Source of the DNA: Shewanella glacialimarina
GTDB lineage: Bacteria; Pseudomonadota; Gammaproteobacteria; Enterobacterales; Shewanellaceae
Direction: 5' to 3'
NCBI RefSeq assembly: GCF_020511155.1
Contig: NZ_CP041216.1
Location: 1,116,001-1,180,000, forward strand
DNA: 64,000 bases
The notes below the pieces were generated by a model. That model was given only the letters and a program-made list of their open reading frames with translations, made no database searches and was not told the DNA's origin. Numbering within the stretch: the first letter of the stretch is position 1; every line of letters begins with the position of its first letter. The position numbers and the translations under genes were made by a program. Below, piece by piece: positions 1-64,000 of this stretch.

Positions 1-2147
1 AAAGATTGTTGCTCTATGACACTGATTTCTGTCGCAACTTTGCAATTTAGATTGATTGTGCCCCGAGCGTGTCTAGTTATTTGAATGAATACTTCAAAAA
101 AGCGCATATCATCAGCGGATTTCATTATTTTAATTGGATCTATAATTTGACTTTTTAGTACCCCATCTGCCATGAGTGGTGTCAGGTTGTATTGCATTAT
201 TTGATCTGTATCTTGAGAGAATAAATGGCTGATCTCATCTACTTTGGTGCCAATGCCGATAGCTGAAAGGGAGAATGATTTACTCTGTTTTTCAATAAAA
301 TATGGCACGCTAACTAGCTCACGCATCATCAAATTTTTCATACCATCAGCAAGCTCTTTTTGTTCACCATCGTTATCAGACAGTTGAGTTAACTTTGCTT
401 TGTTGTGATTGATCAGTTTATTTAAAAATTCAACGCCGATATGTGGTGAGTGACCAATTAATGCACTTAAATGAAGTATGCTGCCTTTTGAGCGCGTTCT
501 AATAAGTTGGTATGGTAATGCGCTCAAGTCAATCTGAATAGCTTTGGCCTGTAGGCTAGGCAAGCTAAGACTAACAGATGCCGGTGAGTTAAAATCGAAT
601 TTTTCCGCTAAGGTTACTTGTAAGCCTCGGCTAGAAATATCGTGGGTTATTCCAGAAGCGATCTTATTACCTTGTTTGATGTTAACTAATGTTTTAAAAG
701 CGAATCTTGATTCATGGCGCCGCTCTGTAAATGGCATTGATATTCTTTTAATGCTATTCACATTTATTTTACGTTGCGCAAAGGTTTTTAGTTGGTTTAC
801 ATCTTGGTTATTAAACCAAGCTTGATATTGGGCATTTACGTTCGAATTAGTGATATCACAAACTTGAATAATATGACTAAAACTGGCCAACTGTTGTTCT
901 GTTAATGCTGAATATTGTGCATCATCGCCCGGAAGTGTAGAGGTTTTATAATTCAGTTTATGATCCACTTTTTGGCTAACTAATTTATAGACCCGCCAAC
1001 TTGACTTTTTTGAACCAAAACCTAAGAATAATCCCAAGTGTTCACTTTGTTGCAGTTCAAATAATGTCGCTGAATAAAAATGCACTTTTTCGTTGGCTAT
1101 ATGTGTAAAACAAAACATCAGTTGATGTTCAGTAATATCCGGTGACTTTAATAAATGCACTATGCGGTTATTAGTTAACATCCCTGGTAGCTGGTTAATA
1201 TCATCCTCATTTTGAAAAAAGTGCAGTAATGGCTGATTACCGCGTCCAAGCAGGGCATGGGTGATATGAGGCTTACCTTCTTTAATCGAAATGTAGACAG
1301 GTAAATGAGGTTGCAAGGGTAAGTAATGACGCTCGAACCCTAAACCTGTAGCATTAACAATGACATCGTTGACATCGACTTTGTAGCGAAATTTATAACT
1401 ATTAATTAATTGAGTAATAACCTTATCTAGTTCTTCACTGCTACCAATTCGTTTTAGGCGAAATATGGCGCTGTCGTCTTTATTTTGGATATCAACAATA
1501 GCGTAATCAACACCTTGCTGTAAGTCTTCAAAGTAAAACTCTTCATTAAGTTCAAGCAACTTTACCCTAAGTGGTCTCTCAGGTTGAAAGTTATGTTTTA
1601 ATGGGAGTTTTATTCTGGCGCCGCCAACTGATAAGTCTAGGGTGAGCCCTAATATTTCAGCCAATCCAGATTGTGAAACTGAAATTTTAATACTGTAGTT
1701 CATTCGCTCTTCACTACGATTAAAATAACTGCCTAAAACAACACCAGGTACCATAAAAGGTGATGCATTTAAATTTGGTTCATTAGGGCTGCTTTCTTGT
1801 TTAAGAAGTTTGCGTTTCTTGTGAGCTTGAATGACTTTTTCGTATACACCCAAGGTGTATTTGTTTCGATAAATGGGTAATGCTTCTTCAAGGGCTTCTT
1901 TTGAGGGCGCGTCTAGAAAATGTCTTTGGCTACCTATGACCACTTCTTCACATGCCAGTTCGGTTTTATCACGTAAATCTATTACGCGAGTACACAAGGC
2001 TGATATGCGGTTTAGCTCCATTTTAAGTAAAAAACGGGTAGAGTTTGATTCATCAGCCGTTAGGCTTTCAAACAGTTCCTGAAAATCAGGTTCCATTAAT
2101 AAGGGCTTTAATTGTTCTATTAGTGCGCTATGGTCGTCTAGGCTCAT
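1..2147 (-). CDS. Large protein with two PilZ motifs (3' end outside window)
   Basis: The reverse strand reads open from an ATG at 2147-2145 to the window edge, giving at least 715 residues with no stop, so the C-terminus is missing. Two PilZ (c-di-GMP binding) signatures can be read. The first has RSEER at about residue 144, followed some 45 residues later by DLSVGG. The second has RRHESR at about residue 476, followed by DISSRG about 20 residues on. The region between the two motifs shows no domain I recognise. No signal peptide or membrane segment is visible, so the protein is probably cytoplasmic. It is divergent from radA. A role as a c-di-GMP effector is inferred from the motifs; the target is unknown. 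Confidence 0.8.
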   Translation of the reverse strand, partial: MSLDDHSALIEQLKPLLMEPDFQELFESLTADESNSTRFLLKMELNRISALCTRVIDLRDKTELACEEVVIGSQRHFLDAPSKEALEEALPIYRNKYTLGVYEKVIQAHKKRKLLKQESSPNEPNLNASPFMVPGVVLGSYFNRSEERMNYSIKISVSQSGLAEILGLTLDLSVGGARIKLPLKHNFQPERPLRVKLLELNEEFYFEDLQQGVDYAIVDIQNKDDSAIFRLKRIGSSEELDKVITQLINSYKFRYKVDVNDVIVNATGLGFERHYLPLQPHLPVYISIKEGKPHITHALLGRGNQPLLHFFQNEDDINQLPGMLTNNRIVHLLKSPDITEHQLMFCFTHIANEKVHFYSATLFELQQSEHLGLFLGFGSKKSSWRVYKLVSQKVDHKLNYKTSTLPGDDAQYSALTEQQLASFSHIIQVCDITNSNVNAQYQAWFNNQDVNQLKTFAQRKINVNSIKRISMPFTERRHESRFAFKTLVNIKQGNKIASGITHDISSRGLQVTLAEKFDFNSPASVSLSLPSLQAKAIQIDLSALPYQLIRTRSKGSILHLSALIGHSPHIGVEFLNKLINHNKAKLTQLSDNDGEQKELADGMKNLMMRELVSVPYFIEKQSKSFSLSAIGIGTKVDEISHLFSQDTDQIMQYNLTPLMADGVLKSQIIDPIKIMKSADDMRFFEVFIQITRHARGTINLNCKVATEISVIEQQS

Positions 2148-2360
2148 CTTCTATTATCGTTTTTAATGCTTATTGTGAGTCTGGCTGTTAATCTTATCGG
2201 CATGAAAAGACATTGCTTTATCAATAGTGTGGTCTGAAGTTAATCTTAACCCTATTTGAGATAAATGATAAAGTTTACAGAACAATTAGTGTCTATGATT
2301 TGATATATCTTGGACTGAAAAGAGGTCTTCCTCAACTTTTTAATTTACTAACTGGGCATT

Positions 2361-3725
2361 ATGGCAAAGAATAAAACAGCATATGTGTGCAATGAATGTG
2401 GCCAAGACTTTCCGCGTTGGCAAGGGCAGTGTAATGCTTGCCAGGAATGGAATACGATCACGGAAGTCCGTTTGGGCGCAAGTAGTGCTACACGTACCCA
2501 TCAGTTTAGTGGTTATGCCGGATCCACCAGTAAAGAAGTACAGACTCTTGATCAAATCGACTTAAATGCGCTCCCTCGTATCGCTAGCACATTTGGCGAG
2601 TTAGATCGGGTTTTAGGTGGCGGTATTGTCCCAGGTAGTGCGATATTAATTGGTGGGCATCCTGGTGCAGGTAAAAGTACCCTGTTACTGCAAACCTTGT
2701 GTCAATTAGCGCAAATTATGCCCGCCTTGTACGTCACGGGAGAAGAGTCTTTACAACAAGTGGCTATGCGCGCCCATCGTCTAGGGTTACCGACTCAAAA
2801 TCTGCGTATGCTGTCTGAAACAAGTGTTGAAGCTATTTGTGATGTTGCGATACAAATAAAGCCAAAAGTGATTGTGATTGATTCTATTCAAGTGATGCAC
2901 ATGAGCGATATTCAATCTTCACCTGGAAGTGTGTCTCAGGTTCGAGAGTCAGCTTCATATTTGACCCGATTTGCAAAACAACATGGTATAGCGGTCATTA
3001 TGGTTGGCCATGTCACCAAAGATGGCAGTTTAGCTGGCCCGAAGGTATTAGAACATTGTATTGACTGCTCGGTGATGTTTGAAGGTGATAGTGATAGTCG
3101 CTACCGTACTTTACGCTCACATAAAAATCGATTCGGCGCAATTAATGAGTTAGGTGTTTTTGCGATGACGGAACGTGGCTTAAAAGAAGTGGCTAATCCC
3201 TCGGCAATATTTTTATCCCGTGGCGATGAAGCATCATCGGGATCATTAGTTATGGTGGTATGGGAAGGTACCCGTCCATTGCTGGTGGAGTTGCAGGTTC
3301 TGGTCGACAGTTCAGCCATGTCTAACCCTCGTCGAGTCGCGGTAGGGATGGATGCCAATCGTTTAGCCATGCTACTGGCAGTGATGCACCGCCATGGTGG
3401 GTTGCAGATGTCTGATCAAGATGTGTTTGTAAACGTTGTGGGTGGCGTAAAAGTAACTGAAACCAGTGCCGATTTAACGTTATTATTGGCGATGGTATCG
3501 AGTTTTCGCGGTCAGGTTTTACCAACTGATTTAGTTGTTTTTGGTGAAGTGGGCTTATCAGGGGAAATTAGACCTGTACCTAATGGCCAGGAACGTTTAA
3601 TTGAAGCCGCTAAACATGGTTTTAAACGTGCAATAGTACCTAAAGCTAACATGCCAAAAAAACCACCTGCGGGAATGGAGGTTATAGGGGTAAGCAAATT
3701 AACTGAAGCGCTAAACGCACTTTAG
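2361..3725 (+). CDS. radA: DNA repair protein RadA
   Basis: RadA is a RecA-like ATPase that helps process recombination intermediates by branch migration. The 454-residue protein has the family layout. It has an N-terminal zinc finger (C10-x2-C13, C24-x2-C27), a Walker A motif GGHPGAGKST at 98-107, the RadA-specific KNRFG motif near residue 256, and a C-terminal Lon-protease-like domain without a protease role. Length matches the roughly 450-460 residues usual for the family. It stands alone between a divergent PilZ-motif gene and a convergent PilZ gene, and a terminator hairpin overlaps its stop codon. Confidence 0.97.
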   Translation: MAKNKTAYVCNECGQDFPRWQGQCNACQEWNTITEVRLGASSATRTHQFSGYAGSTSKEVQTLDQIDLNALPRIASTFGELDRVLGGGIVPGSAILIGGHPGAGKSTLLLQTLCQLAQIMPALYVTGEESLQQVAMRAHRLGLPTQNLRMLSETSVEAICDVAIQIKPKVIVIDSIQVMHMSDIQSSPGSVSQVRESASYLTRFAKQHGIAVIMVGHVTKDGSLAGPKVLEHCIDCSVMFEGDSDSRYRTLRSHKNRFGAINELGVFAMTERGLKEVANPSAIFLSRGDEASSGSLVMVVWEGTRPLLVELQVLVDSSAMSNPRRVAVGMDANRLAMLLAVMHRHGGLQMSDQDVFVNVVGGVKVTETSADLTLLLAMVSSFRGQVLPTDLVVFGEVGLSGEIRPVPNGQERLIEAAKHGFKRAIVPKANMPKKPPAGMEVIGVSKLTEALNAL

Positions 3726-3736
3726 TTGTGCGTTTT
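3713..3736 (+). terminator. radA terminator overlapping the stop codon
   Basis: Stem AAACGCAC / GTGCGTTT with a 7-nt loop that contains the radA TAG, followed by TTTT. The stem therefore lies partly inside the coding sequence. Confidence 0.65.
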
Positions 3737-3761
3737 CAGCGTTAAATTTAACGGTTATTTA

Positions 3762-4124
3762 TTATTCGGGTTGGATCAGCATTTCCAGCTCTCGATTAAG
3801 CAGTTCAGCATCACCTAAGTTAAGTTCAATAATACGGCGCAAGTGACTAATGCTTTCAACATCGATATGTAAACAGCGTAAGCCTAAATGCTTGCTAGTT
3901 TTATGTACAATCTTGGTGTTCATGACTAACTGAATATCAGAGTCCGGTAATACAAACTCTAATGTTATATCACTGTTTTGTGTACCGCTGAATGTTTCAG
4001 GGATTTCGACCAAAGCACCATTAAGGCTTAAATCTAGAATCGTTGTACGCCAGGTAGACTCAGCCTGAGCAAGATAAGCATTAGCATCAAATAGAATTCT
4101 CGAAAATTTGCGTCTCTCGTCCAT
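3762..4124 (-). CDS. Single-domain PilZ protein
   Basis: A 120-residue protein made of essentially one PilZ domain, which binds cyclic di-GMP. The two signature motifs are present: RRKFSR at residues 4-9 and DLSLNG at 31-36. No other domain, signal peptide or membrane segment is visible, so it is likely a cytoplasmic adaptor that responds to c-di-GMP through a partner protein. It faces radA and lies just downstream, on the same strand, of the large sensor kinase gene's start region side, separated by about 85 bp from that gene's stop. The partner and phenotype cannot be read from the sequence. Confidence 0.85.
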   Translation of the reverse strand: MDERRKFSRILFDANAYLAQAESTWRTTILDLSLNGALVEIPETFSGTQNSDITLEFVLPDSDIQLVMNTKIVHKTSKHLGLRCLHIDVESISHLRRIIELNLGDAELLNRELEMLIQPE

Positions 4125-4210
4125 TAGGCTGTCCTTTAATTTATAGGATTAGTGTTGTATTGATTGTTATAGATTAGCATACGATATAAGCACACATAAA
4201 ACACCCAGAT

Positions 4211-7200
4211 TCAATTTATTTGTTTCGTCATTATTTCTTCGGGTAACTCTATTGTAAATATAGCGCCTTGTTCTGGAGCCGTGCTCAAGGTGACTTTGCC
4301 TTTTAAAACCTGATTAACTAAGTTATATAAAATGTTCATTCCCAGGCCGCTTCCACCCTGGCCACGTTTAGTGGTGAAAAAGGGGGTGAAAATCTTCTGT
4401 TTAACTTCATCTGACATGCCGCATCCATCATCTTTATAAATAATTTTAAGCCCGTTAGGTTCTCGCGTTACGGTTAAGCTAAGTTGGCCGATTTTATTAT
4501 CAGGGTAAGCATGAATTATCGAGTTATTTAATAAGTTGCTAATAATTTGATACATTACGCCTGGCTGGCTGTGTAATGAAATATCTTCAGGGCACTGGTA
4601 ATCATATTGGTGTTTAGTACGAGATAATAATGGATGCAGCGACACAAATATTTCATCTAAATATTGTTTTAGATTGAAGTCTCTTACTTCTTCATGCGAT
4701 TGATCCACAGCAACTTTTTTGAAACTTTGTATTAATTTAGTTGCTCTATTTAAATTAGATAGCATCAGTCTTGCACAATCAGCAACTTCAGTTTGATATA
4801 GTTCAAAATCTTCTTGCGAAACATCGCCTGATTGATATTTTTTATTGAACTCCTCGACCCTGTCCGAAAGATGCGATGTTGCTGTCACACTAATACCGAT
4901 GGGAGTATTCATTTCGTGAGTAATACTTGCGACGAGTCCACCTAACGTGGCCATTTTTTCTTTATCAATGAGCTCATTTTGAGTGAGTTTAAGCTCTTCA
5001 GTGCGAGACTTTACTCTATCTTCAAGCTCAATGTTGAGCAGTTTAAGTGCTTCTTCAGTTTCTTTTAACGACTGAATATTCTTTATTGTACCCGTTATTC
5101 TGTTTGGTTTTCCTTGATTATTTCTCTCTATCACTTGACCTCTATTCAGTACCCAAAGCCATTTGTCATCAGGTGTTTTTGCTCTATAAGCCAGTTCAAA
5201 TTTATTTTCCTCTAAGTTTAAGCAAGAGGTCATAATATTAATTACATGGGGTAAGTCGTCAGGGTGAACGCACTGTTGTAGGGTGTCCATTAAACTGATT
5301 TCGTGTTCAGGATATTGTAAAAAAGTATTAGTGCGAATAGCAGTTTTATTTCGAATGTCCCAGTCCCAAAACTCATCACCACTGCCCCATAATGCGAGCT
5401 GTAATCGCTGCTCGCTTTTAGCAACTTGCTCCATCATAAAGACTTTAATGCGATATTTGCGAGTTTGTAACCAGCTAAATAATCCGATGATGGCAACAAA
5501 AAATAAGCAATAAAGTAAATATGCCCACCATGTTTGCCAGGGTGGGGGCATAATATGAATCTCCAAGGTTCTTATCTGACTAAACTGATTGTTGTGATTT
5601 TTAGCTCTGACTTGAAATTGGTATTTACCGGGTGATAAGCCAGAAAAATGGGCAACATGACTGTTTAAATCATCAAACCATTGCTGATGTAGTCCTAGCA
5701 TCCTATATTCATATTTAATCTGTTGGGCTTGATGTAAATTATTACTGTGAAAACGAAATGAAAATAATGTGTCTAGATAACTCAACTGAATATTATCGGC
5801 ATAACTGACATCCAGCGATTGATTAAACCGTGTGTCATCTTGTAAACGCTGCAACTTATTTAATAAGTAAAACTCGTCGATAATGGGCGTTTTAAGTTCT
5901 GGTGTGACGGGTAAATCAGAGGGGGTAATGATGTTAAACCCATTTATGCCACCTAAATAAACACGATTATTATCATCAACAAAGCCTGCACCGAAATTAA
6001 ACTCATTATTCTGAAGCCCATCCACATCAGTATAATTACGTATTGTATGATCTTTGCTATTAAGAACGCTAAGTCCTTCAGATGTACCGACCCAGAGTTG
6101 ATCCAACTTATCTTTAACCATAAGGTAAGCGATATTGTCGATTAAACCATTTTGCTTATTAAATAGTTGCACCGCCTTTGTTTCAGGTACAAAAGAGAAA
6201 ACCCCATCACTGGAAGAGATCCACAACCTATCTTTTATCCAATAGGCATTAAATAAATGTTTGCTAGGAAATTGCTCGACAGTGTTTGGCGCATATTGCG
6301 TAAATTTTCCCTCTGCAGACATATGAATTAACCCTGCACCATAAGTTAATATCCAGTACCCGCCTTGCTGGGCAGGTAAAATCTCACTTATCTCATTACT
6401 CGCAAGACTGTTAGGTAAATTGGGATCATGAGACCAGGATTTAAAACCATGTATAGCGGGTATAAATAAACTTAGCCCTGCATCTTTTGTAGTAACCCAA
6501 GCCTGGTTAGTATCATCGAATAAAATGCTATAAAGATGGTTACTTACTATTGCCAGAGGGTTATCCGGCTGAGCTACATATTGCTCAATTTCCTTGGTTT
6601 TAATATCTATGATGTATAAACCATTACCGCGTGTACCAATCCAAAGTTGGTGTTTATCATCTTGTCTTATAAAACTAATAAAGCTTTTACTATCAAATTG
6701 TGGGTGGGTAAAAAGTGAAAAACCAGTAATGTTTCTTTGAGTATCTTCAGCTGCGATAAATAATCCTTGGGCAGTTCCAACCCAAAGGATGTTTTGTTTA
6801 TCACGATAAATCGTTCTTATATCGGCATCAGCGATATTGTTATCAAAGAATGCATATTGATTGATAGTATTAAAAGCTTGGCTATTTAGATCTGTTTTAC
6901 TTAAACCAGCACTTCTTGTGCCTATCCATAGTTGGCGTTGATCGTCTATCCACAACCTGGTAATTAAACCACTGCTGACACTGCGAGTGTTACTAGCTGA
7001 ATGCGAAAAATGCTCAAATTGATGAGTGTCTGGCTGATACCAAGCTACACCAGCTTGTTGGAAGCCAATCCAAAGTTTACCATCGATATCTAAAGCTAAG
7101 TCATTGATATTGTATTGCTGAACGGTATCTGGGAAAAATAACTGGTGCGAAGTGATGATAGGTGATGTTAACCCTTGTGATAAATCTAGATGCAATAATT

Positions 7201-7909
7201 CACTATTACTGGTGGCTACCCAAATGTTATTACCGTCTCCATTTGCAATACGGGTAATATATTTTGTTTGCTTAGATTGTTGAGATATCGTGGTTAATTT
7301 TTTTTGTTCAGGTAAGTAAAGTTGTAGGCCTTGATTATGATAAACCCATAAACGCGATGATTTATCTAAAAATAGGCCGTGAATATTATCATCTAATAAA
7401 CCTTTGTCGCCGATATTTAAGTGATCAATAAGCACATTTTGTGTGGCAGAAAAAATATAAATTCCGTTATTAGTAGCAATCCAAATATTACCTTCACTAT
7501 CTTCACTTAGGTCGTTAATTCCGCTAGAGGGTAATCCAAATTCAGGCGCGTTGTAATGCTCAAAACGTTTGGTTTTTGGTTTAAATCTATTTAAACCATC
7601 ATTGACGGTGGACAGCCAAAGCTCTCCTTTTTTACTGTAATACAAATGGCTAATATGATTGCCTGATGGGCCATACTTATCTTCTTTTAAGTAAATCTTT
7701 ATTTCTTTACCATTGTAACGATTTAAACCAGCCTGTGTCGCTATCCATAAATAACCACTTTTATCCGTAATGACATCATTAACAGTGTTCATGGATAAGC
7801 CATGCTCGGCTCCAATCGTGTCAAATAGCACCACAGCCTGAGTAAGATGAGGAGCAAAAAAGAATATATACAGAAAAGTATAATAGCTTAGTAGGCGTTT
7901 TTTTCTCAC
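4211..7909 (-). CDS. Membrane sensor histidine kinase with two-component-regulator beta-propeller, Y_Y_Y and PAS domains
   Basis: A 1232-residue protein. A signal peptide (about 1-25) is followed by a long periplasmic section with roughly fourteen propeller repeats of the type WIATxxGLNRY (about residues 40-690), a Y_Y_Y domain (about 720-800), one membrane segment near WWAYLLYCLFFVAIIGLF (about 810-835), and a PAS region with a W-rich PAC-like end. A coiled stretch then leads to the kinase core. The H-box is ITHEMNTPIG with the phospho-acceptor His near 998, the N-box is NLLNNSIIHAY near 1125, and the G boxes are DDGCGM and GGSGLGMNI. Unlike Bacteroidetes hybrid two-component proteins it has no receiver or DNA-binding domain, and no response regulator gene lies beside it. 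The ligand is unknown. Confidence 0.88.
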   Translation of the reverse strand: MRKKRLLSYYTFLYIFFFAPHLTQAVVLFDTIGAEHGLSMNTVNDVITDKSGYLWIATQAGLNRYNGKEIKIYLKEDKYGPSGNHISHLYYSKKGELWLSTVNDGLNRFKPKTKRFEHYNAPEFGLPSSGINDLSEDSEGNIWIATNNGIYIFSATQNVLIDHLNIGDKGLLDDNIHGLFLDKSSRLWVYHNQGLQLYLPEQKKLTTISQQSKQTKYITRIANGDGNNIWVATSNSELLHLDLSQGLTSPIITSHQLFFPDTVQQYNINDLALDIDGKLWIGFQQAGVAWYQPDTHQFEHFSHSASNTRSVSSGLITRLWIDDQRQLWIGTRSAGLSKTDLNSQAFNTINQYAFFDNNIADADIRTIYRDKQNILWVGTAQGLFIAAEDTQRNITGFSLFTHPQFDSKSFISFIRQDDKHQLWIGTRGNGLYIIDIKTKEIEQYVAQPDNPLAIVSNHLYSILFDDTNQAWVTTKDAGLSLFIPAIHGFKSWSHDPNLPNSLASNEISEILPAQQGGYWILTYGAGLIHMSAEGKFTQYAPNTVEQFPSKHLFNAYWIKDRLWISSSDGVFSFVPETKAVQLFNKQNGLIDNIAYLMVKDKLDQLWVGTSEGLSVLNSKDHTIRNYTDVDGLQNNEFNFGAGFVDDNNRVYLGGINGFNIITPSDLPVTPELKTPIIDEFYLLNKLQRLQDDTRFNQSLDVSYADNIQLSYLDTLFSFRFHSNNLHQAQQIKYEYRMLGLHQQWFDDLNSHVAHFSGLSPGKYQFQVRAKNHNNQFSQIRTLEIHIMPPPWQTWWAYLLYCLFFVAIIGLFSWLQTRKYRIKVFMMEQVAKSEQRLQLALWGSGDEFWDWDIRNKTAIRTNTFLQYPEHEISLMDTLQQCVHPDDLPHVINIMTSCLNLEENKFELAYRAKTPDDKWLWVLNRGQVIERNNQGKPNRITGTIKNIQSLKETEEALKLLNIELEDRVKSRTEELKLTQNELIDKEKMATLGGLVASITHEMNTPIGISVTATSHLSDRVEEFNKKYQSGDVSQEDFELYQTEVADCARLMLSNLNRATKLIQSFKKVAVDQSHEEVRDFNLKQYLDEIFVSLHPLLSRTKHQYDYQCPEDISLHSQPGVMYQIISNLLNNSIIHAYPDNKIGQLSLTVTREPNGLKIIYKDDGCGMSDEVKQKIFTPFFTTKRGQGGSGLGMNILYNLVNQVLKGKVTLSTAPEQGAIFTIELPEEIMTKQIN

Positions 7910-8012
7910 ACAGTTGATCCTTACACTTTTTTACTTTAATAATTATCTTAAGTGTTAAATTTAAGTGTAGAACTAAATTAATAAAATGCGAGTTAAGTAC
8001 TGGCGTTGACTA

Positions 8013-8039
8013 AAAAAGGAACCCGAAGGTTCCTTTTTA
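8013..8039 (-). terminator. Terminator downstream of the corB-like gene
   Basis: Stem AAGGAACC / GGTTCCTT with a CGAA tetraloop and U-rich tails on both strands. It follows the minus-strand transporter gene. Confidence 0.75.
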
Positions 8040-8086
8040 TTTGTTAACTAATTTGAAGTTAATTCATTGCTGTTAACCAATTACTG

Positions 8087-9394
8087 TTAACCAATAATAC
8101 TCTCATCAGGGTCTACGGTGGGTGAGTTTGGCATGATCCTCACGGATTTAATCATGTTATCCGATACCTCAATGACTTCAATATGGTAATCAGCTAAACG
8201 TAAACTGGTGTTAGCTGCAGGGATATCCTCAAGATATTCGACAATTAACCCATTGAGTGTTTTGGGGCCATCGATAGGGAAATCCCATTTCATCTCTTTA
8301 TTTAAATCACGGATGTTAATAGTAGCATCGATTAAAAAGCTTCCATCCTGTTGGATGTTAATATCTTCACTCGGTGTGGTCATCATTGATGTGGTGAAGT
8401 CGCCGACTATCTCTTCTAAAATATCTTCAAGTGTTACAAGTCCTTGGATGTCACCATACTCATCGACCACTAGGCCAATACGTTCTTTATTTTGTTGAAA
8501 ATTTGCTAGCTGGACGTTTAATGGCGTGCCTTCGGGAATAAAGTACAGCTCTTTTACTGCACGTAATAATGATGACTTGCTGAATTGCTCTTTTGATTGC
8601 AGACGAAGTGCATCACGTAAATGGATAAACCCAACGGAATCATCAATTGTGTCTCGATATACTAATACACGAGTATGTGGGCTTTGGATAACAAGCTTAT
8701 TAATGAGCTTAAAGTCATCATTCATATTGATAGCGTAAATATCGGAACGCGCAATCATAATGTCTTCTACGGTGACTTTTTCTAAATCTAATATCGACAA
8801 TAACATTTCTTGGTGACGCTGGGGAATAAGCGCACCAGCTTCGTGAACAACGGTACGTAACTCTTCTTGGCTTAATGCATCATTGGTTTTGACTGTTTTA
8901 ATACCCAATAAACGCAGGAAACCGCTAGTAATAATGTTAAGCCCTTTTACTAACGGCAGCATAATAATCAATAGCCATTTCAGAATAATGCTTGATGGAA
9001 AGGCGATCCTTTCTGGGTGTAATGCAGCATAGGTCTTGGGGGTGACTTCTGCAAAAATCAAAATAACAACAGTCAGTACGCCGGTAGTGATAGCAATGCT
9101 GGCAGCTTCATCAATATTATATTGGCTAAGTACGCGCATACCGATAATGGTTGCAATTGAAGAGGCGAGGATATTTACTAAGTTATTGCCGATAAGAATA
9201 AGCCCAATTAATCGGTCTGGCCTATCAAGTAGCTTTAGCGCTCGCTGTGCTGGTTTGTTACCACTGCCAGCTAAATGCCTTAAACGATAACGGTTAAGTG
9301 TCATCATGGCGGTTTCTGAACCAGAAAAATAAGCTGACATCAGAATTAAAACCAACAAAAAAATCAGGAGTGCGCTGGTAGATATAGCGTCCAA
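8087..9394 (-). CDS. yfjD: CorB/HlyC-CorC family inner membrane transporter (YfjD-like)
   Basis: A 435-residue membrane protein of the CNNM/CorB type linked to magnesium or cobalt efflux. The N-terminal DUF21 region carries several hydrophobic segments and the SGSETAMMTLNRYRLRHLA stretch. Two CBS domains follow (with MIARSDIYAI and VVDEYGDIQGLVTLEDILEE), then a C-terminal CorC_HlyC domain. The start appears to be TTG at 9394-9392. This matches the N-terminus of E. coli YfjD closely and has GGAG nine bases upstream, while the next ATG would remove most of the first membrane helix. Its position next to ypjD and ffh is conserved in gammaproteobacteria. Confidence 0.9.
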   Translation of the reverse strand: MDAISTSALLIFLLVLILMSAYFSGSETAMMTLNRYRLRHLAGSGNKPAQRALKLLDRPDRLIGLILIGNNLVNILASSIATIIGMRVLSQYNIDEAASIAITTGVLTVVILIFAEVTPKTYAALHPERIAFPSSIILKWLLIIMLPLVKGLNIITSGFLRLLGIKTVKTNDALSQEELRTVVHEAGALIPQRHQEMLLSILDLEKVTVEDIMIARSDIYAINMNDDFKLINKLVIQSPHTRVLVYRDTIDDSVGFIHLRDALRLQSKEQFSKSSLLRAVKELYFIPEGTPLNVQLANFQQNKERIGLVVDEYGDIQGLVTLEDILEEIVGDFTTSMMTTPSEDINIQQDGSFLIDATINIRDLNKEMKWDFPIDGPKTLNGLIVEYLEDIPAANTSLRLADYHIEVIEVSDNMIKSVRIMPNSPTVDPDESIIG

Positions 9395-9611
9395 GGAAGG
9401 GGGCTCCGTTATAGTAAAGAGGCCGTTATTGTCAGCCAGGATAGATAAATAGAAACAGCATTATTAACCACTGACGAAAAGAGTCAAGCTATAGAGACTT
9501 ATAATATCATCAAAATAAAATACAAAGCGCTGAATGAGTGCTTCACTTGGTTCAAAGCACCCATTTTTTATAATAATGACGATTTGTTCGCGGTCATTAT
9601 TGAGGTGGGAA

Positions 9612-10400
9612 TTAATTAATAATCAGCTCTTTAACAATGCGGGCACCAAAATAGCCTAATGAAAGCAGTCCTGCACCAGATAAACTGTAAACCACAGCAG
9701 TGCGGATACGACAGCCTATTGTGTAATGTTGCCATAACATAGTGCCATATACAGCCCAGGCAGCCATAGATAGAATGGCTTTGTGGCCTTTACCATCAAC
9801 AAACATATCTTCTAAAAACACAAACCCAGTCACTAGCGACAAGCTTAATAAAATAAAGCCAATCACAACAAGATGATATAGCTGACGCTCTACGGTCATG
9901 AGCGGTGGCATAGCTGTGCTCATTATCATTTTTTTATTTTTAAGCTTATTTTGAATAATCCATAGTTGTAGCGCATAAAGTGCAGCAATCATTAATGCGC
10001 TGTAAGCCATTAGCGACAACACGACATGAGCAAGAATTTCTGGATGCAATTCAAAATGAATAATAAATTGGGGTGGTAATAGCCATAGCAAAGCTACTGA
10101 GATTATTGAGCAGGCATAAATTACCGGTAACACTACAATCACTTTTAGCCGCGGTAAGGTAACGGTAAAGGTGAATGCGATGATCCAGTTCACCATTGAA
10201 ATGACATTGGTTAAACTGAAGTTTTGACCATCAAGTGTAAAAATTGAATTCGATAACGCAAAACCATGCATAATCACACCCAAAGCGGATATCATCATAA
10301 TAAGTTTGCGATTGGGACCATCAGCATGAAATAGCCGGCTAGTGGCGAGAATCAATGCAATACAATAAAAAAACATAGCCGAAGCAGAAAAAATAACCAT
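9612..10400 (-). CDS. ypjD: YpjD/CcsA-like inner membrane protein
   Basis: An integral membrane protein of the cytochrome c assembly (CcsA/CcmC-like) superfamily, with about eight hydrophobic segments. The ATG at 10400-10398 (MVIFSASAMFFY...) gives 262 residues, matching the roughly 263 of E. coli YpjD. The reading frame extends 43 codons further upstream to 10529, but that part has no hydrophobic character and no counterpart in the family. The gene is divergent from ffh and adjacent to the corB-like gene, the same neighbourhood as in E. coli. The molecular role is not established, and a true heme-handling function is only suggested by family membership. Confidence 0.82.
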   Translation of the reverse strand: MVIFSASAMFFYCIALILATSRLFHADGPNRKLIMMISALGVIMHGFALSNSIFTLDGQNFSLTNVISMVNWIIAFTFTVTLPRLKVIVVLPVIYACSIISVALLWLLPPQFIIHFELHPEILAHVVLSLMAYSALMIAALYALQLWIIQNKLKNKKMIMSTAMPPLMTVERQLYHLVVIGFILLSLSLVTGFVFLEDMFVDGKGHKAILSMAAWAVYGTMLWQHYTIGCRIRTAVVYSLSGAGLLSLGYFGARIVKELIIN

Positions 10401-10715
10401 CTGATTTAAACCTATCAAGTTATATGGACATGCTGACTGGATATAATATCTAGTCTCAAAACGCACATGAACACTATTGGGTAAGATTAACATGAAGTCA
10501 CCCAATAAGGGCAGTGACCTATTACGCAAAATTTAACAGTTTCTGACCGTTAGCTGCAAATAATTTACCTTATTGCATCTGTTATGGGTAATAAGACACT
10601 TGAGTAGCATGATTAATCATGAGTTTGATCCTCTTATAAATAAGGCGTAAGGCTAATCGTTTGAGTTAAAAATGAATAATTTGTCACACAAGCGCGCATC
10701 TTAAAAATTTTTGAG

Positions 10716-10721
10716 TATAAT
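10716..10721 (+). promoter_or_regulatory. Likely -10 box of the ffh promoter
   Basis: A perfect TATAAT lies 37 bp before the ffh start. No good -35 hexamer is seen at 16-18 bp, so this is a tentative call. Confidence 0.4.
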
Positions 10722-10758
10722 AGTGCGCATTATCGATAAGCGTATTAAGAGCGGTTAA

Positions 10759-12132
10759 ATGTTTGAGAATCTATCTGACAGACTATCACGAACACTAAAA
10801 AATATAAGTGGTCGCGGTCGATTAACGGAAGACAACATTAAAGACACCTTACGTGAAGTCCGCATGGCTTTGCTCGAGGCTGATGTTGCATTGCCAGTAG
10901 TAAGAGACTTTGTTAGCAGTGTAAAAGATCGCGCTGTCGGACAAGAAGTCTCTAAAAGTTTAAGTCCAGGCCAAGCTTTTATTAAGATTGTGCAAAGCGA
11001 ACTTGAACGCGCTATGGGGGAAGCTAATGAAGAGCTTGACCTAGCTGCTCAACCTCCGGCTGTCATTATGATGGCGGGTCTTCAAGGGGCGGGTAAAACC
11101 ACCTCTGTAGCCAAGTTAGGTAAGTTTTTACGCACTCGTCATAAAAAATCCGTGTTAGTCGTCAGTGCCGATGTTTATCGCCCAGCGGCAATTAAACAGC
11201 TTGAAACCTTAGCGGCAGAGGTGGAGGTTGCATTTTTCCCATCTGATGTCAGTCAAAAGCCGTTAGATATAGCAAAAGCTGCAATAGCTTATGCCAAACT
11301 AAAGTTCATTGATGTTGTTATTGTCGATACAGCAGGTCGTTTGCATGTTGACGAAGCCATGATGGACGAAATTAAAGAGCTTCATGCGGTTATTAAGCCT
11401 GTAGAGACCTTATTTGTTGTTGATGCAATGACAGGTCAAGATGCGGCAAATACGGCTAAAGCCTTTAATGAAGCAATGCCATTAACAGGGGTGATTTTAA
11501 CTAAGGTGGATGGTGATGCTCGCGGTGGTGCTGCGTTATCAATTCGCAGCATAACTGGCAAACCGATTAAGTTTTTAGGTGTTGGTGAAAAAACTGACGC
11601 GCTTGAGCCTTTCCATCCTGACCGTATCGCATCGCGCATTCTAGGCATGGGTGATGTTCTTTCACTGATTGAAGAAGTTGAACGCGGTGTCGACAAAGAC
11701 AAAGCGATGAAACTGGCTTCTAAAGTGAAGGCTGGTGGTAGTTTTGATTTAGAAGACTTTCGTGAACAGCTGCAGCAAATGAAAAACATGGGCGGCATGA
11801 TGAACATGATAGAAAAACTGCCTGGTGTCGGTAAGTTACCTCCAGAAGCATTAGCGCAAGTTCAAGACGGTAAAATGACTGGTCAAATGGAAGCGATTAT
11901 TAACTCCATGACAGCCAAAGAGCGCAAAAACCCTGATGTAATCAAAGGTTCACGCAAACGTCGTATCGCGCTAGGTTCAGGGACACAAATTCAAGACGTA
12001 AATCGCTTATTAAAGCAATTTACTCAAATGCAAAAAATGATGAAAAAAATGTCAGCTAAAGGCGGCATGAAAAAAATGATGCGTGGTATGAGCGGTATGT
12101 TACCGCCTGGTATGAAGATGCCCGGTCGTTAG
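10759..12132 (+). CDS. ffh: Signal recognition particle protein Ffh
   Basis: Ffh is the SRP54-type GTPase. With 4.5S RNA it binds signal sequences of nascent inner membrane proteins and delivers ribosomes to FtsY. The 457-residue protein has the N domain, the G domain with GLQGAGKTT (around 108-116), DTAGR and TKVDGDARGG motifs, and a methionine-rich C-terminal M domain (MQKMMKKM, GGMKKMMRGMSGM) that forms the signal-sequence groove and RNA-binding site. Length is as in E. coli (453). It lies directly upstream of rpsP, as in other gammaproteobacteria. Confidence 0.98.
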   Translation: MFENLSDRLSRTLKNISGRGRLTEDNIKDTLREVRMALLEADVALPVVRDFVSSVKDRAVGQEVSKSLSPGQAFIKIVQSELERAMGEANEELDLAAQPPAVIMMAGLQGAGKTTSVAKLGKFLRTRHKKSVLVVSADVYRPAAIKQLETLAAEVEVAFFPSDVSQKPLDIAKAAIAYAKLKFIDVVIVDTAGRLHVDEAMMDEIKELHAVIKPVETLFVVDAMTGQDAANTAKAFNEAMPLTGVILTKVDGDARGGAALSIRSITGKPIKFLGVGEKTDALEPFHPDRIASRILGMGDVLSLIEEVERGVDKDKAMKLASKVKAGGSFDLEDFREQLQQMKNMGGMMNMIEKLPGVGKLPPEALAQVQDGKMTGQMEAIINSMTAKERKNPDVIKGSRKRRIALGSGTQIQDVNRLLKQFTQMQKMMKKMSAKGGMKKMMRGMSGMLPPGMKMPGR

Positions 12133-12251
12133 TTAATCAATTTAATCTTCGGAAGTGATACTTTGCTTGGCGCTATAACCCTTTTCGCTGTAAAAAACGG
12201 CGCTTTGGGTTGCATTAGTTTCAAAGTAGGGTAAAATCTTCCGGCTTTCTT

Positions 12252-12290
12252 ACTGGGACCTTCGCGAACACGGGTTCCAGTTTTTATTTT
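12252..12290 (+). terminator. Terminator or attenuator hairpin between ffh and rpsP
   Basis: Arms ACTGGGACC (12252-12260) and GGTTCCAGT (12273-12281) pair with one G-U wobble, followed by TTTTTATTTTT. It lies 43 bp before the rpsP start, so it either ends ffh transcription or attenuates read-through into the ribosomal operon. Confidence 0.6.
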
Positions 12291-12323
12291 TGCTTCTAGC
12301 AAATCATTAGAGGAATAAAACGC

Positions 12324-12575
12324 ATGGTTACCATTCGTTTAGCTCGTGGCGGCGCAAAAAAGCGTCCATTTTACAATATCGTTGTTGCTGATAGCCGCAA
12401 TGCTCGTGACGGTCGTTTCATCGAACGTGTAGGCTTTTTCAACCCACTAGCTCGTGGTCAAGAAGAAACTTTACGTTTAGATTTAGATCGTGTTGAGCAT
12501 TGGGTTGCTACTGGCGCGGCAACATCTGAGCGTGTTGCTAAGTTAATTAAAGACGCACGTAAAGCAGCTGCTTAA
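12324..12575 (+). CDS. rpsP: 30S ribosomal protein S16
   Basis: S16 is a small-subunit assembly protein. The 83-residue sequence starts [20 protein letters not shown], the family's diagnostic N-terminus, and has the usual length (82-90). A purine-rich AGAGGA lies eight bases before the ATG. It is the first gene of the rpsP-rimM-trmD-rplS operon. rimM follows after 20 bp. Confidence 0.98.
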
Positions 12576-12595
12576 TTGCGTTTAGGTATAGATAG

Positions 12596-13126
12596 ATGAG
12601 TAGTAACCAACAGCCGATTGTGCTGGGTAAAATAGGCGCTTGTCATGGCATTAAAGGTTGGCTAAAAATCACTGCCTATACCAATTCTGTTGAAGGCATT
12701 TTTGATTATTCTCCTTGGCTTATTTATGACCAGGGGAAATGGCGTGAAGTTAAAGTCAGCCAGTGGCGCTCACAAGGTAAGGCGGTTATCGCTGAGCTTG
12801 AAGGGGTAGTATCACGGGAACAGGCGCAAATGCTCACAAATTGTGAAATTGCGATTATGCCTGAGCAAATGAAAGAACTCAGTGATGATGAATTTTATCA
12901 CCGTGATCTTATCGGATGTGAAGTGACTAATAATAACGGCTATAACATGGGCATTGTTGACCAGATCGTGGAAACAGGATCTAACGATGTCTTACTTGTT
13001 AAAGCTAATGCCAAAGATGCTTTTGGCAAAGTGGAACGTATGATCCCCTTTGTCCCTGAACAATTCATTTTAAAAGTGGATTTGCAAGGCAAACAGATAA
13101 TAGTGGATTGGGATCCTGACTTCTAA
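12596..13126 (+). CDS. rimM: 16S rRNA processing/ribosome maturation factor RimM
   Basis: RimM binds S19 and helps mature the head of the 30S subunit. The 176 residues show the N-terminal RimM barrel with [16 protein letters not shown] and a C-terminal PRC-barrel domain ([11 protein letters not shown] ... [10 protein letters not shown] ... [10 protein letters not shown]). Length matches the family (about 175-182). It sits between rpsP and trmD with short spacers, so it is cotranscribed. Confidence 0.97.
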
Positions 13127-13141
13127 GTCGAGGTACAACAT

Positions 13142-13888
13142 ATGTGGTTAGGGGTAATAACCCTGTTTCCAGAGATGTTTCGTGCTGTTACAGACTTTGG
13201 GGTGACGGGTCGAGCCGTAAAAAACGGCCTGCTTAAGGTGCACACGTGGAATCCTCGTGATTTCACCCATGACAGACATAACACGGTTGATGACCGCCCA
13301 TACGGTGGTGGACCTGGAATGTTAATGATGGTGCAACCTTTGCGAGATGCCATTCATGCTGCAAAAGCAGCAGCGGGTGACAGAGCGAAAGTGATTTATC
13401 TATCTCCTCAGGGGCGCAAGCTGGATCAGCAAGGCGTTACTGAGTTAGCTAAATCAGACAGTTTGATTTTAGTGTGCGGTCGTTACGAAGGTGTCGATGA
13501 GCGCATTATTCAAACTGAAGTAGATGAAGAGTGGTCAATAGGGGATTACGTGCTTTCGGGCGGCGAAATACCTGCAATGACTTTAATCGATTCAGTGGCA
13601 CGCCTAGTACCTGGTGTACTGGGTAAGCAAGCTTCGGCAGAGCAAGATTCTTTCTCTGACGGATTACTGGATTGTCCTCATTATACTCGCCCTGAAAACT
13701 TAGATGGCATGGATGTACCGGCAGTGTTGTTAAGCGGTGACCACGAAAAAATCAGACTCTGGCGGTTGCAGCAAAGTATCGGAAGAACTTTTCTACGACG
13801 ACCAGAAATATTTGAAAATCTAGCTCTGACTGACGAACAAACAGCCTTATTAGCGCAGTTTGTAAATGAAGCGGACACGTCCGTATAG
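13142..13888 (+). CDS. trmD: tRNA (guanine-N1-)-methyltransferase TrmD
   Basis: TrmD makes m1G37 in tRNAs using S-adenosylmethionine, preventing frameshifting. The 248-residue protein has the SPOUT trefoil-knot motifs [10 protein letters not shown] and [11 protein letters not shown], the N-terminal [10 protein letters not shown], and a conserved [13 protein letters not shown] loop (here [15 protein letters not shown]). Fifteen bases separate it from rimM. GAGG precedes the ATG. Confidence 0.98.
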
Positions 13889-13922
13889 TCATTGTTTCAG
13901 TTATTCTAGAATGGAGTAAGTT

Positions 13923-14276
13923 ATGAACAACATCATTAAAATGCTCAACGATGAGCAAATGAAAACAGACGTACCTGATTTTGGTGCTGGTGATACAGTA
14001 GTAGTTCAAGTACGCGTAAAAGAAGGTGATAAAGAGCGTCTTCAGGCTTTTGAAGGTATCGTTATCGCTAAGCGTAACCGTGGTTTGCACTCAGCATTCA
14101 CAGTACGTAAAATCTCTAATGGTGAAGGTGTTGAGCGTGCTTTCCAAACGCACAGCCCATTAATTGCTAGCATCGAAGTTAAGCGTCGCGGCCGTGTTCG
14201 TCGTGCTAAACTTTACTACTTACGTGAGCGTTCAGGTAAATCTGCACGTATCCGTGAAAAATTGGCAACTAAGTAA
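13923..14276 (+). CDS. rplS: 50S ribosomal protein L19
   Basis: L19 sits at the 30S-50S interface. The 117 residues show the family core ([50 protein letters not shown]) and the standard length of about 115-118. It is the last gene of the operon, with TGGAGTAAG before the ATG, and a strong terminator follows 43 bp after the stop. Confidence 0.98.
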
Positions 14277-14318
14277 TAGTTATCAATTTAGTTTAAAAGA
14301 TGCAGTGTTCGCACAACT

Positions 14319-14340
14319 AACCGCCGAAAGGCGGTTTTTT
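14319..14340 (+). terminator. Terminator of the rpsP-rplS operon
   Basis: Stem AACCGCC / GGCGGTT with a GAAA tetraloop and a run of six T. Confidence 0.9.
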
Positions 14341-14656
14341 GTTTTCAGCATTCGCCCCCATCATGTTTGAGTCATGTAAGCAGACTTTTAGTTAGCCCTT
14401 AGCTTTACTTATCGAGCCTGACTCATTATCTGAGTTTCACATTAGTCATTTAACAATAGATAGCCATATGATCCTCATGAACATTGATATGGCAGTAATT
14501 ACACATTTGAGTTAAATAAGCCTTGATCTCATAAAAATGCACAGGCATAGTTAGCTCTATATTGTAATGGTGTATCATTACAAAAATACAGTGGTTTAGT
14601 TATCACTAAAAAGTGTAACTAGATTGCTTTTTACCTTATTACAGTGAGCCGATATC
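14341..14656. other. Intergenic region upstream of aroF
   Basis: About 316 bases with no coding signal. It holds the palindrome at 14562-14583 described separately. No convincing -35/-10 pair was found by eye. Confidence 0.5.
14562..14583. promoter_or_regulatory. Operator-like inverted repeat upstream of aroF-tyrA
   Basis: A perfect inverted repeat of 8-bp arms, TTGTAATG and CATTACAA, around a 6-bp centre, 74 bp before the aroF start. It resembles a TyrR box (TGTAAA-N6-TTTACA), but the half-sites are two bases further apart than in that consensus, so the regulator is uncertain. Confidence 0.5.
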
Positions 14657-15748
14657 ATGCAGCAAGATACCATCAACAATATTCATATTAGTTCTGAGCA
14701 AATACTGTCAACGCCGTCACAACTGAAACAAGAATTACCCTTGTCAGCACATGCATATCGTTATATTTTGGATGCGCGTAAAACGGTAGCAGACATTGTG
14801 CATAAACGTGATAGTCGGGTATTGGTTGTGACAGGGCCTTGTTCAATACATGATATTGGTGCAGCGAAAGAATATGCGCTTAAGTTGAAAAAGTTGCACG
14901 ATGAACTCAGTGATGACTTTTATATTTTAATGCGCGTGTACTTTGAAAAACCTCGTACCACAGTAGGCTGGAAAGGACTGATTAACGATCCGAATATGGA
15001 TGAGTCTTTTGATGTAGAAAAAGGACTACGTATGGCTCGTGAATTGATGATTTGGTTGGCTGAATTAGAATTGCCCGTGGCAACTGAAGCGCTGGATCCT
15101 ATTAGTCCTCAGTATATTTCTGAATTAGTCACTTGGTCTGCTATTGGCGCCCGCACCACTGAATCTCAAACCCACCGAGAAATGGCATCGGGGTTATCCA
15201 TGCCTGTAGGCTTTAAAAATGGCACGGAAGGCAAGCTAGATGTTGCTATTAATGCCTTAAAATCTGCAGCCAGCAGCCACCGTTTTATGGGTATTAACCA
15301 AGAAGGCCAAGTCAGCTTATTGCAAACTGCCGGTAATCCTGACGGTCATATCATTCTTCGTGGCGGCATTGCACCTAATTATGATGCTAAAAGTGTGGCT
15401 GAGTGCGAAACACAAATTCATAATGCTAAGTTGAATGCACGTTTAGTGGTTGATTGCAGCCATGGTAATTCATCTAAAGATCACAATCGTCAAAAACAAG
15501 TGTGCGAAGATGTATTTAATCAAATTGTCTCGGGTAATAAATCTATCATTGGTGTTATGCTTGAAAGCCATTTAAATGCAGGTAATCAAAGTACCAATAA
15601 GCCATTAAATGAACTTGACTATGGTGTATCTGTCACCGATGCCTGCATTGATTGGGCAACAACTGAAACAATTTTACGACAAGGCGCTAACCAATTATCT
15701 GCCGTACTGCCAACTCGCTTTAATGTGCTGCAAGTTGTTAATGGTTAA
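14657..15748 (+). CDS. aroF: 3-deoxy-7-phosphoheptulonate synthase (AroF type)
   Basis: DAHP synthase condenses phosphoenolpyruvate with erythrose 4-phosphate, the first step of the shikimate pathway. The 363-residue protein is the type I-alpha class, with [10 protein letters not shown], the [10 protein letters not shown] active-site loop, [19 protein letters not shown] and [10 protein letters not shown]. Being cotranscribed with tyrA suggests the tyrosine-regulated isoform. Its stop overlaps the tyrA start (TAATG), a sign of translational coupling. Confidence 0.95.
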
Positions 15749-16899
15749 TGAAAAGTATGATGAACGAAAAAACCACAGCCGATTTAGAAAAACTACGTGA
15801 TTTAATTGATGGTGTTGATCAACAACTTCTACATTTATTGCGTAAACGTTTAGATTTAGTCGCCCAAGTTGGTGCCGTCAAGCACGCCGCTGGTGTGCCC
15901 ATTTATGCCCCGCAGCGCGAAGCTTCTATGTTAGCTAAGCGTCGAGATGAAGCGCAAAAGATGAATGTTTCACCGCAATTGATAGAAGATATTCTGCGTC
16001 GATTAATGCGTGAGTCTTACTTGAATGAAAAAGATGTCGGCTTTAAACAGGTAAAAACAGACTTAGGCAATGTGGTTGTCGTTGGTGGTGATGGCCAGTT
16101 AGGTCAGTTATTTACTCAAATGCTCACACTATCTGGTTATCAAGTGAAAAGCTTGGACAAGAATGATTGGCACCGCGCCGAAGCACTATTTGATGGTGCC
16201 GGAATGGTGCTGGTTACTGTGCCAATTAAAGTCACCTGTGATGTTATTCGAGAACACCTGACTCATTTACCCGACACATGCATTTTAGCTGATTTAACTT
16301 CGATTAAAGAACAGCCTGTTTTGGCAATGCTAGAGGCGCACAAGGGACCTGTGGTAGGTTTACACCCCATGTTTGGTCCAGATGTTGGCAGTTTAGCTAA
16401 ACAAGTTGTGGTGGTGTGCCATGGGCGTCAGCCAGAATCTTATCAATGGTTACTTGAACAAATTGCTATTTGGGGCGCAAGAATTGTTGAAGCTGAACCG
16501 GTTAAACACGATAAAGCGATGCAACTTGTACAAGCTATGCGTCACTTTTCTAGTTTTGTGTATGGTGTGAATCTATGTGAGGAGAAGGCTGATATAGATA
16601 CATTACTGCAATTTAGCTCGCCAATTTATCGATTAGAGCTTGCAATGGTTGGTCGATTGTTTGCTCAAGATCCCGAGCTTTATGCCGATATTATTTTTGC
16701 ACAGCAAGGTAGTCAAGACGTGATAAGTGATTATTTGGACAATTATCGAGACGCGTTAGCATTATTAAAGTCAGGTGATCGTAATGCGTTTGTAGAAGAA
16801 TTTAAACGCGTTGCTAAGTGGTTTGGTGACTTTGCTCCACAGTTTCAACATGAAAGCCGTGCAATGCTGCAGTCAGTGAATGATATGAAGACAGGTTAA
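15748..16899 (+). CDS. tyrA: Bifunctional chorismate mutase/prephenate dehydrogenase (T-protein)
   Basis: TyrA converts chorismate to prephenate and then to 4-hydroxyphenylpyruvate, the tyrosine precursor. The 383-residue protein has an N-terminal chorismate mutase ([19 protein letters not shown]) over about the first 95 residues, then an NAD-binding dehydrogenase ([35 protein letters not shown] segment). E. coli TyrA has 373 residues. The overlapping ATG at 15748 is taken as the start, although ATGs at 15757 and 15760 are also possible. Confidence 0.95.
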
Positions 16900-17030
16900 T
16901 CATTTTTCATTTTTTGTTGTTTGCGTAAATACAGTATAGGGCTTACATTTATATTCTAGTAGTCAGCGTATATTATCGATGACAGAGCAATTAAATTGCC
17001 CTTTACCTATTCTATTTTGGAGATGTGCCC

Positions 17031-17387
17031 ATGACTTCATTCGATACGCTGTCAACATCAACATCAACATCAACATCAACATCGCAAGATAATACCGTAG
17101 GCCATTTTCTCTATGCAATGATGAGTGCTTTTCCGCTTTTTTTTATTCCTGTGTTAATGAGCTTTTGGCTAAATCTTATTCAGAAAAACATTAAGCCTAA
17201 TTCATTACTTGCATCACATTTGCGTTGGCAACGACTCAGTATTATTGGACTATGTCCCTTTTTTATAGCGGGCTATTTATTAAGTCCTGTTTGGCTAAGT
17301 GTGTCGCTCTATCTTATGGGGATAACCTGGTTTAGTTACCGTATATTTAAAGGCTGGGTGAGTTTGAATGAAGGCCTAATGGTATAG
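17031..17387 (+). CDS. Small membrane protein of unknown function with a Ser-Thr repeat
   Basis: I do not recognise a named family. The 118 residues begin at the ATG at 17031, which has GGAGA eight bases upstream. A GTG at 17025 would add two residues but is worse placed. After a short polar N-terminus with an (ST)5 run encoded by a hexanucleotide repeat, there are hydrophobic stretches around LYAMMSAFPLFFIPVLMSFW, LSIIGLCPFFIAGYLL and WLSVSLYLMGITWF, so two to three membrane passes are likely. It lies between tyrA and the shared terminator with pheA. No function can be assigned. Confidence 0.7.
   Translation: MTSFDTLSTSTSTSTSTSQDNTVGHFLYAMMSAFPLFFIPVLMSFWLNLIQKNIKPNSLLASHLRWQRLSIIGLCPFFIAGYLLSPVWLSVSLYLMGITWFSYRIFKGWVSLNEGLMV
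17052..17081 (+). repeat. Hexanucleotide tandem repeat (TCAACA)x5 inside a coding region
   Basis: Five exact copies of TCAACA followed by a partial copy encode Ser-Thr pairs. The six-base unit keeps the frame whatever the copy number, so slippage would lengthen or shorten the N-terminus rather than switch the gene off. Confidence 0.9.
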
Positions 17388-17415
17388 GTTTTATAGTGTT
17401 ATTCAGAAGGAATAA

Positions 17416-17441
17416 AAAATGCCGGTTAATACCGGCATTTT
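17416..17441. terminator. Bidirectional terminator between the membrane protein gene and pheA
   Basis: Stem ATGCCGGT / ACCGGCAT with a TAAT loop and A/T tracts on both sides. It serves the convergent genes. Confidence 0.85.
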
Positions 17442-17453
17442 TGTGGATAAAGA

Positions 17454-19394
17454 CTACAAATAAAGCTCACGAAGCAGGTTGCTATCGGCATCGGTACAAG
17501 GCGCCGCTAATACAATACCATCAGCGTTAAGTTGCTTGGCGGCTCTTGCCTGTGGATATCGGTTATTGATCTTTTCATTAGCTACATTGCAAATGATAGG
17601 TAGATGGCACATTTGTTTTATGCTGACTAATGACGATAAATCCAGGCTGATGTGATCTGGTTTTGCAAAGCTTCTGACCCCAGAATCACACAAGATCACC
17701 TGTTGATTTCCTTGTACTAATACTATTTGCGCAGCAGCAAGCCAATCTTCAGCACTGGCCATGTTATTACGTTCAATAATGACGGGCCTATTTAAGCTGC
17801 CTAATTGGCCGAGTAAGCCTTGATTAAACATATATTGACCACTTAACATAACCATATCGGCTAAGTGAGCACTGCTAATATCGTTTTCTTGTTCGATAAG
17901 TAATACGCTTACTAATCCCGCTTGCTCAATCACCTGAAAATGTTTCTTTAGTTGGCTTTGGCTATTTACGCCCAAAGATGGGTTAAGGATAATGGCTTGA
18001 AAGCCAGCTTCTTTAGTTTGTTTTGCAAGACTCGCTAGTTCTGTATCCGTTTTGGGTGTATCAACTAATTGAAATGCGCCAAATTGATTATTACCTACTT
18101 GCAATTGTTTACATTGTACTTCACTGTCCTGTGACTTATATTCGCGACTATATTTGGTAGTGGGAGATGCAGTAAGCTGATTTGGTGACGCGACAGCCCT
18201 TGAGCTGTTCGGTTCAATCAGTAATTGTGCTTGGGACAATTGTGTCGGCTTGACTGACTCACAAGGGTAGCAACCTAATACTTTAATAAAACGGGTTAAT
18301 CGCTCTAATTCCTTAATGGCTTGTTGCACATTATGGTTGGCAAGATTGCCATCAATGTCGATATAGAACATTTCTTCCCAAGGTGTACCAGGAATGGGAC
18401 GCGACTCAAGTTTAGACATATTCAAACTATGGGCTTTTAACACCAGTAGTGCTTCAACCAGCGCGCCAGGTTTTTGGCCTGTAGCCATAATTAACGTTGT
18501 TTTAGCAGGTAATTGTGCTGGTACATCAACTGGTTTACGCGCAACAACAATAAAACGGCTTTGATTTATTTTTTGGTTCGCTAACCCATCTTCAATAGCG
18601 CTTAGCTGATATAGAGCACCCCCTTCAGCGCTACCAATAGCGGCAACACTTTGATTATCAGCTTCAATCACTTTAGACATTGCCTCAGCACTGCTAGCAC
18701 AATACTCAAGTTTAAATTCTGGATGTAAGCTCAGGTAGCGGCTGCATTGACTAATGGGTTGTGGGTGCGCATAGACGGTTTTAATATTGGCAGTATCAGT
18801 ACCTCGTTTTGCTAATAAGCAATGTCCGACTTCTATTGTGGTTTCGCCCACAATCGATAGGCTGGTATGTTGCAAAACGTCGTACACCTCATTAATTGAT
18901 CCTGAAGAGGTATTTTCAATCGGTAAGAATCCGTAATCAGCATGGCCTGATTCAACTGCGTTGACAATGTCATCAAAACTTTGACAGCCAAAGTCGATCA
19001 TTGTCACCTGCCTTCTATCACAGTAACGAGTGGCGGCAAGATATGAATATGAACCTCTTGCTCCTAAAAAGGCCACTGTATAGTGTTGTTTCTGTGTGTC
19101 AGGATTGGCTCTGCCGTGTAAAAAAGCTTGCTGGTTAAGCACAGAGTCTTCAATGATGCTTTGGTAAAGAGATATCACAAAATGTGCATCAAGCCCTTTG
19201 TCTCGTCCAAGCTGAACAAGTCGTTCTAATAATTGTTTTTCCCTTTGGGTATCTCGAATAGGTCTAACATCAATTTCTTTACTGCGGGCAACTTCAAGAC
19301 TGAGTTCGCGACGTTTGGAGAGCAAGGTCAGTAACTCATTATCTAACGTCGTAATTTGTTCTCTAGTTAGATCCAACCCTTGTGGTTTATTCAT
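17454..19394 (-). CDS. pheA: Chorismate mutase/prephenate dehydratase (P-protein) with a C-terminal degenerate DAHP-synthase-like domain
   Basis: PheA turns chorismate into phenylpyruvate. The 646 residues are far longer than E. coli PheA (386). In order: chorismate mutase (about 1-90), prephenate dehydratase (about 105-285, with QSRF at 278-281 where TRF is usual), ACT domain (about 299-375, GALV at 310-313 and ESRP at 330-333), a low-complexity Ser/Thr/Gln linker (about 385-425), and an extra domain (about 428-635). The extra domain lines up by eye with type I-beta DAHP synthases (LADMVMLSGQYMFNQGLL, RPVIIER, QQVILCDSGVRSF, LDLSSL, CHLPII). The catalytic signatures GPCS, LLKRG, CERG and DPSH are replaced by LVDT, IIERN, CDSG and NVAN. 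It is probably non-catalytic and possibly regulatory. A Phe leader peptide and attenuator precede it. Confidence 0.93.
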   Translation of the reverse strand: MNKPQGLDLTREQITTLDNELLTLLSKRRELSLEVARSKEIDVRPIRDTQREKQLLERLVQLGRDKGLDAHFVISLYQSIIEDSVLNQQAFLHGRANPDTQKQHYTVAFLGARGSYSYLAATRYCDRRQVTMIDFGCQSFDDIVNAVESGHADYGFLPIENTSSGSINEVYDVLQHTSLSIVGETTIEVGHCLLAKRGTDTANIKTVYAHPQPISQCSRYLSLHPEFKLEYCASSAEAMSKVIEADNQSVAAIGSAEGGALYQLSAIEDGLANQKINQSRFIVVARKPVDVPAQLPAKTTLIMATGQKPGALVEALLVLKAHSLNMSKLESRPIPGTPWEEMFYIDIDGNLANHNVQQAIKELERLTRFIKVLGCYPCESVKPTQLSQAQLLIEPNSSRAVASPNQLTASPTTKYSREYKSQDSEVQCKQLQVGNNQFGAFQLVDTPKTDTELASLAKQTKEAGFQAIILNPSLGVNSQSQLKKHFQVIEQAGLVSVLLIEQENDISSAHLADMVMLSGQYMFNQGLLGQLGSLNRPVIIERNNMASAEDWLAAAQIVLVQGNQQVILCDSGVRSFAKPDHISLDLSSLVSIKQMCHLPIICNVANEKINNRYPQARAAKQLNADGIVLAAPCTDADSNLLRELYL

Positions 19395-19445
19395 ACTATC
19401 CTCTTAATGATATTCAATTCGATTGCAATTTCGATAGTTAAAACT

Positions 19446-19472
19446 AAAAAGCCTCCCACTTGGGAGGCTTTG
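19446..19472 (-). terminator. pheA attenuator (intrinsic terminator in the leader)
   Basis: On the minus strand AAAGCCTCCC pairs with GGGAGGCTTT and a T run follows. An identical GGGAGGC at 19512-19506, just after the leader stop codon, can pair with the GCCTCCC arm instead and would act as antiterminator. This is the geometry of a translation-coupled attenuator. Confidence 0.85.
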
Positions 19473-19511
19473 GTATTTTCATTTTCTTTTTGATACAGAA
19501 AAACCGCCTCC

Positions 19512-19565
19512 CTATGTGGCTTGCATAAAAAAGAAAATAAAAACGCGACGCTGTATTTCACTCAT
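19512..19565 (-). CDS. pheL: phe operon leader peptide
   Basis: A 17-codon frame reading MSEIQRRVFIFFFMQAT, with four Phe codons in a five-residue window (FIFFF). It ends right at the antiterminator strand and lies about 120 bp upstream of pheA, between raiA and pheA exactly where E. coli keeps pheL. Ribosome stalling at the Phe codons when charged tRNA-Phe is scarce should favour antitermination. No ribosome binding site is visible. An in-frame TAA lies two codons upstream, so no longer version exists on that side. Confidence 0.85.
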   Translation of the reverse strand: MSEIQRRVFIFFFMQAT

Positions 19566-19571
19566 GAGTTA

Positions 19572-19600
19572 AAACTAAAACTTCGCTAGGTGAGTGTCAA
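19572..19600 (-). promoter_or_regulatory. pheL: Candidate promoter of pheL-pheA
   Basis: On the minus strand TTGACA (19600-19595), a 17-bp spacer and TAGTTT (19577-19572). The transcription start would fall at or next to the pheL ATG, which would make the leader peptide nearly leaderless. Only the -35 is strong. Confidence 0.45.
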
Positions 19601-19633
19601 TGTAAAATTGCTCACTTTGACTTAAACCGACAT

Positions 19634-19659
19634 AAAAAAGCGCACCCGAGGGTGCGCTG
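19634..19659 (-). terminator. Terminator of raiA
   Basis: Stem AGCGCACCC / GGGTGCGCT with a 2-nt nominal loop and a T6 tail on the minus strand. It separates raiA from pheL-pheA. Confidence 0.85.
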
Positions 19660-19678
19660 TACTTTGTTAATATGAGTA

Positions 19679-20029
19679 TCAAGCGGCAGTGTCCTCCTTA
19701 TAGATATACTCAAAATCATCTTCTGCATGTTCAAATGCAGTATGACGTTGAGCTTGGGGTTTATGGGTCAGGCGATTGAGCTGTTTCTCCAGCTTTTTAC
19801 CCATTGCAGTGATTGCTGCGTAAAGGTTGTCGTTTTTCGCCTGGGCGAATAGTTCTCCACTTGGCAAGCCTATTGATGCTTCAATTTTAAAGAGCTGCTT
19901 TTCCTGAGTAATAATGACATGTGGATTAATTAAGTGAACATCGTGTCTTGAGAGCTTTTCAAATTGTCCTTCAATACGATCAAGAATAGGGGCAGTGACT
20001 TCAAGTTGCTTGCTAGTGATTTTCAGCAT
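19679..20029 (-). CDS. raiA: Ribosome hibernation factor, RaiA/HPF (YfiA) family
   Basis: Short HPF-family proteins bind the 30S decoding region, silence ribosomes in stationary phase or cold shock, and affect 100S dimer formation. The 116-residue sequence starts MLKITSKQLEVTAPILDRIE and shows the family core (HVIITQEKQLFKIEASI, DNLYAAITAMGKKLEKQL) with an acidic C-terminal tail, as in E. coli RaiA (113). The raiA-pheL-pheA order also matches E. coli. A consensus CRP site lies about 60 bp upstream, so catabolite control is likely. Confidence 0.93.
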   Translation of the reverse strand: MLKITSKQLEVTAPILDRIEGQFEKLSRHDVHLINPHVIITQEKQLFKIEASIGLPSGELFAQAKNDNLYAAITAMGKKLEKQLNRLTHKPQAQRHTAFEHAEDDFEYIYKEDTAA

Positions 20030-20087
20030 ATTTTGAACCTTCTGTTGTATTGCTTAACTTCAGGTTACCAACTTAAGGCTATTAAAA

Positions 20088-20103
20088 TGTGATCTATATC
20101 ACA
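20088..20103. promoter_or_regulatory. CRP binding site
   Basis: TGTGATCTATATCACA is a perfect TGTGA-N6-TCACA palindrome, flanked by A/T. It is 59 bp upstream of raiA and more than 300 bp upstream of the divergent cytochrome b561 gene, so raiA is the likelier target. Confidence 0.75.
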
Positions 20104-20416
20104 TAATTGAACGGGAGTTTTTTTAGGTGGTATTAATTTGAGTGTATAGACATTGTCGTTAAAAATAGCTGTAATTTAACTTGAAAAGCTAATTAACTAG
20201 GCGCATATTTGAATGGATAACAACAGCATGTTAGGCGGTTTAAGAGTGTGTTAACCTGTATTTTTAAGGGTAATAGTTTTTTAACTTAAGTCACCTATGC
20301 ATTGCTTACACTTCTTTACGTTTTCAATTCCCCTAAAGTGTACAAATAATTTTATAATGAGTGATGTTTTCGCTTATAGCGAAGTATTACAACACTGATT
20401 AAAGTCGAGCAATTAA
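20104..20416. other. Intergenic region between raiA and the cytochrome b561 gene
   Basis: About 313 AT-rich bases with no reading frame or strong structure. They presumably hold the divergent promoters. I saw no further clear operator. Confidence 0.5.
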
Positions 20417-21082
20417 ATGCAACCTCAATTCAAGCAAATCAAAGTGTGGGATTTTCCAGTCAGAGCGTTTCATTGGATTATGGTGATATTACTCGGTGCA
20501 TTATGGTGGAGTGCTGATGCTGGCGAGATGAGCCTCCATCAAATATTTGCATATTCACTAATGACGCTGTTAGCTTTTAGACTTGTTTGGGGAATTATTG
20601 GTAGTGATACTGCCAAATTTACCCATTTTATTCGCTCCCCTAAAACGGTTGTTCAATACGCCAAAGATAAACAGAAAACCCAATCTTTAGGGCATAATCC
20701 GCTAGGCGGCTATATGGTGGTATTACTACTGAGCCTATTAATAATGCAACTCGTAACAGGGTTATTTGCTACTGACGATATTTTTACAGAAGGGCCCTTT
20801 TATAGCCATGTATCCTCTGATGTAGCGGATATATTGACATGGGTGCATAAACAAAACTTCAATCTTATTCTCGGTTTTGCAGGTATGCATGTATTAGCTG
20901 TTATTGTTTACCTTATAAAAGGTGAAAATCTGATAACAGCAATGATAACAGGCTATAAGCGTGTTCACGGTGAATTACAACAGCCTAAAATGGCACATAT
21001 TTGGCTTGCGTTAATTGTCTTTGCTGTTTTATTTATTGGGGTGTGGTTTAGCTTGTTGGCTGATGTTGTCAAATATATGTAG
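20417..21082 (+). CDS. Cytochrome b561-type diheme membrane protein
   Basis: A 221-residue four-helix membrane cytochrome of the bacterial b561 / Ni-hydrogenase b-subunit group. Candidate heme ligands are H19 in RAFHW, H41 in LHQIFAY, H144 in VHKQ and H158 in GMHVLAV, which lie in or near predicted helices. It faces the cytochrome c' gene across a shared terminator. This pairing is common, and the b-type protein is thought to pass electrons from quinol to the periplasmic cytochrome. The specific partner here is inferred from adjacency. Confidence 0.88.
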   Translation: MQPQFKQIKVWDFPVRAFHWIMVILLGALWWSADAGEMSLHQIFAYSLMTLLAFRLVWGIIGSDTAKFTHFIRSPKTVVQYAKDKQKTQSLGHNPLGGYMVVLLLSLLIMQLVTGLFATDDIFTEGPFYSHVSSDVADILTWVHKQNFNLILGFAGMHVLAVIVYLIKGENLITAMITGYKRVHGELQQPKMAHIWLALIVFAVLFIGVWFSLLADVVKYM

Positions 21083-21114
21083 TCGATTGCTAATCGGTAT
21101 GCCTGCTAAAAATT

Positions 21115-21149
21115 AAAGCCCATTCGATATTAGCGATATGGGCTTTTTA
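21115..21149. terminator. Shared terminator of the cytochrome b561 and cytochrome c' genes
   Basis: Stem AAAGCCCAT / ATGGGCTTT with a mostly AT interior and T tract. It lies between convergent genes. Confidence 0.7.
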
Positions 21150-21176
21150 TCATACTAGAGCAGAACGTTTGTGATA

Positions 21177-21626
21177 TTAATCTTTTTTATAAACGTCGTG
21201 ACAGCCTTTACAGCTTTGACCTGTATCACCAAATGCTTTTTTGATCTGCCCTAAATCCGTACCTTGCGCAATGACAGCCAATTTAGTGGCATTTTCTTGG
21301 AATTCAGTCATTTTGCTATCAAAATCGGCTTTGTCAGTCCAAATTTTAGCTAACGCGTCGGTATTACCTTTGTCTGAACCTGCAATAAAACCTTCATGAG
21401 GGATTTTTGATAGTGCTGCAACATTGGTTGCACGAGCTGCAAATACCGTGGCATCAAATTCTTTTTTACCTTTTAACATTGCACCCATATCGCCAAAGTT
21501 ATAGGCAATTAAACCGAATGCTGATTGGCGATATTTAATGGCATGATCAGTATCTTTAAAGTTGTTAGCATAAACGCTTGGGATAAGTAGTGCAGTTGCC
21601 GTCATTGCGAGTAAAATTTTTTTCAT
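21177..21626 (-). CDS. Cytochrome c' (periplasmic, high-spin c-type)
   Basis: A 149-residue precursor with the signal peptide MKKILLAMTATALLIPSVYA and the characteristic C-terminal heme site CKGCH (C139, C142, H143) of the class II cytochrome c fold, a four-helix bundle. Cytochromes c' bind NO and CO and are linked to NO tolerance. Length and the C-terminal heme position match the family. It is convergent with the cytochrome b561 gene, its likely electron donor. Confidence 0.92.
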   Translation of the reverse strand: MKKILLAMTATALLIPSVYANNFKDTDHAIKYRQSAFGLIAYNFGDMGAMLKGKKEFDATVFAARATNVAALSKIPHEGFIAGSDKGNTDALAKIWTDKADFDSKMTEFQENATKLAVIAQGTDLGQIKKAFGDTGQSCKGCHDVYKKD

Positions 21627-21821
21627 CGTATTCTCTATTATTATCAGGGAGTATCGGTTTTATTTTACACATTTATTGTATGAAATCACCTTTAGATTGT
21701 TTCTGAATGTGAGGCGAGTTTACATAACTCCACTTTTGGATATCGCTATATAGTTTGTGCAGCTTTTGCTTTCGGCTGTTTCCTTGTTATTATCAGGGGG
21801 ACTTTATTAAAGAGAGTACCT

Positions 21822-22097
21822 ATGAGAGCGAATTGGAGTTTAGTGGTCGATAAAATTTTGACTCATTCGAATCATGATGAATTAGCGGTGTTATTTCGGT
21901 TATTGCTGACAGAGGAAGAGCGCAGCGCAGTTGCCGGCCGATTAAAGGTTTTTCAAACCTTACTGGAAGGTAAGTTAAGTCAAAGGCAAATCGCAGCTGA
22001 GTATCAAGTCAGCATTGCAACGATTACACGCTGTTCTAATTACCTTAAAAACATGTCTAATGAGCAGCGTGAGCAAGTTCAAAAGTTGATTTTGTAG
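21822..22097 (+). CDS. trpR: Trp operon repressor
   Basis: A 91-residue helix-turn-helix protein of the TrpR family. When bound to tryptophan it represses the trp operon and related genes. LLTEEERSAVAGRLKVFQTLL and the HTH LSQRQIAAEYQVSIATITRCSN are diagnostic, and SNYLK follows as in E. coli TrpR (108 residues). It is monocistronic with its own terminator. I saw no recognisable trp operator in the 150 bp upstream. Confidence 0.93.
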   Translation: MRANWSLVVDKILTHSNHDELAVLFRLLLTEEERSAVAGRLKVFQTLLEGKLSQRQIAAEYQVSIATITRCSNYLKNMSNEQREQVQKLIL

Positions 22098-22120
22098 ATT
22101 GATAGGACACCCATTACAAT

Positions 22121-22153
22121 AAAAACCGCTTGATGTGATTAAGCGGTTTTTTA
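22121..22153. terminator. Terminator shared by trpR and the convergent membrane protein gene
   Basis: Stem AACCGCTT / AAGCGGTT with U-rich tails in both directions. Confidence 0.8.
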
Positions 22154-22191
22154 TTGTTTGTTAAGCCTTTATTATCTCTAGTTAAGGTTGA

Positions 22192-22575
22192 TTAACGGCC
22201 ATGGGTTCTAAACACTGGAATTTTATGGCGTCTATAACTAGAGCGCCTTAAAAGTAGGTAAGTCCCAAAGGTTACCAAGCAAATAGCAAACAGAGCGCTA
22301 GAATCTTTAGGGATAAAACGATAAAGCAAAGCTGCCGATAAAATATAAAGGAATGGCATATACCCATACAACCAGTCTGGCCATAAACCTTCTTTACGTC
22401 TGCGTTTAGTGTCGGTTCGACGGTTTTGTGAGCGTAAGTTATAAATTCTGGCGCCAAACAAAAACACTACAACAGCGGCTGCAATTGCATATTCTTGTTG
22501 TAGAATCAAAATACTTACCCCGCCGATAGCAATATATGTGTAAGGTAATAACTCATAAAGTGGCTTAATTAACAT
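22192..22575 (-). CDS. Hypothetical small inner membrane protein
   Basis: No named family is recognised. The start at 22575 (MLIKPLYELLPYTY) has GGAG five bases upstream on the coding strand. An ATG seven codons earlier has no ribosome binding site. The 127 residues contain two N-terminal hydrophobic segments (PYTYIAIGGVSILIL, YAIAAAVVVFLFGARIY), a very basic loop (RTDTKRRRKEG), then WLYGYMPFLYILSAALLY and LFAICLVTFGTYLLL, so about four membrane passes, and an Arg-rich tail. Function is unknown. Confidence 0.7.
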   Translation of the reverse strand: MLIKPLYELLPYTYIAIGGVSILILQQEYAIAAAVVVFLFGARIYNLRSQNRRTDTKRRRKEGLWPDWLYGYMPFLYILSAALLYRFIPKDSSALFAICLVTFGTYLLLRRSSYRRHKIPVFRTHGR

Positions 22576-22748
22576 GAGCACTCCGTCGCTAATCATTAAT
22601 TATTATTATTATTTTTATACTGAGATATACCACGCTGCTAACGCATGTTTATTAAATTGTCCTCAATCATAAACAAGGTGGAAAGGGCAAGCGTGACACT
22701 ATTAAATGGCGTATCAATTGATACCACACAGGATAAAGTATAGCGTAT

Positions 22749-22784
22749 AAAAAAAGTCGCTGACTATATTTTAATCAGCGACTT
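22749..22784 (-). terminator. Terminator of slyD
   Basis: Stem AAGTCGCTGA / TCAGCGACTT with an AT-rich loop and T7 on the minus strand. Confidence 0.75.
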
Positions 22785-22861
22785 GCATTTATTCAAACTT
22801 TCTACTGGTTTTAATTAGGTGAAATAACCTAATAGCTTAGTAAAATAGTCTACATTTATTA

Positions 22862-23434
22862 TTAATTACAACCACATCCGCCATTGCCATCACAACCCGG
22901 TTTTTGGGTGTCACAAGGTTCATGATCGTGCTCATGATTATGTTCATGTCCACCGCCACAACTGCCACCATGGGCATGAATGTGTCCGTGGGCGATTTCT
23001 TCCGCAGTTGTTTCTCTCACAGCAATAACTTCAACATTAAATGTTAATGCTTGGCCTGCTAGGGGATGATTACCGTCAACAATGACGCTATCGTCTTTTA
23101 TTTCTGTTACTTGAACAGGGCGCTGGCCCATTTCAGTTTCTGCAATAAAGCGCATACCCGGCACAATATCTTCAATATCACCAAATGCAGCTAAAGGCAC
23201 TTCTTGCTTCAAACCTTCGTGATATACACCATAAGCTTGTTCGGCTGGTATGTTTGCTTCAAATTTGTCACCAACAACTTTACCTTCTAATTCAGCTTCT
23301 AGGCCAGGTATAAGATTTTCGGTACCTTGAATATAAACCATTGGCTCAGCATCAAAAGAGCTTTCCAATAATTGACCTTGCGCATCGCTGAGACGGTAAT
23401 GGATGGTAACCGCGGCATGTTTTGAAATTTTCAT
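22862..23434 (-). CDS. slyD: FKBP-type peptidyl-prolyl cis-trans isomerase SlyD
   Basis: SlyD is a prolyl isomerase/chaperone that also carries nickel for hydrogenase maturation. The 190 residues show the FKBP core (AVTIHYRLSDAQGQLLESS, LIPGLEAELEGK, insert-in-flap region, HPLAGQALTFNVEV) and a metal-binding tail rich in His and Cys (HIHAHGG, GGHEHNHEHDHEPC, GGCGCN), typical of SlyD (E. coli 196). It is transcribed alone. Confidence 0.95.
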   Translation of the reverse strand: MKISKHAAVTIHYRLSDAQGQLLESSFDAEPMVYIQGTENLIPGLEAELEGKVVGDKFEANIPAEQAYGVYHEGLKQEVPLAAFGDIEDIVPGMRFIAETEMGQRPVQVTEIKDDSVIVDGNHPLAGQALTFNVEVIAVRETTAEEIAHGHIHAHGGSCGGGHEHNHEHDHEPCDTQKPGCDGNGGCGCN

Positions 23435-23956
23435 AATGACTCCAATTGCTGATATGGGCGCATAATACCTTTATTTTTTTTGGGCTGCGATGATTTGTGT
23501 CTGATTTTGATCAATTCTTATTGATTTAGTTAACTCGTTATTGTTTTTACCCCGATTAATGGAATGCTATAGAAATTTACTCTTTTATGAAGCATCTAGA
23601 TTGTTATCAGGGTTCTTATCCCTATTTTTCTTATAGTTTAAATAACGTAATGGATTATTTTATCTTTAATGATTGAAAAGTATAATTATTTAATTGGGGA
23701 TTATATTGCGTTAACGTTAGCGTAAACGCAGCGTTTTAGTTGTTTTATTGCGAATGTAATTGATGTTTCAGTTTGTGAAATATGAAATCTTAAATAAATC
23801 AACTTAAATGCTAATTAATATGCAAATTTATTGGCAACTGGGGTTGACAATATAGTGCTAAAAAAGCAATTCTGTAGGCATTAGTGAATAAGAGTTACCC
23901 GCGACTAAAAATGTATGCGTTTGGTAGCACTGATGAAACCAGAATAAGTGAGCGAT
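23435..23956. other. Long AT-rich region between slyD and thrL
   Basis: About 520 bp without a reading frame. A TTGACA at 23844-23849 could be the -35 of the thrL promoter, but the hexamer 17 bp downstream is weak. Nothing else stands out. Confidence 0.4.
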
Positions 23957-24037
23957 ATGTCAGCCTGCAAGTACGTTGTAATAGCAACCATTACAATCAT
24001 TACAACCACCACTACTAATATAGTGGGGGCGGGCTGA
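23957..24037 (+). CDS. thrL: thr operon leader peptide
   Basis: A 26-codon frame whose middle reads ATITIITTTTT, very rich in Thr and Ile codons, the two amino acids that control the E. coli thr operon. It ends in VGAG, similar to the E. coli ThrL ending (GNGAG), overlapping the antiterminator strand. It lies about 110 bp before thrA and is followed by a strong terminator. Confidence 0.92.
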   Translation: MSACKYVVIATITIITTTTTNIVGAG

Positions 24038-24062
24038 TTCATCCTAAATAGAATTCAGTAAC

Positions 24063-24097
24063 AAGCCCGCTTCCCACAAAAGAAGCGGGCTTTTTTA
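24063..24097 (+). terminator. thr attenuator
   Basis: Stem AAGCCCGCTTC / GAAGCGGGCTT followed by T6. The segment GCGGGCT at 24029-24035, at the end of thrL, can pair with AGCCCGC (24064-24070) as antiterminator. Confidence 0.9.
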
Positions 24098-24144
24098 TTA
24101 TAAAATTTTGCATTGATGCCATGATATTGGCAGGAGAAGACGGT

Positions 24145-26613
24145 ATGAAAGTGATGAAGTTTGGTGGTACGTCGTTAGCAAATTGGCCTCGTTTTTTAAT
24201 GGCGGCTGATATTATCGCTGAGTCTTCTAAGGCTGAACCAGTCGCTACGGTCCTTTCTGCGCCCGCAACAATTACAAATGCATTGTTGGAAATGGTTGAT
24301 TTAGCGGTAGAGGGAAAATCTTACCAAGCGGTTGTTGACCATATCAATCATGTTTTTAATCACTTATATACCCAAGCGAGTGAAACCTTGTTGTCTGTAG
24401 CTCAACAGGAATTACTAAAACAGAAACTCAACATGCAAATGCAGCAATGGAAGTCTAAGTTAGAAGGAATATCCTTGCTAGGCGAGTGCCCGGACTCAGT
24501 CAGGGCTGCTATTGTTGTTTCTGGCGAGCGTTTATCCGCAGCGTTAATGGAGCAAGTGATGTTGGCTAAAAACATTACTGCCGCGCAGTTGGACCCAGTT
24601 GCATTGTTTCTTGCCCATGGGCAGCCTTTAGAGTCTGTAGTCGATATTAATGTCAGTAAACCTCGGTTTGCAGTATTACCGTTAAGTGAATACAGAGTGT
24701 GGGTTATGCCAGGTTTTACTGCCGCAGATGCTCATGGAAAAATTGTGACCTTAGGGCGTAATGGTTCTGATTATTCTGCTGCCGTGTTAGCCGCTTGTTT
24801 AGATGCATCTAGTTGTGAAATTTGGACCGATGTGGATGGTGTTTATAACACAGATCCCCGTGCGGTTACAGATGCTAAGCTATTGTCTCAGTTGAGTTAT
24901 CAAGAGGCGATGGAGCTATCGTATTTTGGTGCCAAAGTATTGCACCCTAAAACTATCGCTCCAATTGCGCAGTATCATATTCCTTGCTATATCAAAAACA
25001 GTTTTAATCCATCAGCACCCGGTACATTGGTATCGAACGATGAAGATCAAACTGGTTTACAAGTTAAAGCCATTTCAAATCTTGATGATCAGACTATGTT
25101 TAACGTATCTGGGCCAGGTATGAAGGGGATGGTTGGGATGGCCAGTCGTACGTTAGCAGCCATTTCACGCAGTGGCATTTCGGTATCATTGATCACCCAA
25201 AGCTCATCTGAATACAGTATCAGCTTTTGTGTTGGAACCCGTGACGCAGCGAAAGCGAAATGGGCTCTAGAACAAGAATTTGAATTAGAAATAAAATCCG
25301 AATTACTTGAGCCTATTGAGTTGCGCCAAGGTTTAGCTATCGTGTCCTTAATTGGTGATGGCATGAAAACGCATAAAGGAGTGGCGGCTAAGTTCTTCAG
25401 CGCGTTAGCTAAGGCAAGCGTTAATATTATAGCAATCGCTCAGGGGTCGTCAGAGCGCTCTATTTCAACCGTTATCCAGCAAAGTAAAACCAAACATGCT
25501 ATCAGTGCTTGTCATCAGGCTTTCTTTGATGTGCAGCAATACGTTGATGTGTTCTTAGTCGGTGCGGGTAATGTGGGCGCAGGATTGCTTGAACAAATAA
25601 AACAACAAAATGACATGCTAAAAGAGCAGCACATCAGCATTCGAGTATGCGGTATTGCTAACTCACGTCAAATGCTACTGGACAGTAATGGAATTGAATT
25701 ATCTAACTGGCAAGGCTTAATGACTGATAATGCTCAACCCTATGATTTAAATAATTTATTACTATGGGGGCAAGCGCAACAATTACTCAACCCAGTCTTA
25801 GTCGATTGTACCTCAAGTGAAGCGGTTTCAGACCGTTATTTAGATGTCATGAATGCTGGATTTCACGTGGTCACGCCAAACAAAAAAGCCAATACCCGTG
25901 ATTATGCATTTTATCAAGCATTACGCAAAGTGAGTTTAGAGCAACGTCGTCAATTTTTATATGAAACCACGGTTGGTGCAGGTTTACCCGTTATTGATAA
26001 CCTGAAAAAGTTGTTATGCGCGGGTGATAAACTGCATAAATTTAATGGTATTTTATCAGGATCGTTATCGTATATTTTCGGGATGCTCGATGAGGGAATG
26101 AGTTTATCGCAAGCCACATCAATTGCCCGTGATAAATGTTTCACAGAACCTGATCCTCGCGATGATTTAAGTGGAATGGATGTTGCTCGTAAGGTGCTTA
26201 TTTTAGCCCGTGAAGTTGGCTTGCCCTTAGAGCTTAGCGATATTAACATTGAATCTGTATTACCTACTGATTTTGATGATAGCGGTGATGTTGAGACATT
26301 TATGGCCAACTTATCCCGTCTTGATGCACAAGTATCTTCAAGAGTGTCTAATGCTAAAGCGCAGGGAAAGGTGCTGCGTTATGTTGGTCAAATTGATCAA
26401 GGTAAGTGTTATGTTCGCATTATTGAAGTTGATGCGACCGATCCTTTATATAGTGTCAAAGGTGGTGAAAATGCGCTGGCTTTTTACAGTCGCTACTACC
26501 AACCCATTCCATTTGTTTTACGTGGCTATGGTGCGGGTACTGATGTGACTGCAGCAGGTGTGTTCGCCGACGTACTTAGAACCCTTAACTGGACACGTGA
26601 GGTGGGTTTGTAA
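24145..26613 (+). CDS. thrA: Bifunctional aspartokinase I/homoserine dehydrogenase I
   Basis: ThrA phosphorylates aspartate and, in its second half, reduces aspartate semialdehyde to homoserine. It is feedback-inhibited by threonine. The start at 24145 ([13 protein letters not shown]) has GGAG eight bases upstream and gives 822 residues against 820 in E. coli. An ATG eight codons earlier is less likely. The order is aspartokinase (to about 290), two ACT-like regulatory modules (about 310-450), then homoserine dehydrogenase with the NAD site [14 protein letters not shown] and the C-terminal [14 protein letters not shown]. The stop overlaps the thrB ATG. Confidence 0.96.
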
Positions 26614-27563
26614 TGAATAGCATTAATCAAGCTCAACTGAGTGTTTATGCGCCAGCATCTATGGGGAATGTAGGTGTAGGTTTCGATTTATTAGGTGCTG
26701 CGTTAGCGCCTATTGATGGTAGCCTTCTGGGCGATAAAGTTACTATTAGCGGTATTGAAAGCGGCGTTGAATTTGCTCAGGTAGGACCTTGGGCGCATAA
26801 ATTACCAACGGATTTGAAAGACAATATCGTTTATCAGTGTGCCGTTTTTTTTCTTGATAAACTACAACGTCAAGATGGCGTTAAACTCATTTTAGAGAAA
26901 AACTTACCCGTTGGTAGTGGGTTAGGTTCGAGTGCTAGCTCTGTAGTTGCTGCGCTGTATGCACTAAATGAATATTTTGAACAACCATTTGATCAACAAG
27001 CTTTGCTATTGTTAATGGGCGAGTTTGAAGGACAAATCTCAGGTAGTGTGCATTATGATAACGTTGCCCCCTGTTACTTAGGTGGCATGCAACTAATGCT
27101 TAATACCGCCGATAAGGTTTGTGCGGCGATACCGAGTTTTAAGCAATGGTATTGGGTGGTGGCTTATCCTGGTATTTCATTATCGACCGCTAAAATGCGC
27201 GCATTGTTACCCGCTCAATATGATAAAGCGGTGGCGATTGATTTTGGTCGTTATTTAAGTGCTTTTGTACATGCTAGTTATCAACAAGATGCTGCTATGG
27301 CAATTGAAGTGCTCAAGGATGTACTTGCTGAGCCTTATCGCGCGGCAGCTATTCCTGGCTACCTTGATGCTAGAGAAGCTCTAGCGCAACAAGGAATGCT
27401 GACTACGGGGATTTCAGGCAGCGGACCAACATTATTTAGCGTCACCGATTCATTAGAAAAAGCTCAGCAGGCTAAAACCTGGCTAGAGCAACATTATGTG
27501 ACAGAGCAAGGTGGTTTTGCCCATGTATGTCAATTAGATGAACAAGGTACTCGACGCGTTTAG
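26613..27563 (+). CDS. thrB: Homoserine kinase
   Basis: ThrB phosphorylates homoserine. The 316-residue GHMP-kinase has the N-terminal VYAPASMGNVGVGFD motif, the ATP loop LPVGSGLGSSASSVVAAL and the C-terminal GISGSGPTLFSV. E. coli ThrB has 310 residues. Its ATG overlaps the thrA stop (TAATG), so translation is probably coupled. Confidence 0.97.
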   Translation: MNSINQAQLSVYAPASMGNVGVGFDLLGAALAPIDGSLLGDKVTISGIESGVEFAQVGPWAHKLPTDLKDNIVYQCAVFFLDKLQRQDGVKLILEKNLPVGSGLGSSASSVVAALYALNEYFEQPFDQQALLLLMGEFEGQISGSVHYDNVAPCYLGGMQLMLNTADKVCAAIPSFKQWYWVVAYPGISLSTAKMRALLPAQYDKAVAIDFGRYLSAFVHASYQQDAAMAIEVLKDVLAEPYRAAAIPGYLDAREALAQQGMLTTGISGSGPTLFSVTDSLEKAQQAKTWLEQHYVTEQGGFAHVCQLDEQGTRRV

Positions 27564-27600
27564 TATCGAAACAAAATTTTCAATTTAATAGGTAGTGGTA

Positions 27601-28884
27601 ATGGAATTATATAATTTAAAACATCCTTCGCAGGAAGTTAATTTTAGTCAGGCTGTTCAATTAGGGCTAGGTAAAGATAGAGGGTTGTTTTTCCCTAAAA
27701 CGATCCCTGTGTTAGATGATATTGACAGTTTACTTGATATGCCATTTGCGCAGCGTAGTAAACTTGTTTTAGGCGCTTGGTTAGCGGATGAATTAGGACA
27801 AGATAATGTTGACGCGTTTGTTGATAACGCATTTACCTTTGAGGCTCCCCTAAAAGAAGTTGATTTTCATCGCAGCTGTTTAGAGCTTTTTCATGGTCCT
27901 ACACTGGCGTTTAAAGATTTTGGTGCACGTTTTATGGCCCAATGTATCAATTTATTATCAGGCGATAAAGGGTTAACTATTCTGACAGCAACCTCTGGTG
28001 ACACAGGCGCTGCTGTGGCGGATGCATTTTATGGTTTAGATAAAGTACAAGTCGTGGTGATGTATCCAAAGGGAAAAATCAGTGAGCTACAAGAGAAAAT
28101 GTTCACTACTTTAGGCAAGAATATCCACACAGTGGCGGTTAATTCTGATTTTGATGCTTGCCAGCATTTAGTGAAGCAGGCCTTTGATGATGAAGAGGTC
28201 AGAGAAGGTTTAGCGCTAAACTCTGCAAATTCAATCAATATAAGCCGTTTATTGGCGCAAATTTGTTATTACTTTGAAGCCATCGCCCAAGCTAAAAAAG
28301 CTGGACATGAAAACTTTGTGGTATCAGTCCCTAGTGGCAACTTTGGAAATTTAACGGCAGGTTTATTTGCTAAAGCGATGGGCTTGCCAATAAAGCGATT
28401 TATTGCAGCAACCAATAGCAACGATACCGTGCCCCGTTACTTACAAAATGGTGACTGGGCACCACATGATACCGTTGCAACTATATCAAATGCGATGGAT
28501 GTGTCAGAGCCGAGTAATTGGCCCCGCGTTGAAGCTATTTGTGAGCAAATGGGCTGGCCACTTTCTGATATTACTGGCTTAGCATTAAATGAATTGCAAA
28601 CCTCTGAAGCGCTTAAAAATCTATATCAATTGGGCTATCAATCAGAGCCGCATGCTGCTATTGCAGCTCAAGGTTTACGTCAATTATTGGCTAAAGATGA
28701 GTATGGGATATTTTTAGGTACAGCGCATCCTGCAAAATTTAAGGATGTGGTGGATAGAGAGTTACAAGTTGACTTACCTTTACCACCTGAACTTGAAGCT
28801 GTCGTCAATAAAACTATTTTATCTGTTGAGTTAGATGCTGATTTTGCTCAGTTAAAGTCACATTTATTTAGTACCCTTAGATAG
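27601..28884 (+). CDS. thrC: Threonine synthase
   Basis: ThrC converts O-phosphohomoserine to threonine with PLP. The start at ATG 27601 (MELYNLKHPSQEV) has AGG eight bases upstream. A GTG two codons earlier is the only alternative. The 427 residues show the PLP-lysine region HGPTLAFKDFGARFM, the ATSGDTGAAV loop and PSGNFGN, all typical of the E. coli-type enzyme (428 residues). It is the last gene of the thr operon. Confidence 0.97.
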   Translation: MELYNLKHPSQEVNFSQAVQLGLGKDRGLFFPKTIPVLDDIDSLLDMPFAQRSKLVLGAWLADELGQDNVDAFVDNAFTFEAPLKEVDFHRSCLELFHGPTLAFKDFGARFMAQCINLLSGDKGLTILTATSGDTGAAVADAFYGLDKVQVVVMYPKGKISELQEKMFTTLGKNIHTVAVNSDFDACQHLVKQAFDDEEVREGLALNSANSINISRLLAQICYYFEAIAQAKKAGHENFVVSVPSGNFGNLTAGLFAKAMGLPIKRFIAATNSNDTVPRYLQNGDWAPHDTVATISNAMDVSEPSNWPRVEAICEQMGWPLSDITGLALNELQTSEALKNLYQLGYQSEPHAAIAAQGLRQLLAKDEYGIFLGTAHPAKFKDVVDRELQVDLPLPPELEAVVNKTILSVELDADFAQLKSHLFSTLR

Positions 28885-28930
28885 TGTATTTTTAGATATT
28901 TAAAGCTGATTTAATTATCAAATTAGCAGG

Positions 28931-28965
28931 AAAACTAAAGCACCTTATTAGGTGCTTTAGTTTTT
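28931..28965 (+). terminator. Terminator of the thr operon
   Basis: Long stem of CTAAAGCACCT / AGGTGCTTTAG with a TATT loop and T5 tail. Confidence 0.85.
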
Positions 28966-29084
28966 CTGAAACTGCTAGCTTGTTAATTATCTGGAATATG
29001 ATCTTTGTCATAACTAATTTATATCATTGTAGTAGATTGGAAGTTAATAGGATATTGACTACAATTTGAGTAAGTGAGATAGAC

Positions 29085-29651
29085 ATGACGGAGAAGACGA
29101 TGCTTAAGCGATTAATGCGTGATCACCAACACATAGCCATTTTATTGAATATACTCACCAACAAAAATGCCCGTTTAGCCGAGGGTGAAGCTGTTAACTT
29201 TAATCTTGTGAGAGATATTGTTGAGTATATGCAGGGATATGCAGAACACAGTCATCATCCAGTAGAAGACATCACTTATCATTATTATGCCCAAAAAATG
29301 TCTGTACCTAATAGCGATCAGCTTCGTGATGAGCATGAGCGGTTAGCTCAAGTCTCCGGTTCTTTGATGTACAGTTTAAATATGATCCTCTCCGATATTG
29401 TGGTTTCAAGAGAAAAGTTGATCAATGATTTAGCTAACTACATCAAGTTACAACTTGAACACATGCAGTTTGAAGAAACGGAGGTTTTCCCTCACTTTGC
29501 TAAAGCATTAGATGCTAGTGATTGGCAAAAAATTGAGCATTTATGCCATAAAAAACTGGTTGTGGACCCACTATTTAGCCAAAACGATAACGTAATTTTT
29601 GAAGAACTTCGACAGTATATTGTGAAGTCAGATAAAAAAATAAATATCTAA
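29085..29651 (+). CDS. Hemerythrin-like (HHE domain) protein
   Basis: A 188-residue all-helical protein with the metal-binding histidine/acid pattern of hemerythrin domains: RDHQHI near 13-18, HSHHPVEDITYHYY near 55-68, DEHERL near 82-87 and QLEHMQFEETEVFPHF near 125-140. Such proteins bind a di-iron centre and are tied to O2, NO or iron handling and repair of iron-sulfur proteins. No signal peptide is present, so it is cytoplasmic. It is a single gene with its own terminator. The specific role is not clear. Confidence 0.85.
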   Translation: MTEKTMLKRLMRDHQHIAILLNILTNKNARLAEGEAVNFNLVRDIVEYMQGYAEHSHHPVEDITYHYYAQKMSVPNSDQLRDEHERLAQVSGSLMYSLNMILSDIVVSREKLINDLANYIKLQLEHMQFEETEVFPHFAKALDASDWQKIEHLCHKKLVVDPLFSQNDNVIFEELRQYIVKSDKKINI

Positions 29652-29676
29652 CATTATAAATGTTATCAGTATGATC

Positions 29677-29703
29677 AAAAAGAGCACCCTAGGTGCTCTT
29701 TTA
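29677..29703. terminator. Bidirectional terminator between the hemerythrin-like and DUF3545-type genes
   Basis: Stem AAAAGAGCACC / GGTGCTCTTTT with a CTA loop. T tracts occur on both strands. Confidence 0.85.
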
Positions 29704-29746
29704 TTATATTGCTATTTAATGAATAAATATTCACAGCTACTAATAT

Positions 29747-29932
29747 CTATAACACTAAAGTATTGGCATCAAATTCAAAAGAATCATCAATATCTTGTAA
29801 TTCTTTTAGTAAGCGTTGCTTATCCTTAATTGCCTCAATCTCTCGCCATTTACGCTTTTTATTAGATCCTTTGGAACGGCTTGGTCTTTCAACAACTTCG
29901 TCTAACGCACCACCATAGTCTAAACGATCCAT
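29747..29932 (-). CDS. Small DUF3545-like protein
   Basis: A 61-residue basic/acidic protein with KKRKWREIEAIKDKQRLLKEL in the middle (two cut pieces: KKRKWREIEAIKD and KQRLLKEL) and an acidic C-terminus. The pattern is familiar from small conserved proteins of Shewanella and Vibrio annotated as DUF3545. It has AAGGGAGG-like purines shortly before its ATG. No function is known, and the helical, charged composition suggests a nucleic-acid or protein-binding role at most. Confidence 0.72.
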   Translation of the reverse strand: MDRLDYGGALDEVVERPSRSKGSNKKRKWREIEAIKDKQRLLKELQDIDDSFEFDANTLVL

Positions 29933-30096
29933 GGTAACCTCCCTTGTTATTATGATGTCTCTATGCGAATAAGTATCATATTTCTATTGTAGGGTGCAAC
30001 TTTTATGTTTCAATTGTGTTAAGCGAAGGTGAAGTTTTGATGAAGCTATTGAACCATAATTGGCATGATGTGCTGAATAGAGTGGTGGTAGACTAA

Positions 30097-30125
30097 TAAA
30101 AAGCCAGCTTACGCTGGCTTTTTTA
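30097..30125 (-). terminator. Terminator of tal-pgi
   Basis: Stem AGCCAGC / GCTGGCT with a TTAC loop and T-rich tails. It lies just after the pgi stop on the minus strand. Confidence 0.85.
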
Positions 30126-30129
30126 GTGA

Positions 30130-31764
30130 TTAAATCTGCCCTTGACGATACAAATTGATTAAGGAATTACTGGAACAATCTAATTCATTTGCATTCTGAT
30201 CAGCTCCAATCCGGTCGAGTACATCGTTACCGAGTAATTTACCTAATTCAACTCCCCATTGGTCAAAGGAGTTAATCTGCCAAATGACACCTTGAACAAA
30301 TGTTCTGTGCTCATATAAAGCAATTAAAGCACCTAAGGTTTGAGGGGTTAATTTGTCCATTAATAAAGTGTTGCTGGGTTTGTTACCAGACATTACTTTG
30401 TGTTTAGCAATAAGCTGTTTTTGAGCATCATCAAGCTTGCTTGTGCTCATTTCGGCTAACGCTTCTTCGTATGTACGACCTTGCATCAGTGCCTGGGTTT
30501 GGCCAAAGCAGTTTGATGCCAGTTGATTGTGATGCTCACCAAGCGGATTATGACTTTGTAATGGCATGATAAAGTCAGCAGGAATAAGTGCAGTACCTTG
30601 ATGCAATAGCTGATGGTATGCATGTTGCCCATTGGTGCCTTCGCCGCCCCAAATAACAGGACCTGTGCTGTAATCAACAGTTTGCCCTTCTAAAGTGACC
30701 GACTTGCCGTTGCTTTCCATATCAAGTTGCTGGAAATAAGCAGGTAAACCACGTAAATAGTGATCATAAGTTAAAATGACATGGGACTGTGCACTATGAA
30801 AATTACTATATAACACAGATAGCATTCCCATAATGATTGGCATGTTTTGTTCTAGCGGTGCTTGCTGAAAATGTTGGTCCATGTCGAAGGCACCGGATAA
30901 TAATTGTTTAAAATTATCCATACCCACAATCAGTGCTATTGGTAAACCAATCGCTGACCATAAAGAATAGCGGCCACCGACCCAATCCCACATAGGGAAA
31001 ATATTGCCGGCATCCATACCAAACTCAGTCGCTTTAGCGACATTTGAGGTAACAGCAACAAAGTGCTGGGCAACGTCGCTCTGTGATGCTCCTTGTGCTA
31101 AAAACCACTCTTTTGCACTTAGGGTATTAGTGAGCGTTTCTTGCGTGCTAAACGACTTTGATGACATGACAAATAACGTTGTCTCAGCGTTCAGCCCCTT
31201 CAATTTCTCACAAATCGATGTTGCATCCACATTGGCAACAAAATGACAATTTAGTTCTTTCCAATAAGGTCTTAACGCCTGAGTCACTATTTTCGGGCCT
31301 AGAAAAGACCCGCCAATACCAATACTAATGATATCTGTAATCGCTTTTCCTGTGTAGCCTTTCCATTGACCACTTTGTACTTGTTCAACAAACTTAGCCA
31401 TCTTGGTAAGAGTTTGCTGTACTTCAGGAACAATGTTTTTTCCGTCAGCTTGAATATCTTGGTCAGCCATACTGCGAAGTGCGGTGTGAAGTACTGCACG
31501 TTGCTCAGTATTGTTGATAATGTCACCGGAAAACATTGCGGTGATTTTATCTTGTAGCTGCGCCTCATTAGCAAGTTTAAATAACAACGCCAAGGTTTCT
31601 TTATCAGCACGGTTTTTTGAGTAATCTAGCAGTAAACCACAGCTTTTTAGGTGCATTGAGTTAAAACGTTGCTCATCTTGACTAAATAGCTCACGCATAT
31701 GAGGCAGCGCGGCTGCATTACTGATTAACTGTCGCCATGTAGATGATTGTGTTAATTGAGTCAT
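30130..31764 (-). CDS. pgi: Glucose-6-phosphate isomerase
   Basis: Pgi interconverts glucose 6-phosphate and fructose 6-phosphate. The 544-residue protein carries the family signatures [23 protein letters not shown], the [17 protein letters not shown] motif and the C-terminal [15 protein letters not shown]. coli Pgi has 549 residues. It is 17 bp downstream of tal on the same strand with AAGGAG before the ATG, so tal-pgi is an operon. Confidence 0.98.
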
Positions 31765-31781
31765 TAATTCACACTCCTTGT

Positions 31782-32735
31782 TTAGCTTAATTTCTCTTTT
31801 AGCATGACCTCAAGTTTACCTTGGTCAATCGCAAAGTTACGAATACCTTCAGCGAGTTTATCAACTGCCATTGGATCTTCGTTAAATGCCCAACGGAACT
31901 CTGTTTCAGTTAGCGGAGTAGGAGCGGTTGATGATGCAGCTACCGCTTTAAGTTTCTCTGTAACAAGGATATCAGTATTGGCTAACTCTTCTAATAGAGC
32001 GGGTCCAATGGTTAAGCGATCGCAACCTGCTAATTCGATAATCTCACCGATATTACGAAAACTGGCTCCCATTACTACTGTGTTAAAGCCGTGTTGTTTG
32101 TAGTAATCATAGATTTCAGTAACCGAAATAACCCCAGGATCTGTTTCAGCAGTGTAATCTTTACCGGTATCTTTCTTGTACCAGTCAAGAATACGGCCTA
32201 CAAAAGGAGAAATAAGATAAACACCGGCTTCTGCACAAGCTCTTGCTTGAGCGAAGCTAAATAATAGTGTCAGATTACAGTTAATACCTTGCTGCTCTAA
32301 CTCTTTGGCTGCACATATACCTTCCCAGGTCGACGCTAGCTTAATTAAGATACGTGACTTATCAATGCCAGCGTCTTTATAAAGCTTGATTAACTTATGG
32401 GCTTTATCGATAGATTTCTGCTTATCGAATGATAGACGAGCATCGACTTCTGTTGAAATACGACCCGGTACTAATTTTAATATCTCTATTCCGATATTTA
32501 CCGCTAGTTTATCGCCAGCATCTTCGATTTGCTGTGCTTGACTATTACTTTGGGTTTTAGCCCAAGCAATAGCATTATCAATTAGAGAGGCATATTCAGG
32601 AATTTGCGCAGCTTTCAAAATCAACGATGGGTTGGTTGTAGCATCTTCTGGTTGATAGCGTTTGATTGCTTCAATGTCACCGGTGTCTGCGACAATAGTA
32701 GTGAATGACTTGAGTTGAGCGAGTGCGTTGGCCAT
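31782..32735 (-). CDS. tal: Transaldolase
   Basis: Transaldolase moves a three-carbon unit from sedoheptulose 7-phosphate to glyceraldehyde 3-phosphate in the pentose phosphate pathway. The 317-residue protein has the [10 protein letters not shown] motif near the N-terminus and the Schiff-base lysine in [12 protein letters not shown] (near 132). E. coli TalB has 317 residues. It is the first gene of tal-pgi, with a HexR-like palindrome about 75 bp upstream. Confidence 0.98.
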
Positions 32736-32810
32736 GTAACGTTTCCTCTCGATAAAAAATAGTTATTTTACTTCCTTTATTAAACGCGATTTTACTCTTT
32801 ATTCCAACGT

Positions 32811-32831
32811 TTTGGTAAAAAAATTACCAAA
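32811..32831. promoter_or_regulatory. HexR-like palindrome upstream of tal-pgi
   Basis: Inverted repeat TTTGGTAA-N5-TTACCAAA. Its central 15 bases on the minus strand (GGTAATTTTTTTACC) resemble the HexR site pattern TGTAAT-N3-ATTACA as I recall it for Shewanella. It lies 76 bp before the tal start. Confidence 0.55.
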
Positions 32832-32976
32832 TACCACACTGTTTTGCTCATTTTTTGTTTTTTATTGTTGTTAAATTCCGATTTGAGTGCAAATTTATGT
32901 TTATTTAATTGAGTGATGAAAATAGAATTATGACTAATAGTAGATGTTTAGAGAAGTTTACTATTGTTCAGTAAAT

Positions 32977-33006
32977 AAAAAAGCCGCTGATATCAGCGGC
33001 TTTTTC
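32977..33006. terminator. Terminator downstream of the OmpA-like gene
   Basis: Stem AAAAAGCCGCTGA / TCAGCGGCTTTTT with a TA centre. Confidence 0.85.
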
Positions 33007-33027
33007 TTGAAAGCGATTTGTATTAAA

Positions 33028-34146
33028 TTATTTTAATACAGCACGTTTTTCGGTACCAGTAACGATAGCTTCAATACGACGGTTTCGTCTATGAGCTTCA
33101 GCAGTGTTACCTTCAACTACAGGCTTAGTTACACCATAACCCATAGATTTAATACGGTTTGCACTGATGCCGTATTTCGATGTAAGGGCATTAGCAACTG
33201 AACTCGCACGACGGTCAGATAAAGCCATGTTATATGCTGGTTTACCTACGTTTGACGCATGGCCTTCAACAATAACCGTATGCTCTGGGTTTTTCTTCAT
33301 GTAGTTAGCTAATTTCTCTAGATCAGAGAATGAAGCTTGATTAATTACTGCAGAATCATTAGCGAATAAGATGCCACCTAAGTCATGCTTAGTTGTCGCT
33401 AATTCATATACTGTACAGCCAGTTGCATCCACTTTGTGGTTACTTGGTGTATTAGGACATTTGTCTAAACGATCAACAACGCCATCAGAATCAGAGTCAG
33501 CATCGGCAGCAACAACTACTACTGGTGCAACAACAGCTGCAACAGGTGCCGCTTTTACTGAACCAAAACGGTAGCTTAACTCAAGACCCCAGTAGTTACT
33601 TTCCATAGAAAGTGTGTTCCACTTTTCTTCGTCTAAGTTTTCGTAACGACGGTATTTAGCTGCTAGCTTTAAGTTGTCAGTGAAGTTATAACCAATACCT
33701 GCGCCAATATATGGTGCAATACCATTGTCGCTATAATACTCAGTATCCCACTGTTTTTTGTTAGAGATAAGATAGTTCATGGCACCAGCTTCAGCTGATA
33801 AAGACCATTTGTTTGCAAATGGGTAAAATGCAACTAAACCTAAAGACATACCACGAGCACCAACATCGTTTAACTTGTTGCTGTAGTCAGTCCATTCGGC
33901 ACGGCCTAGGTCGCGATAACCTAATTCCACACCAAAATAATCATTGAATAAATATCCGCCGAATACATCCCACGCATATGGGTCATCTTCGCCACATACT
34001 TTCATGGTTTTTTGATCACAGTTTGGCTCGTAGTTATTTACGCCTAAACCGCCACCAACGTACCAAGGTGTTAATTCTTCAGCAGCTGAAGCTGCAAAAG
34101 GTAACATTGAGGTCAGTAATACTACTTTTAATATGTTCTTCATCAT
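33028..34146 (-). CDS. OmpA/OprF-like outer membrane protein
   Basis: A 372-residue protein of three parts: a signal peptide (to about ASAAEE, 20-22), an eight-stranded OmpA-type beta-barrel (WYVGGGLGVNNYE to GLELSYRFG, about 27-195), and a C-terminal peptidoglycan-binding OmpA domain (HDLGGILFANDSAVI, VEGHASNVGKPAYNMALSDRRA, GYGVTKPV, RRIEAI). An Ala/Val hinge and one thrombospondin type-3 calcium-binding repeat (DADSDSDGVVDRLDKCPNTP) join them, as in OprF. It anchors the outer membrane to the cell wall. The initial MM leaves a one-codon ambiguity. Confidence 0.9.
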   Translation of the reverse strand: MMKNILKVVLLTSMLPFAASAAEELTPWYVGGGLGVNNYEPNCDQKTMKVCGEDDPYAWDVFGGYLFNDYFGVELGYRDLGRAEWTDYSNKLNDVGARGMSLGLVAFYPFANKWSLSAEAGAMNYLISNKKQWDTEYYSDNGIAPYIGAGIGYNFTDNLKLAAKYRRYENLDEEKWNTLSMESNYWGLELSYRFGSVKAAPVAAVVAPVVVVAADADSDSDGVVDRLDKCPNTPSNHKVDATGCTVYELATTKHDLGGILFANDSAVINQASFSDLEKLANYMKKNPEHTVIVEGHASNVGKPAYNMALSDRRASSVANALTSKYGISANRIKSMGYGVTKPVVEGNTAEAHRRNRRIEAIVTGTEKRAVLK

Positions 34147-34523
34147 TTATAAGTCCATTGTTATTAATACTTCACCAATATACCGGTCTCATGTTTTTGC
34201 AAGTCGAATCGGTATTGCCAACACTTATTGTGGTGAGTCTTATCTGTATTAGTTGACGAGGCGGATTATGGGAGTAAAAACTATCAATTGCCAGTGACAA
34301 TGGAGTATTTATTGTCTTATTTTGCAAATAAATTGTCATTTATTTATTGACAAAATGATTTTGTGTAAGTTTTTTTAATTGTTTATTGGTTGTGTTTTTG
34401 TATGCAAATTCAGTTGGATATCCCACGAGAACTGGACTGGATGATGCGTTATTCAAGATGGTAAACATTTTTACGCCTTTTTAGGATAAAAATATCAGAT
34501 TATTGGCATTTAGCTGTGGAAAT
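34147..34523. other. Long upstream region of the OmpA-like gene
   Basis: About 375 AT-rich bases with no reading frame. It holds the candidate promoter at 34325-34353. If that is used, the mRNA has a leader of about 170 nt, which could hold regulatory structure or a small-RNA target. Nothing more specific was seen. Confidence 0.4.
34325..34353 (-). promoter_or_regulatory. Candidate promoter of the OmpA-like gene
   Basis: On the minus strand TTGTCA, a 17-bp spacer and TATTTG. The -35 hexamer is also one arm of an inverted repeat (TTGTCA ... TGACAA) that could be an operator. Confidence 0.35.
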
Positions 34524-34556
34524 AAAAAATGCGCCCCAAAAAAAGCGCATTGTTTA
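34524..34556 (-). terminator. Terminator of the phosphoketolase gene
   Basis: Stem ATGCGC / GCGCAT with T-rich tail on the minus strand. Confidence 0.6.
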
Positions 34557-34630
34557 TTGTAGTTTTATAGCATCACATTACTAGATTATTTGTTAATAAA
34601 TAGTATTAGACTTTATTCATAGGCTCAATG

Positions 34631-36997
34631 TTAGCGAGTCCATACCCAGTTTTCGATTTCGACAGGATCTACGCCATTTGCCTTGATGTAGTTTTTATGG
34701 TCAACCAAGCGTTGCAACATATCAGTGGTAATACGAACGTGTTGAGTTTCGTCAATTACTCCTTGTTGGAACAATTTATACGCCATGTCGATAACTAAGT
34801 GGTAGCGAGAGGTGCCGTTACGTACGCCCATATCAAACGGTGTAGTCGTTGAACCTTCTTCTTCATAACCTTTAATACGGAAACGACGGTTACCTTTATA
34901 ATCAAATACCAGCTTCTTAATGGTGTTTGGGTAACCGTGGTAGTTAAATACCACGCCTTTATCTTCTGTAAAGACTTCATCCATCATCCAAGGCTTGCTT
35001 TGGAACTCAAGACTGCCTAAGCCACTGCTGTGAAGTTCTGACACACTCACAAAGCGAATGCGTACCCGTGGTAGAATTTCACGAATTAGTACTAGTGAAG
35101 CCATACATTCTTGAGTTGCATAATCGCCACAGCCCGCTAAAACAACATCAGGATTATTATCAGAGGCGAAATCCCACACCATCATGCCGTCTTTAGCTTG
35201 CTTACGGGCTTCGTCTAATGATAACCATTGTGGTAGCGATTTCTTACCTGCGACAATGATGTTTAATTTATCTCTATCAGCATAAGCTTTTTCGGTATAC
35301 ACCAAGGTACTGTTAGCATCTGCTGGTAAATAAGCAGAAATAATGTTTGGGTGCTTCTCAAGCATAGCGCCTAGGAAAGACGGATTCTGATGAGAATAAC
35401 CGTTGTGATCTTGACGTTCTAGTAGTGAAGAGAGCACGACGTTACACGCAGGAATTGGTTTGCGAAAATGTATGTCTTGGCTAGCGTGGACATATTTACA
35501 GTATTGATCAGCCATTGAAGAGACTACTTGAGAGAAAGCCTCATAAGTTGGGAACATGCCGTGACGACCTGTAACTGTGTAGCCGTGTAACATACCAAAA
35601 AGCAAGTTTTCAGATAGCAGCTCAATCACCCGACCGTCGCGAGACATGTCTTCATCCCAGCTCTCAATTGGCCATTGCCAGGCGCGATCTGTTTCTTCAA
35701 ACACGGCTTGTAATTGGTTTGAATAAGTTTCATCTGGGCTGAAAATACGCAGGTTGCGTTGATCGCGGTTTAGTTTGAATGCATCGCGCATCCATTCACC
35801 CATTTTTAGCATTGAGTAACCGCGTTGGCCACGAGGTGTTTCAGCGCCGTAACCAAGTTTAGTAAGATCAGGGTTAGCTAATGCACGAACCACTTCGCCG
35901 CCATAGCTTAGACGTTGACGACCACAACATAAGTCTTTAGGTGGCATCAAAGACATAATGTCTTTATCAAATACTAATTCGCCAGCCTCAGTAGTTTGTA
36001 CAAGTTCATCAAATTTGTAGCTAGCTAACCATTGATCAAGTGCATCTAAATGACCTTTGTCGGTTGCACAGTTATTGACGATGACTTGATGAGATTCACA
36101 GTTACCCGCGAGCTTTTTACCATCATATTCAGTAGTACCAGTCCAGCCTTTTGCTGTTCTCATTAAGATCACTGGCCAACGTGGTTTAACAACATCTTCG
36201 CCAGAGCGTGCACGGCGTTGAATGTCATTGATCATGTCATAGGACAAGTCCATTGCCGCTAACATCTGTTCGAAGATATCAGTATCAAGTTCATCATCAA
36301 CAATGATTGGATGATAACCCAGACCACGGAATTCTAAATCAAGCTCTTCATGGCTCATGCGGCCCATACGGGTTGGGCCAGAGATTTTATAACCATTGAT
36401 ATGCACGATTGGAAGAACGGCACCGTTATTTTTAGGTGATACCAGACGGTTAGCATACCAAGATGCTGCTAGTGGGCCAGTTTCAGCTTCACCATCACCG
36501 ATTAAACAGGCAGCAATCAGATTTGGATTATCTAGCACAGAACCCCATGCAACAGACAATGAATAGCCAAGTTCGCCACCTTCTAAGATTTGTCCTGGCG
36601 CTTCTGGGTTAGCATGTGAAGGATAGCCATAGGCTGCAGAGAATTTTTTACAGATATCTTCGATGCCAGTTTCTGTATAAGGAATTGTCTCTGGATAGAA
36701 ATGGCTTAATGAACCTTCCATAAATAGGTTGGCCTGTACTGCAGGAAAACCATGACCAGGGCCAACAAGATAGATGAACTCACGATTATGTTTAACAATA
36801 AGACGGTTTACGTTAGCGTAGACAAAGTTGATACCTGGGCAAGTCCCCCAATGACCTAGTAGTCTAGGTTTAATATCAGTGTGTTCAAGCTTACGTTTAT
36901 AAAGTACGTTTTGCTTCAAATAAATTTGCGAAGTTGCAAGGAAGTTAGTGGCTCGAACAAACTTTCTGAGTGCGATAATTTCATTAGCAGTTGTCAT
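34631..36997 (-). CDS. xfp: Phosphoketolase (xylulose 5-phosphate/fructose 6-phosphate)
   Basis: Phosphoketolase splits xylulose 5-phosphate or fructose 6-phosphate into acetyl phosphate and a smaller sugar phosphate, using thiamine pyrophosphate. The 788-residue protein has GHWGTCPGINFVYA, the TPP motif GDGEAETGPLAASW, GYKISGPT and the C-terminal RYHLVIDM region. Length (about 790) is standard. GAGG precedes the ATG. It has its own terminator and is single-gene. With tal and pgi nearby it fits a carbon route through pentose phosphates to acetyl phosphate, though they are separate transcription units. Confidence 0.95.
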   Translation of the reverse strand: MTTANEIIALRKFVRATNFLATSQIYLKQNVLYKRKLEHTDIKPRLLGHWGTCPGINFVYANVNRLIVKHNREFIYLVGPGHGFPAVQANLFMEGSLSHFYPETIPYTETGIEDICKKFSAAYGYPSHANPEAPGQILEGGELGYSLSVAWGSVLDNPNLIAACLIGDGEAETGPLAASWYANRLVSPKNNGAVLPIVHINGYKISGPTRMGRMSHEELDLEFRGLGYHPIIVDDELDTDIFEQMLAAMDLSYDMINDIQRRARSGEDVVKPRWPVILMRTAKGWTGTTEYDGKKLAGNCESHQVIVNNCATDKGHLDALDQWLASYKFDELVQTTEAGELVFDKDIMSLMPPKDLCCGRQRLSYGGEVVRALANPDLTKLGYGAETPRGQRGYSMLKMGEWMRDAFKLNRDQRNLRIFSPDETYSNQLQAVFEETDRAWQWPIESWDEDMSRDGRVIELLSENLLFGMLHGYTVTGRHGMFPTYEAFSQVVSSMADQYCKYVHASQDIHFRKPIPACNVVLSSLLERQDHNGYSHQNPSFLGAMLEKHPNIISAYLPADANSTLVYTEKAYADRDKLNIIVAGKKSLPQWLSLDEARKQAKDGMMVWDFASDNNPDVVLAGCGDYATQECMASLVLIREILPRVRIRFVSVSELHSSGLGSLEFQSKPWMMDEVFTEDKGVVFNYHGYPNTIKKLVFDYKGNRRFRIKGYEEEGSTTTPFDMGVRNGTSRYHLVIDMAYKLFQQGVIDETQHVRITTDMLQRLVDHKNYIKANGVDPVEIENWVWTR

Positions 36998-37502
36998 ATT
37001 GACCTCATTAAAACGAGAAAAATTGAATGTTAGTCTTAATTTGAGAACACTGTATTTTATTTAGCGAATCAATAATGTGTTGTGGATCTAATTTTTGTTA
37101 ATTATGTGGTGATATTTCACTGAGAGTTATGTTGTATTTGTTGTTGTGTTGGTTTTATAAAGTGGAGGATTGTTACGTTGTTGTTGAGCTGGAGGCGGTA
37201 AAGTGATTTTTACAGTGAATTTATTAAGTTCTAATTGACTGCTTATGCTAATTTGACTGTAAAGAACACCATCGAATATCGTAATTAGTCTGAATGCAAT
37301 TTCAAACTAAATTAGAGATCATTGGTTGAAAAGGTATAATAAGCCAAGCCACAAGACTGGTTTTTAATTAATAAAAATATAAACCAATAATAATCAAGCA
37401 ATTAAAATAATTTTGTTTGCCGTGATTACAGCATCTATGCCGAGATATAGATAAGGCTGTTACACGATAAATTGAGTTATTCCAAAGGAATAGATAAGCA
37501 TT
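36998..37502. other. Divergent regulatory region between phosphoketolase and AGCS symporter genes
   Basis: About 505 AT-rich bases with no reading frame above a few dozen codons. TATAAT at 37335-37340 could be a -10 for the symporter gene, without a clear -35. I found no clean palindrome or riboswitch-like structure. Confidence 0.4.
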
Positions 37503-38945
37503 ATGGCAATGTTAGAAAAAATAATTAATTATTTAAACGGCCTGCTTTGGGGCGAACTGTTAGTTTATGGGCTGGTGGGAGCTGGCTTGTACTTTACGAT
37601 ACGCCTTGGGTTTATTCAGTTTTCTCAATTTGGTCACGGCCTGAAATTACTCGCCATTAGCCGTAGACCGGGTAAAAATGGATTATCTTCGTTTCAAGTT
37701 TTTTGTACCAGTATGGCAGCTCGAGTCGGTGCAGGTAATATGGCTGGTGTTGCTTTTGCTATAGGTGTAGCAGGTCCTGGAGCCGTTTTTTGGATGTGGG
37801 CTATTGCTGTTTTAGGCATGGCCACAGCGATGATCGAATCCACACTTGCTCAAGTTTATAAAGTGAAAGATGTGGATGGGCAATATCGCGGTGGCCCTTC
37901 TTACTATATGGAGCAAGGCTTAGGACAGCGTTGGATGGGGGTATTGTTTTCTGTCCTATTAATTATCTGTTTTGGTTTGGTCTTCAACGCAGTTCAAGCC
38001 AATACGATTGCCGGCGCAATGACCGCAGTATTCGATGTTGATCCTCTTTATGTCGGTATTTTGATTACGCTATTCAGTGGTGTGGTCATTATGGGGGGGT
38101 TAAGAAAGGTTGCTAAAGTATCGGAATTTGTTGTTCCTTTTATGGCATTAGTTTATATCATTATGGCGTTTATTGTTGTACTGATAAATATTGAGGAACT
38201 ACCAAGAGTATTTATGCTCGTTATCAATAGTGCATTTGGTTGGCAAGAAGCTGCTGGTGGCGCCATTGCATATAGTGTGTCGCAAGCTATGCAGGCTGGG
38301 ATAGCACGTGGGTTATTTTCAAATGAAGCGGGTATGGGCAGTGCTGCTAATATTGCTGCAAGTGCTTCACCCAACCCAAATCATCCTGCATCTCAAGGTT
38401 ATATTCAAATGATGGGGGTATTCTTTGATACTATCGTTATTTGTACCGCAACGGCGGCAATAATATTGCTTTCGGGTGATGCTGCAGGATCTGGTGAGGG
38501 CATTGGCATGACAATCAATGCATTAACTTTCCATGTTGGTGCATGGGGCGGAGCCTTTATTGCCATTGCTATCTTGTTATTCTGTTTTACCTCTATTATT
38601 GCAAATTACTCTTACGCCGAAACTAATATCATGTTTTTGTCTGGTAACAGCAAAAAAGCGTTACCTCTATTTAGACTTGTAGTATTAGGTATGGTGATGT
38701 TTGGTGCTATGGCTAAAATTGGTTTGGTATGGGATTTAGCTGATGTGTCCATGGGACTGATGGCATTGGTTAACATTGTCGCGATAATGTTACTTTCAGG
38801 GTTGGCGATTAGAGTGATTAATGATTATCGTCAGCAAGTTAAAGAAGGAAAAGATCCGGTATTTGATACCAGTAAATTTCCTGAGCTAGCCGATCAATTG
38901 GAAGAAAAAATTTGGCCAGACTTGTCTGCTAGTAACAAAAAATAA
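37503..38945 (+). CDS. Sodium:alanine/glycine symporter (AGCS family)
   Basis: A 480-residue integral membrane protein with about eleven hydrophobic segments, importing alanine or glycine with Na+ or H+. The AGCS signature is clear (CTSMAARVGAGNMAGVAFAI, GPGAVFWMW, GGLRKVAKVSEFVVPF and ARGLFSNEAGMGSA). AAGGAA lies about 12 bases before the ATG, and a second ATG at 37509 is possible. A terminator follows. The exact substrate cannot be told from sequence. Confidence 0.93.
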   Translation: MAMLEKIINYLNGLLWGELLVYGLVGAGLYFTIRLGFIQFSQFGHGLKLLAISRRPGKNGLSSFQVFCTSMAARVGAGNMAGVAFAIGVAGPGAVFWMWAIAVLGMATAMIESTLAQVYKVKDVDGQYRGGPSYYMEQGLGQRWMGVLFSVLLIICFGLVFNAVQANTIAGAMTAVFDVDPLYVGILITLFSGVVIMGGLRKVAKVSEFVVPFMALVYIIMAFIVVLINIEELPRVFMLVINSAFGWQEAAGGAIAYSVSQAMQAGIARGLFSNEAGMGSAANIAASASPNPNHPASQGYIQMMGVFFDTIVICTATAAIILLSGDAAGSGEGIGMTINALTFHVGAWGGAFIAIAILLFCFTSIIANYSYAETNIMFLSGNSKKALPLFRLVVLGMVMFGAMAKIGLVWDLADVSMGLMALVNIVAIMLLSGLAIRVINDYRQQVKEGKDPVFDTSKFPELADQLEEKIWPDLSASNKK

Positions 38946-38991
38946 GCCGCTATTGTTTTTTGTGCATTGATTAAAGGCGTTAGGGTAATCG

Positions 38992-39023
38992 AAAAAGCCA
39001 TGCTGAATCAGCATGGTTTTTTT
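38992..39023 (+). terminator. Terminator of the AGCS symporter gene
   Basis: Stem GCCATGCTGA / TCAGCATGGT with T7. Confidence 0.85.
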
Positions 39024-39069
39024 ATATCAGTCACGTATTATGTGGTGTATTAAGATAAAGGAGTTAACC

Positions 39070-39846
39070 ATGCTGGTTTTAGTCTCACCTGCCAAAACAT
39101 TAGATTTTGAACATCCGCCGATAACGGCAACGTTTACTCAACCGACATTATTATCCCATAGCGAAACACTGATAAAGATATGTCGGCAACTTACGCCTGT
39201 TGATATTGCTAGTTTAATGAAAGTTAGCGATAAAATAGCGGGTTTGAATGCTGCCCGTTTTGATCAGTGGCAACCTGATTTCACTCCAATCAATGCCAAG
39301 CAAGCTATGTTCGCTTTCAGAGGGGATGTTTATACCGGATTTGATGCAGATAGCTTATCAGAGTCGCAAATTCACTCAGCACAGCAACATATGCGTATTT
39401 TGTCAGGTTTATATGGCTTGCTAAAACCCCTCGATTTAATCCAACCTTATCGCTTAGAAATGGGCACCAAATTAGCTAACTCAGCTGGAAATAATTTATA
39501 TGCATTTTGGGGGGAGATTATTACCAATGAAGTGAATAAAGCATTAGCAGAGCAGGGTGATGACATCATCGTCAATCTAGCCTCTAATGAGTACTTTAAA
39601 TCAGTTAAAGTCAAACAGCTTGAGGGGCAACTTATTACACCAATTTTTAAAGATTGTAAGAATGGTCAATATAAGATAATTAGCTTTTATGCCAAAAAAG
39701 CGCGCGGTTTGATGGCAAGGTATATTGTCAATAATCAACCTAAGAGACTAGAGCAGTTAATTAAATTTGACTTAGATGGCTACTATTACTGCCCTGAACA
39801 GTCCAAGCTAGATAGTCCAGTGTTTTTACGCGATGAGCAACACTAG
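39070..39846 (+). CDS. yaaA: Peroxide stress protein YaaA (DUF328)
   Basis: YaaA limits free iron and damage under hydrogen peroxide stress, and binds DNA in its family structure. The ATG at 39070 ([14 protein letters not shown]) has AAGGAG six bases before it and gives 258 residues, the E. coli length. The frame extends 19 codons upstream but without family sequence. [21 protein letters not shown] and [11 protein letters not shown] (shown in part) are family hallmarks. Confidence 0.95.
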
Positions 39847-39905
39847 TATTTATTAATATTTTCAGATGAATATAGAGTCAAAAGTCGGTTCAGTTTAGTC
39901 ATAAT

Positions 39906-39935
39906 AAAAATGCCCTTTTCGTTAAGGGCATTTTT
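39906..39935. terminator. Terminator shared by yaaA and the M28 peptidase gene
   Basis: Stem AAATGCCCTT / AAGGGCATTT with T5. It lies between convergent genes. Confidence 0.8.
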
Positions 39936-40002
39936 ATGGATAAAACATTTTATAAATATAACCTAACAGAATATTAAGTTGAGTTGGCCCACTTGACGGT
40001 GA

Positions 40003-41442
40003 TTACTCCGATTTAGCGAGTGGCCTTAGCTCAATTTCAGATTGCGCCATCATATAAGCAAATTGTACATATGCCGCTACATTTTGGGCTAGTGCCTTTG
40101 GGTCGATTTTATCCAAAGTATCATTAGGAGTGTGATGATAATCAAAGTAGTCAGAGCCATCTTGTTTTAACGATGCAACTGGCACACCCAAGCCTGGCAT
40201 CATAGAGACATCTGGACCACCAGAGGCGTCATTTGTTCCTAAAGCAATACCATTTAATGTCATTGCTGATACTTGATGCTGTATGTCGTTAAAGCTCGTT
40301 GGTGCGACATTAAAGTCAATTTGATAAACAGGACCTGCACCAAAATCTGATTCTGCAGCGATGTAATGCTTTTCTAATTCATTGGCATGCATCTCTGCGT
40401 AGGCTTTTCCACCCACTAAACCCACTTCTTCAGCAGCATATAATACAACGCGAATAGTACGGGCTGGTTTCTGTGGTAAATCTTGAATTAATTTTGCCGC
40501 TGCAGTAACAATCGCTACACCAGCTCCGTCATCAATAGCGCCTGTGCCCTCATCCCACGAATCTAAATGTGCTCCTATTAAGACGATTTCATCTGGCTTG
40601 CTGCTACCTGTCACCTCTGCTATTACATTGTAAGATGTTGCAATACCTAAGTTTTCAGATGTCATATTCAGTGACATGACAATGTTGGGATCGCGTTTTA
40701 ACATGGCGTTGATTAAGTCGGCATCAGGTGCTGACATTGCCGCCGCGGGAATTTTAGGCACATCTTCTTGGTAACGCATCATACCTGTATGAGCCATACG
40801 GTCATGATCAGTCCCAATTGAGCGTATTACAACCGCAACAGCGCCTTTTTTTGCCGCTTCTACAGCTCCTTTAGAGCGTCCGCCAACAGTAATACCATAT
40901 CCGTTGCCATCTTTATGCCGTTCAGTTTTATGGTCGATAAAAACAATTTTTCCCTCAATGCGTCCAGGTGAGGCTAAAGTGAGTTCTTCTAACGATTCAA
41001 ACCGCACTATAGGTGCTTGAATGCCTGTCTCTGGCGTACCAATGCTGCCACCAAGAGCTGTGATCACCAAAGGTTGCTCAAATGGAGACACAATACTGGC
41101 TGATGTTATGATCCCTCTAGACCATGCCGGAACTTGAACTGATTCTTTATAGACTTTATCAAAGCCCATCAGCCACAGTTTTTCCATTGCCCATTCGACA
41201 GCCATGATATCTTTATCTGTACCAGCTAATCGCGGTCCTATTTCTACGGTGAGCGATTCAACAATATCGTAGGCTCTATTTGAGCTAAGGGCTTGTTGCG
41301 CTAACAGTTGACTGATTTGCGCATCTTCTGAGTCATTAATGACCCGTTCAATCGATTTAGGTTGTGATGGTGTTGTTTGCTGGCAGCCAAATAATGCCAC
41401 TGCAAATAAAGCTGTTAAGCTGACGTGCTTATAATTTCTCAT
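40003..41442 (-). CDS. M28-family zinc aminopeptidase, predicted lipoprotein
   Basis: A 479-residue precursor whose N-terminus ends in a lipobox (VALFGC, Cys20), so it is probably a lipid-anchored envelope peptidase. A PA domain (about 130-240) precedes the M28 catalytic domain, with the co-catalytic zinc ligands expected in GAHLDSWDEG, IDDGAGV, AAEEVGLVGG, AESDFGAG and YHHTPNDTLD. It resembles carboxypeptidase Q-type proteins and likely trims peptides in the periplasm. Substrate preference is unknown. It is a single gene. Confidence 0.88.
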   Translation of the reverse strand: MRNYKHVSLTALFAVALFGCQQTTPSQPKSIERVINDSEDAQISQLLAQQALSSNRAYDIVESLTVEIGPRLAGTDKDIMAVEWAMEKLWLMGFDKVYKESVQVPAWSRGIITSASIVSPFEQPLVITALGGSIGTPETGIQAPIVRFESLEELTLASPGRIEGKIVFIDHKTERHKDGNGYGITVGGRSKGAVEAAKKGAVAVVIRSIGTDHDRMAHTGMMRYQEDVPKIPAAAMSAPDADLINAMLKRDPNIVMSLNMTSENLGIATSYNVIAEVTGSSKPDEIVLIGAHLDSWDEGTGAIDDGAGVAIVTAAAKLIQDLPQKPARTIRVVLYAAEEVGLVGGKAYAEMHANELEKHYIAAESDFGAGPVYQIDFNVAPTSFNDIQHQVSAMTLNGIALGTNDASGGPDVSMMPGLGVPVASLKQDGSDYFDYHHTPNDTLDKIDPKALAQNVAAYVQFAYMMAQSEIELRPLAKSE

Positions 41443-41576
41443 GAGTTTCCTTCAAATATTCTAACTATGTCTCACTTTTTTAAACAATCTACCAAAAAGT
41501 GTGCTTTATGTCCCGACTCTATTTTTAAGGTGACGCTATATTAGGCAAATGTTAGATGAGGAGAGTATTTTAGGTG

Positions 41577-41873
41577 ATGGATATAGAAAAAATGCAGCAA
41601 CAAGCCGACCATGCCGTTGTCTTATTAAAAGCGCTAGCGAATGAACGCAGACTGTTTATTTTATGCCACCTGCTTAATGATGGTGAAATGTGTGTAGGTG
41701 ATATGAATAAAAAGCTAGGACTAAGTCAGTCTGCTTTATCTCAACACCTTGCATGGTTAAGAAAAGATAATCTAGTTGGTACACGCAAAGAGGCACAAAC
41801 CGTTTATTACTCATTAAAAAGCGATGAAGTAAAAGCGCTTATTCAAGTGCTGAATAACATGTACTGCCACTAA
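41577..41873 (+). CDS. hlyU: ArsR/SmtB-family regulator, HlyU-like
   Basis: A 98-residue winged-helix protein with ALANERRLFILCHLL, MNKKLGLSQSALSQHLAWLR and KEAQTVYYSLKSDEVKALI. This is closest to the Vibrio HlyU group rather than to metal-sensing ArsR proteins. No metal-site CxC motif (as in ELCVCD) is present, although two Cys (in CHLL and MCVGD) could be redox sensitive. GAGGAG lies 13 bases before the ATG at 41577. A GTG at 41574 is a possible earlier start. The target genes are not adjacent. Confidence 0.75.
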   Translation: MDIEKMQQQADHAVVLLKALANERRLFILCHLLNDGEMCVGDMNKKLGLSQSALSQHLAWLRKDNLVGTRKEAQTVYYSLKSDEVKALIQVLNNMYCH

Positions 41874-41885
41874 GCTGTCTTCTTT

Positions 41886-41923
41886 CAAGCCTTAATCGCA
41901 ATTAAACGATTAAGGCTTTTTAT
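41886..41923 (+). terminator. Terminator of the HlyU-like gene
   Basis: 12-bp stem AAGCCTTAATCG / CGATTAAGGCTT followed by TTTT. Confidence 0.85.
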
Positions 41924-41995
41924 TATCTGTCACATAATTAATGCTATTGGTCGGCTTAATGCTTGCATCGAATACATATGCTGAATTTTAAACAT

Positions 41996-42022
41996 AAAAA
42001 AACCGGCCTAGGCCGGTTTTTT
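41996..42022 (-). terminator. Terminator of rpsT
   Basis: Stem AAAACCGGCC / GGCCGGTTTT with a TA centre. T runs occur on both strands. Confidence 0.85.
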
Positions 42023-42038
42023 GAGATTGAATACTAAA

Positions 42039-42305
42039 TTAAGCAACTAGTGCTTTGATTCTAGCATTCAAACGTGACTTTTGACGGCCAGCTCTATTCT
42101 TGTGAATAAGGCCTTTTGTCGCCATACGGTCAACTATTGGTTGTGCAACTGCGAACGCTTCTGTAGCCGCTTTGTGGTCACCGCTTTTGATAGCAGCGAT
42201 GACTTTCTTAACGTATGTACGTAACATTGAGCGACGGCTTGCATTATGCTGACGACGCTTTTCAGACTGAAGCGCGCGCTTCTTTGCAGACTTGCTATTA
42301 GCCAA
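42039..42305 (-). CDS. rpsT: 30S ribosomal protein S20
   Basis: S20 binds 16S rRNA at the base of the 30S body. The 88 residues ([21 protein letters not shown] ... shown in part) are the family's basic helical bundle with [21 protein letters not shown] at the end. AGGAG precedes the start. It is divergent from murJ, a conserved arrangement in gammaproteobacteria. Confidence 0.97.
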
Positions 42306-42562
42306 GGTGCAACTCCTAAAAACTGGATTTGATACTTTTAAAGGCCGAGGAATATGCCTGCTTTAAGTCGCTTTGTCAACGACTAAAATTGAAATCTCAT
42401 CATAAATGATAAAATATACAATCGGCGTGCTTATCTTCAACCCACTCGTGTAATATGTGGCGTAATTCTAACAGCTCTTTAGCCTATGTGACAGAGTTTG
42501 CTTAGAATATTTGCAACAAATACCATTAAATTTTATGGGCAAGATGAGCTTTTGGGGGTCAA

Positions 42563-44131
42563 TTGAGTAAAAAGTTAATTAAATCAGGTGTCGTTGTCAG
42601 TGCTATGACGTTGATTTCTCGTGTGATGGGGTTAGTGCGTGATGTTGTTATTGCTAACTTAATGGGGGCGGGAAGTAGCGCAGATGTTTTTTTCTTTGCG
42701 AACAAAATACCTAACTTTTTACGCCGCCTATTTGCTGAAGGTGCCTTTGCACAAGCTTTTGTGCCTGTATTAACTGAATACCAAGAAAAACATTCCCCTG
42801 AAGAAACCCGGGAATTACTCGGTAAGGTTACTGGTACGCTTGGTTTGCTGGTGACGATAGTAACCTTAATTGGTGTTATTGGCTCTCCTATACTTGCAGC
42901 ATTATTCGGCGGCGGTTGGTTTTTAGACTGGTTGAACGATGGCCCCAATGCCGAGAAATTCGAGCTTGCGTCTTTAATGCTTAAAATCACCTTCCCTTAT
43001 CTGTGGTTTATCACTTTTACTGCGCTAGCAGGATCAATCTTAAATACCAGAGGCCGGTTTGCTGTATCGGCATTTACCCCGGTTTTTCTTAACATTGCAA
43101 TTATCGGATTTGCTCTATATGCATCTCCGACTATGGAAAACCCAGAAATTGGATTGGCATGGGGGGTTTTTGTTGGTGGTCTGGTGCAGTTTGTATTTCA
43201 AATTCCTTTCTTAATTCAAGAGCGCGCTTTAGTTAAGCCTTCTTGGGGGTGGCATCATCCTGGTGTGGTTAAAATTCGCACATTAATGCTCCCCGCACTA
43301 TTTGGGGTATCGGTTTCTCAAATCAATTTGCTGTTTGATACTTTTATTGCCAGCTTTTTAATGACGGGCTCGATTAGTTGGCTGTATTACGCTGATCGGT
43401 TACTTGAGTTTCCACTCGGGTTATTCGGTATTGCAATCGCAACGGTAATTTTACCTGCGCTTTCGAGAAAGCATATTAATGCTGAAGGGGAAGGGTTTCG
43501 TCAAACAATGGATTGGGGCGTTAAAGCTATTTTACTATTAGGTATGCCAGCTATGTTAGGCTTGATTTTACTCGCGCAGCCTATGTTAATGGTGTTATTC
43601 ATGCGCGGGGCATTTAGTCTCACCGATGTTGAAATGGCATCATACAGTTTAGTTGCCTATGGCACAGGCTTACTGAGTTTTATGATGATTAAAGTATTAG
43701 CGCCAGGTTATTATTCTAGGCATGATACAAAAACACCGGTTAAATTCGGTATTATTGCCATGGTAACTAACATGGTGTTTAACCTTATATTTGCTATTCC
43801 ATTCGGCTATGTAGGTTTAGCAATAGCGACATCCTTATCGGCATTGCTTAATGCTGGTTTGTTATATAGCGGTTTGCATAAGGCTGGGGTTTACAATCTT
43901 AGCCGCGCAACATTGATTTTTTCGCTTAAAATTGTCATCGCGACAGCGGTCATGTCTGCAATGTTATGGTATTTTTTACCTGCTCAATCGCAATGGCTTA
44001 GTTGGAGCATTAGTGAAAGAATGATGGCGTTAGTCGCGCTTATTTGTAGCGGCGCATTAACTTATCTTGTTACCTTACTTTTGCTCGGTGTCAGACCATG
44101 GAAAATAAAAACAGCCCCAGTGGTTCTTTAA
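42563..44131 (+). CDS. murJ: Lipid II flippase MurJ
   Basis: MurJ flips lipid II across the inner membrane for peptidoglycan synthesis. The 522-residue protein has the MOP-superfamily fold with about fourteen membrane helices. SRVMGLVRDVVIA and the RRLFAEGAFAQAFVPV motif are typical. The start is taken as TTG at 42563 (MSKKLIKSG), which has GGGGG four to five bases upstream and keeps the N-terminal helix. The first ATG in the frame, 13 codons on, would cut into it. Translation from TTG may lower expression. Confidence 0.94.
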   Translation: MSKKLIKSGVVVSAMTLISRVMGLVRDVVIANLMGAGSSADVFFFANKIPNFLRRLFAEGAFAQAFVPVLTEYQEKHSPEETRELLGKVTGTLGLLVTIVTLIGVIGSPILAALFGGGWFLDWLNDGPNAEKFELASLMLKITFPYLWFITFTALAGSILNTRGRFAVSAFTPVFLNIAIIGFALYASPTMENPEIGLAWGVFVGGLVQFVFQIPFLIQERALVKPSWGWHHPGVVKIRTLMLPALFGVSVSQINLLFDTFIASFLMTGSISWLYYADRLLEFPLGLFGIAIATVILPALSRKHINAEGEGFRQTMDWGVKAILLLGMPAMLGLILLAQPMLMVLFMRGAFSLTDVEMASYSLVAYGTGLLSFMMIKVLAPGYYSRHDTKTPVKFGIIAMVTNMVFNLIFAIPFGYVGLAIATSLSALLNAGLLYSGLHKAGVYNLSRATLIFSLKIVIATAVMSAMLWYFLPAQSQWLSWSISERMMALVALICSGALTYLVTLLLLGVRPWKIKTAPVVL

Positions 44132-44242
44132 ACGTAGATTTATAGTCGCTTAATAGAGTTATTGGGTTTAAGTGGATAGCGGTTTGGGTATATAATCTGC
44201 CGATTTACTATTAATAAACAATTTTAGGCAAGCATTGGCGTA

Positions 44243-45178
44243 ATGGAATTAATCCGCGGTATACACAATTTATTACCTTCTCATCATGGTTGCGTGCTAA
44301 GCATAGGCAACTTTGATGGTGTTCACCGTGGCCATGCTGAGGTGATCCGTAATTTGGTAAGTAAAGCGCACCATTTTCAACTGCCTGCGACCATAATGAC
44401 ATTTGAGCCACAACCCCAAGAGTTGTTTCGTGGAGAGCATGCTCCAGCAAGGTTAAGCCTTTTAAGAGATAAAGTCCGTTTATTGGACGAATTAGAAATT
44501 GACCGCCTATTATGTATTAATTTCACACGATCTTTTGCCAGTCAACCCGCTCAGGCGTTTATTGAAGAATTATTGGTCAACAAACTGGGTGTTAAATACC
44601 TAGTTGTCGGTGACGACTTTTGCTTTGGGAAAGGGCGTGAAGGCAATTTTGAGATGCTGGTAGCCGCAGGTAAGCAGTTTGGTTTCAGCGTAGTCAGCAC
44701 TCAAAGCTTTGTCGTTGGAACTCACAGAGTGAGTTCAACTTTAGTACGTGAACAGCTCATGTTAGGTCATTTAGAACAAGCAAGACGGTTATTGGGTCAT
44801 CCATTTATGTTGAGTGGTAAAGTGGCTCATGGGCAAAAAATTGGTAGAACTATCGGTTTTCCAACGGCAAATATTGCGTTAAAAAGAAAAGTCGTGCCAA
44901 TACGCGGTGTATTTGCAGTACGATTTTTTTGGCATGGTAGTGATGTATATGAAGGTGTTGCAAATGTGGGCTTTCGCCCGACAGTGCAAGGCCAAGTTTG
45001 TCAGTTAGAAGTGCACTTATTTGATTTTGATGGTGACTTATATGGCAAGCGAGTAGAAGTTGAATTAGTGGCTAAAATCCGTGATGAACAACCTTTTGAG
45101 TCATTGGATGCACTAAAAAAACAAATTTTGAATGATGCGAATGAAGCTAAGGCTTTATTCTGCTTTGATGCAAGCTGA
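44243..45178 (+). CDS. ribF: Bifunctional riboflavin kinase/FAD synthetase
   Basis: RibF makes FMN and then FAD from riboflavin. The 311-residue protein has the N-terminal nucleotidyltransferase (SIGNFDGVHRGH, near 20-31) and a C-terminal flavokinase with HGQKIGRTIGFPTANI and VANVGFRPT. E. coli RibF has 313 residues. It is the first gene of the ribF-ileS-lspA-fkpB-ispH cluster. ileS follows after about 30 bp. Confidence 0.97.
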   Translation: MELIRGIHNLLPSHHGCVLSIGNFDGVHRGHAEVIRNLVSKAHHFQLPATIMTFEPQPQELFRGEHAPARLSLLRDKVRLLDELEIDRLLCINFTRSFASQPAQAFIEELLVNKLGVKYLVVGDDFCFGKGREGNFEMLVAAGKQFGFSVVSTQSFVVGTHRVSSTLVREQLMLGHLEQARRLLGHPFMLSGKVAHGQKIGRTIGFPTANIALKRKVVPIRGVFAVRFFWHGSDVYEGVANVGFRPTVQGQVCQLEVHLFDFDGDLYGKRVEVELVAKIRDEQPFESLDALKKQILNDANEAKALFCFDAS

Positions 45179-45208
45179 TTATTCAGCTTAATTAACGGTA
45201 TGGGATCA

Positions 45209-48031
45209 ATGAGCGACTATAAACTGACTTTGAATTTGCCGGAAACTGAGTTTCCGATGCGCGGTAATTTAGCTAATCGCGAGCCAGAAATGTTAAATCG
45301 CTGGACGCAGGATGGGTTATATCAACACATTCGTGAACATAGAGCTGGCCGTAAACCGTTTATTTTGCACGATGGCCCTCCTTATGCGAATGGCAGTATT
45401 CATATTGGTCACTCTGTAAACAAAATCCTAAAAGACATTATTATTAAATCAAAAACCATGTCTGGTTTTGATGCGCCTTATATCCCTGGTTGGGATTGTC
45501 ACGGTTTGCCGATCGAGTTAAAAGTCGAGCAAAAAGTGGGCAAACCAGGGCAAAAAATTTCAGCGGCTGAATTTCGTGAAGAGTGTCGTAAATATGCTGC
45601 TATTCAGGTAGACGGTCAGCGCGATGACTTCATTCGTTTAGGTGTGCTAGGTGACTGGCAAAACCCTTACCTCACCATGGATTTCACTACTGAAGCTAAC
45701 ATTGTGCGTTCATTAGCCAAAGTTATTGACAGCGGCCATTTACACAAAGGTGTAAAGCCAGTGCATTGGTGTACTGACTGTGGCTCAGCACTTGCTGAAG
45801 CTGAAGTTGAATATGAAGATAAAACATCACCAGCGATTGATGTTGCTTTTGAAGCGACAGATAGTGCTGCTGTTGCAGCAAAATTTGCTGTAGAAAATTA
45901 TCCTCATCCAGTATCAATGGCTATCTGGACCACAACACCGTGGACATTACCGGCTAACCGCGCGTTATCTTTAAGCCCTGAGTTTACCTACAGCTTAGTG
46001 GAGTTTACTAAAGACGGTGTGACAGCTGCTGTGATTTTAGGCCAAGTGTTGGTTGAGTCATGTGTTGAACGTTATGGATTTGATTCACATAAAATTATTG
46101 GTGAAGTCAAAGGCGCAGAGCTTGAACTGACTCGTTTTAAACACCCATTTTTAAGCTTTGATGTGCCTGCGATTCTTGGCGACCATGTTACTACTGAAGC
46201 GGGTACAGGTATTGTTCACACTGCACCTGGGCACGGTCAAGACGACTTTGTTGTTGGCCAGTTATACGGTTTAGAAGTAGCTAACCCTGTTGGTGATAAC
46301 GGTGTATTTAAGCCTGATACTGAGTTTTTTGCCGGTCAACATGTGTTTAAAGCCAATGACAACGTAGTTGCACTATTGAAAGAAAAAAGCGCACTGCTTA
46401 ACCACGTTGCTTATCGCCACAGCTACCCACATTGCTGGCGTCACAAAACCCCGATTATCTTTCGCGCTACACCGCAGTGGTTCATTTCAATGGACAACAA
46501 AGGTTTACGTGCGCAAGCTTTAGCTGAAATCAAGAAAACGCATTGGCTACCGGATTGGGGTCAAAGCCGTATTGAAAAAATGGTTGAAAATCGCCCAGAT
46601 TGGTGTATTTCACGTCAACGGACTTGGGGTGTACCAATCACATTATTTGTACATCGTGAAACCGATGAGATACATCCAGATAGCGTGTCATTGATGGAGC
46701 GTATAGCGCATCGAATTGAGCAACAAGGCATTCAAGCTTGGTGGGACTTAGATGAATCAGAACTATTAGGTGAAGAAGCCTCTCAGTATCGTAAAGTCAC
46801 TGACACCTTAGATGTTTGGTATGACTCAGGCTCTTCATTCTCATCTGTTGTTGCGGCGCGTCCAGAGTTTCAAGGCCATGATATTGATTTATACCTTGAA
46901 GGTAGCGATCAACACCGCGGCTGGTTTATGTCATCACTGATGATTTCTACCGCGATGAACGGCAAGGCGCCTTATAAGCAAGTACTTACACACGGTTTTA
47001 CCGTTGATGGTAAAGGCCGTAAAATGTCTAAATCAGTTGGTAACGTGATTGCGCCATTGCAAGTCACCAATAAGTTGGGTGCCGACATTTTACGTTTATG
47101 GGTCGCGGCAACCGATTATAGCGGTGAAATGACTGTTTCTGATGAGATTTTAAATCGTAGCGCCGATGCGTATCGCCGTATTCGAAATACCGCTCGTTTC
47201 TTGTTGGCTAACTTAAGCGGCTTTAACCCAGAAACCGATATGGTAGCGCCAGAAGATATGGTGGCATTAGATCGCTGGGTAATGCGTCGTGCTGATGCGC
47301 TACAAAGTGAAATTATTGCCGCGTATGATCAATATAATTTCCACTTAGTGACTCAAAAGTTAATGCAGTTCTGTTCAATTGAATTAGGTGCATTCTACTT
47401 AGATATCATTAAGGATCGTCAATATACCGCTAAGCAAGATGGTAATGCTCGTCGTAGCTGTCAATCGGCATTATTTCATATTTCTGAAGCTATGGTACGT
47501 TGGATCACCCCAATTCTAAGCTTTACCGCAGATGAAATCTGGCAATTGTTACCAGGCAAACGCGATAAGTATGTGTTTACTGAAGAATGGTATCAAGGGT
47601 TACAGTCTGTCACTCTTAAAAGCGATTTAAGTGATGATTACTGGCAGAAGCTGCTTGCTGTACGTAATGAAGTGAATAAAGTGATCGAACAAGCCCGCCG
47701 TGATAAACGTGTTGGTGGTTCATTAGAAGCTGAAGTGACTTTATTTGCCGATGCAGAACTTGCCGCAGAGCTAGCTAAGTTAGATGACGAATTACGTTTT
47801 GTATTATTAACCTCAAAAGCAGTAGTTGCGCCTTTAGCTGATGCACCAGCAGATGCTGTAGTAACTGAACTTGAAAATCTAAAATTAGTGGTAACTAAAA
47901 GTGAAGCGCAGAAATGCGAGCGTTGCTGGCATCACCGTGAAGAAGTTAGCACCATTGAAGCCCACCCAACATTGTGTCAACGCTGTGTGACCAATATTGA
48001 AGGTGAAGGCGAACAACGTGAGTTTGCATAG
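45209..48031 (+). CDS. ileS: Isoleucyl-tRNA synthetase
   Basis: IleS charges tRNA-Ile, with editing of valine. The 940-residue protein carries the HIGH motif ([13 protein letters not shown]), the CP1 editing domain ([12 protein letters not shown]), the KMSKS loop ([10 protein letters not shown]) and a C-terminal zinc knuckle ([11 protein letters not shown] ... CQRC). The start at 45209 ([20 protein letters not shown]) matches E. coli IleS. An ATG three codons earlier cannot be excluded, since neither has a strong ribosome site. Confidence 0.98.
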
Positions 48032-48043
48032 GGATAGAATGTT

Positions 48044-48562
48044 ATGAGTACTGTTCCATTAAATTGGAAGGACAGTGGCTTGCGTTGGTATTGGGTAGCT
48101 GTATTTGTGTTTATTGCAGATCAGCTATCTAAACAATGGGTACTGGAAAACTTTGATTTATATGAATCAATTCAGTTATTGCCATTTTTTAATTTTACTT
48201 ATGTACGCAATTACGGAGCCGCATTTAGTTTTTTAAGTGATGCCGGAGGTTGGCAACGTTGGTTTTTTGCGGTTATTGCGATAGGTTTTAGTACCTTGTT
48301 AACCATCTGGTTAAGAAAGCAGTCACATCAATTGTTACGTACAAACCTTGCTTATACATTAGTTATTGGTGGCGCATTAGGTAATTTAGTTGATCGTTTA
48401 ATGCATGGCTTCGTAGTGGACTTTGTAGATTTCTATTGGAAAACTAGCCATTACCCAGCATTTAATATTGCTGACTCTGCCATTTTTGTTGGCGCGATAT
48501 TAATTCTGTGGGAAGCCTTTAAGCCTGATGTTGCTCAAACTGAGCAGGAGCAATCAAAGTGA
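48044..48562 (+). CDS. lspA: Prolipoprotein signal peptidase (signal peptidase II)
   Basis: LspA removes the signal peptide of lipid-modified prolipoproteins. The 172-residue membrane protein has four hydrophobic segments and the conserved FIADQLSKQW, YVRNYGAAFSFL, GNLVDRLMHGFVVDFVDF (catalytic Asp) and FNIADSAI (second Asp) motifs. E. coli LspA has 164 residues. Its stop overlaps the start of fkpB. Confidence 0.97.
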   Translation: MSTVPLNWKDSGLRWYWVAVFVFIADQLSKQWVLENFDLYESIQLLPFFNFTYVRNYGAAFSFLSDAGGWQRWFFAVIAIGFSTLLTIWLRKQSHQLLRTNLAYTLVIGGALGNLVDRLMHGFVVDFVDFYWKTSHYPAFNIADSAIFVGAILILWEAFKPDVAQTEQEQSK

Positions 48563-49002
48563 CCGATTTAAATAAACCCGATAACCATGCTATTTTATGC
48601 CATATGAACCTTATTTTAGAAGATGGTTCAACCGCAGATAGCACCAAAGCATCAGGTAAGCCTGCGCGGTTTAATTTAGGCGATCAAAGCCTGAGCCCAG
48701 CGTTAGAAGCACAAATTAAACATTTATCAGAGGGTGATAAACATACTTTCACCCTGGATGCTAAAGATGCTTTTGGCGAGTCAAACCCTGATGCTATTCA
48801 TCATATGGATCGCAGTCGTTTTCCAGCTAACATGAAGTTAGAAGCTGGGGTTATTGTCAGTTTTTCTGGCCCAGGCGGCAGCGAAATTCCGGGTATTGTG
48901 CGTGAAACAATAGGTGACTCCATTACTGTGGATCTAAATCATCCATTGGCTGGGCATAAAATCACTTTTGAGCTAGATGTTGTACAGGTTATCACGGAGT
49001 AA
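48559..49002 (+). CDS. fkpB: FKBP-type peptidyl-prolyl isomerase (FkpB/SlpA)
   Basis: A 147-residue single-domain FKBP of the SlyD-like type with the insert-in-flap domain, but without the metal-binding tail of SlyD. AFGESNPDAIHHMDRSRFP and the C-terminal HPLAGHKITFELDVVQV are family features. The start is GTG, overlapping the lspA TGA (GTGA). lspA-fkpB-ispH order is standard. Confidence 0.93.
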   Translation: MTDLNKPDNHAILCHMNLILEDGSTADSTKASGKPARFNLGDQSLSPALEAQIKHLSEGDKHTFTLDAKDAFGESNPDAIHHMDRSRFPANMKLEAGVIVSFSGPGGSEIPGIVRETIGDSITVDLNHPLAGHKITFELDVVQVITE

Positions 49003-49011
49003 ACATTACCT

Positions 49012-49971
49012 ATGCTAAAAGTTGATCCTACTTCAGCTAAACTCAATATTTTATTAGCAAACCCACGTGGTTTTTGCGCGGGTGTTGATCGTGCCATCAG
49101 TATTGTTGAACGTGCTTTAGAGTTATTTGAACCGCCTATTTATGTGCGTCATGAGGTAGTACATAACCGATATGTAGTTCAAAACTTAAAAGATCGTGGT
49201 GCGATATTTGTTGAAGAGCTAGAACAAGTACCCGATAACTCAATTGTTATCTTCAGTGCACATGGTGTTTCTCAAGCGGTTAGAAAAGAAGCCAAGCAGC
49301 GTGGTTTAAAAGTGTTTGATGCAACTTGTCCCTTAGTGACTAAAGTACATTTACAAGTGACTCGAGCAAGTCGCAAAGGTATTGAATGTATTTTAATTGG
49401 CCATGAAGGCCATCCTGAAGTAGAAGGGACCATGGGGCAGTACGACAATGATAAGGGTGGCGTTTATTTAATTGAGTCACCAGAAGATGTCGCAGCATTG
49501 TCGGTGAAAAATGCGGATAACTTATGTTTTGTTACCCAAACTACATTATCTGTCGACGATACGCTCGACATTATCGCTGCTTTACAGAAACGCTTTCCTT
49601 CAATCGAAGGGCCACGTAAAGATGATATTTGCTATGCCACTCAAAATCGTCAAGATGCGGTTAGGGGGCTTTCTGCACAAGTCGATTTACTGATTGTTGT
49701 AGGTTCTAAAAATAGCTCTAATTCAAACAGGTTGCGAGAGCTGGCTGAAAAAACCGGTACCCAAGCTTACCTAGTTGATACTGCAGCAGATGTCGACCCT
49801 AGCTGGTTTAAAGATGTTTCTAAAGTTGCCGTTACAGCAGGAGCTTCAGCTCCTGAAGTACTGGTTCAGCAAGTTGTTAAGGCTATTGCTGAGCATGCAC
49901 CAAGTGTGGTTACTGAAGTTGAAGGGCGTAAAGAAGACATTGTTTTTGCTGTGCCTGCAGAGCTAAGGTAG
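49012..49971 (+). CDS. ispH: 4-hydroxy-3-methylbut-2-enyl diphosphate reductase
   Basis: IspH catalyses the last step of the MEP isoprenoid pathway using a [4Fe-4S] cluster. The 319 residues carry the three cluster cysteines in [19 protein letters not shown] and [11 protein letters not shown], plus the substrate His motifs VHNRYVV and GHEGHPEV. E. coli IspH has 316. It is last in the cluster, with a strong terminator after it. Confidence 0.98.
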
Positions 49972-50006
49972 CATTAGCGCTTTTTCTAGTTAATGCTATT
50001 TACAAT

Positions 50007-50038
50007 AAACCCGTAGCTTTAAGTTACGGGTTTTTTTT
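50007..50038 (+). terminator. Terminator of the ribF-ispH cluster
   Basis: Stem AACCCGTAGCT / AGTTACGGGTT (one G-T wobble) with T8 tail. Confidence 0.9.
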
Positions 50039-50229
50039 GTGCTTAAAATTTAATCGGAGTATACTTGTTACCAATAACCGCTTTATATGAACGTAAACAT
50101 ATTAAGCTAGATTGTTAACAACTTGTAAGTTAGAATTGTTAAACAGAAATTTGATATAAGCTATCGTTTTTTAAGCTTAAAATGTAAAATTCGAGGTCAA
50201 AAATATGACGGTTATCGGAGGGTTGACGC

Positions 50230-50778
50230 ATGTCATCTAAAGGGAATGGATTTTCCTTAATTGAAGTTATGGTCTCACTGGTAATACTGGTGATAGGCCT
50301 TATTGGCATTTTTAATTTGCACATAGTCGCTAAACAAGGCAGTTTTGAATCTTTTCAACAAACTCAAGCCTCTTATTATGCCAATGATATTGTCAACAGA
50401 ATGCGAATGAACCCATCTGAGCTGAGCAATTATGAAGGGACTTATAATGGCGGCACATCTGCGCCAACTAAAGCCTGTGATGTTGCTATTGGTGTGAACA
50501 GTATTTGCACTAATGTTGAGACCCGCCTATGGGATATATACCAGTGGGAACAGTCGTTTAAGGGTGAAAATGAAAAGTATTCTGGTACGAGTGTCGGCGG
50601 ATTAGATTCTACAACCGCTTGTATAGATATTACTGGTAGGGATGTCATAGTTGTTATGACCTGGCGTGGCATTCGCGCTTCAACAGATGGATTAAGCGAG
50701 GGCAGTGCTTTTGCAAAAAGTTGTGGCTCGTCAAATGATAGGCGTCGTGCGTTAGTTATTAATACCGCGATTTTGTAG
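50230..50778 (+). CDS. pilV: Type IV pilus minor pilin PilV
   Basis: A 182-residue prepilin-like protein. A short leader ending in Gly (KGNG) is followed by FSLIEVMVSLVILVIGLIGI, the N-terminal hydrophobic helix with Glu5 that all type IV pilins share. The PilV class is indicated by the AxxQGSFESFQQTQASYYANDIVNRMR stretch (given in part: QASYYANDIVNRMRMNP). It starts the pilV-W-X-Y1-E operon. GGAGG is seven bases before the ATG. Minor pilins prime pilus assembly and sit at the tip with PilY1. Confidence 0.93.
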   Translation: MSSKGNGFSLIEVMVSLVILVIGLIGIFNLHIVAKQGSFESFQQTQASYYANDIVNRMRMNPSELSNYEGTYNGGTSAPTKACDVAIGVNSICTNVETRLWDIYQWEQSFKGENEKYSGTSVGGLDSTTACIDITGRDVIVVMTWRGIRASTDGLSEGSAFAKSCGSSNDRRRALVINTAIL

Positions 50779-50786
50779 GGTAAAAA

Positions 50787-51758
50787 ATGCTAAAAAAAAT
50801 AACATTACTAGCGGGACTGTCGCTTGTTGAATTAATGGTCGCCATGCTGATCAGCTTGTTTTTAACCGCAGGTCTTTTTAGCATGTTTAGCATGTCATCA
50901 AGTAATGTGACCACCACGAGCCAGTTTAACCAATTACAAGAAAATGGCCGTATCGCATTAGCTATTATGGAAAGAGATATTAGTCAACTAGGTTTTACAG
51001 GTGATATTACCGGCACCGACTTTATTGTTGGCACCAATACTATTGTATCAGCTTCAGCAGTGCCTAATGATTGTGTTGGCGCCGGTGTAAATAATGCAAG
51101 CTTCCCTAATAACCAGCTTTCTCACTTTAGGCGGTTGTGGGGTTATGAAGCCGGGGTAAGTGGTGAAGTGTTGGCCTGCATTACCCCAAATGCGAAGATT
51201 GATGTTCTACAGATGAAGCGTCTTGTTGGTCCGTCCGTTTTGCCTGCCAATATTAATCCTACTCGTTATTATGCAGCATCTACATCTACTCAGATTGAAA
51301 TTTTTAATGGTAATGCTGTTCCACCTACCCTAATGAACAGCCGTATTTGGGAATATCAACATCATGTTTACTATATTGAGAATGACGGTGATATTCCAAT
51401 ATTAAAACGTCGTACACTTTCAATTGGTAATGGGATGAATAACGATGAGCAATTAGTTGAAGGCATCGAAAATATGCGTATTTTGTATGGTTTTGACAAT
51501 AATGGTGATGATACTGCAGACAGTTATATGCCTGTACAAAATGTAACATCACTTATGTGGGATAATGCATTTTTCCAACGTTTAGTGTCTCTTCGGGTTT
51601 ACCTGTTAGTGCGTAGCTCCCAAGAAGACAGAAGTTATACTAACAACGTGACATATACTTTGGGTGATAAAACCGTTGGCCCACTTAATGATAACTTTCG
51701 TCGAAAAGTTGTCTCCACGACTATTGTATTAGAAAATCCTGTTTTAATTAGGAATTAA
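50787..51758 (+). CDS. pilW: Type IV pilus minor pilin PilW
   Basis: A 323-residue prepilin. The processing site is LLAG|LSLVELMVAMLISL, with Glu5 kept. Leu after the Gly is usual for PilW-type proteins, which also have this large size. A typical ENGRIALAIMERDISQLGF segment follows the helix. Nine bases separate it from pilV. It is part of the tip minor-pilin complex with PilV, PilX and PilY1. Confidence 0.9.
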   Translation: MLKKITLLAGLSLVELMVAMLISLFLTAGLFSMFSMSSSNVTTTSQFNQLQENGRIALAIMERDISQLGFTGDITGTDFIVGTNTIVSASAVPNDCVGAGVNNASFPNNQLSHFRRLWGYEAGVSGEVLACITPNAKIDVLQMKRLVGPSVLPANINPTRYYAASTSTQIEIFNGNAVPPTLMNSRIWEYQHHVYYIENDGDIPILKRRTLSIGNGMNNDEQLVEGIENMRILYGFDNNGDDTADSYMPVQNVTSLMWDNAFFQRLVSLRVYLLVRSSQEDRSYTNNVTYTLGDKTVGPLNDNFRRKVVSTTIVLENPVLIRN

Positions 51759-51796
51759 TCATTAAACAAGTTTGCAAATACATTTAGGTAACAGCA

Positions 51797-52234
51797 ATGC
51801 AAAATTCAATAAAAAAGCAGCAGGGAGTCGTTTTATTCTTCTCTTTGATCATTTTAGTCATAATGACAGTTATAGGTGTCGCGCTTGCAGTAAATTCTAC
51901 CCAGTCATTACGTATGGCTGGTGCGGGATCTGAGCGAATAGAGGCCATGATGTCTGCTCAAGGTGCGCAGGTAAAGGTCATAGCTGATAATGAAGGCGCT
52001 GTAATGGGTGCTATGAGTGTCGTGACTGTAATGAATGATGCCGTATTAGGCGTGACGAATACGATTACTCCTATGTCAGTAGGTGATGTTGACTGCCAAC
52101 GCAGTATGAAGGCTAATTCGGGAATATCACTAATATGCCGACGCTTTGAAGTATCAAGTAGAGCAAGTTTTGGTCGCAGTAATTTAGGGCAAGTTACTGT
52201 TATTTTAGGTTTTGAACAAGAAATGTTACCTTAG
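51797..52234 (+). CDS. pilX: Type IV pilus assembly protein PilX
   Basis: A 145-residue prepilin. The leader IKKQQG is cut before VVLFFSLIILVIMTVIGVAL, and Glu5 is absent, as is normal for PilX. The TQSLRMAGAGSERIEAMMSAQ stretch after the helix (family part: RMAGAGSERIEA) matches PilX N-terminal domains. Length is a little shorter than the usual 160-200 residues. It lies between pilW and pilY1. Confidence 0.85.
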   Translation: MQNSIKKQQGVVLFFSLIILVIMTVIGVALAVNSTQSLRMAGAGSERIEAMMSAQGAQVKVIADNEGAVMGAMSVVTVMNDAVLGVTNTITPMSVGDVDCQRSMKANSGISLICRRFEVSSRASFGRSNLGQVTVILGFEQEMLP

Positions 52235-52243
52235 GAGCTAATT

Positions 52244-55200
52244 ATGATAAAGCTTATATCGTTTACATCGTTATTTGCGGTACTTTGCTTATCTGCTAGT
52301 AGTTTCGCAGATGACACTGAACTTTATGTTTTTGAGTCCACAGCAAGGTCAGGTTCAAGGCCCCAGGTACTCATTATATTTGATACCTCAGGCAGTATGG
52401 GCAGTAACTTCAAAACGGATACACCTTATGTTCGTGGTGCAGAGAACGTCAATTCAGGTGGGACATTAAAACCAGATACTAAGCTATTTTATACTCGTAG
52501 CAGCAGTAATATCCCTAGTGCTTCTAGCAAGCAATTCTTTTTACATGGCGTTAATGGTTGTGATGTTGGTGAGAAGTATCTTCAAGATTACGGTATGTTT
52601 ACTGGTTATATTCGCGAGCATAAGTATGTTGGAGAAAACGGAACCTGGTCTGAAATACCTTTAACTGATGGTTCAGGTATTAGCCAGGTTGATTGTTATG
52701 AAGATATTGCTGAGAAGAATTATTATAACAATAACACAAACTTTTGGGGCTTTCCGGTTGATGGGTTAGGAACAAGTGCTAATCCTATAAGCCATACTGC
52801 CGCAAACAACTCATCAACACCAGCTCAGATTGACGCAGCAGTCGCTAAAGCTAAACTTACTAACTTTGGTATTGGCCAACCTATTACTCTTTACACTGAA
52901 AAGTACGTAAACTGGTATCACAGTTCGAAAACTCAACAAAATTATTCTCGTCTAGAAATTGCTCAGCGAGTTATAGAAGATACCATTGTTACTACTCCTG
53001 GGGTTGATTTTGGCCTTTCAGTATTTAACTTTAATGGTGGTGACACCCGTAATGGCGGTAGAATTGTTTATGGCATATCTCCGACTAATGAATCATCAAA
53101 AGCAAAATTGTTGACAACCATAGGTGGATTTAAAGCCGAAACTTGGACGCCATTATGTGAGACCTTGTACGAGTCGTATCGTTATTTTGCAGGCTTAGGT
53201 GTGTATTATGGCGATGATGATACCAGTCGAACTCCTTATAGGGATGCCGATGCAGAGTCTGGGGGCAAATACAAATCACCTTTTGTGGGTAAACAATGTC
53301 AAGATAACGCTTATGTGATTTACGTGACGGATGGTGAGCCAACAAATGATACTAATGCTGACAATCTGATATTAGGGCTAAATGGTGTCACTAAAACCGA
53401 TAAATACAGTAATAGTTATCTTCCCGCGCTAGCTGGTTGGTTAAAGAAGAATGATGTGAATACTTCTGTTGATGGTTTTCAAACTGTGAGCACATATACT
53501 ATTGGTTTTAGTTCTGGCGCGGATAGCGCAGCACCTATTTTAAAAGAAACCGCATTACGTGGCGGAGGCGCATATTATTCAGCTAAAGATGCACAAAAAT
53601 TGCAGGAAGCATTACAACAAATTTTCTCTAATATCTTAGAGGTTAACTCGAGTTTTACCTCACCTTCTATTGCTAGTAATAATTTTGATAGAACCCAAAC
53701 CCTCGATTCCGTTTATTATGCAATGTTTTTACCTAACAAGGGGCCACGCTGGCTAGGCAACTTGAAAAAGTTCAAAGTCACTGGTAGTGGTGATGTTGTA
53801 GACCAATCAGGAAATAATGCCATTGGTGATGATGGTAATCTAAAATCCTCAGCTTGCTCATATTGGACTTCAAAAGCCGTCTGCGATGCAACAAGTGGTG
53901 GTGGCGATGGTAATAATGTTGCTATCGGTGGTGCTTCATTAATGCTTCAAAATACCGCGACAAGGACCTTATACAGTAATTTTGGTTCCAACGGTGCATT
54001 AAAGGCATTTACTAAAGCGAATGCAATTAATGGTGCTGGCATTGGTAATGAAGATGAGTTAGCTCGTTTTATGGGGGTCGATAAATCCGAGTTAGATAAA
54101 TTGTTTAAATGGACCCAAGGCATTGACGTTGATGATGAGGATAAAGATAAATCTACCTCAGATACCCGTGTTGATATTATGGGTGACCCTCTTCATTCAA
54201 AACCTTTAGCAATAAACTATGGTACCGCTGGTTCTCCTGATGTTCGCGTGATATTAGGTACAAACCAGGGGTTTATTCATATGTTTAAAGATAAGGGTAA
54301 TACGGTAGAAGAGTCCTGGGCATTTATGCCACAAGAGCTATTACCTAATCTAAGAGAGCTTCGCGCCAATATTCCCACTGGCGTGCATTCTGTATACGGG
54401 ATGGACAGTCCTTCAGTGGCCTATGTTAAACGTAATGCTTCTGGTGCAATTGAAAAGGCCTGGTTATTTACCGGTATGCGCCGTGGTGGTAAGTCATATT
54501 ATGCACTTAATATCACCGACCCAGATAAACCATCATTCATGTGGAAGGTCAGCCCTGATTCAGCCGGTATGAGTGATATGGGCCAGTCTTGGGCTGAGCC
54601 TGTTGTGACTTTTATTCCTGGTTTGCCTGCAGGTAATACAACTCCTGCTAATGCGTTACCAGTGTTGATTATTGGTGGAGGCTATAATCCTTCAACAAAG
54701 GATGGTGCTGGCGTTGGCCAAGATGATACCAATGGTCGTGGAGTGTATATACTCAATGCCGAAACTGGCGCGCTTGTACATCATTTTGGCGTAGCGGGTG
54801 GTAGTAATAAAACCAAGCTTGATGGTATTGTTGATAGTATTCCGAACAGCGTTGCAGTATTGGACAGTAACAATGACCGATTGACAGACCGAATATATGC
54901 GACTGACACAGGTGCTAATGTGTGGCGAATGGATCTTCCTAGCGCTTCGCCGGATAGTACCACAGTGCCTTGGACTGCATTTAAGTTTGCCAGTTTAGGT
55001 GGAACCTCTCAAGCGAATGATCGTCGCTTTTTTGCCGAACCTGCAGTCGCCCAAACAGTCTTTACTAACATCTCAGAAGTCAGTGTAACAACACCTACTG
55101 GTACTACGACGACGCGAACATATCAGAATGTCCCCTATGATGCAGTCACAATAGGCAGTGGCCATCGGCCACACCCGCTAGATAAGTCGCGTTCGGATAA

Positions 55201-55774
55201 GTTTTTTGTTTTACAGGACAGAAATGTCGTCAGTAAGTCTTTCACTGGGGCAGCAGGTAATGTGGTACCGGCGACTTTAGAGCTATCGAACCTTTACAAT
55301 GTGTCATCAGCCCCTCCAGTAACTGAAGATGAGAACGTTGCCTTTGGTAAGATGCGTGGCTGGTATTATAACTTCGGTGCCATTGGTGAAAAGAGTTTGT
55401 CTGCCTCGACGATTATTCAGGGGCGTGTGTTCTTTACTTCATATGTACCTGGTGATACTACATCGGCTAATCAATGTTTAGTGTCTGGTAAAGGCCGTTT
55501 ATATGGCTTTGATTTACATAAAGGTACTCGCTCATATACTCAAGAATTTATGGAAATGGGCGCTCGTGTTCCTGATACTCCTCAGCTTGTTATTCCACCT
55601 AATGGCGAAGATGATAGTTACATGTACCTTATCGGTATTGGTAACGCGGGAGACCAAATGGAGAAAGTAAAAGATCCTCTAAATCCTGATCCTGATGGCT
55701 GTAAAGCAGGTGATGAAAAATGTATTGGTGCAGGGCCTGGTGTAAACAAAATTTATTATCATATTGACGAGTAA
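52244..55774 (+). CDS. pilY1: Type IV pilus tip protein PilY1
   Basis: A 1176-residue exported protein. The signal peptide ends near SSFA (about 22). A von Willebrand A-like region with the metal motif DTSGSMG starts at residue 47 and runs with large insertions to about 470. The C-terminal half (about 640-1150) is the conserved PilY1 beta-propeller, with a calcium loop of the DxNxD type (LDSNNDRLTDRIYATD, near 872-887) that in P. aeruginosa controls extension and retraction. PilY1 caps the pilus and acts in adhesion and surface sensing. It follows pilX by nine bases. Confidence 0.94.
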   Translation: MIKLISFTSLFAVLCLSASSFADDTELYVFESTARSGSRPQVLIIFDTSGSMGSNFKTDTPYVRGAENVNSGGTLKPDTKLFYTRSSSNIPSASSKQFFLHGVNGCDVGEKYLQDYGMFTGYIREHKYVGENGTWSEIPLTDGSGISQVDCYEDIAEKNYYNNNTNFWGFPVDGLGTSANPISHTAANNSSTPAQIDAAVAKAKLTNFGIGQPITLYTEKYVNWYHSSKTQQNYSRLEIAQRVIEDTIVTTPGVDFGLSVFNFNGGDTRNGGRIVYGISPTNESSKAKLLTTIGGFKAETWTPLCETLYESYRYFAGLGVYYGDDDTSRTPYRDADAESGGKYKSPFVGKQCQDNAYVIYVTDGEPTNDTNADNLILGLNGVTKTDKYSNSYLPALAGWLKKNDVNTSVDGFQTVSTYTIGFSSGADSAAPILKETALRGGGAYYSAKDAQKLQEALQQIFSNILEVNSSFTSPSIASNNFDRTQTLDSVYYAMFLPNKGPRWLGNLKKFKVTGSGDVVDQSGNNAIGDDGNLKSSACSYWTSKAVCDATSGGGDGNNVAIGGASLMLQNTATRTLYSNFGSNGALKAFTKANAINGAGIGNEDELARFMGVDKSELDKLFKWTQGIDVDDEDKDKSTSDTRVDIMGDPLHSKPLAINYGTAGSPDVRVILGTNQGFIHMFKDKGNTVEESWAFMPQELLPNLRELRANIPTGVHSVYGMDSPSVAYVKRNASGAIEKAWLFTGMRRGGKSYYALNITDPDKPSFMWKVSPDSAGMSDMGQSWAEPVVTFIPGLPAGNTTPANALPVLIIGGGYNPSTKDGAGVGQDDTNGRGVYILNAETGALVHHFGVAGGSNKTKLDGIVDSIPNSVAVLDSNNDRLTDRIYATDTGANVWRMDLPSASPDSTTVPWTAFKFASLGGTSQANDRRFFAEPAVAQTVFTNISEVSVTTPTGTTTTRTYQNVPYDAVTIGSGHRPHPLDKSRSDKFFVLQDRNVVSKSFTGAAGNVVPATLELSNLYNVSSAPPVTEDENVAFGKMRGWYYNFGAIGEKSLSASTIIQGRVFFTSYVPGDTTSANQCLVSGKGRLYGFDLHKGTRSYTQEFMEMGARVPDTPQLVIPPNGEDDSYMYLIGIGNAGDQMEKVKDPLNPDPDGCKAGDEKCIGAGPGVNKIYYHIDE

Positions 55775-55779
55775 ACTGA

Positions 55780-56175
55780 ATGAAACTAAAAAATGGTTTT
55801 ACCCTGATAGAGCTTATGATTACCGTTGTTGTTATTGGCATTTTGGCATCTATTGCTTACCCAAGTTACACTCAATTTGTCGCTAAGGGCGCGCGAGCTG
55901 ATGGTGTCGCTGGGTTAATGAATGCTGCAAATAGACAAGAGCAGTACTATTTAGATAATAAAAAGTATACCGATGATATGAATAAGCTGGGTTTAGGTGC
56001 GGATCCCTGGATAGTGGAGAATAAATTTTATTCCATCGATGCTGTAGTGGTAAATAATAGTGATTTTACGTTAACCGCAACAGCAAAGGGAACTCAAGCG
56101 ACTCGCGATTCGGCTTGCGCTTCAATTACCTTAAATGCAGCAGGAAACAAATTGCCTAAGGAGTGTTGGAAATGA
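55780..56175 (+). CDS. pilE: Type IV pilin-like protein PilE
   Basis: A 131-residue prepilin with a short leader KLKNG cut before FTLIELMITVVVIGILASIA (Glu5 kept), the RADGVAGLMNAANRQEQYY helix, and two cysteines near the C-terminus (SACASI ... KECWK) that probably form the D-loop disulfide. It starts five bases after pilY1. In this operon position it is a minor pilin. The last three bases of its stop overlap the next ATG. Confidence 0.9.
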   Translation: MKLKNGFTLIELMITVVVIGILASIAYPSYTQFVAKGARADGVAGLMNAANRQEQYYLDNKKYTDDMNKLGLGADPWIVENKFYSIDAVVVNNSDFTLTATAKGTQATRDSACASITLNAAGNKLPKECWK

Positions 56176-56465
56176 AGTTATTACCTTTACTTATCGTTGG
56201 TTTAGCATTCAGTATCACGGCTCATAGTGATGAGTTACCGCTCACCTATAAATGTTTTATTGAAACTCAAAACGGTGTAGATATAGCTAATTTTAGTTGG
56301 CTTGAAAGTGATTTGATAAAAGAACAGGCTGCGCTATTGACTCAGGATGTTAGCACTATGACAGGTAAACGCGGTGTTGTGAGGCATATTGACGAATGTG
56401 TAAAACTTGAACAAAAATTTAAGTCCAAAATAGCCAATAAAATGGATGAAGAAATTACTCAATAA
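56172..56465 (+). CDS. Small exported protein of unknown function at the end of the pil operon
   Basis: The ATG at 56172 overlaps the pilE stop (ATGA) and has AAGGAG eight bases upstream. The 97-residue precursor has a signal peptide MKLLPLLIVGLAFSITAHSD, then a short mature domain with two cysteines (YKCFIE and DECVKLE) about 50 residues apart, likely a disulfide. I recognise no family. Its tight linkage and its export signal suggest a periplasmic role with the pilus tip proteins, but this is inference. Confidence 0.7.
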   Translation: MKLLPLLIVGLAFSITAHSDELPLTYKCFIETQNGVDIANFSWLESDLIKEQAALLTQDVSTMTGKRGVVRHIDECVKLEQKFKSKIANKMDEEITQ

Positions 56466-56496
56466 CTCATCAACTTAGAAATTTATTTTATTGTGT

Positions 56497-56526
56497 AAAA
56501 AAGGTAGCCATCGGCTACCTTTTTTA
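56497..56526. terminator. Terminator between the pil operon and the fimT-like genes
   Basis: Stem AAAAAAGGTAGCC / GGCTACCTTTTTT with an ATC loop. It serves both converging units, and its tail overlaps the stop of the fimT-like gene. Confidence 0.85.
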
Positions 56527-57048
56527 ATTGCAGTTTACACTAGCCGTGATTGCTGAAACTCGTCCGGACACGCCAATTGTTATTCCTTTAGAGTCAGGAT
56601 TACTCTTATCACCCGGGCAATAAATAATACTGCCTGTTTGAGCCTGATTCATTAACCCATCAGCATTGAATGTATAGCGTGATAAAGTTGATTTAATAAA
56701 GTCATTGCTGTCTACGGCATCGACGGTACGTAATACAGTATCTTGTATACCATTATTGTTTTCCAGTGACCCCAATGCCCCATTATCGATAAAAACACTA
56801 AATCCTTCAGTCCAGTCAGCGCCGCAACTTGTTCCATTAAATGGGCATATTGATACCCTGCTACCGTAACTTACGGCTTGGCTGCGGGCAAATAATATGG
56901 TTGATTCAATATTACTGATAACGCCTCTAGCACGCTGTCCTTCATATAATGATACTAATGAGGGCACAGCTACAGTCATCAAGATACCTGCGACGACCAC
57001 AGTCACCATTAATTCAACTAGGGTAAATCCTTTAGTGGCTAATTTCAT
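56524..57048 (-). CDS. fimT: FimT/FimU (GspH)-type minor pseudopilin, copy 1
   Basis: A 174-residue prepilin. The start at 57048 (MKLATKG) has AAGGA seven bases upstream. An ATG six codons earlier has none. The leader is cut at ATKG|FTLVELMVTVVVAGILMT with Glu5. GspH-type features follow (SNIESTILFARSQAVSYGSRVSICP, GADWTEGFSVF, YCPGDKS). It lies on the opposite strand to the pil operon, whereas in Pseudomonas fimT/fimU precede pilV on the same strand. Confidence 0.85.
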   Translation of the reverse strand: MKLATKGFTLVELMVTVVVAGILMTVAVPSLVSLYEGQRARGVISNIESTILFARSQAVSYGSRVSICPFNGTSCGADWTEGFSVFIDNGALGSLENNNGIQDTVLRTVDAVDSNDFIKSTLSRYTFNADGLMNQAQTGSIIYCPGDKSNPDSKGITIGVSGRVSAITASVNCN

Positions 57049-57138
57049 TTTATTATCCTTGGTCATATGTATTCAGTATAACCAAGAGACCAATGAAATT
57101 CAGCGATTTATTCTATTCACGTCAATATAAGTTGAGTG

Positions 57139-57660
57139 CTAGGGTTTACAGGCAATATTTTTCTTAGTGGAAAATCTGACTCTGCCAGCTTGATTGATAA
57201 TAATTGCTTTAGAGTAAGGGCTATCAAACGTTTCAGGGCAATATGTAAGTGTGCCATTTGTACCTGATGCTAAGCCGTCAGGCTGATACCGTAATGCCTT
57301 GCGATTATATTGTATGATATCTTCTTGATGAAACTGGCTGACTTCTTGAATGATTTTATCTTGGCCATCTAATTCATTGGTTTTGCCGGAATCGGTAAAT
57401 ATAGAAAAGCCAGTGTGCCAATCATTACCACATTTTCCTTGGTATAAAGGGCATACCGTTATTCTTACGCCATAACTAATCGCCATGTTTCGAGCAAATT
57501 GCATCGATTGCTGAATTGTCCTGATATTACTGTCAACTCTGATTTGTTGCTGTAATGATTTAAACGAGGGAAAGGCGATAACAGACAGTAAGCTGGTGAT
57601 CATTATTGTGGTCATTAATTCAATAAGATTAAAACCAAAATTGCGCTGACATAACATCAT
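57139..57660 (-). CDS. fimT: FimT/FimU (GspH)-type minor pseudopilin, copy 2
   Basis: A 173-residue prepilin with leader MMLCQRNFG cut before FNLIELMTTIMITSLLSVIA. The middle parallels copy 1 (QSMQFARNMAISYGVRITVCP, GNDWHTGFSIFTDSG, YQPDGLASGTNG, LTYCPETF), so the two genes look like an old tandem duplication. It lies about 90 bp upstream of copy 1 on the same strand. Both could act as the minor pilin that starts pilus assembly. Confidence 0.83.
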   Translation of the reverse strand: MMLCQRNFGFNLIELMTTIMITSLLSVIAFPSFKSLQQQIRVDSNIRTIQQSMQFARNMAISYGVRITVCPLYQGKCGNDWHTGFSIFTDSGKTNELDGQDKIIQEVSQFHQEDIIQYNRKALRYQPDGLASGTNGTLTYCPETFDSPYSKAIIINQAGRVRFSTKKNIACKP

Positions 57661-57899
57661 AATAGACTCATCCTTGATTTATCAATATGCCGCTCCCTGC
57701 GACACTTGGTTAAATTATAGTCAGCAATTGGTTTTTTGCTTAGAATAAATCAATTTAAAAATAAGTTTAAAATGCAGCAGAAACTTACCTCACTTTCGAG
57801 TAAGATATTCAGTAGTGATAGAAAGTTGATATAAACTTTAAAAGTTACATCATCTTAGGTAATTAAGTTAACCTATACAGCCCTTTTAGGAGTGATTAA

Positions 57900-58238
<339 letters not shown>

Positions 58239-58241
58239 ACT

Positions 58242-58263
58242 AAGGCCATTATGGCCTTTTTTA
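58242..58263 (+). terminator. Terminator of glnB
   Basis: Stem AAGGCCA / TGGCCTT with T6. Confidence 0.8.
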
Positions 58264-58332
58264 TTATCTGAGCTTTTAGTTAGTCACTATATAGTTATGC
58301 ATTTTATGGTTTTTATTTAATAGGGTTATGTA

Positions 58333-59619
58333 ATGACTCAAAAAATTGTAATCGTAGGTGGTGGAGCTGCTGGCTTAGCATTAGCCTCTCGATTAGGTCG
58401 CAAATTTGGTCGTAGTAAGCAACTTGAAGTCTGTTTAATTGATAAAAATACCATTCATATTTGGAAACCAAAACTGCATGAAGTCGCAGTAGGGGTGATA
58501 GACCAATCTATCGAAGGCCTTCAGTATCGTGATCATGGTTTAAAAAATGGTTATCAATATATTAGAGGCAGTATTGAAAATTGCGCTCCCGATCAAAAAT
58601 GTATTTATTTAGCGCCGGTACTCAATGATGACAATGAAGTCATTATTCCACAGCGCAAAATTGAATATGATTATTTAGTGCTCGCACTAGGAGGTGTCTC
58701 TAACAGTTTTAATACTTTAGGTGCGGAGAAAAATTGTATTTTCTTAGACAGTTTAGAAAGTGCTAATCGTTTTCATGACAAGCTCTTAGATGCGCTATTA
58801 CAACTTAACGAGACACAAACTCATCTAAGCATAGGTATTGTCGGAGCGGGTGCTACAGGTGTTGAATTAGCCGCTGAACTGCATCACGTTATAGAGTCGG
58901 TTACCCAATATGGTTATACCAATATTTCAAAGCAGCATTTAGAGATCCATCTAATTGAGGCCGCCGATAAAGTGTTGCCGCAGTTGCCGGAACAAGTCAG
59001 TTTTCGTGCTCAAGCTGTGTTAGCCAAACTTGGCATTAAGCTGCACTTAGCAGTTCAAGTAAAAGAAGTCACTAAGGCAGGTTTTATCACTGCAGCAGGT
59101 GAAACAATAAATGCCAATATAAAAGTTTGGGCAGCGGGTGTAAAAGGGCCTAAAGTGTTAGAAAACTTCAGCGCATTACCGATTACCGCTCGAAACCAAA
59201 TTGAAGTTGATCATTATATGAAAGTGAAGGGGGTAGACAATATCTATGCCTTAGGTGATTGTGCCCAGCTAATACTGGATACTGGTAAGCCTGTGCCACC
59301 AAGAGCTCAAGCCGCTGCACAAATGGCTGAAACACTTTTTAAAAATATCAGTGCACAAATGAAACAACAGCCACAAAAAGCGTTTGTTTATAAAGATTAC
59401 GGTTCTTTAGTATCACTAAGTCGTTTTTCTGCTGTGGGTAATTTAATGGGTAACTTACGCACGGGGACGTTTTTTGTTGAAGGGCACTTAGCGCGTCTTA
59501 TGTATATTTCGCTCTATCAGCGCCACCTTATTAGTTTATATGGTTGGTTCTCGGCATTTGTATACCGCTTAGCGCAAAGGTTATTACGCTGGAAAAGACC
59601 TAAGCTTAAGTTGCATTAA
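58333..59619 (+). CDS. ndh: Type II NADH dehydrogenase
   Basis: NDH-2 oxidises NADH and reduces quinone without pumping protons. The 428 residues show the FAD site VIVGGGAAGLALA, the quinone-binding-type region, the NADH site GIVGAGATGVELAAEL, and GDCAQ near the FAD. A membrane-binding C-terminal helix is likely. E. coli Ndh has 434. It is a single gene with a terminator shared with the LacI gene. Confidence 0.95.
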   Translation: MTQKIVIVGGGAAGLALASRLGRKFGRSKQLEVCLIDKNTIHIWKPKLHEVAVGVIDQSIEGLQYRDHGLKNGYQYIRGSIENCAPDQKCIYLAPVLNDDNEVIIPQRKIEYDYLVLALGGVSNSFNTLGAEKNCIFLDSLESANRFHDKLLDALLQLNETQTHLSIGIVGAGATGVELAAELHHVIESVTQYGYTNISKQHLEIHLIEAADKVLPQLPEQVSFRAQAVLAKLGIKLHLAVQVKEVTKAGFITAAGETINANIKVWAAGVKGPKVLENFSALPITARNQIEVDHYMKVKGVDNIYALGDCAQLILDTGKPVPPRAQAAAQMAETLFKNISAQMKQQPQKAFVYKDYGSLVSLSRFSAVGNLMGNLRTGTFFVEGHLARLMYISLYQRHLISLYGWFSAFVYRLAQRLLRWKRPKLKLH

Positions 59620-59639
59620 TTATTAATTATTCAAATTAG

Positions 59640-59668
59640 AAAATGCCTCGTTGATGAGGCATTTTTTA
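59640..59668. terminator. Terminator between ndh and the LacI-family gene
   Basis: Stem AAATGCCTC / GAGGCATTT with T6 on the plus side. Confidence 0.8.
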
Positions 59669-59694
59669 TGTGACAAAAAGAGTGTATGAGTTAT

Positions 59695-60708
59695 TTATTG
59701 TGGTGATGAGGCCGAGTCGCGGATCACAGGTGTAGGGGTAAACACCTTAAAGGTTTCTTTGCCTTGATCTTTTCGTTTATCAATTAATAATTGAGTCGCA
59801 ATTTGTGCTATCTCAATATTGGGTTGATGAACAGTCGTCAGTTTTGGCCAGGTTTGACGCGAGAAAGGGCTATCTTCGAAGCCTACAATGGATAAATCTT
59901 TTGGTATATCCAACCCCGCTAGTCGTGCAGCAAACAGTGCACCAGCGGCTATTTCATCATTACAGGCAACAATTGCAGAGGGTCTATTTTTCATCGCAAT
60001 TAATTTATTTGCCCCTTCAACACCCGATTCAAAAGAGTATCTTCCGTCTAATACCCAGTCTTCGTTGACGGTTAAATCATTACTTTCTATGGCTTGCTTG
60101 AAGCCATGTAATCGCTCTTTGGTTGATGCATGTTGATGATCACCACTTAAAAAACCAATATGCTGATGCCCAAGGTTTATCAAATGTTGCGTTATTTCAA
60201 CGGCTCCGTGTTTGTCGTTAACTAAAACGGTTAAGCCTTTATGATCATTTATCTGCTCACCTGCGATAATTCTGACGTAATTGGCATTAATTTTATCTAG
60301 TGCAGCCAAGATATTAGGGTCTTCTGACATAGGCGGAGTTAACACTAACCCAGCTAGTCGAGAATGTTTGACCATAGTGGTGAGTTCTTCACAAATTGTT
60401 GGCGATTTTGCATTACAAGGATGAATGAGCAATTCGAAGCCCCTATCTTTGCAAGCAGATAAAATGCCGTTTTGCATATCAATAATATAATAAGCATTTG
60501 GGTTGTCATAAATGAAACAAATGACATATGAACTTGTACTGGCTAAATTTCTAGCCGCAACATTAGGTTGATAATTTAATGCACTAATAGCTTGGTTGAC
60601 TTTATCTATAGTCGTTTGCTTTACCGAAGGTTCCTTGTTGGTGACCCTTGATACTGTTTTTATTGAGACGCCTGCATATTTAGCCACGTCATTAATGGTT
60701 ACTTTCAT
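59695..60708 (-). CDS. LacI-family transcriptional regulator
   Basis: A 337-residue repressor. The N-terminal helix-turn-helix TINDVAKYAGVSIKTVSRV is followed by the hinge helix YQPNVAARNLAS and a periplasmic-binding-like sugar domain. It is divergent from a TonB-dependent receptor gene. A LacI-type operator lies between them, so it probably represses the receptor gene in the absence of an inducing sugar. The sugar cannot be read. NagR- and glucoside-type regulators in Alteromonadales are the nearest guess. Confidence 0.88.
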   Translation of the reverse strand: MKVTINDVAKYAGVSIKTVSRVTNKEPSVKQTTIDKVNQAISALNYQPNVAARNLASTSSYVICFIYDNPNAYYIIDMQNGILSACKDRGFELLIHPCNAKSPTICEELTTMVKHSRLAGLVLTPPMSEDPNILAALDKINANYVRIIAGEQINDHKGLTVLVNDKHGAVEITQHLINLGHQHIGFLSGDHQHASTKERLHGFKQAIESNDLTVNEDWVLDGRYSFESGVEGANKLIAMKNRPSAIVACNDEIAAGALFAARLAGLDIPKDLSIVGFEDSPFSRQTWPKLTTVHQPNIEIAQIATQLLIDKRKDQGKETFKVFTPTPVIRDSASSPQ

Positions 60709-61029
60709 GTGAAAATTAACTCTTCTTCAGGCGAAATCCAATTAACTGATCCCCCGTAATTGATCAGTTAAAAGGGTTATATATCTGCCAATAGTGCGAG
60801 TTTTTAAATAAATAGGCAATCACCAATTTATAACAGGTAGGATCTGTTCTATTTTAAAGGGTAACAGAATGTGATTTTACATTATATTTACATTCTTTAC
60901 TCTTATGTTTTATATAAGATTATTTGATTCCTGATCTATTTATCAGACAAAATCACAGTAAAAAAATAGCTTGAATAGTTATTTTGTTGTGGCGTGACTG
61001 TTAATTTTTGTGTAATGTTTGCTTTAGAC

Positions 61030-61045
61030 ATGACAGCGTTGTCAT
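61030..61045. promoter_or_regulatory. LacI-family operator
   Basis: ATGACA-GCGT-TGTCAT, a palindrome with a CG centre typical for LacI-family sites. It lies 60 bp before the receptor start chosen here. Confidence 0.65.
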
Positions 61046-61057
61046 TCCGTCGGAATG
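61043..61057. repeat. Second palindrome overlapping the LacI operator
   Basis: CATTCCG-T-CGGAATG, 7-bp perfect arms with a one-base centre. It shares three bases with the operator. It may be a second protein site or simply an RNA hairpin in the leader. Confidence 0.45.
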
Positions 61058-61105
61058 GTTATGAACTCTAAAACGATAATAAAGTTATGGAAGGGGAAAA
61101 AAAAG

Positions 61106-63718
61106 ATGCGACCATCTACCTTTAAAAAAAATGTACTAGCGACTAACATCGCAATCCTACTTGGCAGTGTTGTATCTGTAGGCGCTTATGCTGCAGACGA
61201 AGCTGTTGCTGATGACAACATTGAGAAAATTGAAGTACGTGGTATGCGTGCATCGATGAAAGCTTCTGTTAATGAGAAGCGATTTTCAAACTCTGTGGTT
61301 GACGCTGTGACTGCAGAAGATATCGGTAAATTCCCTGACGGTGACGTTGGTGAATCATTAGGCCGGATCCCAGGCGTTGCGGTAAACCGTCAGTTTGGTC
61401 AAGGCCAGCAGGTTTCAATCCGTGGTGCATCAAGTCAATTGACTAGCACACTACTAAATGGTCACTCAGTTGCTTCAACAGGCTGGTTTGATCAACAAGC
61501 GATTGACCGTAGCTTTAACTATTCTTTATTACCACCACAAATGGTGAGTGGTATTGAAGTGTATAAGTCTTCACAAGCTGATTTACCAGAAGGTGGTATC
61601 GGCGGTACAGTTATCGTTAAAACACGTAAGCCGTTAGACTTAGATGCAAATACTGCATTTATTAGTGCTAAAGGCGATTACGGTACTATTTCAGAAGAAA
61701 CTGACCCTGAATTATCTGGCTTATATAGCTGGAAAAATGAAGATGAAAACTTTGGTTTCTTAATTTCTGGTGCCGGTGCTAATACACAGTATCAACGTAA
61801 CGGTATTGAAACACTATTAGGTTGGGGGGAGATTGTTCCTTCAACATTCCAACAAGACCGTGAACGTACAGCATTGAACGTTGCAGCTCAATATAGAGCA
61901 AGCGATGCATTAGAGTTTGGTTTAACCTATACAGGTTTAAGCTTACAAGCAAACAATGCTAACACCTCAATTTTCTTATTCCCAACTCAACAGGGTGAAA
62001 GCACCTGTAACCAAACAAATGCAGCCGGTGTATGTACAGACATCACTCATTCAGGTGTTGGTGGTTTTGCTTGGAACCAAGCTTGGGCTCGTGAAGCTGA
62101 AATGAATTCAGATACTATTGATTTCGATTTCACTTATAACAACGATAACTTCAAACTTGAAGGTCGCGTAGGTAATACTTCGGCTGACGGTGGTACTAGC
62201 TTAACGTCTAACTATGGTGGCTCTATTGGTCAGCCTGGCGACTTCGCAGGTCACTATGATGCAACTGGCGATATTATTAATATCGATATTGCTAAGAAAG
62301 ATTTTGCTGCAAGTGATTATAATGGCCAATTATCTGGTGCGGGTTGGGCGTTAAAGAAACAACCTAACACAGATGAAGAGACCTATGCACAGTTTGATAT
62401 CACTGTACCAACTGATTTAGGTGCGATTTCATCGATTAAAACCGGTTTACGCTATGCTGATCATGATGTAACCCAAGAAACTGATGCAGCCATTGTCGGT
62501 GATATTGCAATGCGTGATGCATCATACTATTACGATGGTACGATGAGTTCAGGTGCAGGCTTTACTTTGCCTAGACCAAACTTTGATAACATGATTAATG
62601 ATGCTAAAGCGGCAATTGATGGCTTTACACGTGATAAATCTGGTTATGGTACTCTGAACGAGAAGAACCTTTCTTTATATGCAATGGCTAACTTCGAGTC
62701 AGAAGGTATCCGTGGTAACTTTGGTTTACGCTATATTTCTACCGATGTTGAGTCAGATTATTATGATTTGAGCAGCACGGGTCAGTTTGCTGATGCATTG
62801 TCGACCGATTCATCAAGCTACAGCGACGTGCTACCAAGCATTAACGTGGCATTTGATTTAGCACCAGACTTAATACTACGTACATCAGCATCACAAGTTA
62901 TTTCTCGTCCTAACTATGCTGAATTATTTGCTACCTCGACTTTACCTGGCTTAAATGATGGTACTCCTGGTAATGAAAAGCTTAACCGTGGTGCAGTATC
63001 ATTAGACCCGTTTAAAGCTTCTCAAGCTGATTTAAGCTTAGAGTGGTATTTCAGTGATTCTGGCTTAGCTGCGGCAACTTACTTTATCAAAGATGTTAAT
63101 TCGTTTATTTCTACTCGTCAGAAGTTGAATCAACAAATTGGTATTAATGACAATGATTTAATTGGCCAAGGCGAAAGCTCATGTGGTGTTGGCGTTTATG
63201 ACTGCTGGACGGTAAGCGAGAAATACAATGCTACTGGTGGTCGTATTGAAGGTCTTGAATTACAACTACAAGACTCTTATGACAGCGGTTTAGGTTATTC
63301 TGTTAACTATACTTATGCAGATGCAGGTTCTCCTGCTGAAAACTATCCTGATCAAGTGGGTGTGTTCTCTGATTCTTCTAAGCACACCGTTAACTTAGTC
63401 GGTTATTATGAAATGGATGCATTCTCTGCCCGTTTAGCTTATAACTGGCGCAGCGAGTACATGATGCGCGAACTACCAGGTTTCTATGGTAACCGTCAAC
63501 ATCAAGACTATGGCACACTTGATTTAAGTACAACTTACAGTGTGACAGAGTGGATGGATGTGACTTTTGAAGCAGTTAACTTAACTGAAGAAGACAGTAT
63601 CCAAACGGGTGTTGCGCCATTAGATGCTGAAGTGATCCCTGAGTTCAAAGCTGATTATCCAGTTTGGAGCTTTGAAGGTGAAGCACGTTATAAAGTGGGT
63701 GTTGCGTTCCGTTTCTAA
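61106..63718 (+). CDS. TonB-dependent outer membrane receptor (carbohydrate type)
   Basis: An 870-residue receptor. The ATG at 61106 has GGAAGGGG nine bases before it and gives a standard signal peptide ending at GAYA. The frame begins 17 codons earlier, but that start would lie on the operator. The N-terminal plug (IEKIEVRGMRASMKASVNEK, SIRGASSQLTSTLLNG) is the TonB-Xanth-Caul type that feeds on oligosaccharides. The barrel ends in YKVGVAFRF with the terminal Phe. No STN domain is present. A LacI regulator lies upstream and a tryptophan-halogenase-like gene downstream. Confidence 0.92.
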   Translation: MRPSTFKKNVLATNIAILLGSVVSVGAYAADEAVADDNIEKIEVRGMRASMKASVNEKRFSNSVVDAVTAEDIGKFPDGDVGESLGRIPGVAVNRQFGQGQQVSIRGASSQLTSTLLNGHSVASTGWFDQQAIDRSFNYSLLPPQMVSGIEVYKSSQADLPEGGIGGTVIVKTRKPLDLDANTAFISAKGDYGTISEETDPELSGLYSWKNEDENFGFLISGAGANTQYQRNGIETLLGWGEIVPSTFQQDRERTALNVAAQYRASDALEFGLTYTGLSLQANNANTSIFLFPTQQGESTCNQTNAAGVCTDITHSGVGGFAWNQAWAREAEMNSDTIDFDFTYNNDNFKLEGRVGNTSADGGTSLTSNYGGSIGQPGDFAGHYDATGDIINIDIAKKDFAASDYNGQLSGAGWALKKQPNTDEETYAQFDITVPTDLGAISSIKTGLRYADHDVTQETDAAIVGDIAMRDASYYYDGTMSSGAGFTLPRPNFDNMINDAKAAIDGFTRDKSGYGTLNEKNLSLYAMANFESEGIRGNFGLRYISTDVESDYYDLSSTGQFADALSTDSSSYSDVLPSINVAFDLAPDLILRTSASQVISRPNYAELFATSTLPGLNDGTPGNEKLNRGAVSLDPFKASQADLSLEWYFSDSGLAAATYFIKDVNSFISTRQKLNQQIGINDNDLIGQGESSCGVGVYDCWTVSEKYNATGGRIEGLELQLQDSYDSGLGYSVNYTYADAGSPAENYPDQVGVFSDSSKHTVNLVGYYEMDAFSARLAYNWRSEYMMRELPGFYGNRQHQDYGTLDLSTTYSVTEWMDVTFEAVNLTEEDSIQTGVAPLDAEVIPEFKADYPVWSFEGEARYKVGVAFRF

Positions 63719-63746
63719 TCAAATAATATAGTTGATTAAAAATCTT

Positions 63747-63774
63747 AAAGCCCAGCCTACGCTGGGCTTTTTAT
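63747..63774 (+). terminator. Terminator of the TonB-receptor gene
   Basis: Stem AAAGCCCAGC / GCTGGGCTTT with a CTAC loop. It may allow partial read-through into the next gene, which starts 20 bp later. Confidence 0.8.
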
Positions 63775-63793
63775 TATGTACAAAGGTGGTCGT

Positions 63794-64000
63794 ATGAATA
63801 TTCAATCAATTGCGATTATTGGTGGTGGCACAGCTGGCTGGTTAGCGGCAAATCACCTTGGTAAGGCGTTACTTAATAGGAATGTATCAATTACCTTAAT
63901 TGAGTCGCCTGATATTCCAACCATTGGCGTAGGTGAGGGAACTGTTCCTACCATACGTAAAACATTACAAAGCTTTGGCATTAGTGAAACTGAATTCATT
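63794..64000 (+). CDS. Tryptophan-halogenase-like FAD protein (3' end outside window)
   Basis: The first 69 residues are visible. [20 protein letters not shown] holds the GxGxxG FAD site and the GGGTAGW signature of flavin-dependent tryptophan halogenases, and [11 protein letters not shown] is the second family motif. The reading frame runs to the window end. Such genes commonly follow TonB-dependent receptor genes in Alteromonadales carbohydrate loci, and their substrate is mostly unknown. An AAAGG lies about eight bases before the ATG. Confidence 0.85.

Follow-up and report, generated by a model that had tools for sequence, protein, structure and literature searches.

The PheA protein of Shewanella glacialimarina ends in a degenerate type I-beta DAHP synthase domain. 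This domain no longer has the catalytic residues of its family, is probably inactive, and appears to be held by purifying selection throughout the genus. The best explanation, which we put forward tentatively from sequence comparisons and predicted structures, is that this dead domain is a built-in regulatory module: a small molecule may bind in its reshaped pocket and so adjust the chorismate mutase (CM) and prephenate dehydratase (PDT) on the same chain. The gene lies in a 64,000-nucleotide stretch of DNA (the window), and all coordinates refer to it.

pheA is one open frame of 646 codons (17454..19394, minus strand) with a CM-PDT-ACT-pseudo-DAHP synthase architecture. The CM domain (residues 11–89; 19128..19364, minus strand; PF01817, 71 bits) has seven residues (R11, R28, K39, D48, E52, S84, and Q88) that are invariant in 93 aligned rows and that we take to be catalytic by analogy with the E. 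coli enzyme. The PDT domain follows (residues 107–287; 18534..19076, minus strand; PF00800, 190 bits), and then an ACT domain (residues 297–377; 18264..18506, minus strand) with GALV and ESRP motifs, which presumably have a role in phenylalanine binding. The ACT profile match is weak (PF01842, 18.2 bits versus a 27-bit cut-off), and the assignment draws on the strands and helices of this region in the AlphaFold2 model and on the alignment of residues 102–383 with the phenylalanine-bound PDT structure 6vh5. The CM and PDT matches above their cut-offs, the weak ACT match, and the invariant columns in all three domains place the protein among the P-proteins (PheA); its best NCBIfam match is PRK10622, at 535 bits and below the cut-off of 577. 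A linker (residues 386–411; 18162..18239, minus strand), with pLDDT below 50 between residues 393 and 410, leads to the C-terminal domain (residues 412–646; 17457..18161, minus strand).

The identification of this last domain as a degenerate type I-beta DAHP synthase is supported by profiles, the predicted fold, and residue counts. The first-pass annotation had proposed such a domain at about residues 428–635, and had staked the proposal on finding a TIM barrel in a predicted structure and a DAHP synthase match in a profile search. Both were found, and the domain begins a little earlier than proposed, near residue 412. PF00793 matches at 49.1 bits (cut-off 25.5; E 4.7e-13), and the I-beta model TIGR01361 (DAHP_synth_Bsub) matches residues 415–628 at 91 bits (E 7.5e-26), against a curated cut-off of 267.75 bits for naming a working enzyme. 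The I-beta enzymes in the PDB match the domain with E values of about 3e-18 to 1e-16, the best being 5j6f, 3nvt, 4c1k, and 1zco (3e-18 to 9e-18), with 1rzm at 3.4e-17. AlphaFold2 predicts a complete eight-strand (beta/alpha)8 barrel with an N-terminal hairpin that superposes on the Thermotoga maritima DAHP synthase at 2.1 Å over 237 residues. The placement of the barrel relative to the CM, PDT, and ACT domains is a low-confidence prediction (pTM 0.55). We also considered whether the ACT domain gates the barrel as in T. maritima and rejected this idea: the domain order is the same, yet superposition fails (rmsd 20 Å for the window's protein), and the model of a live fused relative (P0093, pTM 0.76) gave no support (about 16 Å to the 1vr6 chains and 11 Å to 1rzm).

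Alignment to an intact fused relative reproduced exactly the signature changes read in the first pass: GPCS to LVDT, LLKRG to IIERN, CERG to CDSG, and DPSH to NVAN. E541-R542-N543 (17766..17774, minus strand) replaces the KRG of LLKRG, D570-S571 (17682..17687, minus strand) the ER of CERG, and N603 (17586..17588, minus strand) the D of DPSH. The loss had been understated, as the window's domain also lacks the substrate loop FKPRTNPY, the last metal-ligand segment, and the Arg of LRGG. Type I-beta enzymes use Cys, His, Glu, and Asp as metal ligands; their PEP residues include the Arg and Lys of LRGG-FKPRT, the Arg of GAR/GSR, and a later Lys and Arg, with the Lys of LLKRG binding PEP; and an Arg and a Thr serve E4P (PMC6362186).

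We scored ten catalytic columns, nine from that source and the tenth (Glu of TEV) our own choice, in 128 Shewanella proteins. None of the ten residues is kept in 111 of them and one is kept in 17. All ten are present in 109 of 112 fused relatives elsewhere (longer than 640 aa and with the split motif, taken from 120 listed matches out of 7998 to a live query) and in all 42 free I-beta enzymes (matches above the family cut-off), both sets being biased toward live proteins by the way they were selected. Shewanella proteins retain none of the four metal ligands (121 of 128) or one (7), and the GAR Arg, LLKRG Lys, CERG Arg, and PEP-binding LRGG Arg are each missing from all 128. The KPR columns are gapped in all 128 as well, a result that depends on the alignment: an earlier one, which dropped eight rows without the split motif (six Shewanella, L204, and L210), gave 14 of 122 proteins a Lys in the KPR Lys column. 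Judged by these residues, the domain appears catalytically dead and likely no longer makes the DAHP synthase product. Residual activity, for which only the family match speaks, is scarcely credible against the zero to one catalytic residues left of ten and the three type I-alpha enzymes in the genome.

The extension, which the first pass suggested looking for in other Shewanella, is present there: all 129 genomes of the genus have a match to the domain, and the full-length fused frame is intact in 128. The lone exception (L091, genome G073) has the N-terminal part of PheA out of frame and was excluded from all residue and dN/dS counts. From 118 pairs with core dS between 0.1 and 1.0 we drew 34 independent ones, whose pooled dN/dS was 0.018 in the core, 0.074 over residues 416–646, and 0.137 in the linker (386–415). 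Across 800 random Shewanella pairs, the domain averaged 44% identity and the core 83%. These comparisons indicate clear purifying selection on the domain, looser than on the catalytic core. A neutral relic or pseudogene, the term used in a 2005 paper, would agree with the lost catalytic residues, with the faster divergence of the domain than of the core, and with the way it decays by degrees in a neighboring genus, some of whose members lack it. However, the domain shows neither the relaxed selection nor the broken frames of a pseudogene. The low dN/dS and the 128 intact frames thus lead us to reject that reading, which also sits badly with the near-invariance of the newly acquired residues; we consider it very improbable.

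Where these new residues lie is informative. When 122 Shewanella proteins were compared with 154 live enzymes (six divergent Shewanella, L129–L134, being counted apart), five columns conserved in the live enzymes were fixed for a different residue: G519 (119 proteins), E541 (121), N543 (118), N603 (122), and L622 (122). Four of 21 columns in catalytic motifs were refixed versus one of 94 elsewhere, a difference whose Fisher p of 0.0038 is post hoc, since the motif columns and their limits were set by hand after the data were seen. Ser or Ala takes the place of the CERG Arg in 127 of 128 proteins, and Tyr or Phe that of the DPSH His in 104 of 128; the columns of the GPCS Cys and the strand-8 Glu are variable. 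One half of the old pocket therefore looks re-specified and held, and the other half released. The divergent L129–L134 lack the full signature (E541 in five of six, N603 in one of six). We also asked whether the barrel could have been re-used for a different reaction, as the near-fixed polar residues E541, R542, N543, E/D570, and N603 occupy old catalytic-motif columns of a TIM barrel. We regard new catalysis as improbable: the domain has neither a metal ligand set nor the substrate loop, and there is variation in the columns of the first, second, and last catalytic motifs.

Similar changes are found in the Agarivorans group, whose eight rows keep one to five of the ten catalytic residues. Glu541 and Asn603 are present in all eight rows and Asn543 in five, and the CERG Arg is lost in six. 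A core tree joining this group with Shewanella alone was rejected by the AU test (p 0.0045), for a group chosen after the signature was seen. With the joint clade rejected, Glu541 seems to have arisen twice, independently; gene conversion of the domain is a possible alternative. The tree of 40 fused rows has four changes to or from Glu at position 541, two of which we read as single Shewanella rows (L097, Asp; L132, Pro). The near-fixation of K541E, G543N, and D603N in Shewanella, together with the recurrence of two of these changes in the Agarivorans group, favors a re-used pocket over drift.

These patterns suggest how a regulatory module might have formed. A live CM-PDT-ACT-DAHP synthase fusion would have been the ancestor of Shewanella PheA, the barrel mouth would have been re-specified by K541E, G543N, D603N, and the loss of the CERG Arg, and a putative ligand at the mouth may act on the neighboring ACT/PDT or CM domains. 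Glu and Asn now stand where the PEP site was cationic, which points away from a sugar phosphate as the ligand and perhaps toward an amino acid or a metabolite that is neutral or positively charged. The conservation pattern is in keeping with an allosteric or sensor role. The main rival, which we consider possible but less probable, is a structural one in which a ligand-free dead barrel sets the PheA oligomer or stabilizes the protein; the dimerization raised in the first pass is likewise possible. Low dN/dS is equally compatible with a structural role, and residues such as G562-N563, D585, and H597-L598-P599 are unchanged relative to live enzymes. Furthermore, a tetramer has been modeled for an I-beta homolog (PMC6362186) and the dimer interface of the barrel is important in a Porphyromonas gingivalis fusion (PMC12202928). 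A scaffold alone, however, leaves unaccounted for both the new polar residues fixed at the old PEP site and their recurrence in a second lineage.

The first-pass annotation had also raised the possibility that the live DAHP synthase AroF docks onto the domain. The proximity of the genes is consistent with this idea, as aroF-tyrA adjoins pheA. Yet the AroF-like enzyme (14657..15748, plus strand; TIGR00034, 507 bits), which retains the GPCS, KPRT, GART, and DCSH motifs, is of type I-alpha, a different subclass. The genome has five PF00793 matches: three type I-alpha enzymes, a 286-residue frame taken to be KdsA, and the PheA domain. An I-beta match above the cut-off was found in 14 of 58 genomes drawn, none of them among the 35 Shewanella in the draw. 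In the seven Agarivorans-group genomes tested, the dead domain coexists with just one I-alpha enzyme. Docking to AroF thus found no support, and we give it very little credence. Screening seven genomes for prephenate dehydrogenase contributed nothing further.

Live-looking relatives with the same four-part architecture are widespread, with Melioribacteraceae, Gemmatimonadaceae, Aliikangiella, Permianibacter, and Iodidimonas among the source names. Such CM-PDT-ACT-DAHP synthase proteins (P0035–P0154) are labeled, where named, as bifunctional, DAHP synthase, or chorismate mutase/prephenate dehydratase. Sampling 295 genomes of the order yielded fused proteins at several stages of decay. L193, L207, and L208 retain all ten catalytic residues and L200 retains six. 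In a neighboring genus of the Shewanella family, three rows keep four to seven, and a fused match is present in at least 8 of 14 genomes at scores graded from 347 to 37 bits. Within this genus (g2), L185–L192 run from seven of ten residues to a hardly recognizable domain, and L284 and L286 have a plain PheA. Two proteins from another genus of the family (L209 and L210) adjoin Shewanella on the core tree (97/94) and keep none of the ten; L209 has Arg at 541, Gly at 543, and Glu at 603 and so lacks the Shewanella signature. In three other families, fused PheA proteins (L268, L269, and L288) have a C-terminal domain nearly devoid of motifs: the pseudo-domain is recurrent. Most PDT frames of the order, among the matches listed, are about 390 aa long and without the domain. 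Such plain frames indicate that PheA can dispense with it. PheA of genus g4 in the same family (L267 and L271) also lacks the domain and groups with a plain protein of another family (L272; 100/100), not with Shewanella, which suggests gene replacement.

The domain likely descends from a live CM-PDT-ACT-DAHP synthase fusion. An origin from the free I-beta enzymes of the order is disfavored, as 15 of the 42 were sampled and came out as a separate clade (100 SH-aLRT) in a domain tree of 71 rows. Five divergent Shewanella, L192, and L269 were left out of this tree, in which the dead domains are long branches, and we draw no finer claims from it. The trees included 22 (core) or 17 (domain) of the 128 Shewanella proteins. 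In a quick core tree (84 rows, leaving out two fused and six plain rows and P0034), fused and plain PheA are interspersed, which takes at least eight changes between the two states. A careful core tree (67 rows, leaving out ten live fused and seven other, mostly long-branched, rows) has an unresolved backbone. Our tentative preference is for a single ancestral fusion followed by repeated loss.

The same fusion was reported for Shewanella oneidensis, where an aroA I-beta pseudogene joined to aroQ-pheA was called 'bizarre' (BMC Biol 2005, PMC1173090). Table 6 of that paper lists it (event 2) as a fusion with an 'aroAI-beta pseudogene of unknown origin'. The present analysis adds that the domain occurs genus-wide, is under purifying selection, and has acquired a new pocket signature that is close to fixation, and it points to a probable source; both parts of the label, 'pseudogene' and 'unknown origin', look wrong. 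Beyond that paper, none of the papers listed in searches of the open-access literature concerned, by title and abstract opening, the domain or a CM-PDT-DAHP synthase trifunctional protein, and passages of PMC10520331 and PMC7311316 do not mention the domain. A 20-year-old footnote thus becomes a testable pseudoenzyme case. Furthermore, complete, half-decayed, re-specified, and domain-less forms survive in related bacteria, so that the passage from catalyst to regulator could be traced residue by residue.

The trifunctional proteins of Permianibacter (P0093) and Melioribacteraceae (P0056) have the same domain order. The DAH7PS-CM fusions described in Porphyromonas, Geobacillus, Listeria, and Bacillus also carry an I-beta barrel and a CM on one chain, with mutual influence between them. 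In those fusions, however, the DAHP synthase is live and the CM may be the regulator, whereas in Shewanella the DAHP synthase residues are lost, CM-PDT is conserved, and PDT and ACT domains stand between the CM and the barrel. In Mycobacterium tuberculosis, a DAHP synthase allosterically controls chorismate mutase (MtCM-MtDS, PMC7762937); unlike the fused, dead Shewanella domain, the two are separate proteins and the synthase is active. If the Shewanella pocket binds a metabolite, phenylalanine synthesis in these bacteria would have a control point absent from the E. coli textbook scheme. A broader proposal, which we consider doubtful, is that the fused domain also became a non-catalytic sensor in Agarivorans and its kin through the same rewiring (Lys to Glu, Asp to Asn, and mostly loss of the CERG Arg), providing PheA with a second, phenylalanine-independent allosteric input, and that many short gammaproteobacterial PheA proteins, the E. 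coli type included, may descend from such a fusion by loss of the domain.

We also identified a phenylalanine attenuator leader upstream of pheA (19442..19562, minus strand), which matches Rfam RF01859 (Phe_leader) at 68.4 bits (gathering score 55). A short leader frame upstream of the gene (19565–19512), read by eye, encodes MSEIQRRVFIFFFMQAT and contains a run of Phe codons.
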